Translations under genes and position numbers: made by a program
Notes under the pieces: model-generated
What the model was told of the DNA's origin: nothing
The model's database searches: none
What the model saw: only the letters and a program-made list of their open reading frames with translations
Shown here: positions 1 through 45,079 of the stretch, piece by piece
Numbering within the stretch: the first letter of the stretch is position 1
Layout of the letters: the number at the start of each line of letters is the position of its first letter
Virus record (IMG/VR): IMGVR_UViG_3300034198_025067
Span: 1-45,079 of that record
Length of the DNA: 45,079 nt
Source of the DNA: a virus
Reading direction: 5' to 3' (one strand)

Positions 1-1
1 A

Positions 2-1231
2 CTTTCTTTCCCTGATATTACAACCGTATGTGTGTTAGACGGAACAACACCATATTTTGTACCAACAACAGGTACCGCATTGTCACCAAATGGAACACCT
101 TGTTTTGCTCCAACCGCAACACCATCACCTACATCTACTCCAACTCCAACACCGGTGACTACTTTAAGACAAATTCTTAAAGTTAATAATATATCATCCG
201 TTCTTGGAAATTTATCAAATGAAAATGCTCGATTAGCATACGCACAAAATAATGGATTTACAGGTATACAACTATATGGATTATATGGGGTATTTGGAGA
301 CCCAACAAAAGAGTCTCAACTAGCTAGCTTTATAAATCGTGCATATACAACTTATGGATTAACGACTGTTGGTTGTATTATGGGAAGAGGAAATTCAGGA
401 TTTATAAATGCGTTAGCATATAACGCAAGTGTTCCAGCAATATCAAAATTTAATGACTTTAATAAAGAAAATGAATTTTGGAATTACTTCAGAGTTGATT
501 TTGTGATTAGTACTGTTGTAATTGGATTTACTTATAGTATTACTCTTAATGGAACTACATACAGTTATACATCAGTACCTGGTGATACTAAAGACACTAT
601 AGCCGCGGCATTAGCATTGGCATGTGCACCATCAGGATTGGCGATAACAATAAGAACGACTAACGTTACTGACGATACTGTGTCTATAAAAAACACGACA
701 AATATTTACGCATCATTTACTTACTCAAATAGTTTAAATATTAGTGATGATAATATAAATGAAACTTTCACAGATTGGATTGCAAGCTTAGTTTGGTTGA
801 AGGCGAATATAGGTTCAAACGGAACTATATCCGCATATGTGGCAAACCCTTCAAATAATTGGGGAGTAACTGAGGCAGAACAAATATGTACTAATGTTGA
901 CTACTATGAGGGTACAAACTATACTACAACGCCAAATGAGAGTCAAAATTCTTATCGTAACAATCAGTTAGTTTATATAGCACAAGGAGCGTTAAATATT
1001 GGTAAAGTTCAAAAACATTATCCAATATTCTCATCTGAAAGTCTTGCGATAATTCCAAATTGTGGAGAGGCTACTTTTATGGGGGCGTACCTACAAAGTA
1101 ACGGTATTGCAACGGCTAACAGTACTTGGTTATCACAATATAATGCTGACTCAATACCAAATAAAACAAGTCTTGAATGGGTAGGATATAATTATTTCTC
1201 ATACAATTGTTTATCTCAATATGTTCCATAA
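2..1231 (+). CDS. Tail fibre/adhesin-like protein with glycosidase-like barrel (5'-partial)
   Basis: The reading frame is open from base 2 with no upstream stop, so the true start lies outside the window; the GTG at 32 is only an internal alternative, and numbering here counts from it. A Pro/Thr linker (residues ~27-44, including TPTPTP) joins an N-terminal piece to a larger domain. That domain (~45-153, ~245-399) has alternating helices and strands that look TIM-barrel-like, with an acidic segment NKENEFW near 144-150 that could hold a catalytic acid. Residues ~154-243 read as an inserted beta domain (LNGTTYSYTSVPGDT). It sits head-to-tail with three other fibre-type genes, so a host-surface binding or glycan-cleaving role is plausible. 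The structural assignment is fairly safe; the enzyme assignment is inference. Confidence 0.6.
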   Translation, partial: LSFPDITTVCVLDGTTPYFVPTTGTALSPNGTPCFAPTATPSPTSTPTPTPVTTLRQILKVNNISSVLGNLSNENARLAYAQNNGFTGIQLYGLYGVFGDPTKESQLASFINRAYTTYGLTTVGCIMGRGNSGFINALAYNASVPAISKFNDFNKENEFWNYFRVDFVISTVVIGFTYSITLNGTTYSYTSVPGDTKDTIAAALALACAPSGLAITIRTTNVTDDTVSIKNTTNIYASFTYSNSLNISDDNINETFTDWIASLVWLKANIGSNGTISAYVANPSNNWGVTEAEQICTNVDYYEGTNYTTTPNESQNSYRNNQLVYIAQGALNIGKVQKHYPIFSSESLAIIPNCGEATFMGAYLQSNGIATANSTWLSQYNADSIPNKTSLEWVGYNYFSYNCLSQYVP

Positions 1232-1262
1232 AATACCAAAGAAAATTTTAGATTAATAAAAC

Positions 1263-2759
1263 ATGAGCGTAACTCAACAGACATTAGGATATGGATTAAC
1301 AATAGAAGGGGCATTTTATGCATATACAAATAACCCAACTTCATTCTATGTTGACCCAATATTCACAACAAATACTGGGGCAACAATAACCTATGAATCT
1401 TATGTTGACTTAATTATGAGTTCGTATTCTTCTGCGGGATACTATTCAAATGGGGTTATTGTTAGATATTATGACGGAAGTCAGACTTTATCCGCGTCAA
1501 CATTTCCACAATATAGTACATACCTATCAGGATGTTGCGATAATAAATTATATAAATTAAAATCAAATAGTTCTCTATTATTAGGAACGGTAATTTATAT
1601 TCCACCTGTTAATTTTTGTTATACCGTAATTGAAGGACCTTCTTTACCTACGTCATATGAAACATTAAATGATGATAATGGTTATGGAATATTAAGCCCT
1701 GATGATGATTGTAACGCTATTGAATGTGAGCCATGTCCATTACCACCACCAGATTGTACATGTTATACAATTAGTGTACCTATATCATCTCCTTCTACTT
1801 TTGGTGCATATGAAGGATGTTTTGGTGGGTCATATTCATTCTCAATTCTTTCAGGAGAAACTTTAAATATTTGTGCTAAAACAGGGATGGTATTTCCTTT
1901 AGTTCCCGCGAATATTGTTGCAGGAGACCCTTGTCTTTCAACATCAGGATGTAGTTGTACACCTGAACCAGGATTAACAATTAATGATTGTTCACCAATT
2001 ACGTTACTACCAATGGGTATACAATGTTCTGTAGTTAATCCTACTGAAGCAAACCCAAATAGTGGACAATTAACTTTATTAATAACAGGAGGAACAAATC
2101 CATATACAGTTGTATGGACATTAGAAAATGGAGGTACAATAACAGGTGATACTCTTCTTAATATGCCTGAAGGAAACTATTATGTTAAAGTTACTGACGT
2201 ATATAATGATTTTAGTGCTGAAACAACATGTGTTTTAGCGATAGATAGAGATTGTACATTCTCAGGAAGTGTAATTGAATTTATTCTTCCTACACCAACA
2301 CCAGGTCCGACATCAACACCTGTACCAACACCTGAGCCAACGATTTGTATAACAAGACCTCCAACTCCTACTCCAAGTGCATCACCAACACCTACACCAA
2401 CACCTATATTATGTTCTATTGACATTGACTTTAGTAAATCAGGATTGGCGAATACTTACGGTGCGGTTTATGATATAACAACTTCACCACCAACAACATT
2501 ATTTAGTTGGAGCTCAACAACATCATCAACATCTACAACAGTACAAGCCCCAATAGGTGCGGTATTACAGGTACATGGTATTGCTACCGCGGGAGGTGGA
2601 TGTGGTAATTCTTCAATTGCGGTTACATTAACAGATAATGGTGTTGATACAAATTACTATTGGACTAGTGCAACACTCCCTCCTGTTGGTGGAATAAATC
2701 AAAATATAACAGATTGTAATAATAATTATAGTATAGCAATCCAAGTAGGATGCGTGTAA
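1263..2759 (+). CDS. Cys-rich tail adhesin with SprB-like repeat
   Basis: This 498-residue protein is rich in cysteine (CEPCPLPPPDCTCY, GCSCTPEPG) and carries a long Pro/Thr linker around residues 340-382. Residues ~237-326 match the SprB repeat layout: a cysteine start, then GQLTLLITGGTNPYTVVW, then NMPEGNYYVKVTD and a closing cysteine. SprB repeats are known from the gliding adhesin of Bacteroidota. The C-terminal ~110 residues form another Cys-containing beta domain. No signal peptide is visible, which fits a virion protein rather than a secreted one. It lies 31 bases after the previous fibre gene and 3 bases before the next. Likely a host-binding fibre; the receptor cannot be told from sequence. 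Confidence 0.6.
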   Translation: MSVTQQTLGYGLTIEGAFYAYTNNPTSFYVDPIFTTNTGATITYESYVDLIMSSYSSAGYYSNGVIVRYYDGSQTLSASTFPQYSTYLSGCCDNKLYKLKSNSSLLLGTVIYIPPVNFCYTVIEGPSLPTSYETLNDDNGYGILSPDDDCNAIECEPCPLPPPDCTCYTISVPISSPSTFGAYEGCFGGSYSFSILSGETLNICAKTGMVFPLVPANIVAGDPCLSTSGCSCTPEPGLTINDCSPITLLPMGIQCSVVNPTEANPNSGQLTLLITGGTNPYTVVWTLENGGTITGDTLLNMPEGNYYVKVTDVYNDFSAETTCVLAIDRDCTFSGSVIEFILPTPTPGPTSTPVPTPEPTICITRPPTPTPSASPTPTPTPILCSIDIDFSKSGLANTYGAVYDITTSPPTTLFSWSSTTSSTSTTVQAPIGAVLQVHGIATAGGGCGNSSIAVTLTDNGVDTNYYWTSATLPPVGGINQNITDCNNNYSIAIQVGCV

Positions 2760-2762
2760 GAT

Positions 2763-4106
2763 ATGAGTAGATATTTGTATATAAAAATAACAGGAGGAAC
2801 TTCACCAGGACCTTATACCATTTATTATAACGATGTTTTAAGTGGTAATGAGGCTTTCCTATACCCTAGTGGTAACCTAGCAACAGGGTTAACTTTAACA
2901 CAATTACAGGTAATTCCTGGATTGGAGGTGTCCACACCAAATATCGCGACTTCAATATTGATATATAATCAAAAATGTGACACATATGAAACATTTGATA
3001 TTGGAGAAGCTCCGCCTGAACAACATTGTGTTTGTGTTACTTTAACAAATGTAATAACAGGAGTTAATGGACAACTATTATTTTGTCCTAATGGATTTTA
3101 TATAAATAATAAACCAATTTATACTTTAAGTTCAGGAGGGCAAAATTATGCTATCACTTGGAATCAATCTAATCAATATTGGGAATGCTCAGATTTACCG
3201 GGATACCCTGGGTTTACAATTCGTTGTACTGACCCTGACAGTGTTCCATTAAGCCCTTGGGTATTATATGGTGTGGGTTCACAAGACTATATTATTAACG
3301 CAACTATAGACGTTTGCCAAAATCCTCTAACAATCTATAATATAAGTTGTACTTCACAAGAACCAACTTGTGTAGATGTTAATGATGGAGTAATAATTTC
3401 AACCGCAACAGGTGGAGCGGGTGGATGGAAATATTCATTAGATAATATATTATTCTTTAATACAACTGGTATATTTAGTAATTTGGCAGCCGGAACTTAC
3501 ACAGTATATGCTAAAGATATTTCAGGAAATACAACAAGTTGTAGTTTAACCTTAGACTCAAGAGTACCTGCCGAATACCCATTACCAATAAATCTGTTAT
3601 CAAACGATTTCTTATGTTCAGATGGAAATATGACTTTCTATGTGGCGTACTATGAGATAGATACTACTTCATTGGCTGACGGGGTTACTGCAACATTTGA
3701 CTTTAATCTTAATTATGGGTTAAGTTATTTATCACCAGGAAGTGCGATTTTCTACACAGATGACCATTCTATTGTTATTAATAATAGTTCACAAACAATA
3801 ACTTCAACTGATTGTGGTGATTTATTAGAAACAGGACCTTCTTCATGTAGCCCTAGTTATTCTCAATACGATGGATATAACAACTATTCTGCAACAGGAT
3901 TATCAGTAACAAATATTGATATTGTTACAGGTTATACTATCTATGGTATAGACACTCAAACTTTAGGACAATGGGTTCCACCTTGTTATACTAAGGCAAC
4001 GGTAACAATAAACATGACATTAACAAATGTAACATTAGATAATGTTTGTGATACGGTATCACCTTCTAATGTATCGTTTTCGTTAACACAAACTTATTCT
4101 CCATAA
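2763..4106 (+). CDS. Tail adhesin with SprB-like repeat
   Basis: The 447-residue product has an N-terminal beta domain (KITGGTSPGPYTIYYND), a Cys-rich middle, and an SprB-like repeat at residues ~194-265 (ISCTSQEPTC, then STATGGAGGWKYS, then LAAGTYTVYAKD, closing with SCSLTLD). The last ~180 residues are a beta-rich domain I do not recognise. It starts 3 bases after the stop of the preceding adhesin, so the two are surely co-transcribed, and they share style (Cys pairs, Gly-Gly turns) without being copies. Role inferred: phage fibre or host-attachment protein. Confidence 0.6.
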   Translation: MSRYLYIKITGGTSPGPYTIYYNDVLSGNEAFLYPSGNLATGLTLTQLQVIPGLEVSTPNIATSILIYNQKCDTYETFDIGEAPPEQHCVCVTLTNVITGVNGQLLFCPNGFYINNKPIYTLSSGGQNYAITWNQSNQYWECSDLPGYPGFTIRCTDPDSVPLSPWVLYGVGSQDYIINATIDVCQNPLTIYNISCTSQEPTCVDVNDGVIISTATGGAGGWKYSLDNILFFNTTGIFSNLAAGTYTVYAKDISGNTTSCSLTLDSRVPAEYPLPINLLSNDFLCSDGNMTFYVAYYEIDTTSLADGVTATFDFNLNYGLSYLSPGSAIFYTDDHSIVINNSSQTITSTDCGDLLETGPSSCSPSYSQYDGYNNYSATGLSVTNIDIVTGYTIYGIDTQTLGQWVPPCYTKATVTINMTLTNVTLDNVCDTVSPSNVSFSLTQTYSP

Positions 4107-4137
4107 TAAAAAAGAACAATTTTAATATTTATTTGAT

Positions 4138-6333
4138 ATGGCGTACATAATAAAAAATACTTCAGGTATTTTAAATACAAGGTTTACTGATACAGGTAGA
4201 ATGAAACTATCTAGAGGTAAATTAGATATAAGATATTTCCAAATAGGTGATAGTGAGGTTTGCTATAGCGCAATTCCAAACTACAATCATACCTTAAATA
4301 ATATTTTAGAGGCGGCATACAATGCTCAAAATTCATCACAACAGCCCGAGTCAAATAAAATGAATGTTAAATATCCATTTTATGTTACAAATAGTTCGGG
4401 TGGTACTTATGGTTTAGTTACAGAAGATTCACAAGTATATCCAGTATACAATACTGCAGCGCCAAGAGGATTTTTTACAGGTAGTTCATATGCTTGGTCA
4501 GCTCAAACAAGTTCGGCTTATACTGTGAACTCAAATTATTATATAGATACATGTTTATGTGTTGGTAATACAATGGTAATACAACCTAGTTTTTGTTCTC
4601 CAACAACAGGAACACCTGCGGTTGGTGATTTTGTTACAATAATATTTGATGGAGTTGGAGGATGTGGAGATATAACAGGAAGTTTTCCAATTTTAACGTA
4701 TAATGTAACAGGAGTTACTGGAAATATAATTGCGTTAGATAGAGATTTACCTAATTTATCGGTATCAGGATGTTGTGGAAATGCAAGAGTTTTATTTTAC
4801 CCATCAGGTATGACTGAACTATATGACTGCAATACCCCTGCTTGTTATTGGCCTGATGATGTGATTAATTTTGAATCGATATGTGATTCGGGAATTACTG
4901 ATGTTAAAATATGGAATATGAATATTCCTTGGTCTGTTAGTCCGGCTGGTGTTATCCCAACATTAAATGAAGATTATACAAAATATGCATCGGTAACTTA
5001 TTTAGGTAGTAAAGAATATTTTGGATACTATGAAACATCGGGGCAAACTTTTTGGAGAAATCCGACACAGAGTGCAGAAACAACCGATTCATATTATTAT
5101 AACTCATTTGATGAAATAATTGAGGTAGAGCCTTATGAACAAAAAGCGATTGCAATTGTTCATTATAGTAATAATGCGGTTGATAGTTTTTATGGTGAAA
5201 AATTTGCGATGGTACCGTACGATGCTAGTTCACCGATTACAACAGGTTTTGCAAGAAATTTTAAAGTAACAATACCTTGGTTAATGTGGCATAAATCTAA
5301 CACGGGATTAATGGGTGAAGAATTTTTTGTTGACCCTAATGTTGGTACTGCCGATTATTTTCATGTTAAATATATGCAATCCATACCTAATAAGGATATG
5401 AATAATCCGGGATTAAGATACTATCATTTATGGGATACTCATCTTAATTCAGATGGAAATCCTAGTAGAGTTGGTAAAGTTTTCCCTGATTTAAAAACAA
5501 TAATTTTTGATGATGATGAAATTGTTGCGGCATTATCTTACAAATCTAATAGAAATTGGACATTACCTGCACCGTCAATATCATTAATCACACCAAATGT
5601 ATGTGATGTAAACGCTAATGACACTGGAGTTTTAGAGAATGAAGATGAATATATGTATGTTACATATAGATTTAACTGTCCTTCATTTACAAATGGTCTT
5701 CATTGTAATTATTATTCTAAAATACAAGGTCCAACACAATCTTGTAATGTATCAAGTCAGAACATTGCGGTTAGATTTGGAAACGAGTTCCCATTCATGT
5801 CTTGTGAGTGTTGTTGTTTCCAAGGGTTCAGCGCTTGTGAATTTCAAATATTAGCACAAAAAGTAACTGGGTCAACAACTCAACCAAACCCAGGAAGTTG
5901 GAAACTAATTGATTTTACAAGTTCTGTTTTAAATGGTGGAGGGTGTGTTTCTGTATCGGCTTTAACTGCAAGCACATTTGTGATTACTAATAATTTATAT
6001 ACTGGTGGTACGAGTTATAATTTAGACGATTTTATTGATTTACCATTACCTACAGGAGAAGAAAATAAGTTAAATTTTGGTGATGAGTATTATTTTTACG
6101 GTAATATAGAATCCGACATAGAGGCAACAATATATGAAATGAGATTTTTATGTAATTTACCATCAACACAATTTAATTTATCAAGTAATCCAACTTGGAG
6201 TGCCGGCACAAAAAATTATATAACAGAGGTCGGTCTTTTTGATGCTGATAAGGATTTGGTTGTTATTACAAAATGTCAATCGCCAATTTTAAGACAAGGT
6301 ACCCAACAATTTGCGGTAAAGATAGACTTTTAA
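4138..6333 (+). CDS. Virion structural protein with tail-collar-like C-terminus
   Basis: At 731 residues this is one of the largest proteins here. The N-terminus (NTRFTDTGRMKLSRGKLD, then FQIGDSEVCY) looks like a conserved assembly or attachment segment. The last ~65 residues contain ITEVGLFDADKDLVV, followed by a P-I-L stretch and a beta C-terminus, the arrangement seen in phage tail-collar/fibre domains. The middle is beta-rich with an unusual CECCC cluster near residue 555. It follows three adhesin genes in the same direction and ends the structural block. Best guess: baseplate or fibre-connector protein; the exact role is unknown. Confidence 0.55.
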   Translation: MAYIIKNTSGILNTRFTDTGRMKLSRGKLDIRYFQIGDSEVCYSAIPNYNHTLNNILEAAYNAQNSSQQPESNKMNVKYPFYVTNSSGGTYGLVTEDSQVYPVYNTAAPRGFFTGSSYAWSAQTSSAYTVNSNYYIDTCLCVGNTMVIQPSFCSPTTGTPAVGDFVTIIFDGVGGCGDITGSFPILTYNVTGVTGNIIALDRDLPNLSVSGCCGNARVLFYPSGMTELYDCNTPACYWPDDVINFESICDSGITDVKIWNMNIPWSVSPAGVIPTLNEDYTKYASVTYLGSKEYFGYYETSGQTFWRNPTQSAETTDSYYYNSFDEIIEVEPYEQKAIAIVHYSNNAVDSFYGEKFAMVPYDASSPITTGFARNFKVTIPWLMWHKSNTGLMGEEFFVDPNVGTADYFHVKYMQSIPNKDMNNPGLRYYHLWDTHLNSDGNPSRVGKVFPDLKTIIFDDDEIVAALSYKSNRNWTLPAPSISLITPNVCDVNANDTGVLENEDEYMYVTYRFNCPSFTNGLHCNYYSKIQGPTQSCNVSSQNIAVRFGNEFPFMSCECCCFQGFSACEFQILAQKVTGSTTQPNPGSWKLIDFTSSVLNGGGCVSVSALTASTFVITNNLYTGGTSYNLDDFIDLPLPTGEENKLNFGDEYYFYGNIESDIEATIYEMRFLCNLPSTQFNLSSNPTWSAGTKNYITEVGLFDADKDLVVITKCQSPILRQGTQQFAVKIDF

Positions 6334-6392
6334 TGAAATCTTTATTATAAAAAAATACCAATTATACTTTTTATAAGTTTTATAAAAGATTT

Positions 6393-6992
6393 ATGGCGAA
6401 AAAAATACAAAACAACCCAAAAGTATTGGGATTAGATATATCAACAAAAACCATAGGATGGGCACTTTTTGATGTGGTGACTAAACAATTATTAGAATTA
6501 ACTCATATTTCTCCGCAACCAAAACCAAAAAGAGAAAATAAAATGGAAGAGCTTTTATTAAAAGCGGATATGTTCAGAGTTAAGTTAAATGATTATAAAA
6601 ATTTAGGAATCACAAAAGTTATAATTGAGGAACCTCTACTGAATTCTAATAACGTATATACCATAGGTACCTTATTAAGATATAATACACTTATTTGTAA
6701 AGAGATTTATGATGCGTTAGGAATTGTTCCTGAATTTATATCAACATACAACTCAAGAAAATTTGCGTTTCCCCATTTAGTACAACAGAATGATAAAGGA
6801 AAGTTTGTTTTATTTGGAGGTTTACCAAAAGACATTGACAAAAAAATGACAATATGGGAGTTGGTTGCGAAAAGAGAACCACAAATAAGTTGGCAGTATA
6901 CAAAAAACAATACTTTAAAGAAAGAAAATTTTGACCAATCAGATGCCTATACCTGTGTTTTAGGATATATGAAACAAGAAAATATTTGGTAA
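6393..6992 (+). CDS. RuvC-like Holliday-junction resolvase
   Basis: This 199-residue protein shows the RNase H-fold acidic residues of the RuvC family: D15 in LGLDISTKTIGWALFD, a glutamate in VIIEEPLL (~76), and an aspartate late in the protein in FDQSDAYTCVLGYM. Such enzymes cut four-way or branched DNA and help resolve replication and recombination intermediates before packaging. It opens the replication/recombination block, followed by primase and nuclease genes. The upstream 59 bases are very AT-rich with an imperfect inverted repeat at 6369-6390. Length is near that of bacterial RuvC. The family is well supported; specificity is not testable from sequence. Confidence 0.85.
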   Translation: MAKKIQNNPKVLGLDISTKTIGWALFDVVTKQLLELTHISPQPKPKRENKMEELLLKADMFRVKLNDYKNLGITKVIIEEPLLNSNNVYTIGTLLRYNTLICKEIYDALGIVPEFISTYNSRKFAFPHLVQQNDKGKFVLFGGLPKDIDKKMTIWELVAKREPQISWQYTKNNTLKKENFDQSDAYTCVLGYMKQENIW

Positions 6993-7035
6993 TAGATATC
7001 TTTTTTTTATCATATTTTTTAGTTATTATTACTTA

Positions 7036-7923
7036 ATGGATGAGTTTGAAGTAATAATAGATTTAATTTCACAATTTCTTGGTAAACCAAAAAAAGTCTA
7101 TGAGAGCCGTGGACAGGTGAGTTTTAATTGCATTGAATGTGATGAGGGTAAGGGAAAGGGTAATTTAGAAATCAGTGTTGAAAAGTCAGTCTATCATTGT
7201 TGGGCTTGTGGAATAAGTGGACCTTTAGGTAAACTATTTGATTCATATGGTAATAAAAAACAAAAAAAGGTTTATCTTTTATTACGACCTGAAGAAGAAC
7301 AAGAGAAAAAAACAAAAGTAATTAGGTTAAAATTACCTGAAGGGTATACCAAATTCAAAGACTCAAATCCTATATATCCACCACATAGAGAGGCATTGAA
7401 CTATCTCTATAAAAGAGGTATAACCGATGATATGATTGAGAAATATCAAATAGGGTATACAACAAAAGGTGATTATAGTGGTAGAATTATTGTACCTTCA
7501 TATACCCAAGACGAAAAATTAAATTATTTTGTTGCTAGAGATTGGGGAGGAAAGAGCAAGCTAAAATATAAAAATCCAATCGCAGAAAAAGATAAAATAA
7601 TCTTTAATGAACATTTAATAGATTGGGATAAAGATATTTTTTTGGTTGAGGGTGTCTTTGATGCTTTCTTTTTGGAAAATAGTGTACCAATGCTTGGAAA
7701 GTATATTTCGGAACTATTATTTGAATCGATATATACAAAATCAAAAGGGAATATTATTATTTGTTTAGATGGTGATGCGTTTAATGATGCTAAGAAACTT
7801 TATAAAGAACTTAATGGGGGAACACTCTATAATAGAGTGAAATTACTTAAACTTCCGATAGATAAAGATGTTTGTGATTTGAGAGGTAAAGTTGATGAAT
7901 TTTATATAAAAAACGTTAGATGA
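7036..7923 (+). CDS. DnaG-like primase with zinc finger and TOPRIM domain
   Basis: The N-terminus carries a zinc-ribbon-like set C32-x2-C35 and C55-x2-C58 (NCIEC, HCWACG), resembling the CHC2 finger of bacterial primases. A TOPRIM core follows: the conserved Glu in DIFLVEGVFDAFF (~205) and the Asp pair in IIICLDGDAFNDAKKL (~243-245). Both are needed for metal-dependent primer synthesis in this family. At 295 residues it is short and has no fused helicase domain. It overlaps the next gene by four bases (ATGA), which implies translational coupling with the nuclease. Confidence 0.85.
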   Translation: MDEFEVIIDLISQFLGKPKKVYESRGQVSFNCIECDEGKGKGNLEISVEKSVYHCWACGISGPLGKLFDSYGNKKQKKVYLLLRPEEEQEKKTKVIRLKLPEGYTKFKDSNPIYPPHREALNYLYKRGITDDMIEKYQIGYTTKGDYSGRIIVPSYTQDEKLNYFVARDWGGKSKLKYKNPIAEKDKIIFNEHLIDWDKDIFLVEGVFDAFFLENSVPMLGKYISELLFESIYTKSKGNIIICLDGDAFNDAKKLYKELNGGTLYNRVKLLKLPIDKDVCDLRGKVDEFYIKNVR

Positions 7924-8780
7924 ATATGAATTTAAAAAATATTGCAAAAGAGATTAGAGATTTAATCTATGAAAAACAAAAACAATTAGAACTGACATTT
8001 ATTGAGGAAGAACATAAATATTTTATGAAAGACCTTGACGGTAAGGTTAGTTCAAACTACCCATCAGTATCTAAAGTATTAAAAAAATTTTATGAAGAGT
8101 TCCCAACAGAGGAGGCGGCATATAATAAATCAGGTGGAGACCCCGAAGAACAAGAAAGATTAATTAAAGAATGGGCTGCTGCCGGCACTTATGCGACAAA
8201 TATGGGAAGTAGAGTACATTATCTTCTTGAAAAAAAAATAATAGAAGAAAATGGTTCATATAAAGAAGTTAGACAACCAATATTTGATTGTGATATTGAA
8301 CAAATATTAAAAAGTGATAGTATGGTGTCCGCAGGTTTAAAATTCATAAAATTAATGAAAGAAAGAGATGCGGTTTTATTGGATACTGAAACTGTTTTGG
8401 GTCATCCTGAATTAGGGTATACCGGACAACCTGATAAAATTTGGTTAATTATGAACAAAGAAAAAACAGGGTTTGGATTAATTATTACGGATTGGAAAAC
8501 AAATAAACCTAAAAATTTTGAAACAAATAGGTTTACAAAAAAAATGAAAAAACCATTCAATGATAATGACGATAATGCTTTAGGTCACTACTATGTTCAG
8601 TTACCTCTATATGGAAAACTTTTTATAAAAATGTTAGAAGGAACTAAATACGAAAATATAAAATTATATGGTTGTATTGTTGTTTTATTAAGAGAAGATT
8701 CTGATTTTATTGAGTACAGAGTACCAAAAGATGTAATTAATACTGTATTAAATATGAAAATGTCAGATTATCTATGTTGA
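7920..8780 (+). CDS. PD-(D/E)XK nuclease, RecB/Cas4-type
   Basis: The 286-residue protein has the nuclease core in order: a Glu in LDTETVLGHPELG, an Asp in YTGQPDKIW (~173) and DWKTNKP (~190), which is the D...(D/E)-x-K pattern of the RecB-like superfamily. These enzymes process DNA ends. It shares the ATGA overlap with the primase upstream, so it is probably made together with it, and it lies in the same block as RuvC, SbcD and SbcC. The first ~100 residues are helical and Lys/Glu-rich. Family call is strong; whether it is an exonuclease or a structure-specific nuclease is open. Confidence 0.8.
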   Translation: MNMNLKNIAKEIRDLIYEKQKQLELTFIEEEHKYFMKDLDGKVSSNYPSVSKVLKKFYEEFPTEEAAYNKSGGDPEEQERLIKEWAAAGTYATNMGSRVHYLLEKKIIEENGSYKEVRQPIFDCDIEQILKSDSMVSAGLKFIKLMKERDAVLLDTETVLGHPELGYTGQPDKIWLIMNKEKTGFGLIITDWKTNKPKNFETNRFTKKMKKPFNDNDDNALGHYYVQLPLYGKLFIKMLEGTKYENIKLYGCIVVLLREDSDFIEYRVPKDVINTVLNMKMSDYLC

Positions 8781-8812
8781 TTTTTACATGAAAAATTATT
8801 AAACTTATAGTT

Positions 8813-9067
8813 ATGAAAAAATTATTATTATTATTTATGGTGATTATGACGGTATCTTCATGCGTAACACCGCAATCAGGACTTACCGCTTACCAAACTA
8901 AAAATTTACATAAGTTTTCAAATAAAAAAAATTACAGAACCATTAATGGTCCACGATATGTAAGACCAAGAAAAAGAGGTGAGGTTATGCATCCGGCAGT
9001 TAAAAAAGAAACTCGTAAAGAATTAATTCGTATGATTAAAAGACAACGAGCAACCGTAAGTGAATAA
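8813..9067 (+). CDS. Small predicted lipoprotein
   Basis: The 84-residue product starts with a lipoprotein-type signal (MKKLLLLFMVIMTVSSC, lipobox VSSC with Cys17). The mature part is very basic (RPRKRGE, then KRQRA near the end). It lies alone between the nuclease and the zinc-ribbon gene. A phage outer-membrane lipoprotein could be an o-spanin or a superinfection-exclusion factor, but nothing here decides. The signal peptide is clear; the function is not known. Confidence 0.6.
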   Translation: MKKLLLLFMVIMTVSSCVTPQSGLTAYQTKNLHKFSNKKNYRTINGPRYVRPRKRGEVMHPAVKKETRKELIRMIKRQRATVSE

Positions 9068-9089
9068 AAAATAAAAAAATACAAATATT

Positions 9090-9317
9090 ATGGATATTAC
9101 AAAACCTAAAATTGATTTGAGAGAAATGCCTTCCACAAAATGCGATAGTTGTGAAGGAGAATTTTTTAGAGAAGTTCTAATTCTAAAAAAAGTAAGTAAA
9201 ATATTAACTGGTAGTTCTGAAGACACACTTGTACCTTTTCCCGTATACCAATGTGTAAATTGTAGTCATGTTAATGAAGAGTTTAACCCCTTCACCAAAG
9301 TTAGTGATGAATCATAA
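9090..9317 (+). CDS. Small zinc-ribbon protein
   Basis: The 75-residue protein has two CxxC pairs, KCDSCEG near residue 18 and YQCVNCSH near residue 56, about 38 residues apart, fitting a zinc ribbon. No other family signature is visible. It overlaps the next gene by 11 bases (start codon ATG at 9307) and sits just ahead of the SbcD gene, so a nucleic-acid-linked role is plausible but unproven. Confidence 0.6.
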   Translation: MDITKPKIDLREMPSTKCDSCEGEFFREVLILKKVSKILTGSSEDTLVPFPVYQCVNCSHVNEEFNPFTKVSDES

Positions 9318-9543
9318 AGAATTTTCTATTTGGTTAGATGGATTTTTGCATAATAAAGAAACACTAAATAAAATGGACATCCTTAGTGTTAGGGAAAAAT
9401 TATCAAAAATAAACGAAGAGGATAATTTTTTTAAGGATAATTTACAAAGATTTAACGAAGGCTTAAAACATAGATTACCGAACATTGTTAACCCCCCAAT
9501 ACCAAGAGCGCCAAACATAATTTGTAAAAAAGATGATAAATAA
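9307..9543 (+). CDS. Conserved-type small protein, unknown
   Basis: A 78-residue helical protein (MNHKEFSIWLDGFLH, then a Pro-rich end PPIPRAP). I chose ATG 9307 over the earlier in-frame ATG at 9268 because the longer form would overlap the zinc-ribbon gene by 50 bases and adds a poor-quality N-terminus. Its 3' end overlaps the SbcD start by 11 bases. Chained overlaps suggest one operon through the recombination genes. Function unknown. Confidence 0.6.
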   Translation: MNHKEFSIWLDGFLHNKETLNKMDILSVREKLSKINEEDNFFKDNLQRFNEGLKHRLPNIVNPPIPRAPNIICKKDDK

Positions 9544-10312
9544 AATCGTACATTTTAGTGATTTACATGTTAGGTTATTTAAAGACCATGACTTGTATAA
9601 GAAAATTTTGAATCAGGCTTTATCTGAATGGAAAGAATTAAATCCTGACAGAATTGTTTTTACAGGAGATATGGTACATTCAAAAAACCAAATGACACCT
9701 GAACTTGTTGAATTTGTGGCGTGGGTTTTAACGGAATGTGCAAAAATAACTAAAACAATTGTCATAATAGGTAACCATGATTTTTTAGAAAACAATATAT
9801 CTCGATTAGATGCGTTAACACCGGTTATTGAGTCTTTAAAAAATGAAAATATTGTATACTACAAAAATAGAGGGGTTTATACTGATTCAAACATTGATTG
9901 GGTTGTGTATTCGTTAGTGGACCACAATATCCCTCCTGATATTGAAAAATCAGAAAACATTAAAATAGGTTTGTTTCACGGACCAATTCAAGGGTTAACT
10001 ACTGATATTGGATATAAATTTGACGAGGGATTTGACACTAATAAATTTAAAGGTTGTGATTTAGTTTTATGTGGTGATATCCACAAACGACAGATTTTTG
10101 ATATACCAAATGGTAAAAAGGCGTATATGATTGGCTCAACAATACAACAAAATTATGGAGAAACAATCCGTAAGCATGGGTATGGTGTATATGACGTTTT
10201 AACCAACACATATGAGTTTGTTGATTTGGAAAATCCTAAACCTTTCTTATCATTTAAGATAGAATCAATTGAGGATTTAGAACATGGCAAAGAAAAACTT
10301 CTTAATTACTGA
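9533..10312 (+). CDS. SbcD/Mre11-like recombination nuclease subunit (gp47-type)
   Basis: The 259-residue protein has the calcineurin-like phosphoesterase signature in order: HFSDLH (D10, H12), VFTGDMVHS, IVIIGNHDFLE, LFHGP, and LCGDIHKRQ. This is the metal-binding set of SbcD/Mre11 and phage gp47. With the SbcC-like ATPase at 11473 it should form a complex that processes double-strand breaks and recombining ends. It is shorter than cellular SbcD and lacks an obvious C-terminal capping domain, as is usual in phages. Three small genes separate it from its partner. Confidence 0.88.
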   Translation: MINKIVHFSDLHVRLFKDHDLYKKILNQALSEWKELNPDRIVFTGDMVHSKNQMTPELVEFVAWVLTECAKITKTIVIIGNHDFLENNISRLDALTPVIESLKNENIVYYKNRGVYTDSNIDWVVYSLVDHNIPPDIEKSENIKIGLFHGPIQGLTTDIGYKFDEGFDTNKFKGCDLVLCGDIHKRQIFDIPNGKKAYMIGSTIQQNYGETIRKHGYGVYDVLTNTYEFVDLENPKPFLSFKIESIEDLEHGKEKLLNY

Positions 10313-10925
10313 TAAACAGTTTGAAAATGAAATAATTGAATTCTGTAAATTAAATAAAATCGAAGATATTGAAAAATTTAAAAACGATTGTTTTAAAACC
10401 GGATTCAGTATTGAAAAATATGGTTTATTAGGGGATAATTCAGGAAAAACTATTGAGATTCAAGAAAAACGAGTGGAAGTCCCTGTTGAAGTTATTAGAG
10501 AAGTTGAAAAGATAGTTGAAAAACCAGTTGAAGTTATTAAGTATGTTGACAGAGAAGTTATTAAAGAAGTGGTTGTCCCAAAAATAGAATACATTAAGGA
10601 TGAAAGTTCAAGTGAAGAATTACTATCAAAAATAGAAAAATTAGAAAACGAAAAGAAAATATTTTCCACTAAGATAGAAGAATTAGAAAACGAAAAGAAA
10701 ATATTTTCCACTAAGATAGAAGAATTGGAGAAAATTTTCCAAAATATTGAAAAAAACGATAAAACTAAACAACTTAGCGAGACATTATTCAATTTAAAGG
10801 CTCAATTAGACCAAAAGAATAAAAAAATAAAAGAATTAGAAGATAAAATAACCGAATTGGGGGATGCGTTAAATACTAAATTTGCAACATTTCATCCAAA
10901 TTCAAATTTAAAAAATAGATTATGA
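10284..10925 (+). CDS. Coiled-coil protein, unknown
   Basis: The 213-residue protein begins with a short helical domain, then a Val/Glu/Lys segment (VPVEVIREVEKIVEKPVEV) and a long coiled coil from about residue 105 to the end. The coil includes a perfect 42-base tandem duplication (two copies of a 14-residue unit, exactly two heptads). It overlaps SbcD by 29 bases and the next gene by four (ATGA). Location between SbcD and SbcC suggests a structural or tethering role in recombination, but this is inference. Confidence 0.6.
   Translation: MAKKNFLITDKQFENEIIEFCKLNKIEDIEKFKNDCFKTGFSIEKYGLLGDNSGKTIEIQEKRVEVPVEVIREVEKIVEKPVEVIKYVDREVIKEVVVPKIEYIKDESSSEELLSKIEKLENEKKIFSTKIEELENEKKIFSTKIEELEKIFQNIEKNDKTKQLSETLFNLKAQLDQKNKKIKELEDKITELGDALNTKFATFHPNSNLKNRL
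10641..10724 (+). repeat. Perfect 42-bp tandem duplication, two copies
   Basis: Bases 10641-10682 and 10683-10724 are identical. Each unit encodes 14 residues containing ENEKKIFSTKI, so the copy number can change in steps of two heptads without breaking frame or coiled-coil register. Identity at the nucleotide level implies a recent duplication. Confidence 0.95.
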
Positions 10926-11290
10926 TATCATTACTTACTTGGGTGTTAATGATTTATGGAATGAGTAACATTGCAGTTTACGGTTCCATATTAAATGGTT
11001 TTAGAGATACCATTGAAAGATGGGGAAATGACAAATATTTCCCGTTCAATAAATTTTTTCATTTTGTAAGAGAAATGATGAGATGTATGATGTGTTTACC
11101 AACATGGATTGGATTCTTTATTGGATTTTTATTATATTCGCCTACACATGAATACCTTAAAATTTCAGAATACATCTCTTGGTTTTTTGATGGATGTTTA
11201 GCTTCAGGAACAACATGGATAATAAATTCAATAATAGAATGGTTTGAAGAAAACAGACCAAGCAATAACAATAATAATCAAATCTTATAA
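10922..11290 (+). CDS. Small membrane protein, DUF1360-like
   Basis: The 122-residue protein has three hydrophobic segments (~3-22, 61-72, 88-103) and a Cys pair RCMMC (C55, C58) just before the second. That layout resembles the DUF1360 small phage/bacterial membrane proteins, though I rate the family match as moderate. The tail is Asn-rich. Its start overlaps the coiled-coil gene (ATGA) and its stop is four bases before the next start. Function unknown. Confidence 0.6.
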   Translation: MISLLTWVLMIYGMSNIAVYGSILNGFRDTIERWGNDKYFPFNKFFHFVREMMRCMMCLPTWIGFFIGFLLYSPTHEYLKISEYISWFFDGCLASGTTWIINSIIEWFEENRPSNNNNNQIL

Positions 11291-11294
11291 AAAA

Positions 11295-11504
11295 ATGGGA
11301 AAAAGAGCAAAAGAACACAGAAAAAAAGTTCAGGCAAGAAATGCAAGACTTAAATCAGAATCAAATCGACAAAAAAAGATTTTTGAAAAAGCGATGGAAG
11401 AACAAATCGAATTAATGAAATCTAAAATGTCAGGAGAGACTAAAGAAGAAAGTACAATATCATTAAATACCGATGGATTTATTCAATCCTCCAATATCCT
11501 ATAA
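11295..11504 (+). CDS. Small basic helical protein
   Basis: A 69-residue protein, extremely Lys/Arg-rich at its start (MGKRAKEHRKKVQARNARLK) and predicted helical. ATG 11295 is preferred to an in-frame upstream start at 11244, because it lies four bases after the preceding stop and is followed by this compact basic segment. Charge suggests nucleic-acid or protein binding. It overlaps the SbcC-like gene start by 32 bases. No family recognised. Confidence 0.55.
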   Translation: MGKRAKEHRKKVQARNARLKSESNRQKKIFEKAMEEQIELMKSKMSGETKEESTISLNTDGFIQSSNIL

Positions 11505-13848
11505 TTACACCTATATGAATCATAAAATTCAGGTTGATAAACTCGACAATCCATACGTCCAAGTAGTTTGGGAAGATTATCCTGATAATTTTACTCAAGA
11601 AAGGATTAAGAGTGTAAAACAATATTTCCAAAAAAAGTATCTAACAACTAATGTGAATGTTATCACAAAAGTAAAGTTGGTTGAAGATGATACCATGCAA
11701 ACAGTTGATGTTTCATTTAATATAATGGACAAAAACTATCAATTAGATATGGTTAAATCATTTTTACAATCAAAGAACTATGAAAAATATTCACAAAACG
11801 TTTTAGACCTTGATAATGCTGTTGAAAATAGGATAATTGCGACATCTGATGAAGTTGCCGCGTTTAAGAAATGGTATATTAAAAAAATTGAATTTTCTAA
11901 TTTCCTATCATATGGAGAAAACCAAGTATTGGATTTTGAAAAATGTGGTGGAATTACTGTTGTGGAATCAGACCCACCAAACTTTGGTGGGAAGACGGTA
12001 TTGACCGTTGACCTTTTAATGTTTTTATTTTTTAATACGACAACAAAAACATCAAAGGCCGAGGAAATTTTTAATCGATTTACCACCAAAGATAAAGTTT
12101 CTGTAAGAGGTGAAATTACTATTGATGGTGAAGATTATTTAATTGCAAGAACCATTGAGAGAAAAAAATCTAAATCAGGTGAATGGAACGTTAAGACAGA
12201 ATTAGATTTTTTTAAAAAATTATCAGACGGACAATTACAAAACTTTACCGGTGAACAAAGGAGAGAAACTGAAAAGTTTATTAAAAATTCAATTGGGGAG
12301 CAAGAAGATTTTTTAACGACAATTCTAACTACTGCAACAAATCTTGAAGACTTAATAGAATCAAAACCTACCGCAAGAGGACAAGTTCTTAGTAAATTTT
12401 TAGGATTAGAATTCCTTAAGAAAAAAGAAGAGACTGCAAAAGAGTTGTATTCTGAATTTTCAAAAGGAATGTTGTCTAATGTTTATAATACTGAAAGTTT
12501 AAAACAAGAGATTCAAAACAATGAAAATCAAATTTTAGAATTAGAGAAAGGTATTGAAGAGTCAACTTCAAAGATAGATGAGGTTAGTGTCAGATTAAAT
12601 AAGGGTAAAGAATATAAGGATAATTTGTTGAAATCAAAACATACTGATATCGACCAAGAACTTATAATAATGAATCCTAATAATATTGAGAACGAAATTA
12701 ACTTATTAATTTCTGATAATGAAAAATTACAGAAACAAATCAAAGAAGTAATAGTAATTGAGCCTTCACAATTTTATCATGAAGATGAACATGATAAGAT
12801 AAAAGAAGAGTATAATGAAATTTACAAGAAGAATCTTCAGGTTGAAAATAAGATAGATGAGATTAATGAACTTAAAAGTTCTGTAAATGACGGAATAAAA
12901 TGTGAACATTGTGGTATTGAATTAATTAACGCGGCTATAACCCAAGCTAAGATTTCTGAACTTGATGGTTTGGTTTCTCAAAAAAATCAAAACGAAAGTT
13001 TAATGAAGGAAATATCTACTAAAGAACAATCATTTGTTAAACTTAAAAAAGAATTTGATGAATACGAAAAAAACAAATTGATTAAAGGTAAATTAGAGCT
13101 TAGTTTAGAAAGTAATGAATTAAAAAAGTCTAAACTTGATGATAAGTTAAAAAGATATTTTGATGTCCAAGAAAAGATAAAAAAGAATAATGAAATCGAA
13201 CAACAGGTAATAAAGGCGAACTTGAAGATAGAAGAGTTGGAATCAGAAAAGAAAAAGTATGAAAACACAGTAACTTCTAACAATGTCATGATTAAAAATC
13301 TTAGAGAAAAAATCACTAAGAATCATGAGAACATTACCAAAATTGCGGAAGAGTTTGAAAGAGAAAGAATTTATAAGATATATCTTGAAGTTTTCGGTAA
13401 GAACGGTATAACAAAAATCATTATGAAAACAATGATGCCTTTGATTAATTCTGAATTACAAAGATTGTTACAAGATAGTTCTTATTTTAGGTTAGAAATA
13501 AGAATATCAGATAAAAACGAAGTTGAGTTTTGGATGATAGATAATTCCACAGGAATTGAAAAATTGATGGTATCTGGTTCAGGATATGAAAGAACAATTG
13601 CTTCGTTGGCGTTGAGAGCAGTTTTAAGTAAAGTATGTTCATTACCTAAACCAAATATTATTGTGTTTGATGAAGTCTTTGGTAAAATATCTAATGATAA
13701 TTTAGAAATGGTGTCGGAATTTTTCCAAAAGATTAAAGAATATTTTGAAAAGATATTTGTAATAACACATAATCCATTGGTTAGTAATTGGGCGGATTCA
13801 ATAGTAAAAATTAATAAAGTTGAGAATATTAGTAGAGTCAGTCAATAA
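11473..13848 (+). CDS. SbcC/Rad50-like recombination ATPase (gp46-type)
   Basis: The 791-residue protein has an N-terminal extension of ~135 residues, then the ATPase head (KKIEFSNFLSYGENQVLDF), a Walker A region SDPPNFGGKT (~166-175), two long coiled coils meeting at a zinc hook CEHC (C477, C480), a signature region MVSGSGYERT, Walker B IIVFDEVFG (~728) and an H-loop ITHNP. It pairs with the SbcD-like nuclease to process DNA ends. Oddly, Walker A has Pro in place of the usual first Gly. A second in-frame ATG at 11515 is an alternative start. It ends at a strong terminator. Confidence 0.88.
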   Translation: MDLFNPPISYNYTYMNHKIQVDKLDNPYVQVVWEDYPDNFTQERIKSVKQYFQKKYLTTNVNVITKVKLVEDDTMQTVDVSFNIMDKNYQLDMVKSFLQSKNYEKYSQNVLDLDNAVENRIIATSDEVAAFKKWYIKKIEFSNFLSYGENQVLDFEKCGGITVVESDPPNFGGKTVLTVDLLMFLFFNTTTKTSKAEEIFNRFTTKDKVSVRGEITIDGEDYLIARTIERKKSKSGEWNVKTELDFFKKLSDGQLQNFTGEQRRETEKFIKNSIGEQEDFLTTILTTATNLEDLIESKPTARGQVLSKFLGLEFLKKKEETAKELYSEFSKGMLSNVYNTESLKQEIQNNENQILELEKGIEESTSKIDEVSVRLNKGKEYKDNLLKSKHTDIDQELIIMNPNNIENEINLLISDNEKLQKQIKEVIVIEPSQFYHEDEHDKIKEEYNEIYKKNLQVENKIDEINELKSSVNDGIKCEHCGIELINAAITQAKISELDGLVSQKNQNESLMKEISTKEQSFVKLKKEFDEYEKNKLIKGKLELSLESNELKKSKLDDKLKRYFDVQEKIKKNNEIEQQVIKANLKIEELESEKKKYENTVTSNNVMIKNLREKITKNHENITKIAEEFERERIYKIYLEVFGKNGITKIIMKTMMPLINSELQRLLQDSSYFRLEIRISDKNEVEFWMIDNSTGIEKLMVSGSGYERTIASLALRAVLSKVCSLPKPNIIVFDEVFGKISNDNLEMVSEFFQKIKEYFEKIFVITHNPLVSNWADSIVKINKVENISRVSQ

Positions 13849-13874
13849 AAAAACCCCGAGAAATCGGGGTTTTT
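13849..13874. terminator. Bidirectional intrinsic terminator
   Basis: An 11-bp perfect stem with core CCCCGA/TCGGGG closes on a GAAA tetraloop, flanked by A-run on one side and T-run on the other. It begins on the stop codon of the SbcC-like gene and serves the convergent minus-strand gene as well. Confidence 0.92.
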
Positions 13875-13880
13875 ATTTTA

Positions 13881-14585
13881 TTAGAAGTTTTCAGTGTCAT
13901 ATGGTTTAAATACATTTCCTGTTTTAAAACCTACACCTCCTACATAGTTTTCATCGTTTACTTGTTTTGAGTAATATTTCATCATTTTAAGTGCTACCTC
14001 CCTATCAAATTCTCTATCGTCTGTTTCTGGAACCAATATATCTACATATATTGAGCCCCTACCACTTCTAAAAGGTTTTCCATCTTCATATATTTCCATT
14101 ATATCCATTTCATCTAAATCCTCATCATTTTCAATTATGGACTTTAGTTTTTCAATTAAATTCTTCCTTGGGTCGTAGTCATCCTCCTCCTCATCAAAAT
14201 CAAATTGCTCATCCATTAACGCTAAACCTAAATCAGGGTTTTTTTCACTAACCGCTAAAGCAATATCATCTTCTTGTGAAACATCTTCAGACATTTCTGA
14301 ACGACCACTAGCCAAGTCTAAATACTTATACGCTTTTTCTCCGTACATATCCCAAAGTCTTCTAAAGAATAGTCTTGGATTTTTTCTTAGGTATCTAATA
14401 ATATCATCATCAAGTAATGCGGAATAACTACCCATTGACTGTTTAATCTGAGTTTCTCTCGGAGTTTCAGGAATTTCAGGTTCTACAGTAAAAGAAGATG
14501 CGTTTTTCTTTTTTTGTTCGTTGACAGGTATTAAAATTTTTATTACATTTATAAGTTCATCTTCCGACAATAAAATTTTTTTCAT
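13881..14585 (-). CDS. Acidic protein with leader-type N-terminus, unknown
   Basis: The 234-residue protein begins MKKILLSEDELINVIKILI and then NEQ, the kind of short amphipathic leader that recurs in this window before unrelated domains. The middle is strongly acidic (FDFDEEEDDYD), and the C-terminal part is a mixed alpha/beta domain with SGRGSIYVDILVPETDD. It is transcribed against the recombination block and shares its terminator. A virion-internal or capsid-core protein is a plausible but unproven reading. It diverges from the plus-strand gene at 14642. Confidence 0.6.
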   Translation of the reverse strand: MKKILLSEDELINVIKILIPVNEQKKKNASSFTVEPEIPETPRETQIKQSMGSYSALLDDDIIRYLRKNPRLFFRRLWDMYGEKAYKYLDLASGRSEMSEDVSQEDDIALAVSEKNPDLGLALMDEQFDFDEEEDDYDPRKNLIEKLKSIIENDEDLDEMDIMEIYEDGKPFRSGRGSIYVDILVPETDDREFDREVALKMMKYYSKQVNDENYVGGVGFKTGNVFKPYDTENF

Positions 14586-14590
14586 AATAT

Positions 14591-14621
14591 TTTGTGTTTC
14601 TAATAAATATCCTTATCTTTG
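14591..14621 (+). promoter_or_regulatory. Host-type (Bacteroidota) promoter
   Basis: TTTG at 14591-14594, 19 bases, then TATCTTTG at 14614-14621: an exact match to the Bacteroidota -33/-7 consensus. Predicted start of transcription is around 14627, which rules out the upstream in-frame start at 14594 for the next gene. Confidence 0.8.
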
Positions 14622-14641
14622 TAAAACAAAACGAAAACGAT

Positions 14642-15103
14642 ATGACAAAAACAAAAACCCCAACCCAAATCATCAAAGTAACTAATGGAACTATGGCTAG
14701 CGATGTATTTTACGGAAGCTTCATGACTTCAGTAAAAGGCAAGAGAATTGATGTTCATGTGTCAAATCATATAAAAGACACAGAAAAACAATATGAATTT
14801 CGTGTGGCATCTAAATGTCGTGCAGGATTTATTAACATGTTCGATATGAAAGGTACTCCGCACTCTATTATTGCAGGATTCAAAAAGAACTCATTGGTTA
14901 ACATTCAAGTTAAAAACGAAAATGGTTTATGGTTGAATGTTTACACAACAAAAGGAGGTAAATGGTATGGTATTGATAAAGGTTTTTTAGAAGTTCTTAC
15001 CGTTGGTGATATGAGAAGTTCATTCCCTGACATGTGTGATAATAATATTTGGGAACGAATGAACGCTAAAACTTGGGCAGACAAATCTTTTGTTGAAAAT
15101 TAA
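14642..15103 (+). CDS. Unknown protein from a host-type promoter
   Basis: The 153-residue protein (MTKTKTPTQIIKVTNGTM) is a mixed alpha/beta polypeptide with no motif I recognise. ATG 14642 is chosen because a consensus promoter at 14591-14621 puts the transcript start downstream of the other possible start. A second consensus promoter follows directly after its stop, so it forms a transcription unit of its own or reads into the sigma operon. A host-type promoter suggests early expression. Function unknown. Confidence 0.7.
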   Translation: MTKTKTPTQIIKVTNGTMASDVFYGSFMTSVKGKRIDVHVSNHIKDTEKQYEFRVASKCRAGFINMFDMKGTPHSIIAGFKKNSLVNIQVKNENGLWLNVYTTKGGKWYGIDKGFLEVLTVGDMRSSFPDMCDNNIWERMNAKTWADKSFVEN

Positions 15104-15112
15104 TGAGTTGTT

Positions 15113-15143
15113 TTTGTAGATTAAGAAAAAAAACATATCTTTG
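15113..15143 (+). promoter_or_regulatory. Host-type (Bacteroidota) promoter of sigma operon
   Basis: TTTG at 15113-15116, 19 bases, then TATCTTTG at 15136-15143: again an exact consensus match. It drives the 189-residue gene and, two bases after that, the sigma factor gene. Confidence 0.8.
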
Positions 15144-15164
15144 TAAAACTAAAAACAAACAAAC

Positions 15165-15734
15165 ATGACAAAATATTTCTTTATTGCGTTCGGAGATTTC
15201 AGTGAAAAATCAAAAAAACAATTTGTTCTTGATTCTTTTTTGGAGATTACTAATAGTTGGACGTTGAAGTTCAGAGTACTTCCAAACGCAATCGTGATTC
15301 ATTTCGGTACTAAGTCTGAACTTGATAAAGTTAAAGTTAAAGTTGAAACAACTATGCAAAATTTTAGTAAAGTTTATTTCCTTGTTGAAAATACAGACAA
15401 AAAAGTTTTGTCTATGTTTGGAAATGAATTGGAAGAATTTTTGTATCTTGACGGACAAAAACCAAAAAATGTTATAATTAAAGATAAGGAAGAGAAAAAA
15501 ACACAAGAAACTAAAAAAAGTGATTTTTTTGATGACATACTTGAAAGTTTCGCTAAAATAAAAAAAGATGATGGTGAGATTGAAAACGATGGGTATGATA
15601 AACTCTTAAAAAATTGCACCAAAAACAAAGAAAAAGTTTATAACTTAGACGAAATCCTTGATAAGATTAACGAAAAAGGAATAAATTCACTGACACCTGA
15701 AGAACATAAATATTTAAATAACCTGTCAAACTAA
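15165..15734 (+). CDS. Unknown protein with DUF6576-like C-terminus
   Basis: The 189-residue protein has an N-terminal alpha/beta domain (~1-95), a Lys/Glu linker, and a C-terminal segment DEILDKINEKGINSLTPEEH that closely resembles the short motif found at the C-terminus of Bacteroidota rhomboid-type proteins (DUF6576). In those proteins the motif is thought to mediate contacts rather than catalysis. The stop is one base before the sigma factor start, so the two are translationally linked; a regulatory partnership with the sigma factor is possible but not shown. Confidence 0.65.
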   Translation: MTKYFFIAFGDFSEKSKKQFVLDSFLEITNSWTLKFRVLPNAIVIHFGTKSELDKVKVKVETTMQNFSKVYFLVENTDKKVLSMFGNELEEFLYLDGQKPKNVIIKDKEEKKTQETKKSDFFDDILESFAKIKKDDGEIENDGYDKLLKNCTKNKEKVYNLDEILDKINEKGINSLTPEEHKYLNNLSN

Positions 15735-15735
15735 T

Positions 15736-16533
15736 ATGAAAGAGAAATCACAAATTCCAATAAATCAAGAAGAAATTTATTCCTATCTTAGGGATATTAG
15801 AAAAATTAAAGTAATGACTCCCGAAAGGGAACGAGAGCTATCTGCGATGATGGCATCAAAGGACCTGACACCTGATATAAAAAGAGAGATTGAACAAGAA
15901 ATTGTTGAGGGAAATCTTAGGTTTGTTATAACAGTTGCTAAACAGTATCAGAACCAAGGTTTAGACTTACCTGATTTAATTGCCGAAGGAAACTTAGGAC
16001 TAATCAAAGCGATTAAAAACTTTGATTGGAGTAAAAACCTTAGATTTATCTCTTATGCTGTTTGGTGGGTCAAACAATCAATTTTACAATCACTGAATGA
16101 ACACGCGAGAACAATTCGACTTCCGGTTAATATTGTTCAAGAGATGCAAAGAGAGAAGAAGGCAGTTGATAATGGTGTTGCTGAACTTTCGGAGAAGTTT
16201 GCTAATCTACCATCCATGATATATTTGGATAAAACAATAAATGAGGATGGGGATACTCTTATGGACATCATTTCAAATGATAATGCGGACAGACCTGACA
16301 ATGTATTTGACGGTAAAGAGGTATTGAAGGATAAGTTGATGAAGATATTGAACATTTTAGATGACAGAGAGCGATTAATTATTGAAGATTATTTTGGACT
16401 AATGGGTTCAACAAGAACCTTGGAAGACATTGGAGGAGATTTTAATCTAACCAAAGAAAGGGTAAGACAAATTAAGGAGAAGGCTCTACGAAAATTGAGA
16501 AACGAGTGTTCGGAATTATTTGATTACATCTAA
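15736..16533 (+). CDS. RpoD-like sigma-70 factor
   Basis: The 265-residue protein has region 1.2 (YLRDIRKIKVMTPERERELS), region 2 (EGNLRFVITVAKQYQNQG, PDLIAEGNLGLIKA, FISYAVWWVKQSI, ~58-128) and region 4 (LEDIGGDFNLTKERVRQI, ~225-245). It looks like a captured Bacteroidota primary sigma factor. Region 3 between RLPVN and the DGDTLMDIIS segment is about 45 residues, by my recollection some 20-25 shorter than in Bacteroidota RpoD. It would redirect host RNA polymerase to phage promoters. It is expressed from the host-type promoter at 15113 and followed by a terminator. Confidence 0.9.
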   Translation: MKEKSQIPINQEEIYSYLRDIRKIKVMTPERERELSAMMASKDLTPDIKREIEQEIVEGNLRFVITVAKQYQNQGLDLPDLIAEGNLGLIKAIKNFDWSKNLRFISYAVWWVKQSILQSLNEHARTIRLPVNIVQEMQREKKAVDNGVAELSEKFANLPSMIYLDKTINEDGDTLMDIISNDNADRPDNVFDGKEVLKDKLMKILNILDDRERLIIEDYFGLMGSTRTLEDIGGDFNLTKERVRQIKEKALRKLRNECSELFDYI

Positions 16534-16540
16534 ACATTAA

Positions 16541-16574
16541 AAATGGACTATTTATAATAGTCCATTTATTTTTT
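16541..16574 (+). terminator. Terminator after sigma operon
   Basis: An 11-bp perfect stem (16541-16551 with 16557-16567) closes on a TTATA loop and is followed by a T-rich run. The top of the stem and the loop contain TATTTATA (16549-16556), the same octamer found before several other genes. Confidence 0.85.
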
Positions 16575-16610
16575 ATTGGTATTTTATAAATTTATAAAAA
16601 ACAAATTAAC

Positions 16611-16895
16611 ATGAAAAATTTTATAAAAAACAATTTCACAATAATAGTTTTAGTGATTGCAATACTATCATTATTCAAAAGTTGTGGGGACTCAAAGGAG
16701 TTAACAAAAATCAAAAAAGAAATTCAGGCAATTAAGGACTCAACTTACACCAAGGATGAATTAAATGTTGAGCTACAAATCATGGGATTAGAATCAGAAA
16801 AAAGAATGATTCAAGCTACTGACAGAAAAATATTAGATGTCCAAAGACAAAGTCAGATAGAGGAAGAAATAAAAAAGTTAAAGTCACGTAAATAA
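16611..16895 (+). CDS. Small membrane-anchored coiled-coil protein
   Basis: The 94-residue protein has one N-terminal transmembrane helix (~8-24), a LFKSCGDSKEL junction, then a charged helix to the end (KSRK). Topology is N-in with the helix outside. Such small anchored coiled coils next to lysis genes can be inner-membrane spanins, but the Cys after FKS is not a clear lipobox. Its stop overlaps the next start by one base (TAATG). Function unknown; membrane placement is clear. Confidence 0.65.
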   Translation: MKNFIKNNFTIIVLVIAILSLFKSCGDSKELTKIKKEIQAIKDSTYTKDELNVELQIMGLESEKRMIQATDRKILDVQRQSQIEEEIKKLKSRK

Positions 16896-17632
16896 TGAAT
16901 TGGTTTCAAAAAAACTTTAAAACAATAATTTATGCGTCCTTTTTAGTTCCAATTTTAACAGTTGCGTTCGTTTCAATTTCGCACGTAACTAAATGGTATG
17001 GAATATCAAACCCACTTAGTTGGGCGATATATCTATCGGTTGGAATTGAAATTGCCGCATTATCGGCATTAGCGGCTATTTCGGCGAGTATGGGGAGAAA
17101 AGTATATTTCCCATTTGGGATTGTTACATTAATACAGTTTATTGGTAACATATTTTTTGCCTATCAGTATATTGATGTTGATAGTCAAATTTTTAAAGAA
17201 TGGGTTAGTTTAGTTGACCCTGTAGTTAGTTATTTAGGTGTTGAATCAGGTGACCCTATTGGGCATAAAAGATTTTTATCTTTATTTGCGGGAGGAATGT
17301 TACCGTTAATATCTTTATCTTTTTTACATATGTTAGTTAAGTTTGAAGAAGAAGATAAGAAAAAAACAACAACAATAGAGACACCAAAAGAAAACATTGA
17401 TATTGACGAGTTGAGTATTTTGGCGGGGAAAAAAGAAGCGGAAATTGATGACGAGAAATATGAACCTTCCGAAGAAGATTTAAAAAATTTAGAAATATAT
17501 TTAAAAAACCTACAAGAACAGAAATTTGGAAAAGAATCTTATGATGAGACCAAAATTGAAAGTGAAGTAGAACAAAATCCTGAACCGACCCAAACAATAA
17601 AGAGACTAAGTTATATCAAAAAGGATGTTTGA
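16895..17632 (+). CDS. Four-helix integral membrane protein
   Basis: The 245-residue protein has four hydrophobic segments (~10-30, 41-66, 71-92, 127-148) and a long acidic, Lys-rich cytoplasmic tail from ~150. I recognise no transporter or enzyme motif. It is coupled to the small membrane protein upstream (TAATG) and overlaps the amidase start by eight bases, which places it in an envelope/lysis operon. It may organise or modify the host membrane, but that is inference. Confidence 0.65.
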   Translation: MNWFQKNFKTIIYASFLVPILTVAFVSISHVTKWYGISNPLSWAIYLSVGIEIAALSALAAISASMGRKVYFPFGIVTLIQFIGNIFFAYQYIDVDSQIFKEWVSLVDPVVSYLGVESGDPIGHKRFLSLFAGGMLPLISLSFLHMLVKFEEEDKKKTTTIETPKENIDIDELSILAGKKEAEIDDEKYEPSEEDLKNLEIYLKNLQEQKFGKESYDETKIESEVEQNPEPTQTIKRLSYIKKDV

Positions 17633-18230
17633 TATCCAAGATTTAACCGGATTTAAATGTGTTGGTGAGCAACAAAGTAAGAAACAAATAATTTTGTCTC
17701 ATACCTCTAGAAATATTTCTGATTATGTAGCATCATTAAGACATAGAAATAATGGCAAATATAATAAAATTCCAAATTTCCTAATTAATAGGAATGGTAT
17801 TATATTTAGATTAATACCTGAAAAATCATATTCAGGTATTTTTTTTGAAGAAAATTTAAATAAAAATTCAATAATAATTTCTTTAGAAAATTTAGGATGG
17901 ATGAATAAAATACCGTTAACCGAAAATTACGTTAACTGGATTGGAGATATTTATAAAGGAGAAGTAGTTGAAAAGAAATGGAGAGATTACTTTTTTTGGC
18001 AACCTTATACTGACGAACAGATGGACTCATGTGTTAATTTGTGTAAGTATCTGATAAAAGAATTCTCCATAAATAAAAAATGTATAGGGCATAATACTAA
18101 ATTAGATGGGGTTGAAAGATTTAATGGAATCGTTTTCAGAAGTAATTTTGACTCAGAATATACAGATTTAAGTCCGGCTTTCAATTATGAAATATTTATT
18201 AAAAAAATAGAAGATGAACAACTCGTATGA
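17625..18230 (+). CDS. N-acetylmuramoyl-L-alanine amidase (Amidase_2), endolysin candidate
   Basis: The 201-residue protein shows the Amidase_2/T7-lysozyme layout: H26 in IILSHTSRN, PNFLINRNGIIFRL (the strand pair after the usual Tyr position, here Asn), ISLENLGW (E88), H156 in CIGHNTK and D181 in TDLSPAF. H26, H156 and D181 are the likely zinc ligands. It would cut the amide bond between muramic acid and peptide during lysis. No signal peptide is seen, so release should need the holin at 19687. It overlaps the next gene by 17 bases. Confidence 0.75.
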   Translation: MFDIQDLTGFKCVGEQQSKKQIILSHTSRNISDYVASLRHRNNGKYNKIPNFLINRNGIIFRLIPEKSYSGIFFEENLNKNSIIISLENLGWMNKIPLTENYVNWIGDIYKGEVVEKKWRDYFFWQPYTDEQMDSCVNLCKYLIKEFSINKKCIGHNTKLDGVERFNGIVFRSNFDSEYTDLSPAFNYEIFIKKIEDEQLV

Positions 18231-18804
18231 TGAAATAAAAAAACTACTCAAAGCATCTAATAAAATGATAAGAGGAGAAAATATAAATGAAGATATCAGT
18301 AACATAAAAAAATCATATGGTATGGTATCTGAGCAAGAAGACATCGCTCAAAGAATAAATCCTGTAGAAGACGCGGAACAAGAAATTGAGAATGAGGATT
18401 CTAAAAAAGACAAACAACAATCTTATCGTATTTCTGGTGGGGTATTAACTTTACATGGTAAAGAAAAAACAGATTTAGAGTTAACTACTGATGAGAAAAT
18501 TGCATACCAAGAAACAATGGATGAATTTATAAACGAAGTTTCTGACTTAGTTGATTTTGAAACTCTTAATGTTTATAAAGGAGATGTTGAATGGGGTGGA
18601 AAAATTATAGATTTTGATATTGAATTTTATTTCACAATAGGTGAAAACAATGGGATTTATATTAATGGAACCATGATGAAGGTTGATGAAAACTTCTTGG
18701 AGATGTTAGGTAAATTGCAGAATTACTACGAGAAATTTAAAACAAAATGGGCTAAAGTTTTGGCTAGTAGAAAGAAGACATCACCTAAAACAAACGAAGG
18801 ATAA
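18214..18804 (+). CDS. Leader-carrying protein of lysis/virion block, unknown
   Basis: The 196-residue protein starts with a helical leader (YDEIKKLLKASNKMI) followed by a second short motif, ISNIKKSYGMVSEQ, resembling other leaders in this window. After an acidic stretch (~45-70) comes an alpha/beta domain (~72-175) and a basic tail (SRKKTSPKTNEG). It lies between the amidase and papain-like protease genes, overlapping the former by 17 bases. The domain is not recognised. It could be a substrate of a maturation protease if SEQ marks a cleavage site. Confidence 0.6.
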   Translation: MNNSYDEIKKLLKASNKMIRGENINEDISNIKKSYGMVSEQEDIAQRINPVEDAEQEIENEDSKKDKQQSYRISGGVLTLHGKEKTDLELTTDEKIAYQETMDEFINEVSDLVDFETLNVYKGDVEWGGKIIDFDIEFYFTIGENNGIYINGTMMKVDENFLEMLGKLQNYYEKFKTKWAKVLASRKKTSPKTNEG

Positions 18805-18821
18805 TATTTTTATTTTTTGGA

Positions 18822-18829
18822 TATTTATA
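18822..18829 (+). promoter_or_regulatory. TATTTATA motif before papain-like protease
   Basis: TATTTATA ends 10 bases before the start codon at 18840, in an otherwise short AT-rich gap. Candidate phage-specific promoter element, shared with several other genes here; not proven. Confidence 0.35.
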
Positions 18830-18839
18830 GTAAAAAGCC

Positions 18840-19661
18840 ATGGCTAAATCTAAAGAAAATACCAAAAAAACAACTAAAAGTAAGTCAAGCAGTAAATTAA
18901 AACCAAAAAGTGTACAATATTTTGGATGGACACCTGATACCCCTGACCATCGTGATTTAATGTTTGCTCTTCCAGAAAAAATGGAAGACTTACCTAAAAA
19001 GATAGATTTAAGAACTGAAGTTTTACCTGTATTTGACCAAGGAAAATTAGGAAGTTGTACCGCAAATGCAGTTTCAAACGCATTTGCTTTTAGTGTCAAC
19101 AAACAACAACAGGAAAAGTTATACGTACCCTCTCGTTTATTTATTTATTATAATACAAGATTATTAGAAGGTAATGAAGATAGAGATAGTGGAGCGACTC
19201 TTAGAAATACCGTAAAGGCGATGAATAAAGTTGGGGTTTGCGGAGAAGAGTTGTGGCCATATGATATACCTAAATTTACGAATAAGCCAACAAACAATTG
19301 TTATAAGATTGCTAAAGATAATAAAGCGATTAAATATGAGAGATTAAATCGTTCTTTGTACGATTTTAAATCTTGTTTAGCATCAGGATTTCCTTTTGTT
19401 GGAGGTATTGCAGTATACGAAAGTTTCCAATCCAAAGAAGTCTCAAAAACAGGAATAGTTCCTATTCCAGGAAAAGATGAAAAATGTTACGGTGGTCATG
19501 CTATTTTAATAATGGGATATGATGATGAAACTGAACGTTTTATTGTAAGAAATTCTTGGGGAAATAAATGGGGAGACAAAGGGCATTTCTACTTACCATA
19601 TGAATATTTATTAAATAGAAATTTATCCGATGACTTTTGGGTTATACAAATAGTAACATAA
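18840..19661 (+). CDS. Papain-family (C1A) cysteine protease
   Basis: The 273-residue protein has a basic N-terminal tail (KKTTKSKSSSKLK), then WTPDTPDHRD and the peptidase core: oxyanion Gln Q67 and nucleophile C73 in FDQGKLGSCTANAVS, His220 in YGGHAILIMGYDD, and Asn238 in RNSWGNKWGDKGHF. All four catalytic positions are intact. There is no signal peptide and no long inhibitory propeptide. It lies between the amidase/leader genes and the holin. It could mature virion proteins, attack host proteins, or act as a cell-wall peptidase in lysis; the context fits the first and last best. Confidence 0.88.
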   Translation: MAKSKENTKKTTKSKSSSKLKPKSVQYFGWTPDTPDHRDLMFALPEKMEDLPKKIDLRTEVLPVFDQGKLGSCTANAVSNAFAFSVNKQQQEKLYVPSRLFIYYNTRLLEGNEDRDSGATLRNTVKAMNKVGVCGEELWPYDIPKFTNKPTNNCYKIAKDNKAIKYERLNRSLYDFKSCLASGFPFVGGIAVYESFQSKEVSKTGIVPIPGKDEKCYGGHAILIMGYDDETERFIVRNSWGNKWGDKGHFYLPYEYLLNRNLSDDFWVIQIVT

Positions 19662-19686
19662 TAAACTAATAAAAAAACTAATTAAA

Positions 19687-19881
19687 ATGACAGACGTAAA
19701 ATCTTGGTTACAATCAAAGACCATTTGGTCAGTACTAATCACTCTTTCACCTTTATTAACTAGACTCTTAGGGTTTGATTTAGGTGCAACAATGGATGAT
19801 GTATTAACAATTGCAGGGGCATTAGGTGCGATATACTTCCGTATCACCGCTTCTGAAAAGTTAAAATTATCAACAAAATAA
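19687..19881 (+). CDS. Holin-like small membrane protein
   Basis: The 64-residue protein has a charged start (MTDVKSWLQSKTIWS), two hydrophobic helices (~12-28, 37-53) separated by a short loop, and a basic C-terminus (ASEKLKLSTK). Size and topology match class II-type phage holins, and the SKTIWSVLI entry is familiar from such proteins. It follows the amidase and protease genes and ends just before a terminator, as expected for the last gene of a lysis unit. Not proven by motif. Confidence 0.65.
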   Translation: MTDVKSWLQSKTIWSVLITLSPLLTRLLGFDLGATMDDVLTIAGALGAIYFRITASEKLKLSTK

Positions 19882-19887
19882 ATAAAC

Positions 19888-19915
19888 TAAAAACCCGTTT
19901 AAAACGGGTTTTTTT
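19888..19915 (+). terminator. Intrinsic terminator after holin
   Basis: The complementary arms AAAACCCG and CGGGTTTT enclose an A/T loop and run into a seven-T tail. It closes the lysis block. Confidence 0.9.
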
Positions 19916-19928
19916 AACTTTATAAACT

Positions 19929-20471
19929 ATGAAAAAAATATTATTAACACTTTTATTAACTGTTACCGCATTTATTAGCGGAGCTCAAACATTTTCACCA
20001 AAGATTGTAACAAATGGAATTAAAAACACTTATGATGGAAATTTAAAATCAACTAATTGGAATTCAGGAGTTGATGTTTCATATCCGATGACAATGACTA
20101 CACCGGCATTACAATTAACATTTACCCAACTTGAAAAGTCATCAGACGGGAATTGGAGATTAACAACACCTATATACGTTGGATATAGTTATATCTTCTC
20201 ATACGCAAGAGGTGTTCTACATCAAGATAGTTCTTTAACGGTAGAAAACCACTTCTTTTTTGGAGGAGGATTTAATTTTGGTGTTATGCCAAATGAAAAC
20301 GGTGTATTAGTCGGCTCTTTACCGGTTGGAGGAATTGTGGGGTATTCAAGATATGGTGCTTTTGGAGGAATTGATGTTTTATCAGGTAAACCTATATTAG
20401 GAGTATCAGTTAATATAATTAACGTACCTATATTACAGAAATTAACAAGATTCAACATTAAAAAAGATTAA
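19929..20471 (+). CDS. Exported beta-rich protein, unknown
   Basis: The 180-residue protein has a clear signal peptide (MKKILLTLLLTVTAFISGAQ, cleavage probably after GA, leaving Q as often in Flavobacteria). The mature part is rich in alternating aromatic/glycine strands (YVGYSYIFSYARG, HFFFGGGFNFGV), suggesting a small outer-membrane barrel or periplasmic beta protein. It has its own short AT-rich upstream region after the lysis terminator. A phage-coded envelope protein could change adsorption or exclude rivals; this is inference. Confidence 0.65.
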   Translation: MKKILLTLLLTVTAFISGAQTFSPKIVTNGIKNTYDGNLKSTNWNSGVDVSYPMTMTTPALQLTFTQLEKSSDGNWRLTTPIYVGYSYIFSYARGVLHQDSSLTVENHFFFGGGFNFGVMPNENGVLVGSLPVGGIVGYSRYGAFGGIDVLSGKPILGVSVNIINVPILQKLTRFNIKKD

Positions 20472-20478
20472 TAACAAC

Positions 20479-20486
20479 TATTTATA
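20479..20486 (+). promoter_or_regulatory. TATTTATA motif before 20508 gene
   Basis: TATTTATA ends 21 bases before the ATG at 20508. Same octamer as at 18822, 21445, 27362, 36129 and 40721. Confidence 0.35.
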
Positions 20487-20507
20487 GTGAGTTAAAAAAA
20501 TAAGATT

Positions 20508-20753
20508 ATGGCATTAACAAGTTCAGAAAAAAACGAAATAGAAGTATTAATAAGAAAAGAAATTAAAGATTTTCTTGGTAGTAATACTGTTAGACAATTT
20601 GAAGATAAGTTAATTGATGCCGTGGCAAAAGAAATAAAACGTGGAAAACTAGAAGACGATGTTAAAGACATTACTGTGAGAGCATTTAGAGAATTTTATA
20701 ACACTATGTGGAACAACAGAAGCTTTTGGGAATCAAGAATTAAAAATGCATAA
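20508..20753 (+). CDS. Small helical protein, probably virion-associated
   Basis: An 81-residue, highly charged helical protein (SSEKNEIEVLIRKEIKDFL, ending FYNTMWNNRSFWESRIKNA). The N-terminal EIEVLIRKEI stretch is similar in feel to the leaders of neighbouring genes. It stops two bases before the next gene, so it is co-transcribed with two proteins that carry recognisable phage virion motifs. No biochemical role can be assigned. Confidence 0.6.
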   Translation: MALTSSEKNEIEVLIRKEIKDFLGSNTVRQFEDKLIDAVAKEIKRGKLEDDVKDITVRAFREFYNTMWNNRSFWESRIKNA

Positions 20754-20755
20754 AG

Positions 20756-21433
20756 ATGCCAAACGTTGTAAATAACTTTAAAGAAACATTAGCTAGCGAA
20801 TTCTCAAAGGCAAATGCGTTTTCAGATTTAGAAGGTTCTTCTATTTTTGGTAAAATTAATTCTGATTTATCTGAGGACAATGAGATTGAAGAAAAATGGT
20901 CTCAAAAATATAAAGACAGTATTGATTGTAATAATCCAAAAGGGTTCAGTCAAAGAGCTCATTGTCAAGGTAGAAAAAAGAAAGAGAATAAAGAGGCGAC
21001 AGGAGCGGCATCTGCGGGACAATTTAGTGCACCTTTATTTGGAGAAACAAATGAAGAAACTTATTGTGAAGTATGTAAAAAACATGGGTCACAATGTAAG
21101 TGTAAACAAGTAACAAAAAAAGAAACTAAAGAAGCAACAGGCTCTTCAGGTTCTGGTTCATACGTTACACCGGCAGCTTGGGCAAAAAGTACTAGTAAAA
21201 AAGATTGGAGAGGAAAATCAAAGACACAAATACCGGGAGGTAAATTTGTTACTATTAAAAAGAAATGTAAAACCTTTCCATATTGTAACCAAGGAGACAT
21301 TAAAGCGTTAAAACTTTATGAAAATGAAATGGTAAAAAATGTCATAAGTAAAATAAGTAAAGAACAGAATATAAATGAAAATGTTATAAAATCGATTATC
21401 CAATATGAAATCGAAAAATTGAAGAATAAATAA
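20756..21433 (+). CDS. Modular protein with phage virion motifs, unknown
   Basis: The 225-residue protein is a chain of short modules: DCNNPKGFSQRAHCQGRKK (~60-78), KEATGAASAGQFSAPLF, a Cys pair region EVCKKHGSQCKC, a second EATGSSGSGSYVTPAAWAK, then DWRGKSKTQIPGGKFV and KKKCKTFPYCNQGDIKAL. These modules remind me of segments in other aquatic phage proteins. The C-terminus is a helical leader-like tail (VKNVISKISKEQN, then SIIQYEIEKL). It lies just before a larger protein with related features. Likely inside or on the capsid; function unknown. Confidence 0.6.
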   Translation: MPNVVNNFKETLASEFSKANAFSDLEGSSIFGKINSDLSEDNEIEEKWSQKYKDSIDCNNPKGFSQRAHCQGRKKKENKEATGAASAGQFSAPLFGETNEETYCEVCKKHGSQCKCKQVTKKETKEATGSSGSGSYVTPAAWAKSTSKKDWRGKSKTQIPGGKFVTIKKKCKTFPYCNQGDIKALKLYENEMVKNVISKISKEQNINENVIKSIIQYEIEKLKNK

Positions 21434-21435
21434 AT

Positions 21436-21452
21436 TATTTATAATATTTATA
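21436..21452 (+). promoter_or_regulatory. Doubled TATTTATA motif before 21467 gene
   Basis: Two TATTTATA octamers (21436-21443 and 21445-21452) lie in tandem; the second ends 14 bases before the ATG at 21467. Confidence 0.38.
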
Positions 21453-21466
21453 TAAAAACATAAGAA

Positions 21467-22978
21467 ATGAAAAAATTTAACATAGAAAATATAGTAAAGA
21501 ATGTTTTAGAGGAATCTTTACAAGAAAAGGCCAACGATTTGACTAATAAAATCAAATCAAAGCTTGAGGAGTGGGAACCTTTTTCATCCCCAACTATATC
21601 GGCTCAATCATCAGACATACATGAGGTTGACGACCAAACATGTCAATACCATAAAGAGAAATTTGGAGAAGATGATGAAAGAACTATGGAAGTTTGTGGA
21701 ACAGGTAAAAGTCAAATGGAAGAATCTTTAAAAGGGGGTCAAAAAAAATTAGATAAAAATAAAAATAAAAAATTAGACTCTGAGGATTTTAAGTTATTAA
21801 GAAAATCTAAAAAAAATATGAAAGAATCTAAACAAGTTTGTTCTGAGTGCGGCTCGGGATATATGGAAGAAGGGGTTTGTAATGAGTGTGGATACGGAAC
21901 TATGGAAGAAAACCATGACTTTGATTTTATTTTCAATGATGAAATTGGAGAACAAGAACAGCAAGAGGGAAATGCATTTACAGGCGCATTAGAAGACGCA
22001 AAGAGAAAACATAAAAAATCATTTGAGGTTGATGGGAAAAAATATCCTGTTAAAGAATCTAAGGAAAAGTGGATACAAGATACCGATATGAAAAAAGGTT
22101 CTTTACATAAATCTTTAGGAGTTCCTGAAGGAGAAAAATTATCTCAATCTAAATTAAAATCTTTGAAAAAAGAATTAATGAATAAAGCTAAAGGTGATAA
22201 GAAATTATCTAAGAGTGATTTAAAACTTTTAAAACAAGTCAATTTGGCTTTAACCTTAAAAGATGTTAAGGAGTCTAATAGTTCTTCATTGTTTGTTACT
22301 GAAAGTGAATTAATAGATTTAATAGAAAGTATTGTTAAGGAACAATCTAAACCAAAAGGATTGGCGGTAACTGATAAAGTTAAAAATGCTGACAAAAAAG
22401 AGAACGATGCATATTTAAAATCGGTTGCAAAAAAAATGAAGGATTACTTAAAAGATGGTTCAAAAGGAGGATACGAAACAAATCCTGTTATGTTTCCAAA
22501 AGGTAATGGTGAGTTGGCTAAGATGAAAAAGATGGCTTATGTACCTGACAATCCAACACAAGAGTATATTGATAATTTTACTGCGGCAGGACAAGAAAAC
22601 TTAGTTTACGATGAAATACATCCAAACGAAGAATGGATGGAGAAGACAATAGAAGGTTCATCTAAAACAGGTAACAACCCAAAATGGGCTAATGCAGTAG
22701 ATACAGGTGTAAACAAAAAGAGAAACAAAATAAGAAAAGATAATTTATTAGGAGCTGTTAAACAAATGGCTTACAATAAAGCACCTCAACCTGTTATTGA
22801 TGATTCTGAATACGGTGTAGTTGGAAAATTTAATAAGAATTTTGGAAAAGGTGCCGGTAAAAAAGCGGCAAAAATCCTAAATCAATTAGAATCAACTGAA
22901 AGTACTGAAAATAATTTAATAAATGAGGAATTTGACAAAATGAAACATTTAATAAATTATAATCAAAAGACACAATAA
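21467..22978 (+). CDS. Multi-module leader protein, probably capsid-associated
   Basis: The 503-residue protein has leader motifs in three places: N-terminus (MKKFNIENIVKNVLEESLQ), middle (VTESELIDLIESIVKEQSK, ~281-299) and extreme C-terminus (EFDKMKHLINYNQKTQ). Between them are an EF-hand-like loop DKNKNKKLDSED (~96-107), a zinc-ribbon pair CSECG/CNECG (~124-140) and a segment MKKGSLHKSLGVPEGEKL. The rest is Lys/Glu-rich and probably extended. It reads like a scaffold-type or internal head protein assembled from recurring modules. A hairpin terminator-like structure follows. Confidence 0.6.
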   Translation: MKKFNIENIVKNVLEESLQEKANDLTNKIKSKLEEWEPFSSPTISAQSSDIHEVDDQTCQYHKEKFGEDDERTMEVCGTGKSQMEESLKGGQKKLDKNKNKKLDSEDFKLLRKSKKNMKESKQVCSECGSGYMEEGVCNECGYGTMEENHDFDFIFNDEIGEQEQQEGNAFTGALEDAKRKHKKSFEVDGKKYPVKESKEKWIQDTDMKKGSLHKSLGVPEGEKLSQSKLKSLKKELMNKAKGDKKLSKSDLKLLKQVNLALTLKDVKESNSSSLFVTESELIDLIESIVKEQSKPKGLAVTDKVKNADKKENDAYLKSVAKKMKDYLKDGSKGGYETNPVMFPKGNGELAKMKKMAYVPDNPTQEYIDNFTAAGQENLVYDEIHPNEEWMEKTIEGSSKTGNNPKWANAVDTGVNKKRNKIRKDNLLGAVKQMAYNKAPQPVIDDSEYGVVGKFNKNFGKGAGKKAAKILNQLESTESTENNLINEEFDKMKHLINYNQKTQ

Positions 22979-23006
22979 ACTACAATTTTTTAAACATTTA
23001 TATTAT

Positions 23007-23039
23007 ATTCTCCATAGGAAGCCTATGGAGAATTTTTTT
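23007..23039 (+). terminator. 12-bp hairpin with T-run overlapping a start codon
   Basis: A perfect 12-bp stem (23007-23018 with 23022-23033) with an AAG loop is followed by seven Ts, the form of an intrinsic terminator for the gene upstream. The 3' arm contains the ATG at 23025 of the next gene, so the same element could also control translation. Confidence 0.75.
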
Positions 23040-23492
23040 AATTGGGTGTCAAAGCCAATAACTAAAGAAGACGTTGAACTTTGGTTCAATATTAATAATA
23101 TCATACCTGAAAAGGGTGAATTATTTTTTGATTTTTGCATATCACTATTTAACCTAGTTAATGATACGTACTTAGGTGAAGAAAACTCACCTAACGAGAC
23201 AAAAGTGATTTTATCGAACGAGGATAAAGAAAGACACTTTAAATGGTGTTGGGAAACGACTATACATAATTTTGAAAAAGAAAATATAAAATTTAATATT
23301 GAGGGGGAACACTACGAATACTTTTTATCATTTTTTATGGAAGTTTTTTATAATCAGAAGAGCGAAACAGTTAGAGAATCAATTTACACTTTCATAAATG
23401 AATTGTTTGATAACAAAAAATCATTTACAAAATCTGATTTAGATTTGTATACTCAAATATACAAATTACTTGATAAGAATATTTTGCAATAA
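23025..23492 (+). CDS. Unknown acidic helical protein
   Basis: The 155-residue protein (MENFFNWVSKPITKEDVELW, ending YTQIYKLLDKNIL) is helical, acidic and rich in aromatic residues. No family recognised. Its start codon is inside the 3' arm of a strong hairpin; no other in-frame ATG lies near the start, so the start is either hidden in an RNA structure or is used from transcripts that begin within the hairpin. The 78-base gap after it contains a weak host-type promoter. Confidence 0.6.
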   Translation: MENFFNWVSKPITKEDVELWFNINNIIPEKGELFFDFCISLFNLVNDTYLGEENSPNETKVILSNEDKERHFKWCWETTIHNFEKENIKFNIEGEHYEYFLSFFMEVFYNQKSETVRESIYTFINELFDNKKSFTKSDLDLYTQIYKLLDKNILQ

Positions 23493-23507
23493 AAAAACCT
23501 TATTTTA

Positions 23508-23538
23508 TTTACTTGTGACACGATAAAAATTATCATTG
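23508..23538 (+). promoter_or_regulatory. Weak host-type promoter before histone gene
   Basis: TTTA at 23508-23511, 19 bases, TATCATTG at 23531-23538: one mismatch from consensus in each box, correct spacing, 32 bases before the ATG at 23571. Confidence 0.45.
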
Positions 23539-23570
23539 TAATATAATAAAATTAAAATAAAATCATTAAG

Positions 23571-23762
23571 ATGGAACAATTAAACACAATTGAACAAATC
23601 AAAACTAAAACAGAAGAATTATCTGTAGATACTGCTAAGTTCTATAAGGGCAATAAAAGTGCAGGTACTAGAGCAAGAAAATTGGCTCAAGAAATAAAAG
23701 CGTTACTTCAAACACTTAGAGGGGAAATTTTAGAAAATAGAAAAAGCGAAGAAAATGCTTAA
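23571..23762 (+). CDS. Hc1-type histone H1-like DNA-binding protein
   Basis: The 63-residue protein matches the short Hc1-like proteins of Bacteroidota: TAKFYKGNKSAGTRARK followed by a helix with LKxLxxxLR spacing (EIKALLQTLRGEIL). The Lys/Arg-rich AGTRARK core is the family hallmark. These proteins bind and compact DNA non-specifically. Here it could coat phage DNA, remodel the host nucleoid, or help packaging. It overlaps the next gene by eight bases and seems to have its own promoter. Confidence 0.78.
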   Translation: MEQLNTIEQIKTKTEELSVDTAKFYKGNKSAGTRARKLAQEIKALLQTLRGEILENRKSEENA

Positions 23763-23943
23763 TATTGAAACAGTATTTCTTTATTTTTTCATATTTTCTA
23801 TTTTAGCGACATTAAGAGTTGCGGTAAAAGTTGTGAGTGCCCTACTACAAGAAAGCCCAAAGCCATTAGTTTTTAGTAGTAGGGAACTTATTTTATATGG
23901 GGCGTTATTCTCCTATCTAATAACATACATTATATCTAATTAA
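23755..23943 (+). CDS. Small two-helix membrane protein
   Basis: A 62-residue hydrophobic protein with two probable membrane helices (~6-28 and 43-60) joined by a short polar loop (LQESPKPLVFSSRE). Overlaps the histone gene by eight bases and is followed one base later by the next start. Nothing identifies a function. Confidence 0.55.
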   Translation: MLNIETVFLYFFIFSILATLRVAVKVVSALLQESPKPLVFSSRELILYGALFSYLITYIISN

Positions 23944-23944
23944 A

Positions 23945-24388
23945 ATGAATTTATACGAAGATTTAAACGACATTTTTCCATTTCTAATTTCAATTAGAAA
24001 ATTAGAAAATTACATATCAATAGATGTCGAATTTCCTGTGTCATGGAAATTACCAAAAAAATATGTTGATGAAAAGGCGGTTTTAGAACAAAAGACCAGT
24101 CGACAAGATTTTAGATGTTTTTCTTTTGCAACTAATTTTGAAGAGGTGGCATTAACAAACTCATTTAATAATTTGAGGGGTATAATTAATTACAATCTTG
24201 AAAGAGAAGAAAAAGAAAGATTATTTGAGATGAAAGTTAAAGAATTAAAAACTTTATTTGAAAAAGCTTCTTTAGACGAACTTAAAGAATTGGCTTTCCA
24301 AGTTAAACCTGAATTTAAATTAATTGATTCTGAATATGAAGACGAACGACAAGGAGAAAATTCAAGAATGGCTAATATCAGAAATTAA
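23945..24388 (+). CDS. Unknown protein of small-gene cluster
   Basis: The 147-residue protein has an N-terminal alpha/beta part (SIRKLENYISIDVEFPVSWK) and a long charged helix from about residue 80 (REEKERLFEMKVKELKTLF). No motif recognised. It overlaps the following gene by ~53 bases in another frame, one of several deep overlaps in this cluster. Probably co-expressed with the histone gene. Confidence 0.6.
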   Translation: MNLYEDLNDIFPFLISIRKLENYISIDVEFPVSWKLPKKYVDEKAVLEQKTSRQDFRCFSFATNFEEVALTNSFNNLRGIINYNLEREEKERLFEMKVKELKTLFEKASLDELKELAFQVKPEFKLIDSEYEDERQGENSRMANIRN

Positions 24389-24530
24389 TAAAGATAAAGT
24401 CGAAATTGAAAAACTAAAAAAAGATATTATTAAAGATATCAAAAAAACAAATAAAGAAAAAATCTTCAAAAAAGAAGAAGAAAAATTAACGGTATGGCAG
24501 AAGTTCAAAAAAGTTTTGATGGGTATTTAG
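24336..24530 (+). CDS. Small Lys/Glu-rich helical protein
   Basis: A 64-residue protein starting MKTNDKEKIQEWLISEINKD and ending LTVWQKFKKVLMGI. ATG 24336 is preferred to the upstream TTG at 24324. The deep overlap with the preceding gene (~53 bases) and the next (37 bases) would normally argue against it, but the coherent amphipathic sequence and aromatic C-terminus support a real gene. The C-terminal part could be membrane-peripheral. Function unknown. Confidence 0.5.
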   Translation: MKTNDKEKIQEWLISEINKDKVEIEKLKKDIIKDIKKTNKEKIFKKEEEKLTVWQKFKKVLMGI

Positions 24531-24715
24531 AGAAGTTGGCATTGATATCCGAAGCAATTGATGAACTCTATAATGGTAAAAAAATAATAGTTTTACAATT
24601 AAATAGAGAAGAATTTGTTAGAATGAGAGATGTTATAAAAGGGATTGACGAAAGTAAAAATGAATTTAAAATAGATATATCTGGTATAGAATTTGTTTTT
24701 ATTTTAGATGAGTAG
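24494..24715 (+). CDS. Unknown small protein
   Basis: A 73-residue alpha/beta protein (MAEVQKSFDGYLEKLALISE, then NREEFVRMRDVIKGI). Overlaps the previous gene by 37 bases, and its stop overlaps the end of the convergent minus-strand gene by 17 bases. No family recognised. Confidence 0.55.
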   Translation: MAEVQKSFDGYLEKLALISEAIDELYNGKKIIVLQLNREEFVRMRDVIKGIDESKNEFKIDISGIEFVFILDE

Positions 24716-25340
24716 TTGAACTTCTGTATAACATTTTTTTATCATATCCTTTATTTACCAATATATTATAAAGATACTTTTTTTGTTCAATACTATTATC
24801 TTTAACTACCATACAATTTTTCATATTATTATTTATTAGGTACGTTTCCAAATTTTCTAAAAACCTATTAGAATCATTTTCTGATTTTAAAGATAACAAT
24901 TCAAAATTATCATCATCTTGTACAATAACTTTGTTATTTAATTTTGAAACAACTTTTAATCCGGGTCCTCGTAAGTATCTCTTTAAAAACTCATCAAAAA
25001 ACACTCTTTTATTTTTTTTAATATCAAAAACCTTTTCAGGGACACGATAATCTAATATTTTTATTATTGAATAATTAGGGTCATCTAAATTAATAAAAAC
25101 ATTTCTACCTATTTCATCAATTTTGAACGCGGAAAATAGTTTGTCCGAAGTCTTTTCTATTATCGCTAACTCATATTTAACTTTTTTACCATTTTCAGTT
25201 CTAACATCAAAAACCACATTTTCAGATTCCTTCATTTTTTTGTTAAAAAAATCTACTGCGTTCTTATGTTTTTTATAGTTCTTTATTATTTTGTATCTTT
25301 CTTTATTTTTAAATAAAATTATTGTATATTCGCAGTTCAT
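24699..25340 (-). CDS. Unknown protein, head-to-head with DnaJ
   Basis: The 213-residue protein ([19 protein letters not shown]) is alpha/beta with several [12 protein letters not shown]-type strand/helix pairs and a C-terminal domain ending [17 protein letters not shown]. No motif recognised; the sequence is well structured and not low-complexity, so I accept it as real. Its start codon abuts the DnaJ start codon directly (CATATG), leaving no intergenic bases. Confidence 0.62.
25302..25332 (+). promoter_or_regulatory. Possible host-type promoter for DnaJ gene
   Basis: TTTA at 25302-25305, 19 bases, TATATTCG at 25325-25332. One mismatch per box. It lies inside the coding region of the opposing gene, because no space exists between the two starts. 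Confidence 0.35.
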
Positions 25341-26279
25341 ATGAATAATTATTACGAAATTTTAGGAGTAAGTAAAGATGCGTCTCAAGACGAGATAAAA
25401 AAGGCGTATAGAAAATTGGCGATACAATATCATCCTGATAAAAATCCTGATGGTGCTGAAAAGTTTAAGGAGATTGCGTCAGCATATGATATTATTGGAG
25501 ATGAAAATAAAAGGAAACAATACGACAATCAACAGAATAATCCATTTGCAAGAGCTGGATTTGGAGGAAACCCATTCTCAGACTCATCCATCAATGATAT
25601 ATTCAGTCAGATGTTTTCTCAACAACAAGGAAACAGACAACCTGATAAGATAATTGATGTTGAAATCGGTGTTATTGATTCATATAATGGTGTAACAAAG
25701 AATGTAACATATAAAAGAAAAGTTAATTGTGATGGTTGTGGTGGTGCGGCCGGAGATAAATCTATGTGCCCAACATGTAATGGACAAGGGTATATGACGC
25801 AAAGAGCGGGAACAGGAATGTTTACTCAAATAATTCGAACTATTTGTGGAGAATGCTCGGGTTCAGGATTTAAATTAACTAATGCTTGTTATACCTGTAA
25901 AGGAAGTGGTAATAAGGAGATAATTGATAGTATTAGTATATCTTTCCCAAAAAACATTGAAAATCAACAAATGTTAAGAGTTGGAGGTCGAGGGGATATT
26001 ATTGGGAATATAGTTAATGATTTATTTATTAGAGTTAAAATAGTTCCGCAAAATAATTTTGAAAGAAGTGGGTACGATTTAATCTATAATGCTTATTTTA
26101 ATCTTGAAGATTTAACTAAGGAAGATTTAATAATTCCTCATCCTGATGGTGAAGTTGCCATAAAATTACCAAAAGAGTTTAATACTCAAACACCTTTAAG
26201 GGTTAAACAAAAAGGGTTTATTGGGCGTATGAGTGGGGATTTATATGTAAGAATGATTGTTAAGTTTACCAGAGCTTAG
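25341..26279 (+). CDS. dnaJ: DnaJ (Hsp40) co-chaperone
   Basis: A complete type A DnaJ of 312 residues: J domain with HPD at 31-33 ([13 protein letters not shown]), a G/F linker ([11 protein letters not shown]), a four-motif zinc region (~130-192: [30 protein letters not shown]) and C-terminal substrate-binding domains. The first zinc motif is slightly off consensus (CDGCGGAAG). It would stimulate host DnaK, perhaps for phage protein folding or replisome remodelling. About 60 residues shorter than a typical bacterial DnaJ, mostly in the linker. The gene end overlaps a small minus-strand gene by 14 bases. Confidence 0.93.
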
Positions 26280-26418
26280 AGATATAAGACCAAATAAATC
26301 TTATAAGTTCAATTTGACCCCAAACAAGTAATGTAAATGAGTATATAATAAAAAATGCGTACCAAGGAGCCTTTCTTTTTACTCCTTTACACATGCTACA
26401 TCCTTTTTTTTCTTCCAT
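26266..26418 (-). CDS. 50-residue membrane protein with CxxC
   Basis: An open frame of 50 codons starting [20 protein letters not shown]. It has a CSMC pair and basic segment followed by a hydrophobic helix (~18-36) and a C-terminal amphipathic end ([11 protein letters not shown]). The frame fills the gap after DnaJ and overlaps its 3' end by 14 bases. Composition is typical of a real small phage membrane protein: a cytoplasmic Cys-containing head and one membrane helix. Function unknown. Confidence 0.6.
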
Positions 26419-26453
26419 ACCAATAATATAATTCTTTTTTTTTCGTAAGTAAA

Positions 26454-26484
26454 TTTGCTTTTTTAAATTTTTTTACTATCTTTA
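26454..26484 (+). promoter_or_regulatory. Host-type promoter before Dam-like gene
   Basis: TTTG at 26454-26457, 19 bases, TATCTTTA at 26477-26484; one mismatch from the Bacteroidota consensus. The ATG of the methylase is 17 bases downstream. Confidence 0.7.
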
Positions 26485-26500
26485 ATTTTAAAATTAAAAT

Positions 26501-27340
26501 ATGGCATTATCATACATAGGAGGAAAGTCTAAAATAGGTAAATGGATTGTACCATTTATACCCAACGATATAGAAACGTACGTAGAACCATTTTCAGGTA
26601 TGTTCTGGGTCTTCTTTAACATGGATTTATCCAAGTACCCAAATCTAAACAGAGTTGTTTATAACGACTTTAATCCATTAAATTACAATCTTTATAAATG
26701 TTTACAGAACCCATCAGAATTATTAAACGCAATTAATAATATACCATGCCAGCAGTTTGGTGTGGAAGATACCCCTCCAATTTATAAAGAACAGTTTGTC
26801 AGATTCCAAACAGAAATTTTTAATGAAGGATTTACCTGCAATGTACCTGATTATGAAACTGCCGCAAAGTATGCGTATGTATTAACACAAGTATTTTCAG
26901 GGTCAAAACCTGAAACTAGTTCTTTTATTGACTTGAAGGGTAAATACAAATCAAAATATCTAACTTTCAGAGACAAGTTAAGTAAACAAGACTGGGTTGA
27001 CCACTTTATTAAAATAACACATGTTGAGAATTTAGACTTTCAGGAAGTGATTGAAAAATACGATTCTGAAAAAACCTATTTTTATACTGACCCACCTTAC
27101 TGGAAAACAGAAAATTATTACTCAAATCATGATTTTGATAGAAAAGACCATGAAAGATTGGCAAATAGTTTAAAACCAATAAAAGGTAAGTTTAGTTTAT
27201 CTTATTATGATTTTGAACTTTTACATCAATGGTACCCTGAAACTCAATATCGATGGGAAAAAAAGGAATTTGCTAAAGCCGCTGCAGCAAAAAAAGGTGC
27301 AAAACAAAACATGGGTGAGGAGCTTTTAATAATGAATTAA
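26501..27340 (+). CDS. Dam-type (D12 class) adenine-N6 DNA methyltransferase
   Basis: The 279-residue protein starts ALSYIGGKSKIGKWI, has the SAM-binding motif VEPFSGMFWV (~29-38, a variant of the usual F-x-G-x-G) and the catalytic DPPYW (~197-201). Order and spacing match the D12/Dam class. It would methylate adenines in a short target, probably protecting phage DNA from host restriction or marking it for replication. No partner endonuclease gene is nearby. It has its own host-type promoter, consistent with early expression. Confidence 0.88.
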   Translation: MALSYIGGKSKIGKWIVPFIPNDIETYVEPFSGMFWVFFNMDLSKYPNLNRVVYNDFNPLNYNLYKCLQNPSELLNAINNIPCQQFGVEDTPPIYKEQFVRFQTEIFNEGFTCNVPDYETAAKYAYVLTQVFSGSKPETSSFIDLKGKYKSKYLTFRDKLSKQDWVDHFIKITHVENLDFQEVIEKYDSEKTYFYTDPPYWKTENYYSNHDFDRKDHERLANSLKPIKGKFSLSYYDFELLHQWYPETQYRWEKKEFAKAAAAKKGAKQNMGEELLIMN

Positions 27341-27361
27341 TAATTATTATTAGTTTTATAA

Positions 27362-27369
27362 TATTTATA
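27362..27369 (+). promoter_or_regulatory. TATTTATA motif before 27384 gene
   Basis: TATTTATA ends 14 bases before the ATG at 27384, the same spacing as at the 21467 gene. Confidence 0.38.
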
Positions 27370-27383
27370 AAGAAAAATATAGT

Positions 27384-28775
27384 ATGAAATTAACTAATAC
27401 ATTACAAGAGATAATACTTGAAGATTCAAGATTAGATGTCTTTATAGAAAAATATTCAAAACCTAAAAAGGATAAAAAGACCGGTAAAGTAATTAAACCG
27501 CAAATTCCTGTTGAGATTTTGGCTCAAATAATATTAGCAGACCCGACTACAAGAAAACCTGAAGGGTTTGATGAAACCGATTTAAGCGAAGAAAATACAT
27601 CACAAATTCAACCGGGTGGGTATTCGTTTTGGTTAATCAAAAACTATGTTACTCCTGGAAAATTTAATGATGAAAGAGATGATGTCCAATATGGAACAAA
27701 AGAATATGACCGAATGATATCTGAATATCGTAATTTATATTTGGAAGATTTATTTAAAGTTACCGGTGATTTGGTTAAATTTTCCAAATATAAGCAATAT
27801 TTTCCTGTAGAATTAAGAGATATAAGTAGATTCACACCTGATAGTTTGTTTAAGTATTTACAAGAATTTAAATTACCTGAGAAAAAACAAAAAGAATTAG
27901 AAAAGAATGAACTTAAAAAAGAAATTAGAAAAGAAAGAAAAGGATATTCTCACCCTGGGGCTACTGTTGAATTTACAGGAAGTGATTGGACGGTTATAAA
28001 AATATCAGATATCGGTCCTAAAGGACAAGAAGCGGCAAGTTGGTATGGGGGATATTACGATTATGATGCTGGAGAGTCTAGATGGTGTACATCACCTCCA
28101 AATTCAAGTTATTTTAAAGGGTATGTAAAAGATGGGCCTTTATATGTCATCTTATCTAATGATGAGTCAGGACCTGTTGGTAAAAGGACAGGATTACCAC
28201 AAAAAAGATATCAATTCCATTTTCCATCAAATCAGTTTATGGACAGACTTGATAGTAGAATTGATTTAGTAGATTTTTTAAATGGCCAAGCGTCTGAATT
28301 AAAAGACTATTTTAAACCTGAATTTGCAAAAGGAATGGTGACAGGAGATGGTAAAAAAGTTGAAATTGAATACCCAAGTAGTTCCGCGTCAAAGTTTATT
28401 GCGTTGTATGGGTTTGAAGAATTTTTTAATAGTTTACCTGATAATATAACAAACTTGTTATTTAATAATAAATCTAGTGAAACCATAGCATTAGATGTTC
28501 CACCATCTTTAGGACGATTCAAAGGACTACAAGCATTATTGTTAATGAATTGTGTTAGAAGTTTACCACAAGAAATCAGCCAACTTACATCTTTATCATT
28601 TTTGGCATTACCTGACAATCCGAAATTAAAAGAAGTTCCAGATTCAGTTTTAAAATTACCTTCATTAATGTTTATTAATTTAAAAGGTAGTAAACCAAAA
28701 CTATCAAACGAATTTTTAGAAGTTTTTAAAGAAGAAGGTGCAAAAAATAGCGGATTTTACACAAAAAAGTTTTAA
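27384..28775 (+). CDS. Leader protein with WC-type domain and leucine-rich repeats
   Basis: The 463-residue protein has a leader-type start (MKLTNTLQEIILEDSRLDVF), a helical N-terminal region, then a beta domain with SRWCTSPP (~232-239), DGPLYVIL and YQFHFPSNQFMDRLD. The C-terminal ~100 residues are leucine-rich repeats (LQALLLMNCVRSLPQEISQL). The WC/LYV/YQ layout is analogous to the NC/LIV/YQ layout of the PcfJ-like protein at 29948. LRRs usually bind proteins. A TATTTATA motif precedes the gene. Function not known; a virion-delivered effector or structural protein is possible. Confidence 0.6.
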   Translation: MKLTNTLQEIILEDSRLDVFIEKYSKPKKDKKTGKVIKPQIPVEILAQIILADPTTRKPEGFDETDLSEENTSQIQPGGYSFWLIKNYVTPGKFNDERDDVQYGTKEYDRMISEYRNLYLEDLFKVTGDLVKFSKYKQYFPVELRDISRFTPDSLFKYLQEFKLPEKKQKELEKNELKKEIRKERKGYSHPGATVEFTGSDWTVIKISDIGPKGQEAASWYGGYYDYDAGESRWCTSPPNSSYFKGYVKDGPLYVILSNDESGPVGKRTGLPQKRYQFHFPSNQFMDRLDSRIDLVDFLNGQASELKDYFKPEFAKGMVTGDGKKVEIEYPSSSASKFIALYGFEEFFNSLPDNITNLLFNNKSSETIALDVPPSLGRFKGLQALLLMNCVRSLPQEISQLTSLSFLALPDNPKLKEVPDSVLKLPSLMFINLKGSKPKLSNEFLEVFKEEGAKNSGFYTKKF

Positions 28776-28784
28776 ATTTGCTTT

Positions 28785-29075
28785 ATGAGCAAAGTCGATA
28801 TTGACATATACGTTAATCAAATGATTAGGTTTTTTGATAATAACCCAAAAGACCTATTTACATTAATTGGTAATCTCAGTAAAGATATCTTTTATGAGAG
28901 GATTAGAAAAACCGCGATAAATAATTATGATGAGAATGGAGACGCGGCATTAACTCAAAAACAATTAATTGACATTGTTGTTGGTATGTTTAATGAAGAC
29001 ACTAAGAAAAAAGAACCCAAAGAGATTGAAGGTATTTTTGTTAATACTAAATTTGGAAAATATTGTTTAAATTAA
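28785..29075 (+). CDS. Unknown small protein
   Basis: A 96-residue, mostly helical protein (MSKVDIDIYVNQMIRFFDNN, DLFTLIGNLSKD), with a sequence DENGDAALTQKQL that could pass for half an EF-hand but is not convincing. It starts nine bases after the LRR gene; TAAATTTG at 28773-28780 matches a -7 box, though no -33 box is in place. Function unknown. Confidence 0.6.
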   Translation: MSKVDIDIYVNQMIRFFDNNPKDLFTLIGNLSKDIFYERIRKTAINNYDENGDAALTQKQLIDIVVGMFNEDTKKKEPKEIEGIFVNTKFGKYCLN

Positions 29076-29076
29076 A

Positions 29077-29108
29077 TTTGGTTTATTTGATTTAATGTTA
29101 TATCTTTG
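29077..29108 (+). promoter_or_regulatory. Host-type promoter before DUF932 gene
   Basis: TTTG at 29077-29080, 20 bases, TATCTTTG at 29101-29108: exact consensus. Transcription should start near 29115, so the start codon is ATG 29133, not the TTG at 29106. Confidence 0.8.
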
Positions 29109-29132
29109 TATCAACAAAAAAACATAAAAGAT

Positions 29133-29891
29133 ATGAACCAAATCTCAGAACAAACACTCAAACAAACAGCACCGGCAATCTTCACAACAGGCCCATCACC
29201 TAAAATGTCAAGTAGGTATACATTTGTACCGACTATGGAAATTTTGGAAAATTTCCAAAAAGAGGGGTGGAATGTATCTTCAGCACGACAAGTAGGTAAT
29301 AGTCAGTACGCAACGCATGAAGTAAGACTTAGAAATGGAGGAATGCCACAAGTTGGGGATTCTATTTTTGAAACGATTATTCGTAACTCTCACAATGGAA
29401 TGACAACATTCTCAGTTAGTTCTGGTCTTCACAGACTTGTATGTTCAAATGGTTTAACAGTCCCAACATCTCTTTCGGAACAATTCAATATCCGACACAC
29501 AAGTTTTGATTTGGGTGAGGTTCGTAGATTAACCGACATCTTTGCAGAAAGACTCCCGTTGATTAAAGATGCAATGGGTAAAATGGAAACTCGAATTCTT
29601 AGTGATGATGAGAAGGTTGGATTTGTTAAAAGTGCGGCACATATTCGATGGAAAGAAGGAAAAATGCCAACTGCAATCTCAGTTGAAGATATTTTGAATC
29701 CTAATCGTGAGCAGGATATGGGTAGTGACCTTTGGAAAGTTTTTAATGTGGTACAAGAGAAGTTTGTACGTGGAGGAGTTGAATATCGTGCGGCTGGAGG
29801 AAGAATGACGGGAATGAGAACTCTTAAAAACATCCAATCAATTAATAAGATTAATACTGAACTTTGGGAGTTAGCGGAAAGCTATTGTTAA
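29133..29891 (+). CDS. DUF932 family protein
   Basis: The 252-residue protein has the DUF932 hallmarks: FETIIRNSHNGMTTFSVSSG and LHRLVCSNGLTVP (~98-111), then a helical C-terminal half. DUF932 proteins are widespread in phages and plasmids, and their role is not settled. It is a single-gene unit: consensus host promoter upstream and a strong terminator directly after, which suggests high early expression on its own. The start is fixed by the promoter position. Confidence 0.78.
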   Translation: MNQISEQTLKQTAPAIFTTGPSPKMSSRYTFVPTMEILENFQKEGWNVSSARQVGNSQYATHEVRLRNGGMPQVGDSIFETIIRNSHNGMTTFSVSSGLHRLVCSNGLTVPTSLSEQFNIRHTSFDLGEVRRLTDIFAERLPLIKDAMGKMETRILSDDEKVGFVKSAAHIRWKEGKMPTAISVEDILNPNREQDMGSDLWKVFNVVQEKFVRGGVEYRAAGGRMTGMRTLKNIQSINKINTELWELAESYC

Positions 29892-29900
29892 TTTATCTTT

Positions 29901-29928
29901 ATGGGCACTCATATTGAGTGCCCATTTT
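29901..29928 (+). terminator. Intrinsic terminator after DUF932 gene
   Basis: A perfect 10-bp stem (29901-29910 with 29916-29925) with GGGCACTC core, ATATT loop and a short T-run. Confidence 0.88.
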
Positions 29929-29947
29929 AATTAAAAAAAAATATTTT

Positions 29948-31612
29948 ATGGAAGTTTTATTCAAGAAAGTATTAGAGGTAAGTAATATTTCATTATACCA
30001 AGACCATAACGAAATAGAACAAAAAGAAGTTCTTTTTGGCGTTGATATAACGAATCATGTTGAACACCAACCAAAGAAAGGTAAGTTTACCTTTTTAAAA
30101 AATATTTCGTTTGCCGATGATGAAAGTGTGAAAAAACATTATGGAAACCCCTTGGCATCAATATCAATTGACAGAGTTACATTAGTTGTTGAGAGAGACG
30201 AAACTAAAGTTTCTTTAAAATTTTTCTTTTTACATAAACATAGAAAAGTTGGAAAACCGTATTTTACAAAGGCAACGTCTATGAGTTTTATTACTTATAA
30301 ATTTGAAACCAACGATTTATTCACAGGAAGAATTGTTAATTCTTTTAAGAAAAGAAAAAATGTAAAATCAGTAAAAAGAAATTATTTTGGTGAAAATCCA
30401 ATTTCAAAGATACAAATAAATTTTAAGAACTTTTTTAACCATTATAAAAAATATTCCAATTCAACTAGTGATGGATTCGATGTTGTTAATTTTGCGATTA
30501 ATACCTTTATGTCACAAATTCCTAATTTAGAAAGACCCGGACATATATCTTTTGACCAAGAATTATTCAGACATTATCTTACAGTTAGGAACATCAAATA
30601 TCCTGATAATTATGATGTTTTTATGTACATGACACCAATACCCGATAAAAGAACTTTAAAGAAATGTGACAATAAGTTTATTGATGCCTTCATGTTAAAA
30701 AGAAGCCTAAAGGGAGATAAAATAAGAAAAGTATTACATGCCATTAAAGAGAGACCAAATATTGAATTTTATTTTGAGATTGAGAAGTTCTTTGGAGAAA
30801 AGTATTTAAAAAACCAAAATTATGATATCATAAAAGATATTTTTACCCATAAGGGGCACTTCGTATTTCCATCAAACGAACAGTTCACAGAAACTGAGAT
30901 TAAAAATATATTTTTAGTATTTTCTTATTTTCTTAAAAATGAAACAAATTTTTGGTCATTCACGGACCATTTAAGGTTTTACGCGAGAATAAAAGCGTTT
31001 GAAGATATAAAATGGAAATCAAGAGATGAAAAATCATTTATAAGAGAACATAGTGAATGGAGTGAGAAATTTTACCAATATTTGAATGGTAAGTATACTA
31101 GAACTTATTCTCAAAAATTTGTAGATGTGATTAATTCAGAAATAATTGGGGATGAATTTTCACCGTATTATCCTGTTGTTTTAACAGAAAACAATCAATA
31201 CTTTGAAGAATCTTCAGTACAGAGTAATTGCGTTAAGTCTTATGTAAATAAACCATCTTCATTAATAGTTTCATTAAGAAAACAAGAACAAGATTCAAAC
31301 GTTAGGGCAACTATTGAATACATTATTTTTAAAGAAGGTGATAAGATAAAATTAAAAAGATATCAAACTTTAGGTAGATTTAATAAGACTTTAGACCCTT
31401 CTTGGAGTACCGTAATCGATGAATTGGATAAACGGATTAATTATTGTGCGGAAAATAAAATATTTACAACCCCAAAAATAAGTGTAGAAATCGCTGGAAA
31501 AATAATAAACTCTGAAACAAAATTTAATAATAACGGAACTTTAGTTTGGGAGAATGAGATTATAACAGGAGTGAATGCGCAACAAGTTAACCATTACGAG
31601 TTGAATTTTTAA
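29948..31612 (+). CDS. PcfJ-like protein
   Basis: The 554-residue protein carries in its C-terminal third SSVQSNCVKSYV (~421-432), SLIVSLRKQEQD, ATIEYIIF and RYQTLGRFN, the conserved cluster of PcfJ-like proteins. The rest is mostly helical and unrecognised. PcfJ was named on conjugative plasmids; similar genes are common in phages without a proven activity. ATG 29948 is chosen because the longer frame would begin inside the upstream terminator. It is followed 22 bases later by the redox gene cluster. Confidence 0.65.
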   Translation: MEVLFKKVLEVSNISLYQDHNEIEQKEVLFGVDITNHVEHQPKKGKFTFLKNISFADDESVKKHYGNPLASISIDRVTLVVERDETKVSLKFFFLHKHRKVGKPYFTKATSMSFITYKFETNDLFTGRIVNSFKKRKNVKSVKRNYFGENPISKIQINFKNFFNHYKKYSNSTSDGFDVVNFAINTFMSQIPNLERPGHISFDQELFRHYLTVRNIKYPDNYDVFMYMTPIPDKRTLKKCDNKFIDAFMLKRSLKGDKIRKVLHAIKERPNIEFYFEIEKFFGEKYLKNQNYDIIKDIFTHKGHFVFPSNEQFTETEIKNIFLVFSYFLKNETNFWSFTDHLRFYARIKAFEDIKWKSRDEKSFIREHSEWSEKFYQYLNGKYTRTYSQKFVDVINSEIIGDEFSPYYPVVLTENNQYFEESSVQSNCVKSYVNKPSSLIVSLRKQEQDSNVRATIEYIIFKEGDKIKLKRYQTLGRFNKTLDPSWSTVIDELDKRINYCAENKIFTTPKISVEIAGKIINSETKFNNNGTLVWENEIITGVNAQQVNHYELNF

Positions 31613-31630
31613 AATTTTTAATTATATTTG
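31600..31630 (+). promoter_or_regulatory. Possible host-type promoter of redox cluster
   Basis: GTTG at 31600-31603, 19 bases, TATATTTG at 31623-31630. The predicted transcript start falls almost on the ATG at 31635/31638, so the mRNA could be nearly leaderless. Confidence 0.45.
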
Positions 31631-31634
31631 TAAA

Positions 31635-31979
31635 ATGATGAGTTCAGATAAATCGGAATGGATTTTTGAAAAGTTCTATAATTCAACAGAAGACCCAATG
31701 ATGTCTATATTGGATGTTGATTTTTTTACGGAGAAATTAAATCCGTCAAACCTAATTAATGATGAAAAATTACAAAAAAGATATACCCTTGTATTTTTAA
31801 AATCATCCTATGGGGAAGATATTAGAGATTATGAAGCAATATTTAAGTATGTATCAGGGTTTTACATTTATCTTTATAGGACTATGGATACTGAAAAATT
31901 TAAATTAAGGATAATTTATAAACCACAACATTACGAAGAAATAAAATTATATATAAACGGATTAAAAAAATTAAAATAA
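31635..31979 (+). CDS. Unknown protein upstream of thioredoxin
   Basis: A 114-residue alpha/beta protein (SEWIFEKFYNSTEDPMMSIL, ending KLYINGLKKLK). Two adjacent ATGs (31635 and 31638) are possible starts. It ends two bases before the thioredoxin gene and so belongs to the redox cluster. No motif recognised. Confidence 0.6.
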   Translation: MMSSDKSEWIFEKFYNSTEDPMMSILDVDFFTEKLNPSNLINDEKLQKRYTLVFLKSSYGEDIRDYEAIFKYVSGFYIYLYRTMDTEKFKLRIIYKPQHYEEIKLYINGLKKLK

Positions 31980-31981
31980 AA

Positions 31982-32299
31982 ATGGAAATTAGCTCAGCAG
32001 AATTATTATCAAAAATTAATAAAGGTGAAAAAGTAATTGTAGAATTTTGGGCACCTTGGTGTGGACCTTGCAAAATGATGAAACCATTATTTGAATCGGT
32101 TAGTAATAAATTGAAACAGGAAAACTCTAACATACAATTAGTTACTTTCAACATAGAGTCCGATAGACAATTGGTCGGAGACCTTGGAATACGAAGCGTA
32201 CCAACCATAAAAGGATTTATGAACGGTAATGAAGTTTTTACTGAAATAGGATTAAAAGATACTAATTTAATAATGGAAATGACAAAACAACTATCTTAA
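31982..32299 (+). CDS. Thioredoxin
   Basis: The 105-residue protein has the complete thioredoxin fold signature: VIVEFWAPWCGPCKMMKP with C27 and C30, and a cis-Pro region RSVPTIKGF. Usual thioredoxin length. In large phages thioredoxins commonly feed electrons to ribonucleotide reductase or assist the polymerase; no reductase is in this window. It lies one base before the glutaredoxin gene, so the two are made together. Confidence 0.93.
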   Translation: MEISSAELLSKINKGEKVIVEFWAPWCGPCKMMKPLFESVSNKLKQENSNIQLVTFNIESDRQLVGDLGIRSVPTIKGFMNGNEVFTEIGLKDTNLIMEMTKQLS

Positions 32300-32300
32300 C

Positions 32301-32603
32301 ATGACTGAACAATTAATTGTTATATACACAATGGAAGGATGCCCATTTTGTGTTATGTTAAAAGAAGAGTTGGAAGAATTAGGAATCCCCTTCATCCAAA
32401 GAGACATTGATGAAAATGAAGAGGAATATGATTTGTTCGTAGAAGCAGTTGATGGGAATGATTATGTCCCTGCATTTATGATTGTAGAAACAGATGGGAT
32501 TAAACATAAAACTAAATTTTACGTACCTGGGAGAGATTATGATGAAACTCAAAAAGGTGTAAAAATAATAAAAGAAGAATATGAAAAGTTTAACTTACAA
32601 TAG
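32301..32603 (+). CDS. Glutaredoxin
   Basis: The 100-residue protein has the active site EGCPFC (C14, C17), the helix VMLKEELEELGIPF and the substrate-binding strand region DYVPAFMIV with the cis-Pro. CPFC is a common variant of CPYC. It would reduce disulfides with glutathione or act as a ribonucleotide reductase donor. The next gene starts 22 bases inside its 3' end. Pairing with thioredoxin suggests nucleotide metabolism. Confidence 0.88.
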   Translation: MTEQLIVIYTMEGCPFCVMLKEELEELGIPFIQRDIDENEEEYDLFVEAVDGNDYVPAFMIVETDGIKHKTKFYVPGRDYDETQKGVKIIKEEYEKFNLQ

Positions 32604-33114
32604 AAAAGGAATTAAACATGAACCGATAAAATATTGGGAATTGTCGGATGGTAATATTGTTGCAATGTATCAAGGTAGTAGAGGTGCAAATCCTGACTTA
32701 GATTTCATTGTAAAGTATTTAGCGCCAGGTAAAAGGCTTAGAATGCCATCACATACACATTGGATTGTAGATTTACTTATTAAGGCGGACTATAATTCAG
32801 AAATCGTTAAGGAGTTCATAAATGAATGGAAAGTGTTTTACGAGGAATTGGTGCCATTTAAAGATAAAACAGAAAGAGACAATTATAAATTAAGGTATAA
32901 TCGTTATTTTTCTGAAAAATTTAAATACTATTTAATGGGTCATCATGGAGATTTTAGCGTCGAGTTCTTGTCAACACTACTTGAATTGTTCATTAGGTGT
33001 GAAAAACAAACACCAAATGCGTTCATGTTTAAAAATCTTTTAAATTTGATTGGTGAATATTGTGACGGTAAGAAAGATTTTTACCAAGTTGTCTCATTAT
33101 CAAAACGAGTTTAA
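32581..33114 (+). CDS. Conserved-type phage protein, unknown
   Basis: The 177-residue protein contains NPDLDFIVKYLAPGKRL, PSHTHWIVDLLIK and AFMFKNLLNLIGEYCDGKKD, all looking like conserved blocks, but I cannot attach a function. The His-rich HTHW and HH pairs might bind metal. It overlaps the glutaredoxin gene by 23 bases and its end overlaps the convergent minus-strand gene by four. Confidence 0.65.
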   Translation: MKSLTYNRKGIKHEPIKYWELSDGNIVAMYQGSRGANPDLDFIVKYLAPGKRLRMPSHTHWIVDLLIKADYNSEIVKEFINEWKVFYEELVPFKDKTERDNYKLRYNRYFSEKFKYYLMGHHGDFSVEFLSTLLELFIRCEKQTPNAFMFKNLLNLIGEYCDGKKDFYQVVSLSKRV

Positions 33115-33929
33115 AAAATAGTTAAATCAATCGGGTTTTTATCTTTAACCAACCAAGGCTTATCTTCGGTTGGTTTTTTTATGTCATCACAAAAATCATA
33201 AGACTTAAGTTTAGATTTGAATTTGTTAAAATCAAAATCAAAAATATCTAAAACCATTGATTTAATAAAGTCAGTCGGAACCATTGATTCCATCTTTATA
33301 TCAAATATTTGTTCACCATCATCATTTTTTTTGTCTGATATGAATATGTCCATTTTCTCGGATGAAGAGGTTTTAATTATTTGATTTGCGATATATTCAG
33401 AATAATAAAACAATAATCTACCAATAGATAAACTATATCCATGAGGAAACTCAGAGGTTAATTGTATCGGAGATATATTAAACTTTGATGGGATAACAAC
33501 TGAATTATAATCCAACTCAAATACGATATCATTATCGTAATCTAGTGAAATAAACTCTAATCCTGTGTTTGAATATTTTTCTATAACATTTTGATGATAT
33601 ATTGGTCTTGAAGAATTGTAAAAAGTTGACCAAAGATATCTGTGATTACTATTTGTGATTTTTTTATTATACTGAATTAAATCCATAATACTAAAGTTAT
33701 CGGTGTAACCAACTTCATTCAATAATGATTGATATTCAGAAATAAATTTGTCTTTAATGTTATGTAATTCTAAAATTTGCGTTGACTCTGTAATGCCATT
33801 AACAATAATAAAATGATTAAAATCAGTAACTTGTATTATTGTATTAAAAGATGGGTCTACGTTATTTAGGATATAGTCGGCAAATAAATTTACAATGCCT
33901 TTCTTAGTTTTTAAATTGATTAATTTCAT
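33111..33929 (-). CDS. Unknown protein, first of the minus-strand island
   Basis: The 272-residue protein (MKLINLKTKKGIVNLFADYI) has an alternating strand/helix pattern and ends DKPWLVKDKNPIDLTIF. A segment SLSIGRLLFYYSEYIANQII might be a conserved core, but no family is certain. It is the downstream-most gene of a minus-strand set and is separated from the metallopeptidase gene by 59 AT-rich bases. Function unknown. Confidence 0.6.
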   Translation of the reverse strand: MKLINLKTKKGIVNLFADYILNNVDPSFNTIIQVTDFNHFIIVNGITESTQILELHNIKDKFISEYQSLLNEVGYTDNFSIMDLIQYNKKITNSNHRYLWSTFYNSSRPIYHQNVIEKYSNTGLEFISLDYDNDIVFELDYNSVVIPSKFNISPIQLTSEFPHGYSLSIGRLLFYYSEYIANQIIKTSSSEKMDIFISDKKNDDGEQIFDIKMESMVPTDFIKSMVLDIFDFDFNKFKSKLKSYDFCDDIKKPTEDKPWLVKDKNPIDLTIF

Positions 33930-33988
33930 ATTTTATTCTTTTTATAAAAGATAAAAAAATGAAATTACATCTTAAATAGTAAAAAAAA

Positions 33989-34804
33989 TTATTTAATAAA
34001 TTCTTTTATCTCTTGAGCCGCGGCATAAAACATATTTAAAAATCTTTTCCAATTTTCAGGACTATATTTTTTAATTAAAGATAAAGTTTCTAAATAGTCT
34101 AAATCTTCATCAGAGTTTTTAATAAAATGTGTTAATTCAGGAAAATTCAAAATCATATGTTTTATTGGTTTTCCTACACCAACAGATAAATCACCACCAA
34201 ATGAGTCCGAAATAATATCTTTTGATAATGGGGTCAAAGGTTCATTTACCGCAAAATAATTTAAAATATTATCTAAAGAGTCATTCAGTGCCGTAATACT
34301 TTTAGGATTTGATAAACGTTTTCTCCTGTATTTAAACTCATTCATAATTCCTTCAATAAATTCATTTGAAAAAGCTCTAAACTCGGATTCATGTCCGTAA
34401 TAACTTTCATCATTTTCAGGGTCATATTTTTCCCAATAACTTTCAGTTGATTTAGTACTGAAATTTGGGTCTGTGGCGTGCATTATTTCATGATATAAAG
34501 TTTGATATAGATTTCTTTTACTACTAACCATAGTTGGATTTACAGTAATTATAAAATCATTAGGGTCCCAAGTCTCATTTTTAGAGTATAGTTCACCATA
34601 AGCGTCAAGATTAGGGTCTACAACTATTTCAACAAAACCTGGAGTACCATCCGCTACCATTATAGGAATTGTTGTTATAGGGGTTTTTTTCTTAAATGAT
34701 TTTCTTTTTTTAAAAACCATATCAACCACATTGTTTAAAACAGTTATAAATTCATCCGGTAACTTTACCCTTTTAGATTCTTTAAGTATATCAATTAATT
34801 TCAT
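33989..34804 (-). CDS. HExxH metallopeptidase-like protein with leader
   Basis: The 271-residue protein starts with a leader-type segment (MKLIDILKESKRVKL) and contains the zinc motif HEIMH (H105, E106, H109) in TLYHEIMHATDPN, with acidic candidates for the third ligand about 30 residues on (GHESEFRAFSNEF, E139/E141). This is the arrangement of a zincin protease. The C-terminal 120 residues are helical. It overlaps the stop of the upstream gene by one base. It might process virion or host proteins; the target is unknown. Confidence 0.7.
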   Translation of the reverse strand: MKLIDILKESKRVKLPDEFITVLNNVVDMVFKKRKSFKKKTPITTIPIMVADGTPGFVEIVVDPNLDAYGELYSKNETWDPNDFIITVNPTMVSSKRNLYQTLYHEIMHATDPNFSTKSTESYWEKYDPENDESYYGHESEFRAFSNEFIEGIMNEFKYRRKRLSNPKSITALNDSLDNILNYFAVNEPLTPLSKDIISDSFGGDLSVGVGKPIKHMILNFPELTHFIKNSDEDLDYLETLSLIKKYSPENWKRFLNMFYAAAQEIKEFIK

Positions 34805-35841
34805 TAAAAATTATCTTTAAAATAACTATTTATATTTTTGTCGATATCTCTGTAATTAGGGTAATCTGGTACATTAAAATCTAATTCATCCCATATTCCT
34901 GAACCCATACCGGATAATATCATCTGTCTATAACCACCCAAATAACTGAGAGTATCATCTGAAGACGTAGATTCATAATTTTCAATTAAAAATTTATAAA
35001 CATCCTCTTCAAGGTCTCTTATTTGAAGCTCGCTCCAGTATATCTCTTTCCCTTCATTATTTTTTCTTGATTTCCATTCCGGTTTACCAACAAAAAACGT
35101 ATCTAACTCATTCCAAACTAATTCATAAACTTCATTTGAATATGTATTATTATACGCATTCCAATGTATATTATATAATTCATTATTGATTTCTGGTAAA
35201 TAATTTTTTAATAACCATTTCATTGTGTTTGAATCAGAAACTAATTTACTAATCATATCCGCAGAAATTTGTATTTGTTCTCCATCACAAGATTCATATT
35301 CTTCACATAATTCCTCAAGGAAATCAGTTTCAACAGGAATTGATTCACCAACTAATTCACTTGAAACTTTATTAATAAACTCAATCATATTGTCCGTAGT
35401 TAATTCTTCAATGACATCTCTATAAACATCATCTGTGGTGTTATTGTAAGGTTCCCAAAAATCTCCATTTAAAACACTGTCTGCAATAGATGACGATGAC
35501 ACATTCCTGCGATAACTAGATTTAAAAAAACTACTCAAATCGGTTATATCATTACCAACGACATAATAATATTTACCATCTCTAAATTCAATATCATTAT
35601 TTATTATTGTTTTACATATATAATCATAATACTTCTTTGGATTTAGTTCTATTAATTTAAATAATATTTTATTCTCATGGTCATTAAATGAATTAGACAT
35701 AGGGTCAATGAGTTCAAGTAATCCATACCTATCAACAATATTTAAGAATAATTCAATATCATTGTTGAAAAATTGACCATACTCATCCCATGCATCGTCA
35801 TTAATGTTAGAAATAATTTTTTTTAAATTATCAATATTCAT
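34804..35841 (-). CDS. Acidic protein coupled to metallopeptidase, unknown
   Basis: The 345-residue protein is acidic and helical (NIDNLKKIISNINDDAWDEY), with repeated Tyr/Asn-rich stretches such as LYNIHWNAYNNTYSNEVY. No family recognised. Stop and next start overlap by one base, so it is translated with the HExxH protein and could be its partner or inhibitor. A TATTTATA octamer lies three bases from its start in the matching orientation. Confidence 0.6.
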   Translation of the reverse strand: MNIDNLKKIISNINDDAWDEYGQFFNNDIELFLNIVDRYGLLELIDPMSNSFNDHENKILFKLIELNPKKYYDYICKTIINNDIEFRDGKYYYVVGNDITDLSSFFKSSYRRNVSSSSIADSVLNGDFWEPYNNTTDDVYRDVIEELTTDNMIEFINKVSSELVGESIPVETDFLEELCEEYESCDGEQIQISADMISKLVSDSNTMKWLLKNYLPEINNELYNIHWNAYNNTYSNEVYELVWNELDTFFVGKPEWKSRKNNEGKEIYWSELQIRDLEEDVYKFLIENYESTSSDDTLSYLGGYRQMILSGMGSGIWDELDFNVPDYPNYRDIDKNINSYFKDNF

Positions 35842-35844
35842 ACT

Positions 35845-35852
35845 TATAAATA
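35845..35852 (-). promoter_or_regulatory. TATTTATA motif before 35841 gene
   Basis: Read on the minus strand, TATTTATA ends three bases before the start codon at 35841. At this distance it would give an almost leaderless transcript if it is a promoter. Confidence 0.3.
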
Positions 35853-35856
35853 TAAA

Positions 35857-35881
35857 AAAAGGGGAAAAAAATTCCCCTTTT
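35857..35881. terminator. Intrinsic terminator after 51-residue gene
   Basis: A 10-bp stem with a GGGG/CCCC core and A5 loop; on the minus strand it continues into a T-run. It separates the small Cys-rich gene from the coupled pair downstream. Confidence 0.8.
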
Positions 35882-35903
35882 AGTTTTTATGAAAATAATA
35901 AAA

Positions 35904-36059
35904 TTATTTTCCTGCTCCTTTGTTAGAAGTGTAATACTTCTCAACAGTCTTTTTTATCGCCTCTTGAACAGACTGAGCTTTATTGTTTGAAGGTGCAGCC
36001 GACACTTGTTGTGCTGGTTGAGGAGAAGCCGCTCCTTTGTTTTTACATCCACATCCCAT
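35904..36059 (-). CDS. 51-residue Cys-rich small protein
   Basis: A 51-codon frame beginning MGCGCKNKGAASPQPAQQ, with a Pro/Gln/Ala linker and a conserved-looking helix VQEAIKKTVEKYYTS near the end. Two Cys within the first five residues could bind metal or form a disulfide; MGC also resembles an N-terminal modification site, though bacteria lack the usual enzymes. It is bounded by a terminator downstream and a TATTTATA motif 35 bases upstream, which supports a real, independently expressed gene. Confidence 0.7.
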   Translation of the reverse strand: MGCGCKNKGAASPQPAQQVSAAPSNNKAQSVQEAIKKTVEKYYTSNKGAGK

Positions 36060-36094
36060 ATTATTTATCTTTTTAAATTAAGTTTATTTTTTAA

Positions 36095-36102
36095 TATAAA
36101 TA
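36095..36102 (-). promoter_or_regulatory. TATTTATA motif before 51-residue gene
   Basis: On the minus strand TATTTATA ends 35 bases before the ATG at 36059. Confidence 0.33.
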
Positions 36103-36128
36103 TCTGCGAATATTGTTTTTTGTAAATA

Positions 36129-36136
36129 TATTTATA
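36129..36136 (+). promoter_or_regulatory. TATTTATA motif before 36143 gene
   Basis: TATTTATA ends six bases before the ATG at 36143. With the motif at 36095 it forms a divergent pair in an 83-base gap. Confidence 0.33.
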
Positions 36137-36142
36137 TCATAT

Positions 36143-37498
36143 ATGTTTAAAAATAAGAAAATAGTTTTAATAGAACAAGATGATGAGTGGGTAAAAATAT
36201 CACCCGAAGAGTATCTTGAAATAATGAAATTCGCGTCATATAATGCGACCGGTGTTAAAAACTTACCAAAATTTAGAAATAAGAAAATTTGGATTACAGG
36301 TAATTTAACTTTAAGGGGTTTACCTATTGATAGTTTAGACGGTGTTGAATATGTCGAAGGTAATTTAGATATCACATCTACTAACATTAAAGATATTTCA
36401 AAAATTAATGTAAAGGGAAGTATAAGTGATTGGAATAGTGGAGTTTCAAGAATCAGAGAAAAAAGAATCAGAGATAAAAAAATAGCGGAATCTAATGAAA
36501 GAAGAGAAGAGGGAGAATGGGATTTAGATAATCCTAATATTGATGAGATAGGGTTAAAAGCGAACACATTAATACAACAATTGGGGTATCAAGGAGAAGA
36601 TGTCAGAAGTGAAGAAGATAATCAGAAATTATTGGAACTTAAGGCTCAATTGGATAATTTATTAGAAAGAGAAAAAGAAGTGGAAGAAAGAGGGGGCGAT
36701 ATGACAGACATTTATAGCGATATAGAAACTATAGAAGAACAAATTGAAGAAATTAACGATAAAATTGATGTTTACTGTTTAGTACCGGATGGTACACATT
36801 ATGATATGACACAATTTATTATAATTTGTTCTGGTGATTTAAATGATAGGGAATATGCGGTTGGAACCGATGATGAAGCTCACGATTCTTGTGTTGACCG
36901 AATTAAAGATATGATTAGTGAAGGGGTCCAACATTATTTTAGAGAAGATTTGTTAGAATATCATATTGATGAAGAAGCGGTTTTGGATTATTTTAGAGAC
37001 TTTTATGAAAATGATATATGGGAAAATCCTGATGTTTATTTTTCAGATGATGACTACGAATTATCTGACGAACAAGAGAAACAGATAGAGCTTTTACAAT
37101 CTAAAATAGAAGAACTAGAAAAAAGACAAAATAACTTAGAACATGAAATCGAAGAACCTAGTGAGTATTCTGATGCGTACGATAAAGTACAAGAAGAGAT
37201 AGATAGATTAGAAGAAGAGATAGAAGAAATTACTCCTGATACAGACGAACCGACTCAGGATATGATAGATGATAAGGTTGAAGATATGATTCGCGGTGTT
37301 AAAAGAGATATTGTTGGACATATGAAAGATTTTGGAATGGAAATTAAATATTATTTAGACGAAGATTCTTTAATTGATGATATTATTAGCCAAGACGGGT
37401 ATGGAATGTTAAATTCTTATGATGGTGAATATGATGAACAAACCTTAGAATTACCTGATGGAACAAATACAAACTTTATTATTATGAGAGTTAGGTAA
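36143..37498 (+). CDS. Coiled-coil protein with LRR-like N-terminus
   Basis: The 451-residue protein (start ATG 36143; the upstream TTG at 36113 is poorer) opens with LRR-like repeats, KNLPKFRNKKIWITGNL, GLPIDSLDGVEYVEGNLDI and ISKINVKGSISDW. Two coiled coils follow (~165-210 and ~320-365, rich in IEELEKR and DRLEEEIEEI), and the domain between and after them is very acidic. No catalytic motif is seen. Probably a structural or scaffold protein; it has a TATTTATA motif upstream like other such genes. Confidence 0.6.
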   Translation: MFKNKKIVLIEQDDEWVKISPEEYLEIMKFASYNATGVKNLPKFRNKKIWITGNLTLRGLPIDSLDGVEYVEGNLDITSTNIKDISKINVKGSISDWNSGVSRIREKRIRDKKIAESNERREEGEWDLDNPNIDEIGLKANTLIQQLGYQGEDVRSEEDNQKLLELKAQLDNLLEREKEVEERGGDMTDIYSDIETIEEQIEEINDKIDVYCLVPDGTHYDMTQFIIICSGDLNDREYAVGTDDEAHDSCVDRIKDMISEGVQHYFREDLLEYHIDEEAVLDYFRDFYENDIWENPDVYFSDDDYELSDEQEKQIELLQSKIEELEKRQNNLEHEIEEPSEYSDAYDKVQEEIDRLEEEIEEITPDTDEPTQDMIDDKVEDMIRGVKRDIVGHMKDFGMEIKYYLDEDSLIDDIISQDGYGMLNSYDGEYDEQTLELPDGTNTNFIIMRVR

Positions 37499-37557
37499 GA
37501 CTAACTATTCAAAATCCGCTCATTTTATCTTATATTGTTTTTAATAGTTTTATTGAT

Positions 37558-38328
37558 ATGAGCGAAAACAAAAACAATCAGTTTATAATGGATACGGATT
37601 GGTTAACTAAAGAACCAATTGATTTTGAACATAAAAAATATGTTCTTTTAGGATATTTTAAAAAAGTAGACCAACTTTTAGACCAAAATAAATTATATCC
37701 TACTTTTATAGAACTTTCATTACATTTGGCAAGTTTACAAACTTTAATCAAAGAAGGATTAGTTTTATATACAGAAAAAAAGTTTTTAACTTGTGACGAT
37801 GAAGTCTTAGTTAGAGACCTTTTAGTTAAACCCATACCCCAATTTTCTAATGAAGAGAAAAATGAATTTGATAGAATTATTAAATTTTCATCAACTAAGT
37901 TTTTTGAGTATTTTAGCATAGTCAAATCTTATTGGAGTGTAATCTATGAAACGATATCAATCAATGTTAAAAAAAATAAGAAAAACATAAAAAATGATAT
38001 TGGGTTTTTAACTTATAACGATAAAAAAAATAGTAAAATTTATGTTTGGGAATACCAAATAAAGAAAATATTGCCAAATATAGAAGAGTATGATACTGAG
38101 GTTAAATTAATTTATGAAGGAGAGAAGAAAGGACTAACATTTAACCAAGTAATTGAAAACTTCTCAACTATTTCAGATACGGATAAATCTACATCACCTG
38201 TTTTTGAGGTTAAGGCCAGTAGTGAATATCCTTTGGATGAAACTTTATTACCTTTATTTAAAAGAAAACTTATGTCATATATTTTACAATCAGTCAGATT
38301 AGATTCTGTGAAAAAATATGACGCTTAG
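37558..38328 (+). CDS. Unknown conserved-type phage protein
   Basis: The 256-residue protein (NNQFIMDTDWLTKEPIDFEH) is alpha/beta and looks like a globular soluble protein, with conserved-looking blocks EFIELSLHLASLQTL-type near ~62-78 and WEYQIKKILPNIEEYDTEVK. No family I can name. The upstream 59-base gap contains TATATTG but no good -33 element. A TTTGACA sequence starts at its stop codon and may belong to the next unit's promoter. Confidence 0.6.
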   Translation: MSENKNNQFIMDTDWLTKEPIDFEHKKYVLLGYFKKVDQLLDQNKLYPTFIELSLHLASLQTLIKEGLVLYTEKKFLTCDDEVLVRDLLVKPIPQFSNEEKNEFDRIIKFSSTKFFEYFSIVKSYWSVIYETISINVKKNKKNIKNDIGFLTYNDKKNSKIYVWEYQIKKILPNIEEYDTEVKLIYEGEKKGLTFNQVIENFSTISDTDKSTSPVFEVKASSEYPLDETLLPLFKRKLMSYILQSVRLDSVKKYDA

Positions 38329-38360
38329 TTTGACAATAATAAAAAATGTAATTATTTTTA
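38329..38360 (+). promoter_or_regulatory. Possible host-type promoter of small-gene cluster
   Basis: TTTG at 38329-38332, 20 bases, TATTTTTA at 38353-38360; one mismatch in the -7 box. The ATG at 38368 is very close, so the leader would be minimal. Confidence 0.4.
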
Positions 38361-38367
38361 TAATAAG

Positions 38368-38559
38368 ATGGGATTTAATAAAAGATTTGTAGATTTTGAA
38401 AAAATAAAATCGTGTTTAAAAGATGACGGTAATTTAAAAAACCTATTTAAAGCAGACAATATTATTTTTTTAGATAATATTTCTTCAGAGGTTTTTGAAT
38501 GGTACTCTAAAGGAATTAGTGACAAAGAAATAAAAATCAAATTAAAGATTTATGAATAA
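38368..38559 (+). CDS. Small unknown protein
   Basis: A 63-residue protein (MGFNKRFVDFEKIKSCLKD) with a helical N-terminus and a segment VFEWYSKGISDKEIKIKLKI. It overlaps the next gene by eight bases and starts a run of six compact genes. No function visible. Confidence 0.5.
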   Translation: MGFNKRFVDFEKIKSCLKDDGNLKNLFKADNIIFLDNISSEVFEWYSKGISDKEIKIKLKIYE

Positions 38560-38758
38560 AGAACAAATTAACAAACTTCTTGCGAAGTTAAGAACACCTG
38601 TTCACATAGAATATATTGCAAAATACATTTTAGAATCTTCGATAGATGAGACTAAAAAAGAATTGAATATGTTATTAGAAGAAGGTGTTATTGAGGAGAG
38701 TAAGTATGCTAAAGAATACTACGTAATAAAAAATCAAAATGAAGATAGAGCAAGTTAA
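38552..38758 (+). CDS. Small winged-helix-like protein
   Basis: A 68-residue protein with helix-turn-helix-like spacing, LRTPVHIEYIAKYILES then ETKKELNMLLEEGVIEES and a short beta wing KEYYVIK. This is the typical layout of a minimal winged helix, so a small transcriptional regulator is possible. It overlaps both neighbours (8 and 20 bases). Confidence 0.5.
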   Translation: MNKEQINKLLAKLRTPVHIEYIAKYILESSIDETKKELNMLLEEGVIEESKYAKEYYVIKNQNEDRAS

Positions 38759-38963
38759 CCATCCATCTCATTATGGTGGAGAAGAAAACACATACGAGGT
38801 TGTAAAAGTTTGTGAGGCATGGGGATTAGACAAAGACGCTTATTTGTTTAATGTGGTTAAATACGTTGCGAGAGCGGGTAAAAAACATCCTGAAAAGGAA
38901 ATTGAAGATTTGAAAAAGGCCATTTGGTATCTTGAAAGAAAAATAATTAACTTAGAAAAATAA
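38739..38963 (+). CDS. DUF3310 protein
   Basis: The 74-residue protein matches DUF3310 from end to end: NHPSHYGG, YEVVKVCEAWGL, FNVVKYVARAGKKHPEKE and EDLKKAIWYLERKI. The family is common in phages and is sometimes described as a nucleotide-metabolism accessory; its biochemical role is not firmly known. It overlaps the preceding gene by 20 bases. Confidence 0.82.
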   Translation: MKIEQVNHPSHYGGEENTYEVVKVCEAWGLDKDAYLFNVVKYVARAGKKHPEKEIEDLKKAIWYLERKIINLEK

Positions 38964-38969
38964 TTTATT

Positions 38970-39134
38970 ATGAATATTTTTGAGGATTTTATAAAATTCT
39001 TTATAACAAAAACTAAGAAAAAACCTAAACCTATAATTGGTGGAAAAACAATAAAAGAAATTATCAAACACGAAGTTGATAAAAAACAAGAAAATATTGA
39101 AATAGAATACGAAAAAGAAATCGGAGAAAAATGA
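38970..39134 (+). CDS. 54-residue basic/acidic helical protein
   Basis: A 54-codon frame starting MNIFEDFIKFFITKTKKKPK and ending EYEKEIGEK. It fills the gap after DUF3310 exactly, beginning six bases after that stop and overlapping the next start by four bases (ATGA). The spacing is the best evidence that it is real; no function can be inferred. Confidence 0.6.
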   Translation: MNIFEDFIKFFITKTKKKPKPIIGGKTIKEIIKHEVDKKQENIEIEYEKEIGEK

Positions 39135-39424
39135 AAGTTGATATAGACAGTTACGCAGAAGGTGCGGTTTTATTAGATGGGTTAGAAAGTGCTATAATCG
39201 GTATCGTAGAAGAATTTGGAAATGGACCAAGGATACTATATTCAAAACCAAAAATACTGGAAATTCTTTGTGAAAGAGATTTAATGACAATGTCAGAAGC
39301 TGAAGAATTTTATGATTATAATATATTAGGGTTATACGCGGGAGAACAAAACGCGGTTTTCCTAGACCTTAAGATTATACCAAAATTAAGTGAAAACAAT
39401 AAATGGGAATTTGAATTAGATTAA
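39131..39424 (+). CDS. Conserved-type small phage protein
   Basis: The 97-residue protein contains LDGLESAIIGIVEEFGNG, ILYSKPKILEILCERDLMT and AEEFYDYNILGLYAGEQNAV, a pattern I associate with a widespread phage protein of unknown function. Start fixed by the ATGA overlap with the 54-residue gene; it stops one base before the next start. Confidence 0.68.
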   Translation: MKVDIDSYAEGAVLLDGLESAIIGIVEEFGNGPRILYSKPKILEILCERDLMTMSEAEEFYDYNILGLYAGEQNAVFLDLKIIPKLSENNKWEFELD

Positions 39425-39425
39425 A

Positions 39426-39842
39426 ATGAAAAAAATAATTTTAACACTATCCTTTGTACTCTTGTCAATATTATCATATTGCCAAAATGGATTAGGAACC
39501 TCGGTAAGAGACGTGAGACAACTATTGATTAATGATGGGTATATTAAAACTGAAGGGTATACCGATAAAGGAGTGTTTTACATTATCGGTCATGATAACA
39601 CTTCTTTAAGAATCTTTTATTTCAATTATAATAATGTTTGTGAGTTATATGTTTTTTCAATTAAAGGGGCGACTTATGATGATTACGAGAGAGGTTTGTT
39701 TGATAACAGTTATGTAAGGATGGGGAGTAAGTATTATTCGGAAGAATATGTTGCCGAGATTGTCTATGACAATGAATATAACATATACTTAACAAAAATT
39801 AATTTTAAAACAAAAAAGGACAACTATGGAAAAACTAATTAA
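39426..39842 (+). CDS. Small exported protein
   Basis: A 138-residue protein with a signal peptide (MKKIILTLSFVLLSILSYC; cleavage most likely just before QNGLGT; the Cys at 19 also gives a possible lipobox LSYC). The mature domain is alpha/beta with SVRDVRQLLINDGYIKTEGY. It overlaps the methylase gene by 17 bases. Second exported phage protein in the window; perhaps an envelope modifier. Confidence 0.62.
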   Translation: MKKIILTLSFVLLSILSYCQNGLGTSVRDVRQLLINDGYIKTEGYTDKGVFYIIGHDNTSLRIFYFNYNNVCELYVFSIKGATYDDYERGLFDNSYVRMGSKYYSEEYVAEIVYDNEYNIYLTKINFKTKKDNYGKTN

Positions 39843-40683
39843 TACCATTGTAAATGGAGATTCGTTAGAAGTTATGAAAACTATGCCAGAATCTTCAATA
39901 GATTTGATGGTAACTAGTCCAAGATATAATGTGGGGATTGACTACGACTCCTGTGACGATAAATCCTCAATGGAGGATTATTGGTCTTGGACAAAAGATT
40001 GGTTAACTGAAGTTTACCGATTATTAAAAGATGACGGTCGGGTTGCGATTAATATCCCATATGAAATTAATGTACAAGATAGAGGTGGTAGAGTTTTATT
40101 TATGGCGGAATTTTGGGCGGTTATGAAATCGGTTGGGTATAAATTTTTTGGGTTAGTTGATTTAAATGAAAACTCACCACATAGAAGTAAAACAACAGCA
40201 TGGGGAAGTTGGATGTCTCCTTCATCACCTTATATCTACAATCCAAAAGAATGTGTAATCCTTGCTTATAAGAAAAGCCCAAAGAAAATTGTTAAAGGAG
40301 AACCTCAATGGGTCGGTGTAATTGATGAAATTTTGCAAGAAGATGGAACAAAGAAAAAGAAAACTTTGTATGCTGAAGAAGATAAGAAAGAGTTTATGGA
40401 GTTAGTTTATGGGGAGTGGGACTATTTTGCAGACACAAAGCAAATGACCAAAGCCACATTCTCAATGGATATTCCGGCTAAGGCAATTAAAATTTTGAGT
40501 TACAAAAATGATATAGTGTTAGACCCATTTGCCGGCTCAGGAACAAGTTGTGTTGCGGCAGAAGTACTTGACCGAAGATGGATAGGTATTGAACTATCTG
40601 AAAGATACGCAGAAGTGGCCAGAAAAAGAGTCCAAGGGTTTGTAAATCAAAAACAACAATTAAAATTAGAAATGTCAGTATAA
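39826..40683 (+). CDS. DNA methyltransferase (N4/N6, beta-type order) with altered motif IV
   Basis: The 285-residue protein has the order catalytic motif then SAM motif: NGDSLEVMKTMP, LMVTSPRYNVGID (S31-P-R-Y34) and DPFAGSGTSCVAAEVL (~233), ending in WIGIELSERYAEVA. This is the layout of beta-class amino-methyltransferases. The catalytic motif is normally SPPY or DPPY; here the second Pro is Arg (AGA codon at 39922-39924). It may be a natural variant or an inactive enzyme. No cognate nuclease is adjacent. A terminator follows immediately. Confidence 0.85.
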   Translation: MEKLINTIVNGDSLEVMKTMPESSIDLMVTSPRYNVGIDYDSCDDKSSMEDYWSWTKDWLTEVYRLLKDDGRVAINIPYEINVQDRGGRVLFMAEFWAVMKSVGYKFFGLVDLNENSPHRSKTTAWGSWMSPSSPYIYNPKECVILAYKKSPKKIVKGEPQWVGVIDEILQEDGTKKKKTLYAEEDKKEFMELVYGEWDYFADTKQMTKATFSMDIPAKAIKILSYKNDIVLDPFAGSGTSCVAAEVLDRRWIGIELSERYAEVARKRVQGFVNQKQQLKLEMSV

Positions 40684-40711
40684 AAATGGGGGATAATTAT
40701 CCCCTTTTTTT
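40682..40711 (+). terminator. Intrinsic terminator after methylase
   Basis: GGGGAT/ATCCCC stem (40689-40694 with 40699-40704) with AATT loop, flanked by A-run and a T8 tail. Confidence 0.88.
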
Positions 40712-40720
40712 ATTTTACAA

Positions 40721-40728
40721 TATTTATA
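40721..40728 (+). promoter_or_regulatory. TATTTATA motif before 40745 gene
   Basis: TATTTATA ends 16 bases before the ATG at 40745, directly after a terminator, so a new transcript must start here. Confidence 0.42.
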
Positions 40729-40744
40729 ATAAAAAACTAATAAC

Positions 40745-41134
40745 ATGAAAAGAAAAGCAATAATTTCAGAACTTGAAAGAAATAATATTTTAGGTTTACA
40801 TGAATCCAAAAAAGTCAAAAAAATTAATATTCTTGAGCAAACCGAAAATGCTAATTTTAACAAAGCCATACAAAGTTTCTTAAATGAAAAAGGTATCACG
40901 GATGATAATAATCAAAAATTAGTTGTTGATGGTAGTATAGGTAATTACCCTGCTTCTAAATCCGCTCAAGCAATTGTCAAATACCAACAAAGTATTAATG
41001 CAGATGCTAACGGAGTTTGGGATGGGGATATTAGGAATCACATGCCTGAAAAAGACAAAGAATTATTTAAAGATAAAATTTCTGAACAAGGAGACCTTTA
41101 TGATAAATTCTTGCATTGGATAGGGATGGACTAA
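40745..41134 (+). CDS. Leader protein with peptidoglycan-binding-like domain
   Basis: The 129-residue protein starts with a leader, SELERNNILGLHES then INILEQ (residues ~7-32), followed by a domain resembling PG_binding_1: FNKAIQSFLNEKGI, VVDGSIGNYPASKSAQAIVKYQQ and DANGVWDGDIRNH. Such domains dock enzymes to cell wall. A second SEQ site (KISEQGD) comes near the C-terminus. It begins right after a terminator and a TATTTATA motif, and leads into the DHH gene three bases after its stop. Probably virion- or lysis-associated. Confidence 0.65.
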   Translation: MKRKAIISELERNNILGLHESKKVKKINILEQTENANFNKAIQSFLNEKGITDDNNQKLVVDGSIGNYPASKSAQAIVKYQQSINADANGVWDGDIRNHMPEKDKELFKDKISEQGDLYDKFLHWIGMD

Positions 41135-41137
41135 ATT

Positions 41138-42541
41138 ATGAAAAAATTAATTAAAGAAACCGGATTAAGGGACATTAGAGAATTATCTAAAAGATATCCT
41201 AAAGCTGAAATATATTTCCACCAAGATTTAGACGGAGTTACAACTGCAATTGCAATGAAAAAATACCTTGAAAACAATGGTATTGACGTTGTAGATGCCC
41301 ATGTTATCCAATATGGCGACAAAGAGTTTTCAGTTAAGAAAAATGATGCTAAAGGTGATGTAATGCCGGTCCTAGTTGATTTTGCACATGGAAAACCGAT
41401 GTTTGTTATCCATACTGACCATCACGACAGACAGGCTGGTAGTGAAGATACCAAATCAAAACAATTTAGAGGAGCTCGTTCAAATGTCGAAACAATTTCT
41501 CAAGTGGTTTCTCCAAAAGAACTATTCCCAAGCTCAGATATATTTTTGATATCAATGGTTGATAGTGCAGATTTTGCAAAAAATAACATTACCCCCGATA
41601 TGGTTATGAACTATATCTATAGGTTTGATAAAGACAGGGGATTACAGTCTAATAAAACTGTTTTAGGTTTAGTGACAAATAAACTTTTACTTGCATTTAA
41701 AAACAAACCAAACTTTTTAGAAAGATTGGTTATGGAATGTGAACCATCTCTTCTTAATATTTTCCAACACATAAAAAGTATAATGATAGAAAGAGGGTTT
41801 GCGAAAGAACCTGAATTGGAAAAGAATAAATCTGAGTATGTCAAACAAATGAAATCCCACCAAAATGTTAATATTGATGATAGTATTATCATTCAATATG
41901 GTGGAGGAAGTATGATAGCACCAGGTTCATATGATAGATATACACCATTTAAAAACAATCCTGAAGCAGACTTTCTTGTTATTGCTTGGCCGATGGGTTT
42001 AGTTCAGGCTTCTTGTAATCCATTTAAAAAAGAAAGAGAATTAAAGGGAATTAATTTAGGTGAGATAGCTCAAGAAGTTTTGGGTAAATGGGAATCTGAA
42101 CTAAGACAAAAGTATGTACCTCTATCAACAATAAAGTGGATTGCAGAATCCGCAAAAGATTTTGGTACAATGTCAATAGGATTTACGTTTAAAGATTTCA
42201 TGGCATTTTATGGTGATAGATTTACTCCTGAAGAGAAAAAACTTTATTTGGACAAAGTTAAAAAGTTGATGGAGAGACCATTTACTAGTTTAACCGAAGA
42301 AGAAAAAATGGCGTTAGATGATATTAAAGTTTCCGCTTGGGATTTAATACAAGCTAATAGTGGGGGTCATAAATGTATTACAAACATTTCGGCACTTAAT
42401 TTTTTGGGTAGGTCGAAAAGACCTCCTGAAGGGAAGTATAAATATAATCCAGAATCGGACGATACTCCTTACGTCAAATTTACAAAAATGATTCAGAATG
42501 AGTTTGTTAAAAAACTTAAAGAAAAAATATCAGGTAAATAA
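41138..42541 (+). CDS. DHH-family phosphoesterase
   Basis: The 467-residue protein has the DHH superfamily metal motifs: FHQDLDGVTTA (D30, D32), VLVDFAHG and the signature HTDHHDRQ (~97-104), then further Asp in ISMVDSADFA. A C-terminal GGHKCITNISALNF could be a DHHA1-like nucleic-acid binding loop. Members include RecJ exonuclease, nanoRNases and cyclic-dinucleotide phosphodiesterases; the long middle region does not decide between them. A role in nucleotide scavenging or in removing cyclic-nucleotide signals is possible. Ends on a terminator. Confidence 0.8.
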   Translation: MKKLIKETGLRDIRELSKRYPKAEIYFHQDLDGVTTAIAMKKYLENNGIDVVDAHVIQYGDKEFSVKKNDAKGDVMPVLVDFAHGKPMFVIHTDHHDRQAGSEDTKSKQFRGARSNVETISQVVSPKELFPSSDIFLISMVDSADFAKNNITPDMVMNYIYRFDKDRGLQSNKTVLGLVTNKLLLAFKNKPNFLERLVMECEPSLLNIFQHIKSIMIERGFAKEPELEKNKSEYVKQMKSHQNVNIDDSIIIQYGGGSMIAPGSYDRYTPFKNNPEADFLVIAWPMGLVQASCNPFKKERELKGINLGEIAQEVLGKWESELRQKYVPLSTIKWIAESAKDFGTMSIGFTFKDFMAFYGDRFTPEEKKLYLDKVKKLMERPFTSLTEEEKMALDDIKVSAWDLIQANSGGHKCITNISALNFLGRSKRPPEGKYKYNPESDDTPYVKFTKMIQNEFVKKLKEKISGK

Positions 42542-42566
42542 AAATCCCCTCGTATGAGGGGATTTT
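42541..42566. terminator. Bidirectional intrinsic terminator
   Basis: An 11-bp perfect stem (CCCCTC/GAGGGG core) with GTAT loop, A- and T-flanked, between the convergent DHH and transglycosylase genes. Confidence 0.92.
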
Positions 42567-42569
42567 AGT

Positions 42570-43121
42570 TTAATAATAAATCCAATTTTTATTATAATCT
42601 TTATTTGATATACAGAAAGTTGCGTATCCATTTATTTTGGGATATCCTGTATTGTAGTAACCACAAACAATCCCCCAATCATCATATTGACTATGAAGTA
42701 TGTTTAGAAGTTTCATACTTGTGGATATGTTTAACTCCAAATCATTTTTTAGTGTGTGACTACTAACTGTTTTTTTATTTACATATTTTGCGGTCGAAAC
42801 CATAACTTGCATTGGGCCAACTGCTCCTGCTGAGGACGAAAGAAATGGATTATATTTCCAATCAAAGGGTCCTTTATAACTTGTTTCTAAATACGCAATA
42901 TTATATGCGATGTGTTTTGGTATGTTATACTTTTTAGAATATTTTTCAATTAGATAATAAGTTTTTAATGAAACAGGAGAACCTTTCTCTAAAGATGCTT
43001 TTTCTAAATTTTTATAGAATTTATTTTCTTGTTTGGTGACCAAAGACCAACAACAAACTCCCACTAAAACACATATTGAAACATAAAGAAATTTAATTAT
43101 TCTTGATATTTTGATTTCCAT
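42570..43121 (-). CDS. Membrane-anchored lytic transglycosylase (SLT-like)
   Basis: The 183-residue protein has an N-terminal membrane helix (~11-28), then the SLT core: catalytic Glu79 in NIAYLETSYKGP, SSSAGAVGPMQVM (~95-107) with the typical AxGPMQ block, and the Tyr/Asn region CGYYNTGYPKINGYA. It would cleave glycan strands, and with its anchor it could act from the membrane as a signal-anchor endolysin or assist DNA entry or lysis. It overlaps the upstream membrane protein by 29 bases. This is a second wall-degrading enzyme besides the amidase. Confidence 0.85.
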   Translation of the reverse strand: MEIKISRIIKFLYVSICVLVGVCCWSLVTKQENKFYKNLEKASLEKGSPVSLKTYYLIEKYSKKYNIPKHIAYNIAYLETSYKGPFDWKYNPFLSSSAGAVGPMQVMVSTAKYVNKKTVSSHTLKNDLELNISTSMKLLNILHSQYDDWGIVCGYYNTGYPKINGYATFCISNKDYNKNWIYY

Positions 43122-43461
43122 TGCTTTTATTGTTTGAAGGTTCTGACTGATTCTTAGAATGATAGTTCCAAATATTTTTGGCGTAAAAATTAAATATAGT
43201 GTATCCTATGCTGTCTTCATATAGAGTATATGACCCGTCTTTTTTAGATATAACTAACAAGTTATCATTTTCGTCAATTGCAATATCGACATTTTTCTTG
43301 TATATCATACGAGATTCCGTTTCAGAAACACTCTTATATGATATGAACGATTTGTAAATGTAGCCAAGAGAGAATCCTACTACCAAAGATAGTGCAAAGA
43401 AAACATATACCATGAAATGTTTTAATGCGGTTTTAATTTTTGTGAGATAATTTGTTTCCAT
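43093..43461 (-). CDS. Single-pass membrane protein, lysis-associated
   Basis: The 122-residue protein has one membrane helix (~17-37: VYVFFALSLVVGFSLGY) and an outside domain with VDIAIDENDNLLVISKKD and YAKNIWNYHSKNQSE, ending in an Asn/Lys-rich tail. It overlaps the transglycosylase gene by 29 bases, so the two are probably produced together as an envelope pair. A spanin-like or accessory lysis role is inference. Confidence 0.6.
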   Translation of the reverse strand: METNYLTKIKTALKHFMVYVFFALSLVVGFSLGYIYKSFISYKSVSETESRMIYKKNVDIAIDENDNLLVISKKDGSYTLYEDSIGYTIFNFYAKNIWNYHSKNQSEPSNNKSNGNQNIKNN

Positions 43462-43490
43462 TTGTTCCTTTTTTTAGGAAAAATAAGAAA

Positions 43491-43841
43491 TTAAAATAGA
43501 AATGACAATACGTCTCCTTTTTTGATTTGTAATTTTTTACAACTACCACCCATTATTTCTAAAACCATGTCTCCATTACCACAATAGTTTACATGTTCTT
43601 CATCGTCTAACAACGGAGGACAATCGTGATGTATTTTAGTTATGACATTGTCTTTTATAAAAATAATATCTAAATTGATTATACAGTTTTTCATCCAAAA
43701 ACAATGGTATCCTGAATTTTGTAAAAATAACATTCCATTATATGATTCATTAAATGTTTTTTTCATCATGCCGGTTTCTTTTTCTTTTTCAGAAACACAC
43801 AACTTGATTTTAAAAAAATTATCATTTATCATTATTTTCAT
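43491..43841 (-). CDS. DUF192 family protein
   Basis: The 116-residue protein matches DUF192: KETGMMKKTFNESYNGMLFL, FWMKNCIINLDIIFIKDNV, and VLEIMGGSCKKLQIKKGDVL. DUF192 proteins of bacteria are often exported; this one has no signal peptide. Their function is not established. It is the first gene of a minus-strand set and diverges from the Nudix gene through a 29-base gap. Confidence rests on full-length motif order. Confidence 0.8.
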   Translation of the reverse strand: MKIMINDNFFKIKLCVSEKEKETGMMKKTFNESYNGMLFLQNSGYHCFWMKNCIINLDIIFIKDNVITKIHHDCPPLLDDEEHVNYCGNGDMVLEIMGGSCKKLQIKKGDVLSFLF

Positions 43842-43870
43842 ACTAAATAAATACTTAAAAATTCATAATA

Positions 43871-44314
43871 GTGAAACAAAAAAGATACGCAGGCGTCCTA
43901 GTTAAAAGTAAGGACAAAGTTTTGTTATGTAAAAGAAGTGCTCAGGCCGCAATGTCTGGAGAATGGTCAATGCCATCAGGAAAGATTAATGAGGGTGAAA
44001 CTCCAATAGATGGGGCGGCAAGAGAATTCTTTGAAGAAACTAATATAAAAGTAACTAATCCATTAACTTTTTGTGGTATGATTAAAAGATATACTAGAGA
44101 TGGAAAGAACGTAAAAGGATTGATGTACACTTTTTTAATGGAAAGTGAAGAAGAATTAAATCCTGATTTAGAAAATGCGATGGATGGGGATGAACATACT
44201 GAGTGTGGTTATTTCACTAAAGATAGTTTACCGACACCAATTGGAGACCAAACAAGAGATTTGATTATAACTGTATTGGAAGGAAAAAATATTTCAGAAA
44301 ATTTTACTTTATAA
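43871..44314 (+). CDS. Nudix hydrolase
   Basis: The 147-residue protein has the Nudix box G37-x5-E43-x7-R51-E-F-F-E-E-T (GKINEGE then AAREFFEETNI), with Asn58 where Gly is usual. The start is a GTG at 43871, the only in-frame start near the conserved beginning KQKRYAGVLV. Nudix enzymes hydrolyse nucleoside diphosphate derivatives, such as oxidised dNTPs or mRNA caps. It is a single gene between DUF192 and the tRNA gene. Confidence 0.88.
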   Translation: MKQKRYAGVLVKSKDKVLLCKRSAQAAMSGEWSMPSGKINEGETPIDGAAREFFEETNIKVTNPLTFCGMIKRYTRDGKNVKGLMYTFLMESEEELNPDLENAMDGDEHTECGYFTKDSLPTPIGDQTRDLIITVLEGKNISENFTL

Positions 44315-44334
44315 TCTTATTTTTATTATCTTTG
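44303..44334 (+). promoter_or_regulatory. Host-type promoter of tRNA gene
   Basis: TTTA at 44303-44306, 20 bases, TATCTTTG at 44327-44334. The -7 box is perfect; transcription would begin about 10 bases before the tRNA 5' end. Confidence 0.6.
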
Positions 44335-44351
44335 TGGTCTTGAATTAAAAT

Positions 44352-44425
44352 AGTCAGATAGCTCAATTGGTTAGAGCACTCGCCTGATACGCGAACGGTT
44401 ACAGGTTCGATTCCTGTTCTGACTA
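44352..44425 (+). tRNA. tRNA-Ile(GAU)
   Basis: A complete cloverleaf: acceptor AGTCAGA/TCTGACT with discriminator A, D stem GCTC/GAGC, anticodon loop CTGATAC with GAT at 44386-44388, T stem ACAGG/CCTGT with TTCGATT loop. The 3' CCA is not encoded. The outermost anticodon-stem pair is a C-A mismatch (44379 and 44395). It reads AUU and AUC. Confidence 0.95.
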
Positions 44426-44449
44426 CAAAAAATAAAAAAAAACTAAATT

Positions 44450-44887
44450 ATGGGAGAATTATTAAAAACATTAAAAGAACAAAACTCAAGTGAACTAATC
44501 ACAAAATGGGAAAACATTGGTTTTTTGACTAATACAAAAAACAAACGAAATACGGCTTTGGCTTGTGAATTTTCTGCATTATATCTATTAGACAACATAG
44601 AAACATATAATGGTGAAATCACAACATTAACACATCCAGTTATTATTAGAATATTTAGAAAAATTGAAGAAGATTTACCAACTGAACTTATTTTTGATAA
44701 GGTTATTGAAATAATCACAACATTCAAAGTTAAACTTGATGAATTTCAAAAAAGTGATGAATTTGTTAACAGAGGAAGTGTGAGTGAAAAAGGTGTTGTG
44801 GATGTTGAAGCTGAGTTTCTTGCTGATTTTTCAGATAATTTTCCATTTGAATTTGGCCTGTGCGTGGGTAAAAAATATTGTGTATAA
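44450..44887 (+). CDS. Unknown protein after tRNA, possibly structural
   Basis: The 145-residue protein (MGELLKTLKEQNSSELITKW) is helical in its first half, then mixed (THPVIIRIFRKIEEDLPTEL). The N-terminal LLKTLKE...WENIGFL stretch faintly recalls the start of T4-like capsid proteins, but the rest does not follow, so I do not assign it. The last codons (GLCVGKKYCV) differ in base composition from the rest and run into a structured region. Confidence 0.5.
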   Translation: MGELLKTLKEQNSSELITKWENIGFLTNTKNKRNTALACEFSALYLLDNIETYNGEITTLTHPVIIRIFRKIEEDLPTELIFDKVIEIITTFKVKLDEFQKSDEFVNRGSVSEKGVVDVEAEFLADFSDNFPFEFGLCVGKKYCV

Positions 44888-44905
44888 CTAGCGGATACAC
44901 GCAGG
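44857..44905 (+). other. Region with competing hairpins at gene end
   Basis: GTGTAT/ATACAC (44880-44885 with 44895-44900) forms a small hairpin, and CCTG-GCGTG/CACGCAGG (44857-44866 with 44898-44905, one bulge) forms an alternative. They share bases, so only one can form at a time. No T-run follows. The 61-base gap after the stop holds nothing else I recognise. Confidence 0.35.
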
Positions 44906-44948
44906 TTTATTGCGTATGTACAACAACTAAAACTACCAATATAATACT

Positions 44949-45079
44949 ATGGAACAAAATGAAATGATGGATATTCATAAAATAATTATGAAAACATTAA
45001 AGGTAGTACCGAAAGCGTGGGATATGAACCATCAACACTTTAACTCCGATTGTCATATGGAACTGACGGATAAAACATA
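44949..45079 (+). CDS. Partial gene at right edge, unknown
   Basis: An open frame from ATG 44949 to the window end (43 codons seen), beginning MEQNEMMDIHKIIMKTLKVV. Codon choice is less AT-biased than elsewhere (CCG, GCG, CTG, ACG appear close together). No family recognised and the 3' end is missing. Confidence 0.4.
   Translation, partial: MEQNEMMDIHKIIMKTLKVVPKAWDMNHQHFNSDCHMELTDKT

Follow-up and report, generated by a model that had tools for sequence, protein, structure and literature searches.

A plan with two phage sigma factors, one RpoD-like and one gp55-like, is known in outline from jumbo phages. In phage CBB, an RpoD-like factor (CBB_513) is encoded among the early genes, the gp55-like factor is CBB_244, gp33 and gp45 were undetected, and the promoters fall into early, divergent (RpoD-like middle) and late sets (PMC5259590). 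The group-2 jumbo phages, like those studied here, are gp23-type phages coding for minimal and RpoD-like sigma factors; unlike here, region-3 loss is not described for them in the part of that account drawn on (PMC7824862). In T4, gp55 is encoded near the gp46/47 genes, lacks most of sigma-3 as well as region 4, and needs gp33 and the clamp gp45. Bacteroidota promoters have the form TTTG/TAHHTTTG, with a weak -33 element in F. johnsoniae (PMC6847099). A 2015 survey found Far-T4 phages to be widespread in freshwater and reported no T4-like transcription-regulation genes in them (PMC4360716).

The window, which is the whole 45,079-nucleotide stretch analyzed here, is a 45-kb viral fragment that encodes an RpoD-like sigma factor, P0001 (Table 1). 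Its phage group resembles CBB as a T4-superfamily jumbo phage with a predicted early RpoD-like sigma factor, a gp55-like sigma candidate, and structural genes preceded by a late motif. In contrast, the CBB sigma factor was reported with regions 2, 3, and 4, CBB infects a different host phylum, and its late motif is ATAAATA rather than TATTTATA. P0001 shares with T4 gp55 the absence of most of sigma-3 and a position near gp46/47-type genes in a phage genome, but it keeps region 4. The new elements are the partner gene, a sigma-3.1 deletion that is fixed, and, for Far-T4 phages, a candidate late sigma factor with a late promoter, TATTTATA, which a cultured Flavobacterium phage has as well. Together with the natural loss of sigma-3.1 from an RpoD-like sigma factor, they make it possible to test how such phages reprogram the polymerase of Bacteroidota and which functions depend on sigma-3.1.

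TABLE 1 Coordinates of features in the window and in related phage records
Feature	Record	Position	Strand	Basis or context
Sigma-70 family factor P0001, 265 aa	Window	15736-16533	+	ORF call, Pfam, alignments
Sigma region 2, residues 57-125	Window	15904-16110	+	Pfam PF04542 (above cut-off, 2e-16), alignment
Shortened region 3, residues 133-170, 38 aa (host, 60)	Window	16132-16245	+	Alignments
Sigma region 4, residues 205-256, recognition helix TKERVRQIKEKALRKL	Window	16348-16503	+	Pfam PF04545 (above cut-off, 1e-14), alignment
C-terminal tail SELFDYI, conserved acidic/aromatic	Window	16510-16530	+	Relatives, RpoD alignment
Partner gene, 189 aa, C-terminal DUF6576-type segment	Window	15165-15734	+	Ends 1 nt before sigma gene; in 79/79 relatives
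Host-type promoter TTTG-N19-TATCTTTG of partner-sigma cassette	Window	15113-15143	+	Motif search; TTTG 15113-15116, TATCTTTG 15136-15143, 21 nt to partner ATG
gp47-like nuclease gene	Window	9533-10312	+	Upstream of sigma gene
gp46-like nuclease gene	Window	11473-13848	+	Upstream of sigma gene
Terminator-like hairpin ATGGACTAT-TTATA-ATAGTCCAT with T-rich tail	Window	16543-16577	+	Sequence; 3' of sigma gene
Late motif TATTTATA	Window	18822-18829	+	Before ORF 18840-19661
Late motif	Window	20479-20486	+	Before ORF 20508-20753
Late motif	Window	21445-21452	+	Before ORF 21467-22978
Late motif	Window	27362-27369	+	Before ORF 27384-28775
Late motif	Window	40721-40728	+	Before ORF 40745-41134
gp55-like candidate late sigma	G003	33738-34496	-	Near baseplate/virion genes
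gp55-like candidate late sigma	G012	257680-258429	+	Near baseplate/virion genes
gp55-like candidate, annotated hypothetical	Immuto NC_055915	78174-78872		E 1e-15; near baseplate/virion genes

An RpoD-type sigma factor with a shortened region 3

ORFs were called simply as the longest ORFs with ATG starts, which placed P0001 exactly where the initial annotation had it, at 15736-16533. Pfam recognized regions 2 and 4 (Table 1); region 1.2 scored just below its cut-off, and there was no region-3 Pfam match in P0001. The NCBIfam sigma-70 superfamily model, TIGR02937, gave 103.4 bits (cut-off, 42.9), and the RpoD equivalog model, TIGR02393, gave 178.6 bits (cut-off, 354). Regions 1.2, 2, and 4 aligned end to end with the Bacteroidota primary sigma factor (sigma-ABfr/RpoD), and region 1.1 is missing from both. 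Region 2.4 (WWVKQSILQSL in P0001) and the 4.2 recognition helix are nearly the same as in host RpoD, with conservative changes only, such as R to K. As initially proposed, regions 2 and 4 are RpoD-like and of the Bacteroidota kind. On these matches, we consider P0001 to be a sigma-70 factor of the Bacteroidota RpoD type, one that has regions 2 and 4 of a Group 1 (RpoD) factor and lacks its complete sigma-3 domain.

In the alignment with Bacteroidota RpoD, the stretch from RLP[LV]N to DG[DG]TL spans 38 residues in P0001; the nearest RpoD of Flavobacteriales (L196) has 60. The initial annotation had rightly called this stretch short, although its estimate of about 45 residues was too high. The net 22 residues gone correspond to the helix-turn-helix of sigma-3.1 (around RPPSAEELAEALEVPEDKIKESL); P0001 retains the beginning of the region-3.0 helix together with most of the 3.2 linker. 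P0001 differs from host RpoD also by a 6-residue insertion behind region 1.2 and by an acidic C-terminal tail, ELFDYI, in place of the basic KLLKSYLG type. Two AlphaFold runs gave pLDDT values of 55.6 and 70.9; the second reached a TM score of 0.35-0.39 to sigma-A chains with unreliable domain placement, and therefore the structure carries no claim on region 3.

Relatives of P0001 are encoded at 360 places in viral contigs. The best 80 of these 360 are about 69-80% identical to P0001 and nearly all equally long, with a total length of 266 aa in 77. Among 20 aligned viral relatives, the RLPVN-DGDTL stretch showed no length change, and the region 3.2 segment, 2.4, and 4.2 are strongly conserved throughout the phage family. 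Judged from these alignments, the sigma-3.1 loss is fixed among the viral relatives. Most of the other phage-record sigma factors compared are not shortened in region 3; in L358, an uncultured 462-kb phage, region 3 also looks short.

A genome scan identified RpoD, mostly of Bacteroidota and allied phyla, as the closest cellular relative (~39-44% tblastn identity). In a tree, the phage sigma factors formed one clade on a long branch whose attachment point was not placed; therefore, of the initial description as a captured RpoD, the relatedness to Bacteroidota RpoD stands, and capture from a host is plausible but not proved. Long relatives of the window reach ~320 kb. The gp23-type major capsid protein (PF07068) is present in 8 of them and not in the window, a fragment, and Flavobacterium phage immuto and Rhodothermus phage RM378 are among the phages with the nearest annotated capsids. 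These affinities identify the window contig as a piece of a Far-T4 (gp23-type) phage of Bacteroidota.

A conserved gene pair behind a host-type promoter

A partner ORF of 170 to 190 aa lies directly upstream of the sigma gene in all relatives checked, mostly with a gap of 2-10 nt. The partner gene evolves fast; in the window, its DUF6576-type C-terminal segment is LDEILDKINEKGINSLTPEE. Anti-sigma factor and co-activator are possible candidate roles for its product. The cassette stands behind a host-type promoter, as the initial annotation had claimed: such a promoter was found within 1.5 kb upstream of the sigma gene in 55 of 77 relatives, compared with 7 on the antisense strand. Farther upstream stand primase, exonuclease, gp47-like, and gp46-like genes. 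A copy of TATTTATA at 16549 sits within the terminator-like hairpin downstream; this is a coincidence of stem and loop and not a promoter.

Full host-type promoters exceeded expectation in G012 (56 observed and 22 expected), in the window (8 and 3.4), in G003, and in the relatives combined (235 and 113, a pooled count that overstates independence because homologous sites are common to relatives). In the long relatives G003 and G012, they stand before the primase gene, the partner-sigma cassette, and a large number of small ORFs. In phages with the sigma factor, the spacer is sharply 19 bp; in G012 alone, 28 promoters had a spacer of 19, 12 of 20, and 4 of 21. In 60 Flavobacteriales genomes, the mode was likewise 19, with 401 hits at 19 (135 in controls) and 210 at 20 (112 in controls), as summed by hand from columns. 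Since the phage and Flavobacteriales modes are the same, the suggestion in the initial annotation that the region 3 loss alters spacing rules is unsupported. An altered phage spacer had seemed a candidate with a small host set around rpoD, which gave a 20-bp mode; larger sets gave 19. An extended -7 G at -4 was also discarded as a phage peculiarity, the host having the same G.

A second promoter class before virion genes

In the relatives, sense-strand copies of TATTTATA are concentrated at -24 to -21 relative to the ATG, and the reverse complement shows no such peak, which bears out the earlier observation of a distinct motif before late-type genes. There was no conserved -33 element at the TATTTATA sites of relatives. 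In G003 and G012, the motif stands in front of genes for the prohead protease, the scaffold, the hub, and head completion and of very long tail genes; small ORFs and a DnaB-like gene have it as well. The phage genomes thus hold two promoter classes, one of host-type promoters at early/replication genes and one of TATTTATA sites at virion genes, ~22 nt upstream.

Many late-motif genes encode a similar protein N terminus, e.g., MKKKIIKLTESDLRNIVMRIMNEQ and MAKRFIITEEEKGDIL; examples are 13881-14585 (minus strand), 21467-22978, and 40745-41134 in the window and 64008-64478 and 70844-71152 in G012. By analogy with T4 internal proteins, this N terminus could be a capsid-targeting peptide. An Amidase_2 gene (17625-18230) is followed, one ORF on, by a papain-family cysteine protease gene (18840-19661) with a late motif.

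A gp55-like candidate for the late sigma factor

G003 and G012 encode a gp55-like protein of 249-252 aa (Table 1). Every sigma-bearing contig of at least 215 kb that we checked also encodes this protein; the window has no such gene, as expected of a fragment, and what we say of the protein is drawn from relatives. It matched PHROG 234, "late sigma," with an E value of 5e-4, and its best PDB sequence match was T4 gp55, weakly (E value, 0.06); aligned with T4 gp55 alone, hhalign gave a probability of 9.7%. We regard it as a candidate remote homologue of T4 gp55, akin to its sigma-2 domain, and a candidate late sigma factor of Far-T4 Bacteroidota phages.

Phage immuto provides a comparison, as its genome encodes a gp55-like candidate and no RpoD-like truncated sigma factor. 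Its genes for terminase, portal, sheath, tube, hub, tape measure, and PhoH have TATTTATA-type sites upstream. Since immuto combines the late motif and the gp55-like protein without an RpoD-like sigma factor, TATTTATA goes with the gp55-like protein, which most likely reads it, to judge from this co-occurrence. This tells against the initial idea that P0001 is the switch to the late motif, as the gp55-like protein is what immuto shares with the window's relatives. Host-like early promoters, AGTTG-N20-TATMTTTAG, are likewise present in immuto, whose genome has no such sigma factor, so that a host sigma factor can serve them unaided. We had considered immuto as a phage without host-type promoters, TAnnTTTG being absent, and rejected this in view of those early regions. 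At 60-77 kb of NC_055915, AGTTG-N20-TATMTTTAGGTATCAATAATTAAAA is common to many small ORFs and is apparently a repeated early promoter plus leader.

We also set aside P0001 as a gp55 counterpart with a clamp-binding tail. Its tail, SELFDYI (compare the clamp-binding SLDFLYE type), is conserved but occurs in no other protein of the phages, there is a separate gp55-like gene, and no gp45 relative was found; the gp45 family, PF02916, had no match in 21 records in a search without a positive control.

Proposed assignment of sigma factors to promoter classes

Because its DNA-contact residues are host-like, P0001 most likely serves host-type promoters. On balance, the reading that we favor is that P0001 is an early-made RpoD-type sigma factor for this class and that the gp55-like protein makes the late switch. 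P0001 would be made early from its host-type promoter, together with the conserved partner, would bind the host core polymerase, and would direct it to the promoter class of the host sigma factor, TTTG-N19-TAHHTTTG, used for phage early/replication genes. Its likely purpose would be to keep host-type promoters served, or favored over the host's, once the host sigma factor is limiting or disabled. The switch to TATTTATA promoters would fall to the second phage protein, the putative gp55 homologue, whose gene is grouped with those for the virion. We infer this pairing, its timing, and its purpose from sequence. The link between sigma factor and promoter class is not exclusive, with immuto a single comparison, and the host sigma factor alone may read the host-type promoters. 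A more specific version is tentative: P0001 and its constant, fast-evolving partner might form a phage-run cassette that seizes host -33/-7 promoters while the gp55-like sigma factor runs the late genes, with the eroded sigma-3 making initiation need the partner or a strict -33 element.

We consider it unlikely that P0001 reads a third, middle promoter class, perhaps with the partner as co-activator or anti-sigma factor. The constant partner would fit, as would a conserved ACTTCACAAGTTTT site before one small-gene family and the example of CBB, where RpoD-like, divergent RpoD-like, and late classes occur beside RpoD-like and gp55-like sigma factors (PMC5259590). However, when upstream regions free of late and host-type sites were searched for motifs, G012 yielded little more than the shuffled controls, and G003 together with the window yielded nothing; we discarded a third motif class.

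It is more doubtful still that P0001 itself reads TATTTATA and is the late switch, the sigma-3.1 loss relaxing the need for an upstream element. The late motif does lack a conserved -33 element, TATATTTATA looks like the -7 element of the host, TAHHTTTG, except that its G is replaced, and the sigma gene has gp46/47-like genes in its neighborhood, like gp55 of T4. Against this, the same motif occurs in immuto, RM378 has a related motif, TATTTAAA, and an annotated sigma factor that matches neither family model, the DNA-contact residues of P0001 are host-like, and the gp55-like protein is available instead. That P0001 is mainly a decoy, which binds core, competes with the host sigma factor, and shuts down host transcription while itself making weak use of promoters, would fit the missing promoter- and core-contacting module and the altered, family-conserved tail, but is very improbable given that regions 3.2, 2.4, and 4.2 are strongly conserved, as in a working initiation factor.

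Upstream of one small gene family (71-74 aa ORFs), a conserved CTTCACAAGTTTT lies shortly before TATATTTAT; this arrangement occurs on the minus strand in L024, L025, L028, L031, L032, and L037, and CTTCACAAGTTTT is possibly an activator box. Other genes of the window include tRNA-Ile(GAT) (44352-44426) and two DNA methyltransferases (26501-27340 and 39826-40683).
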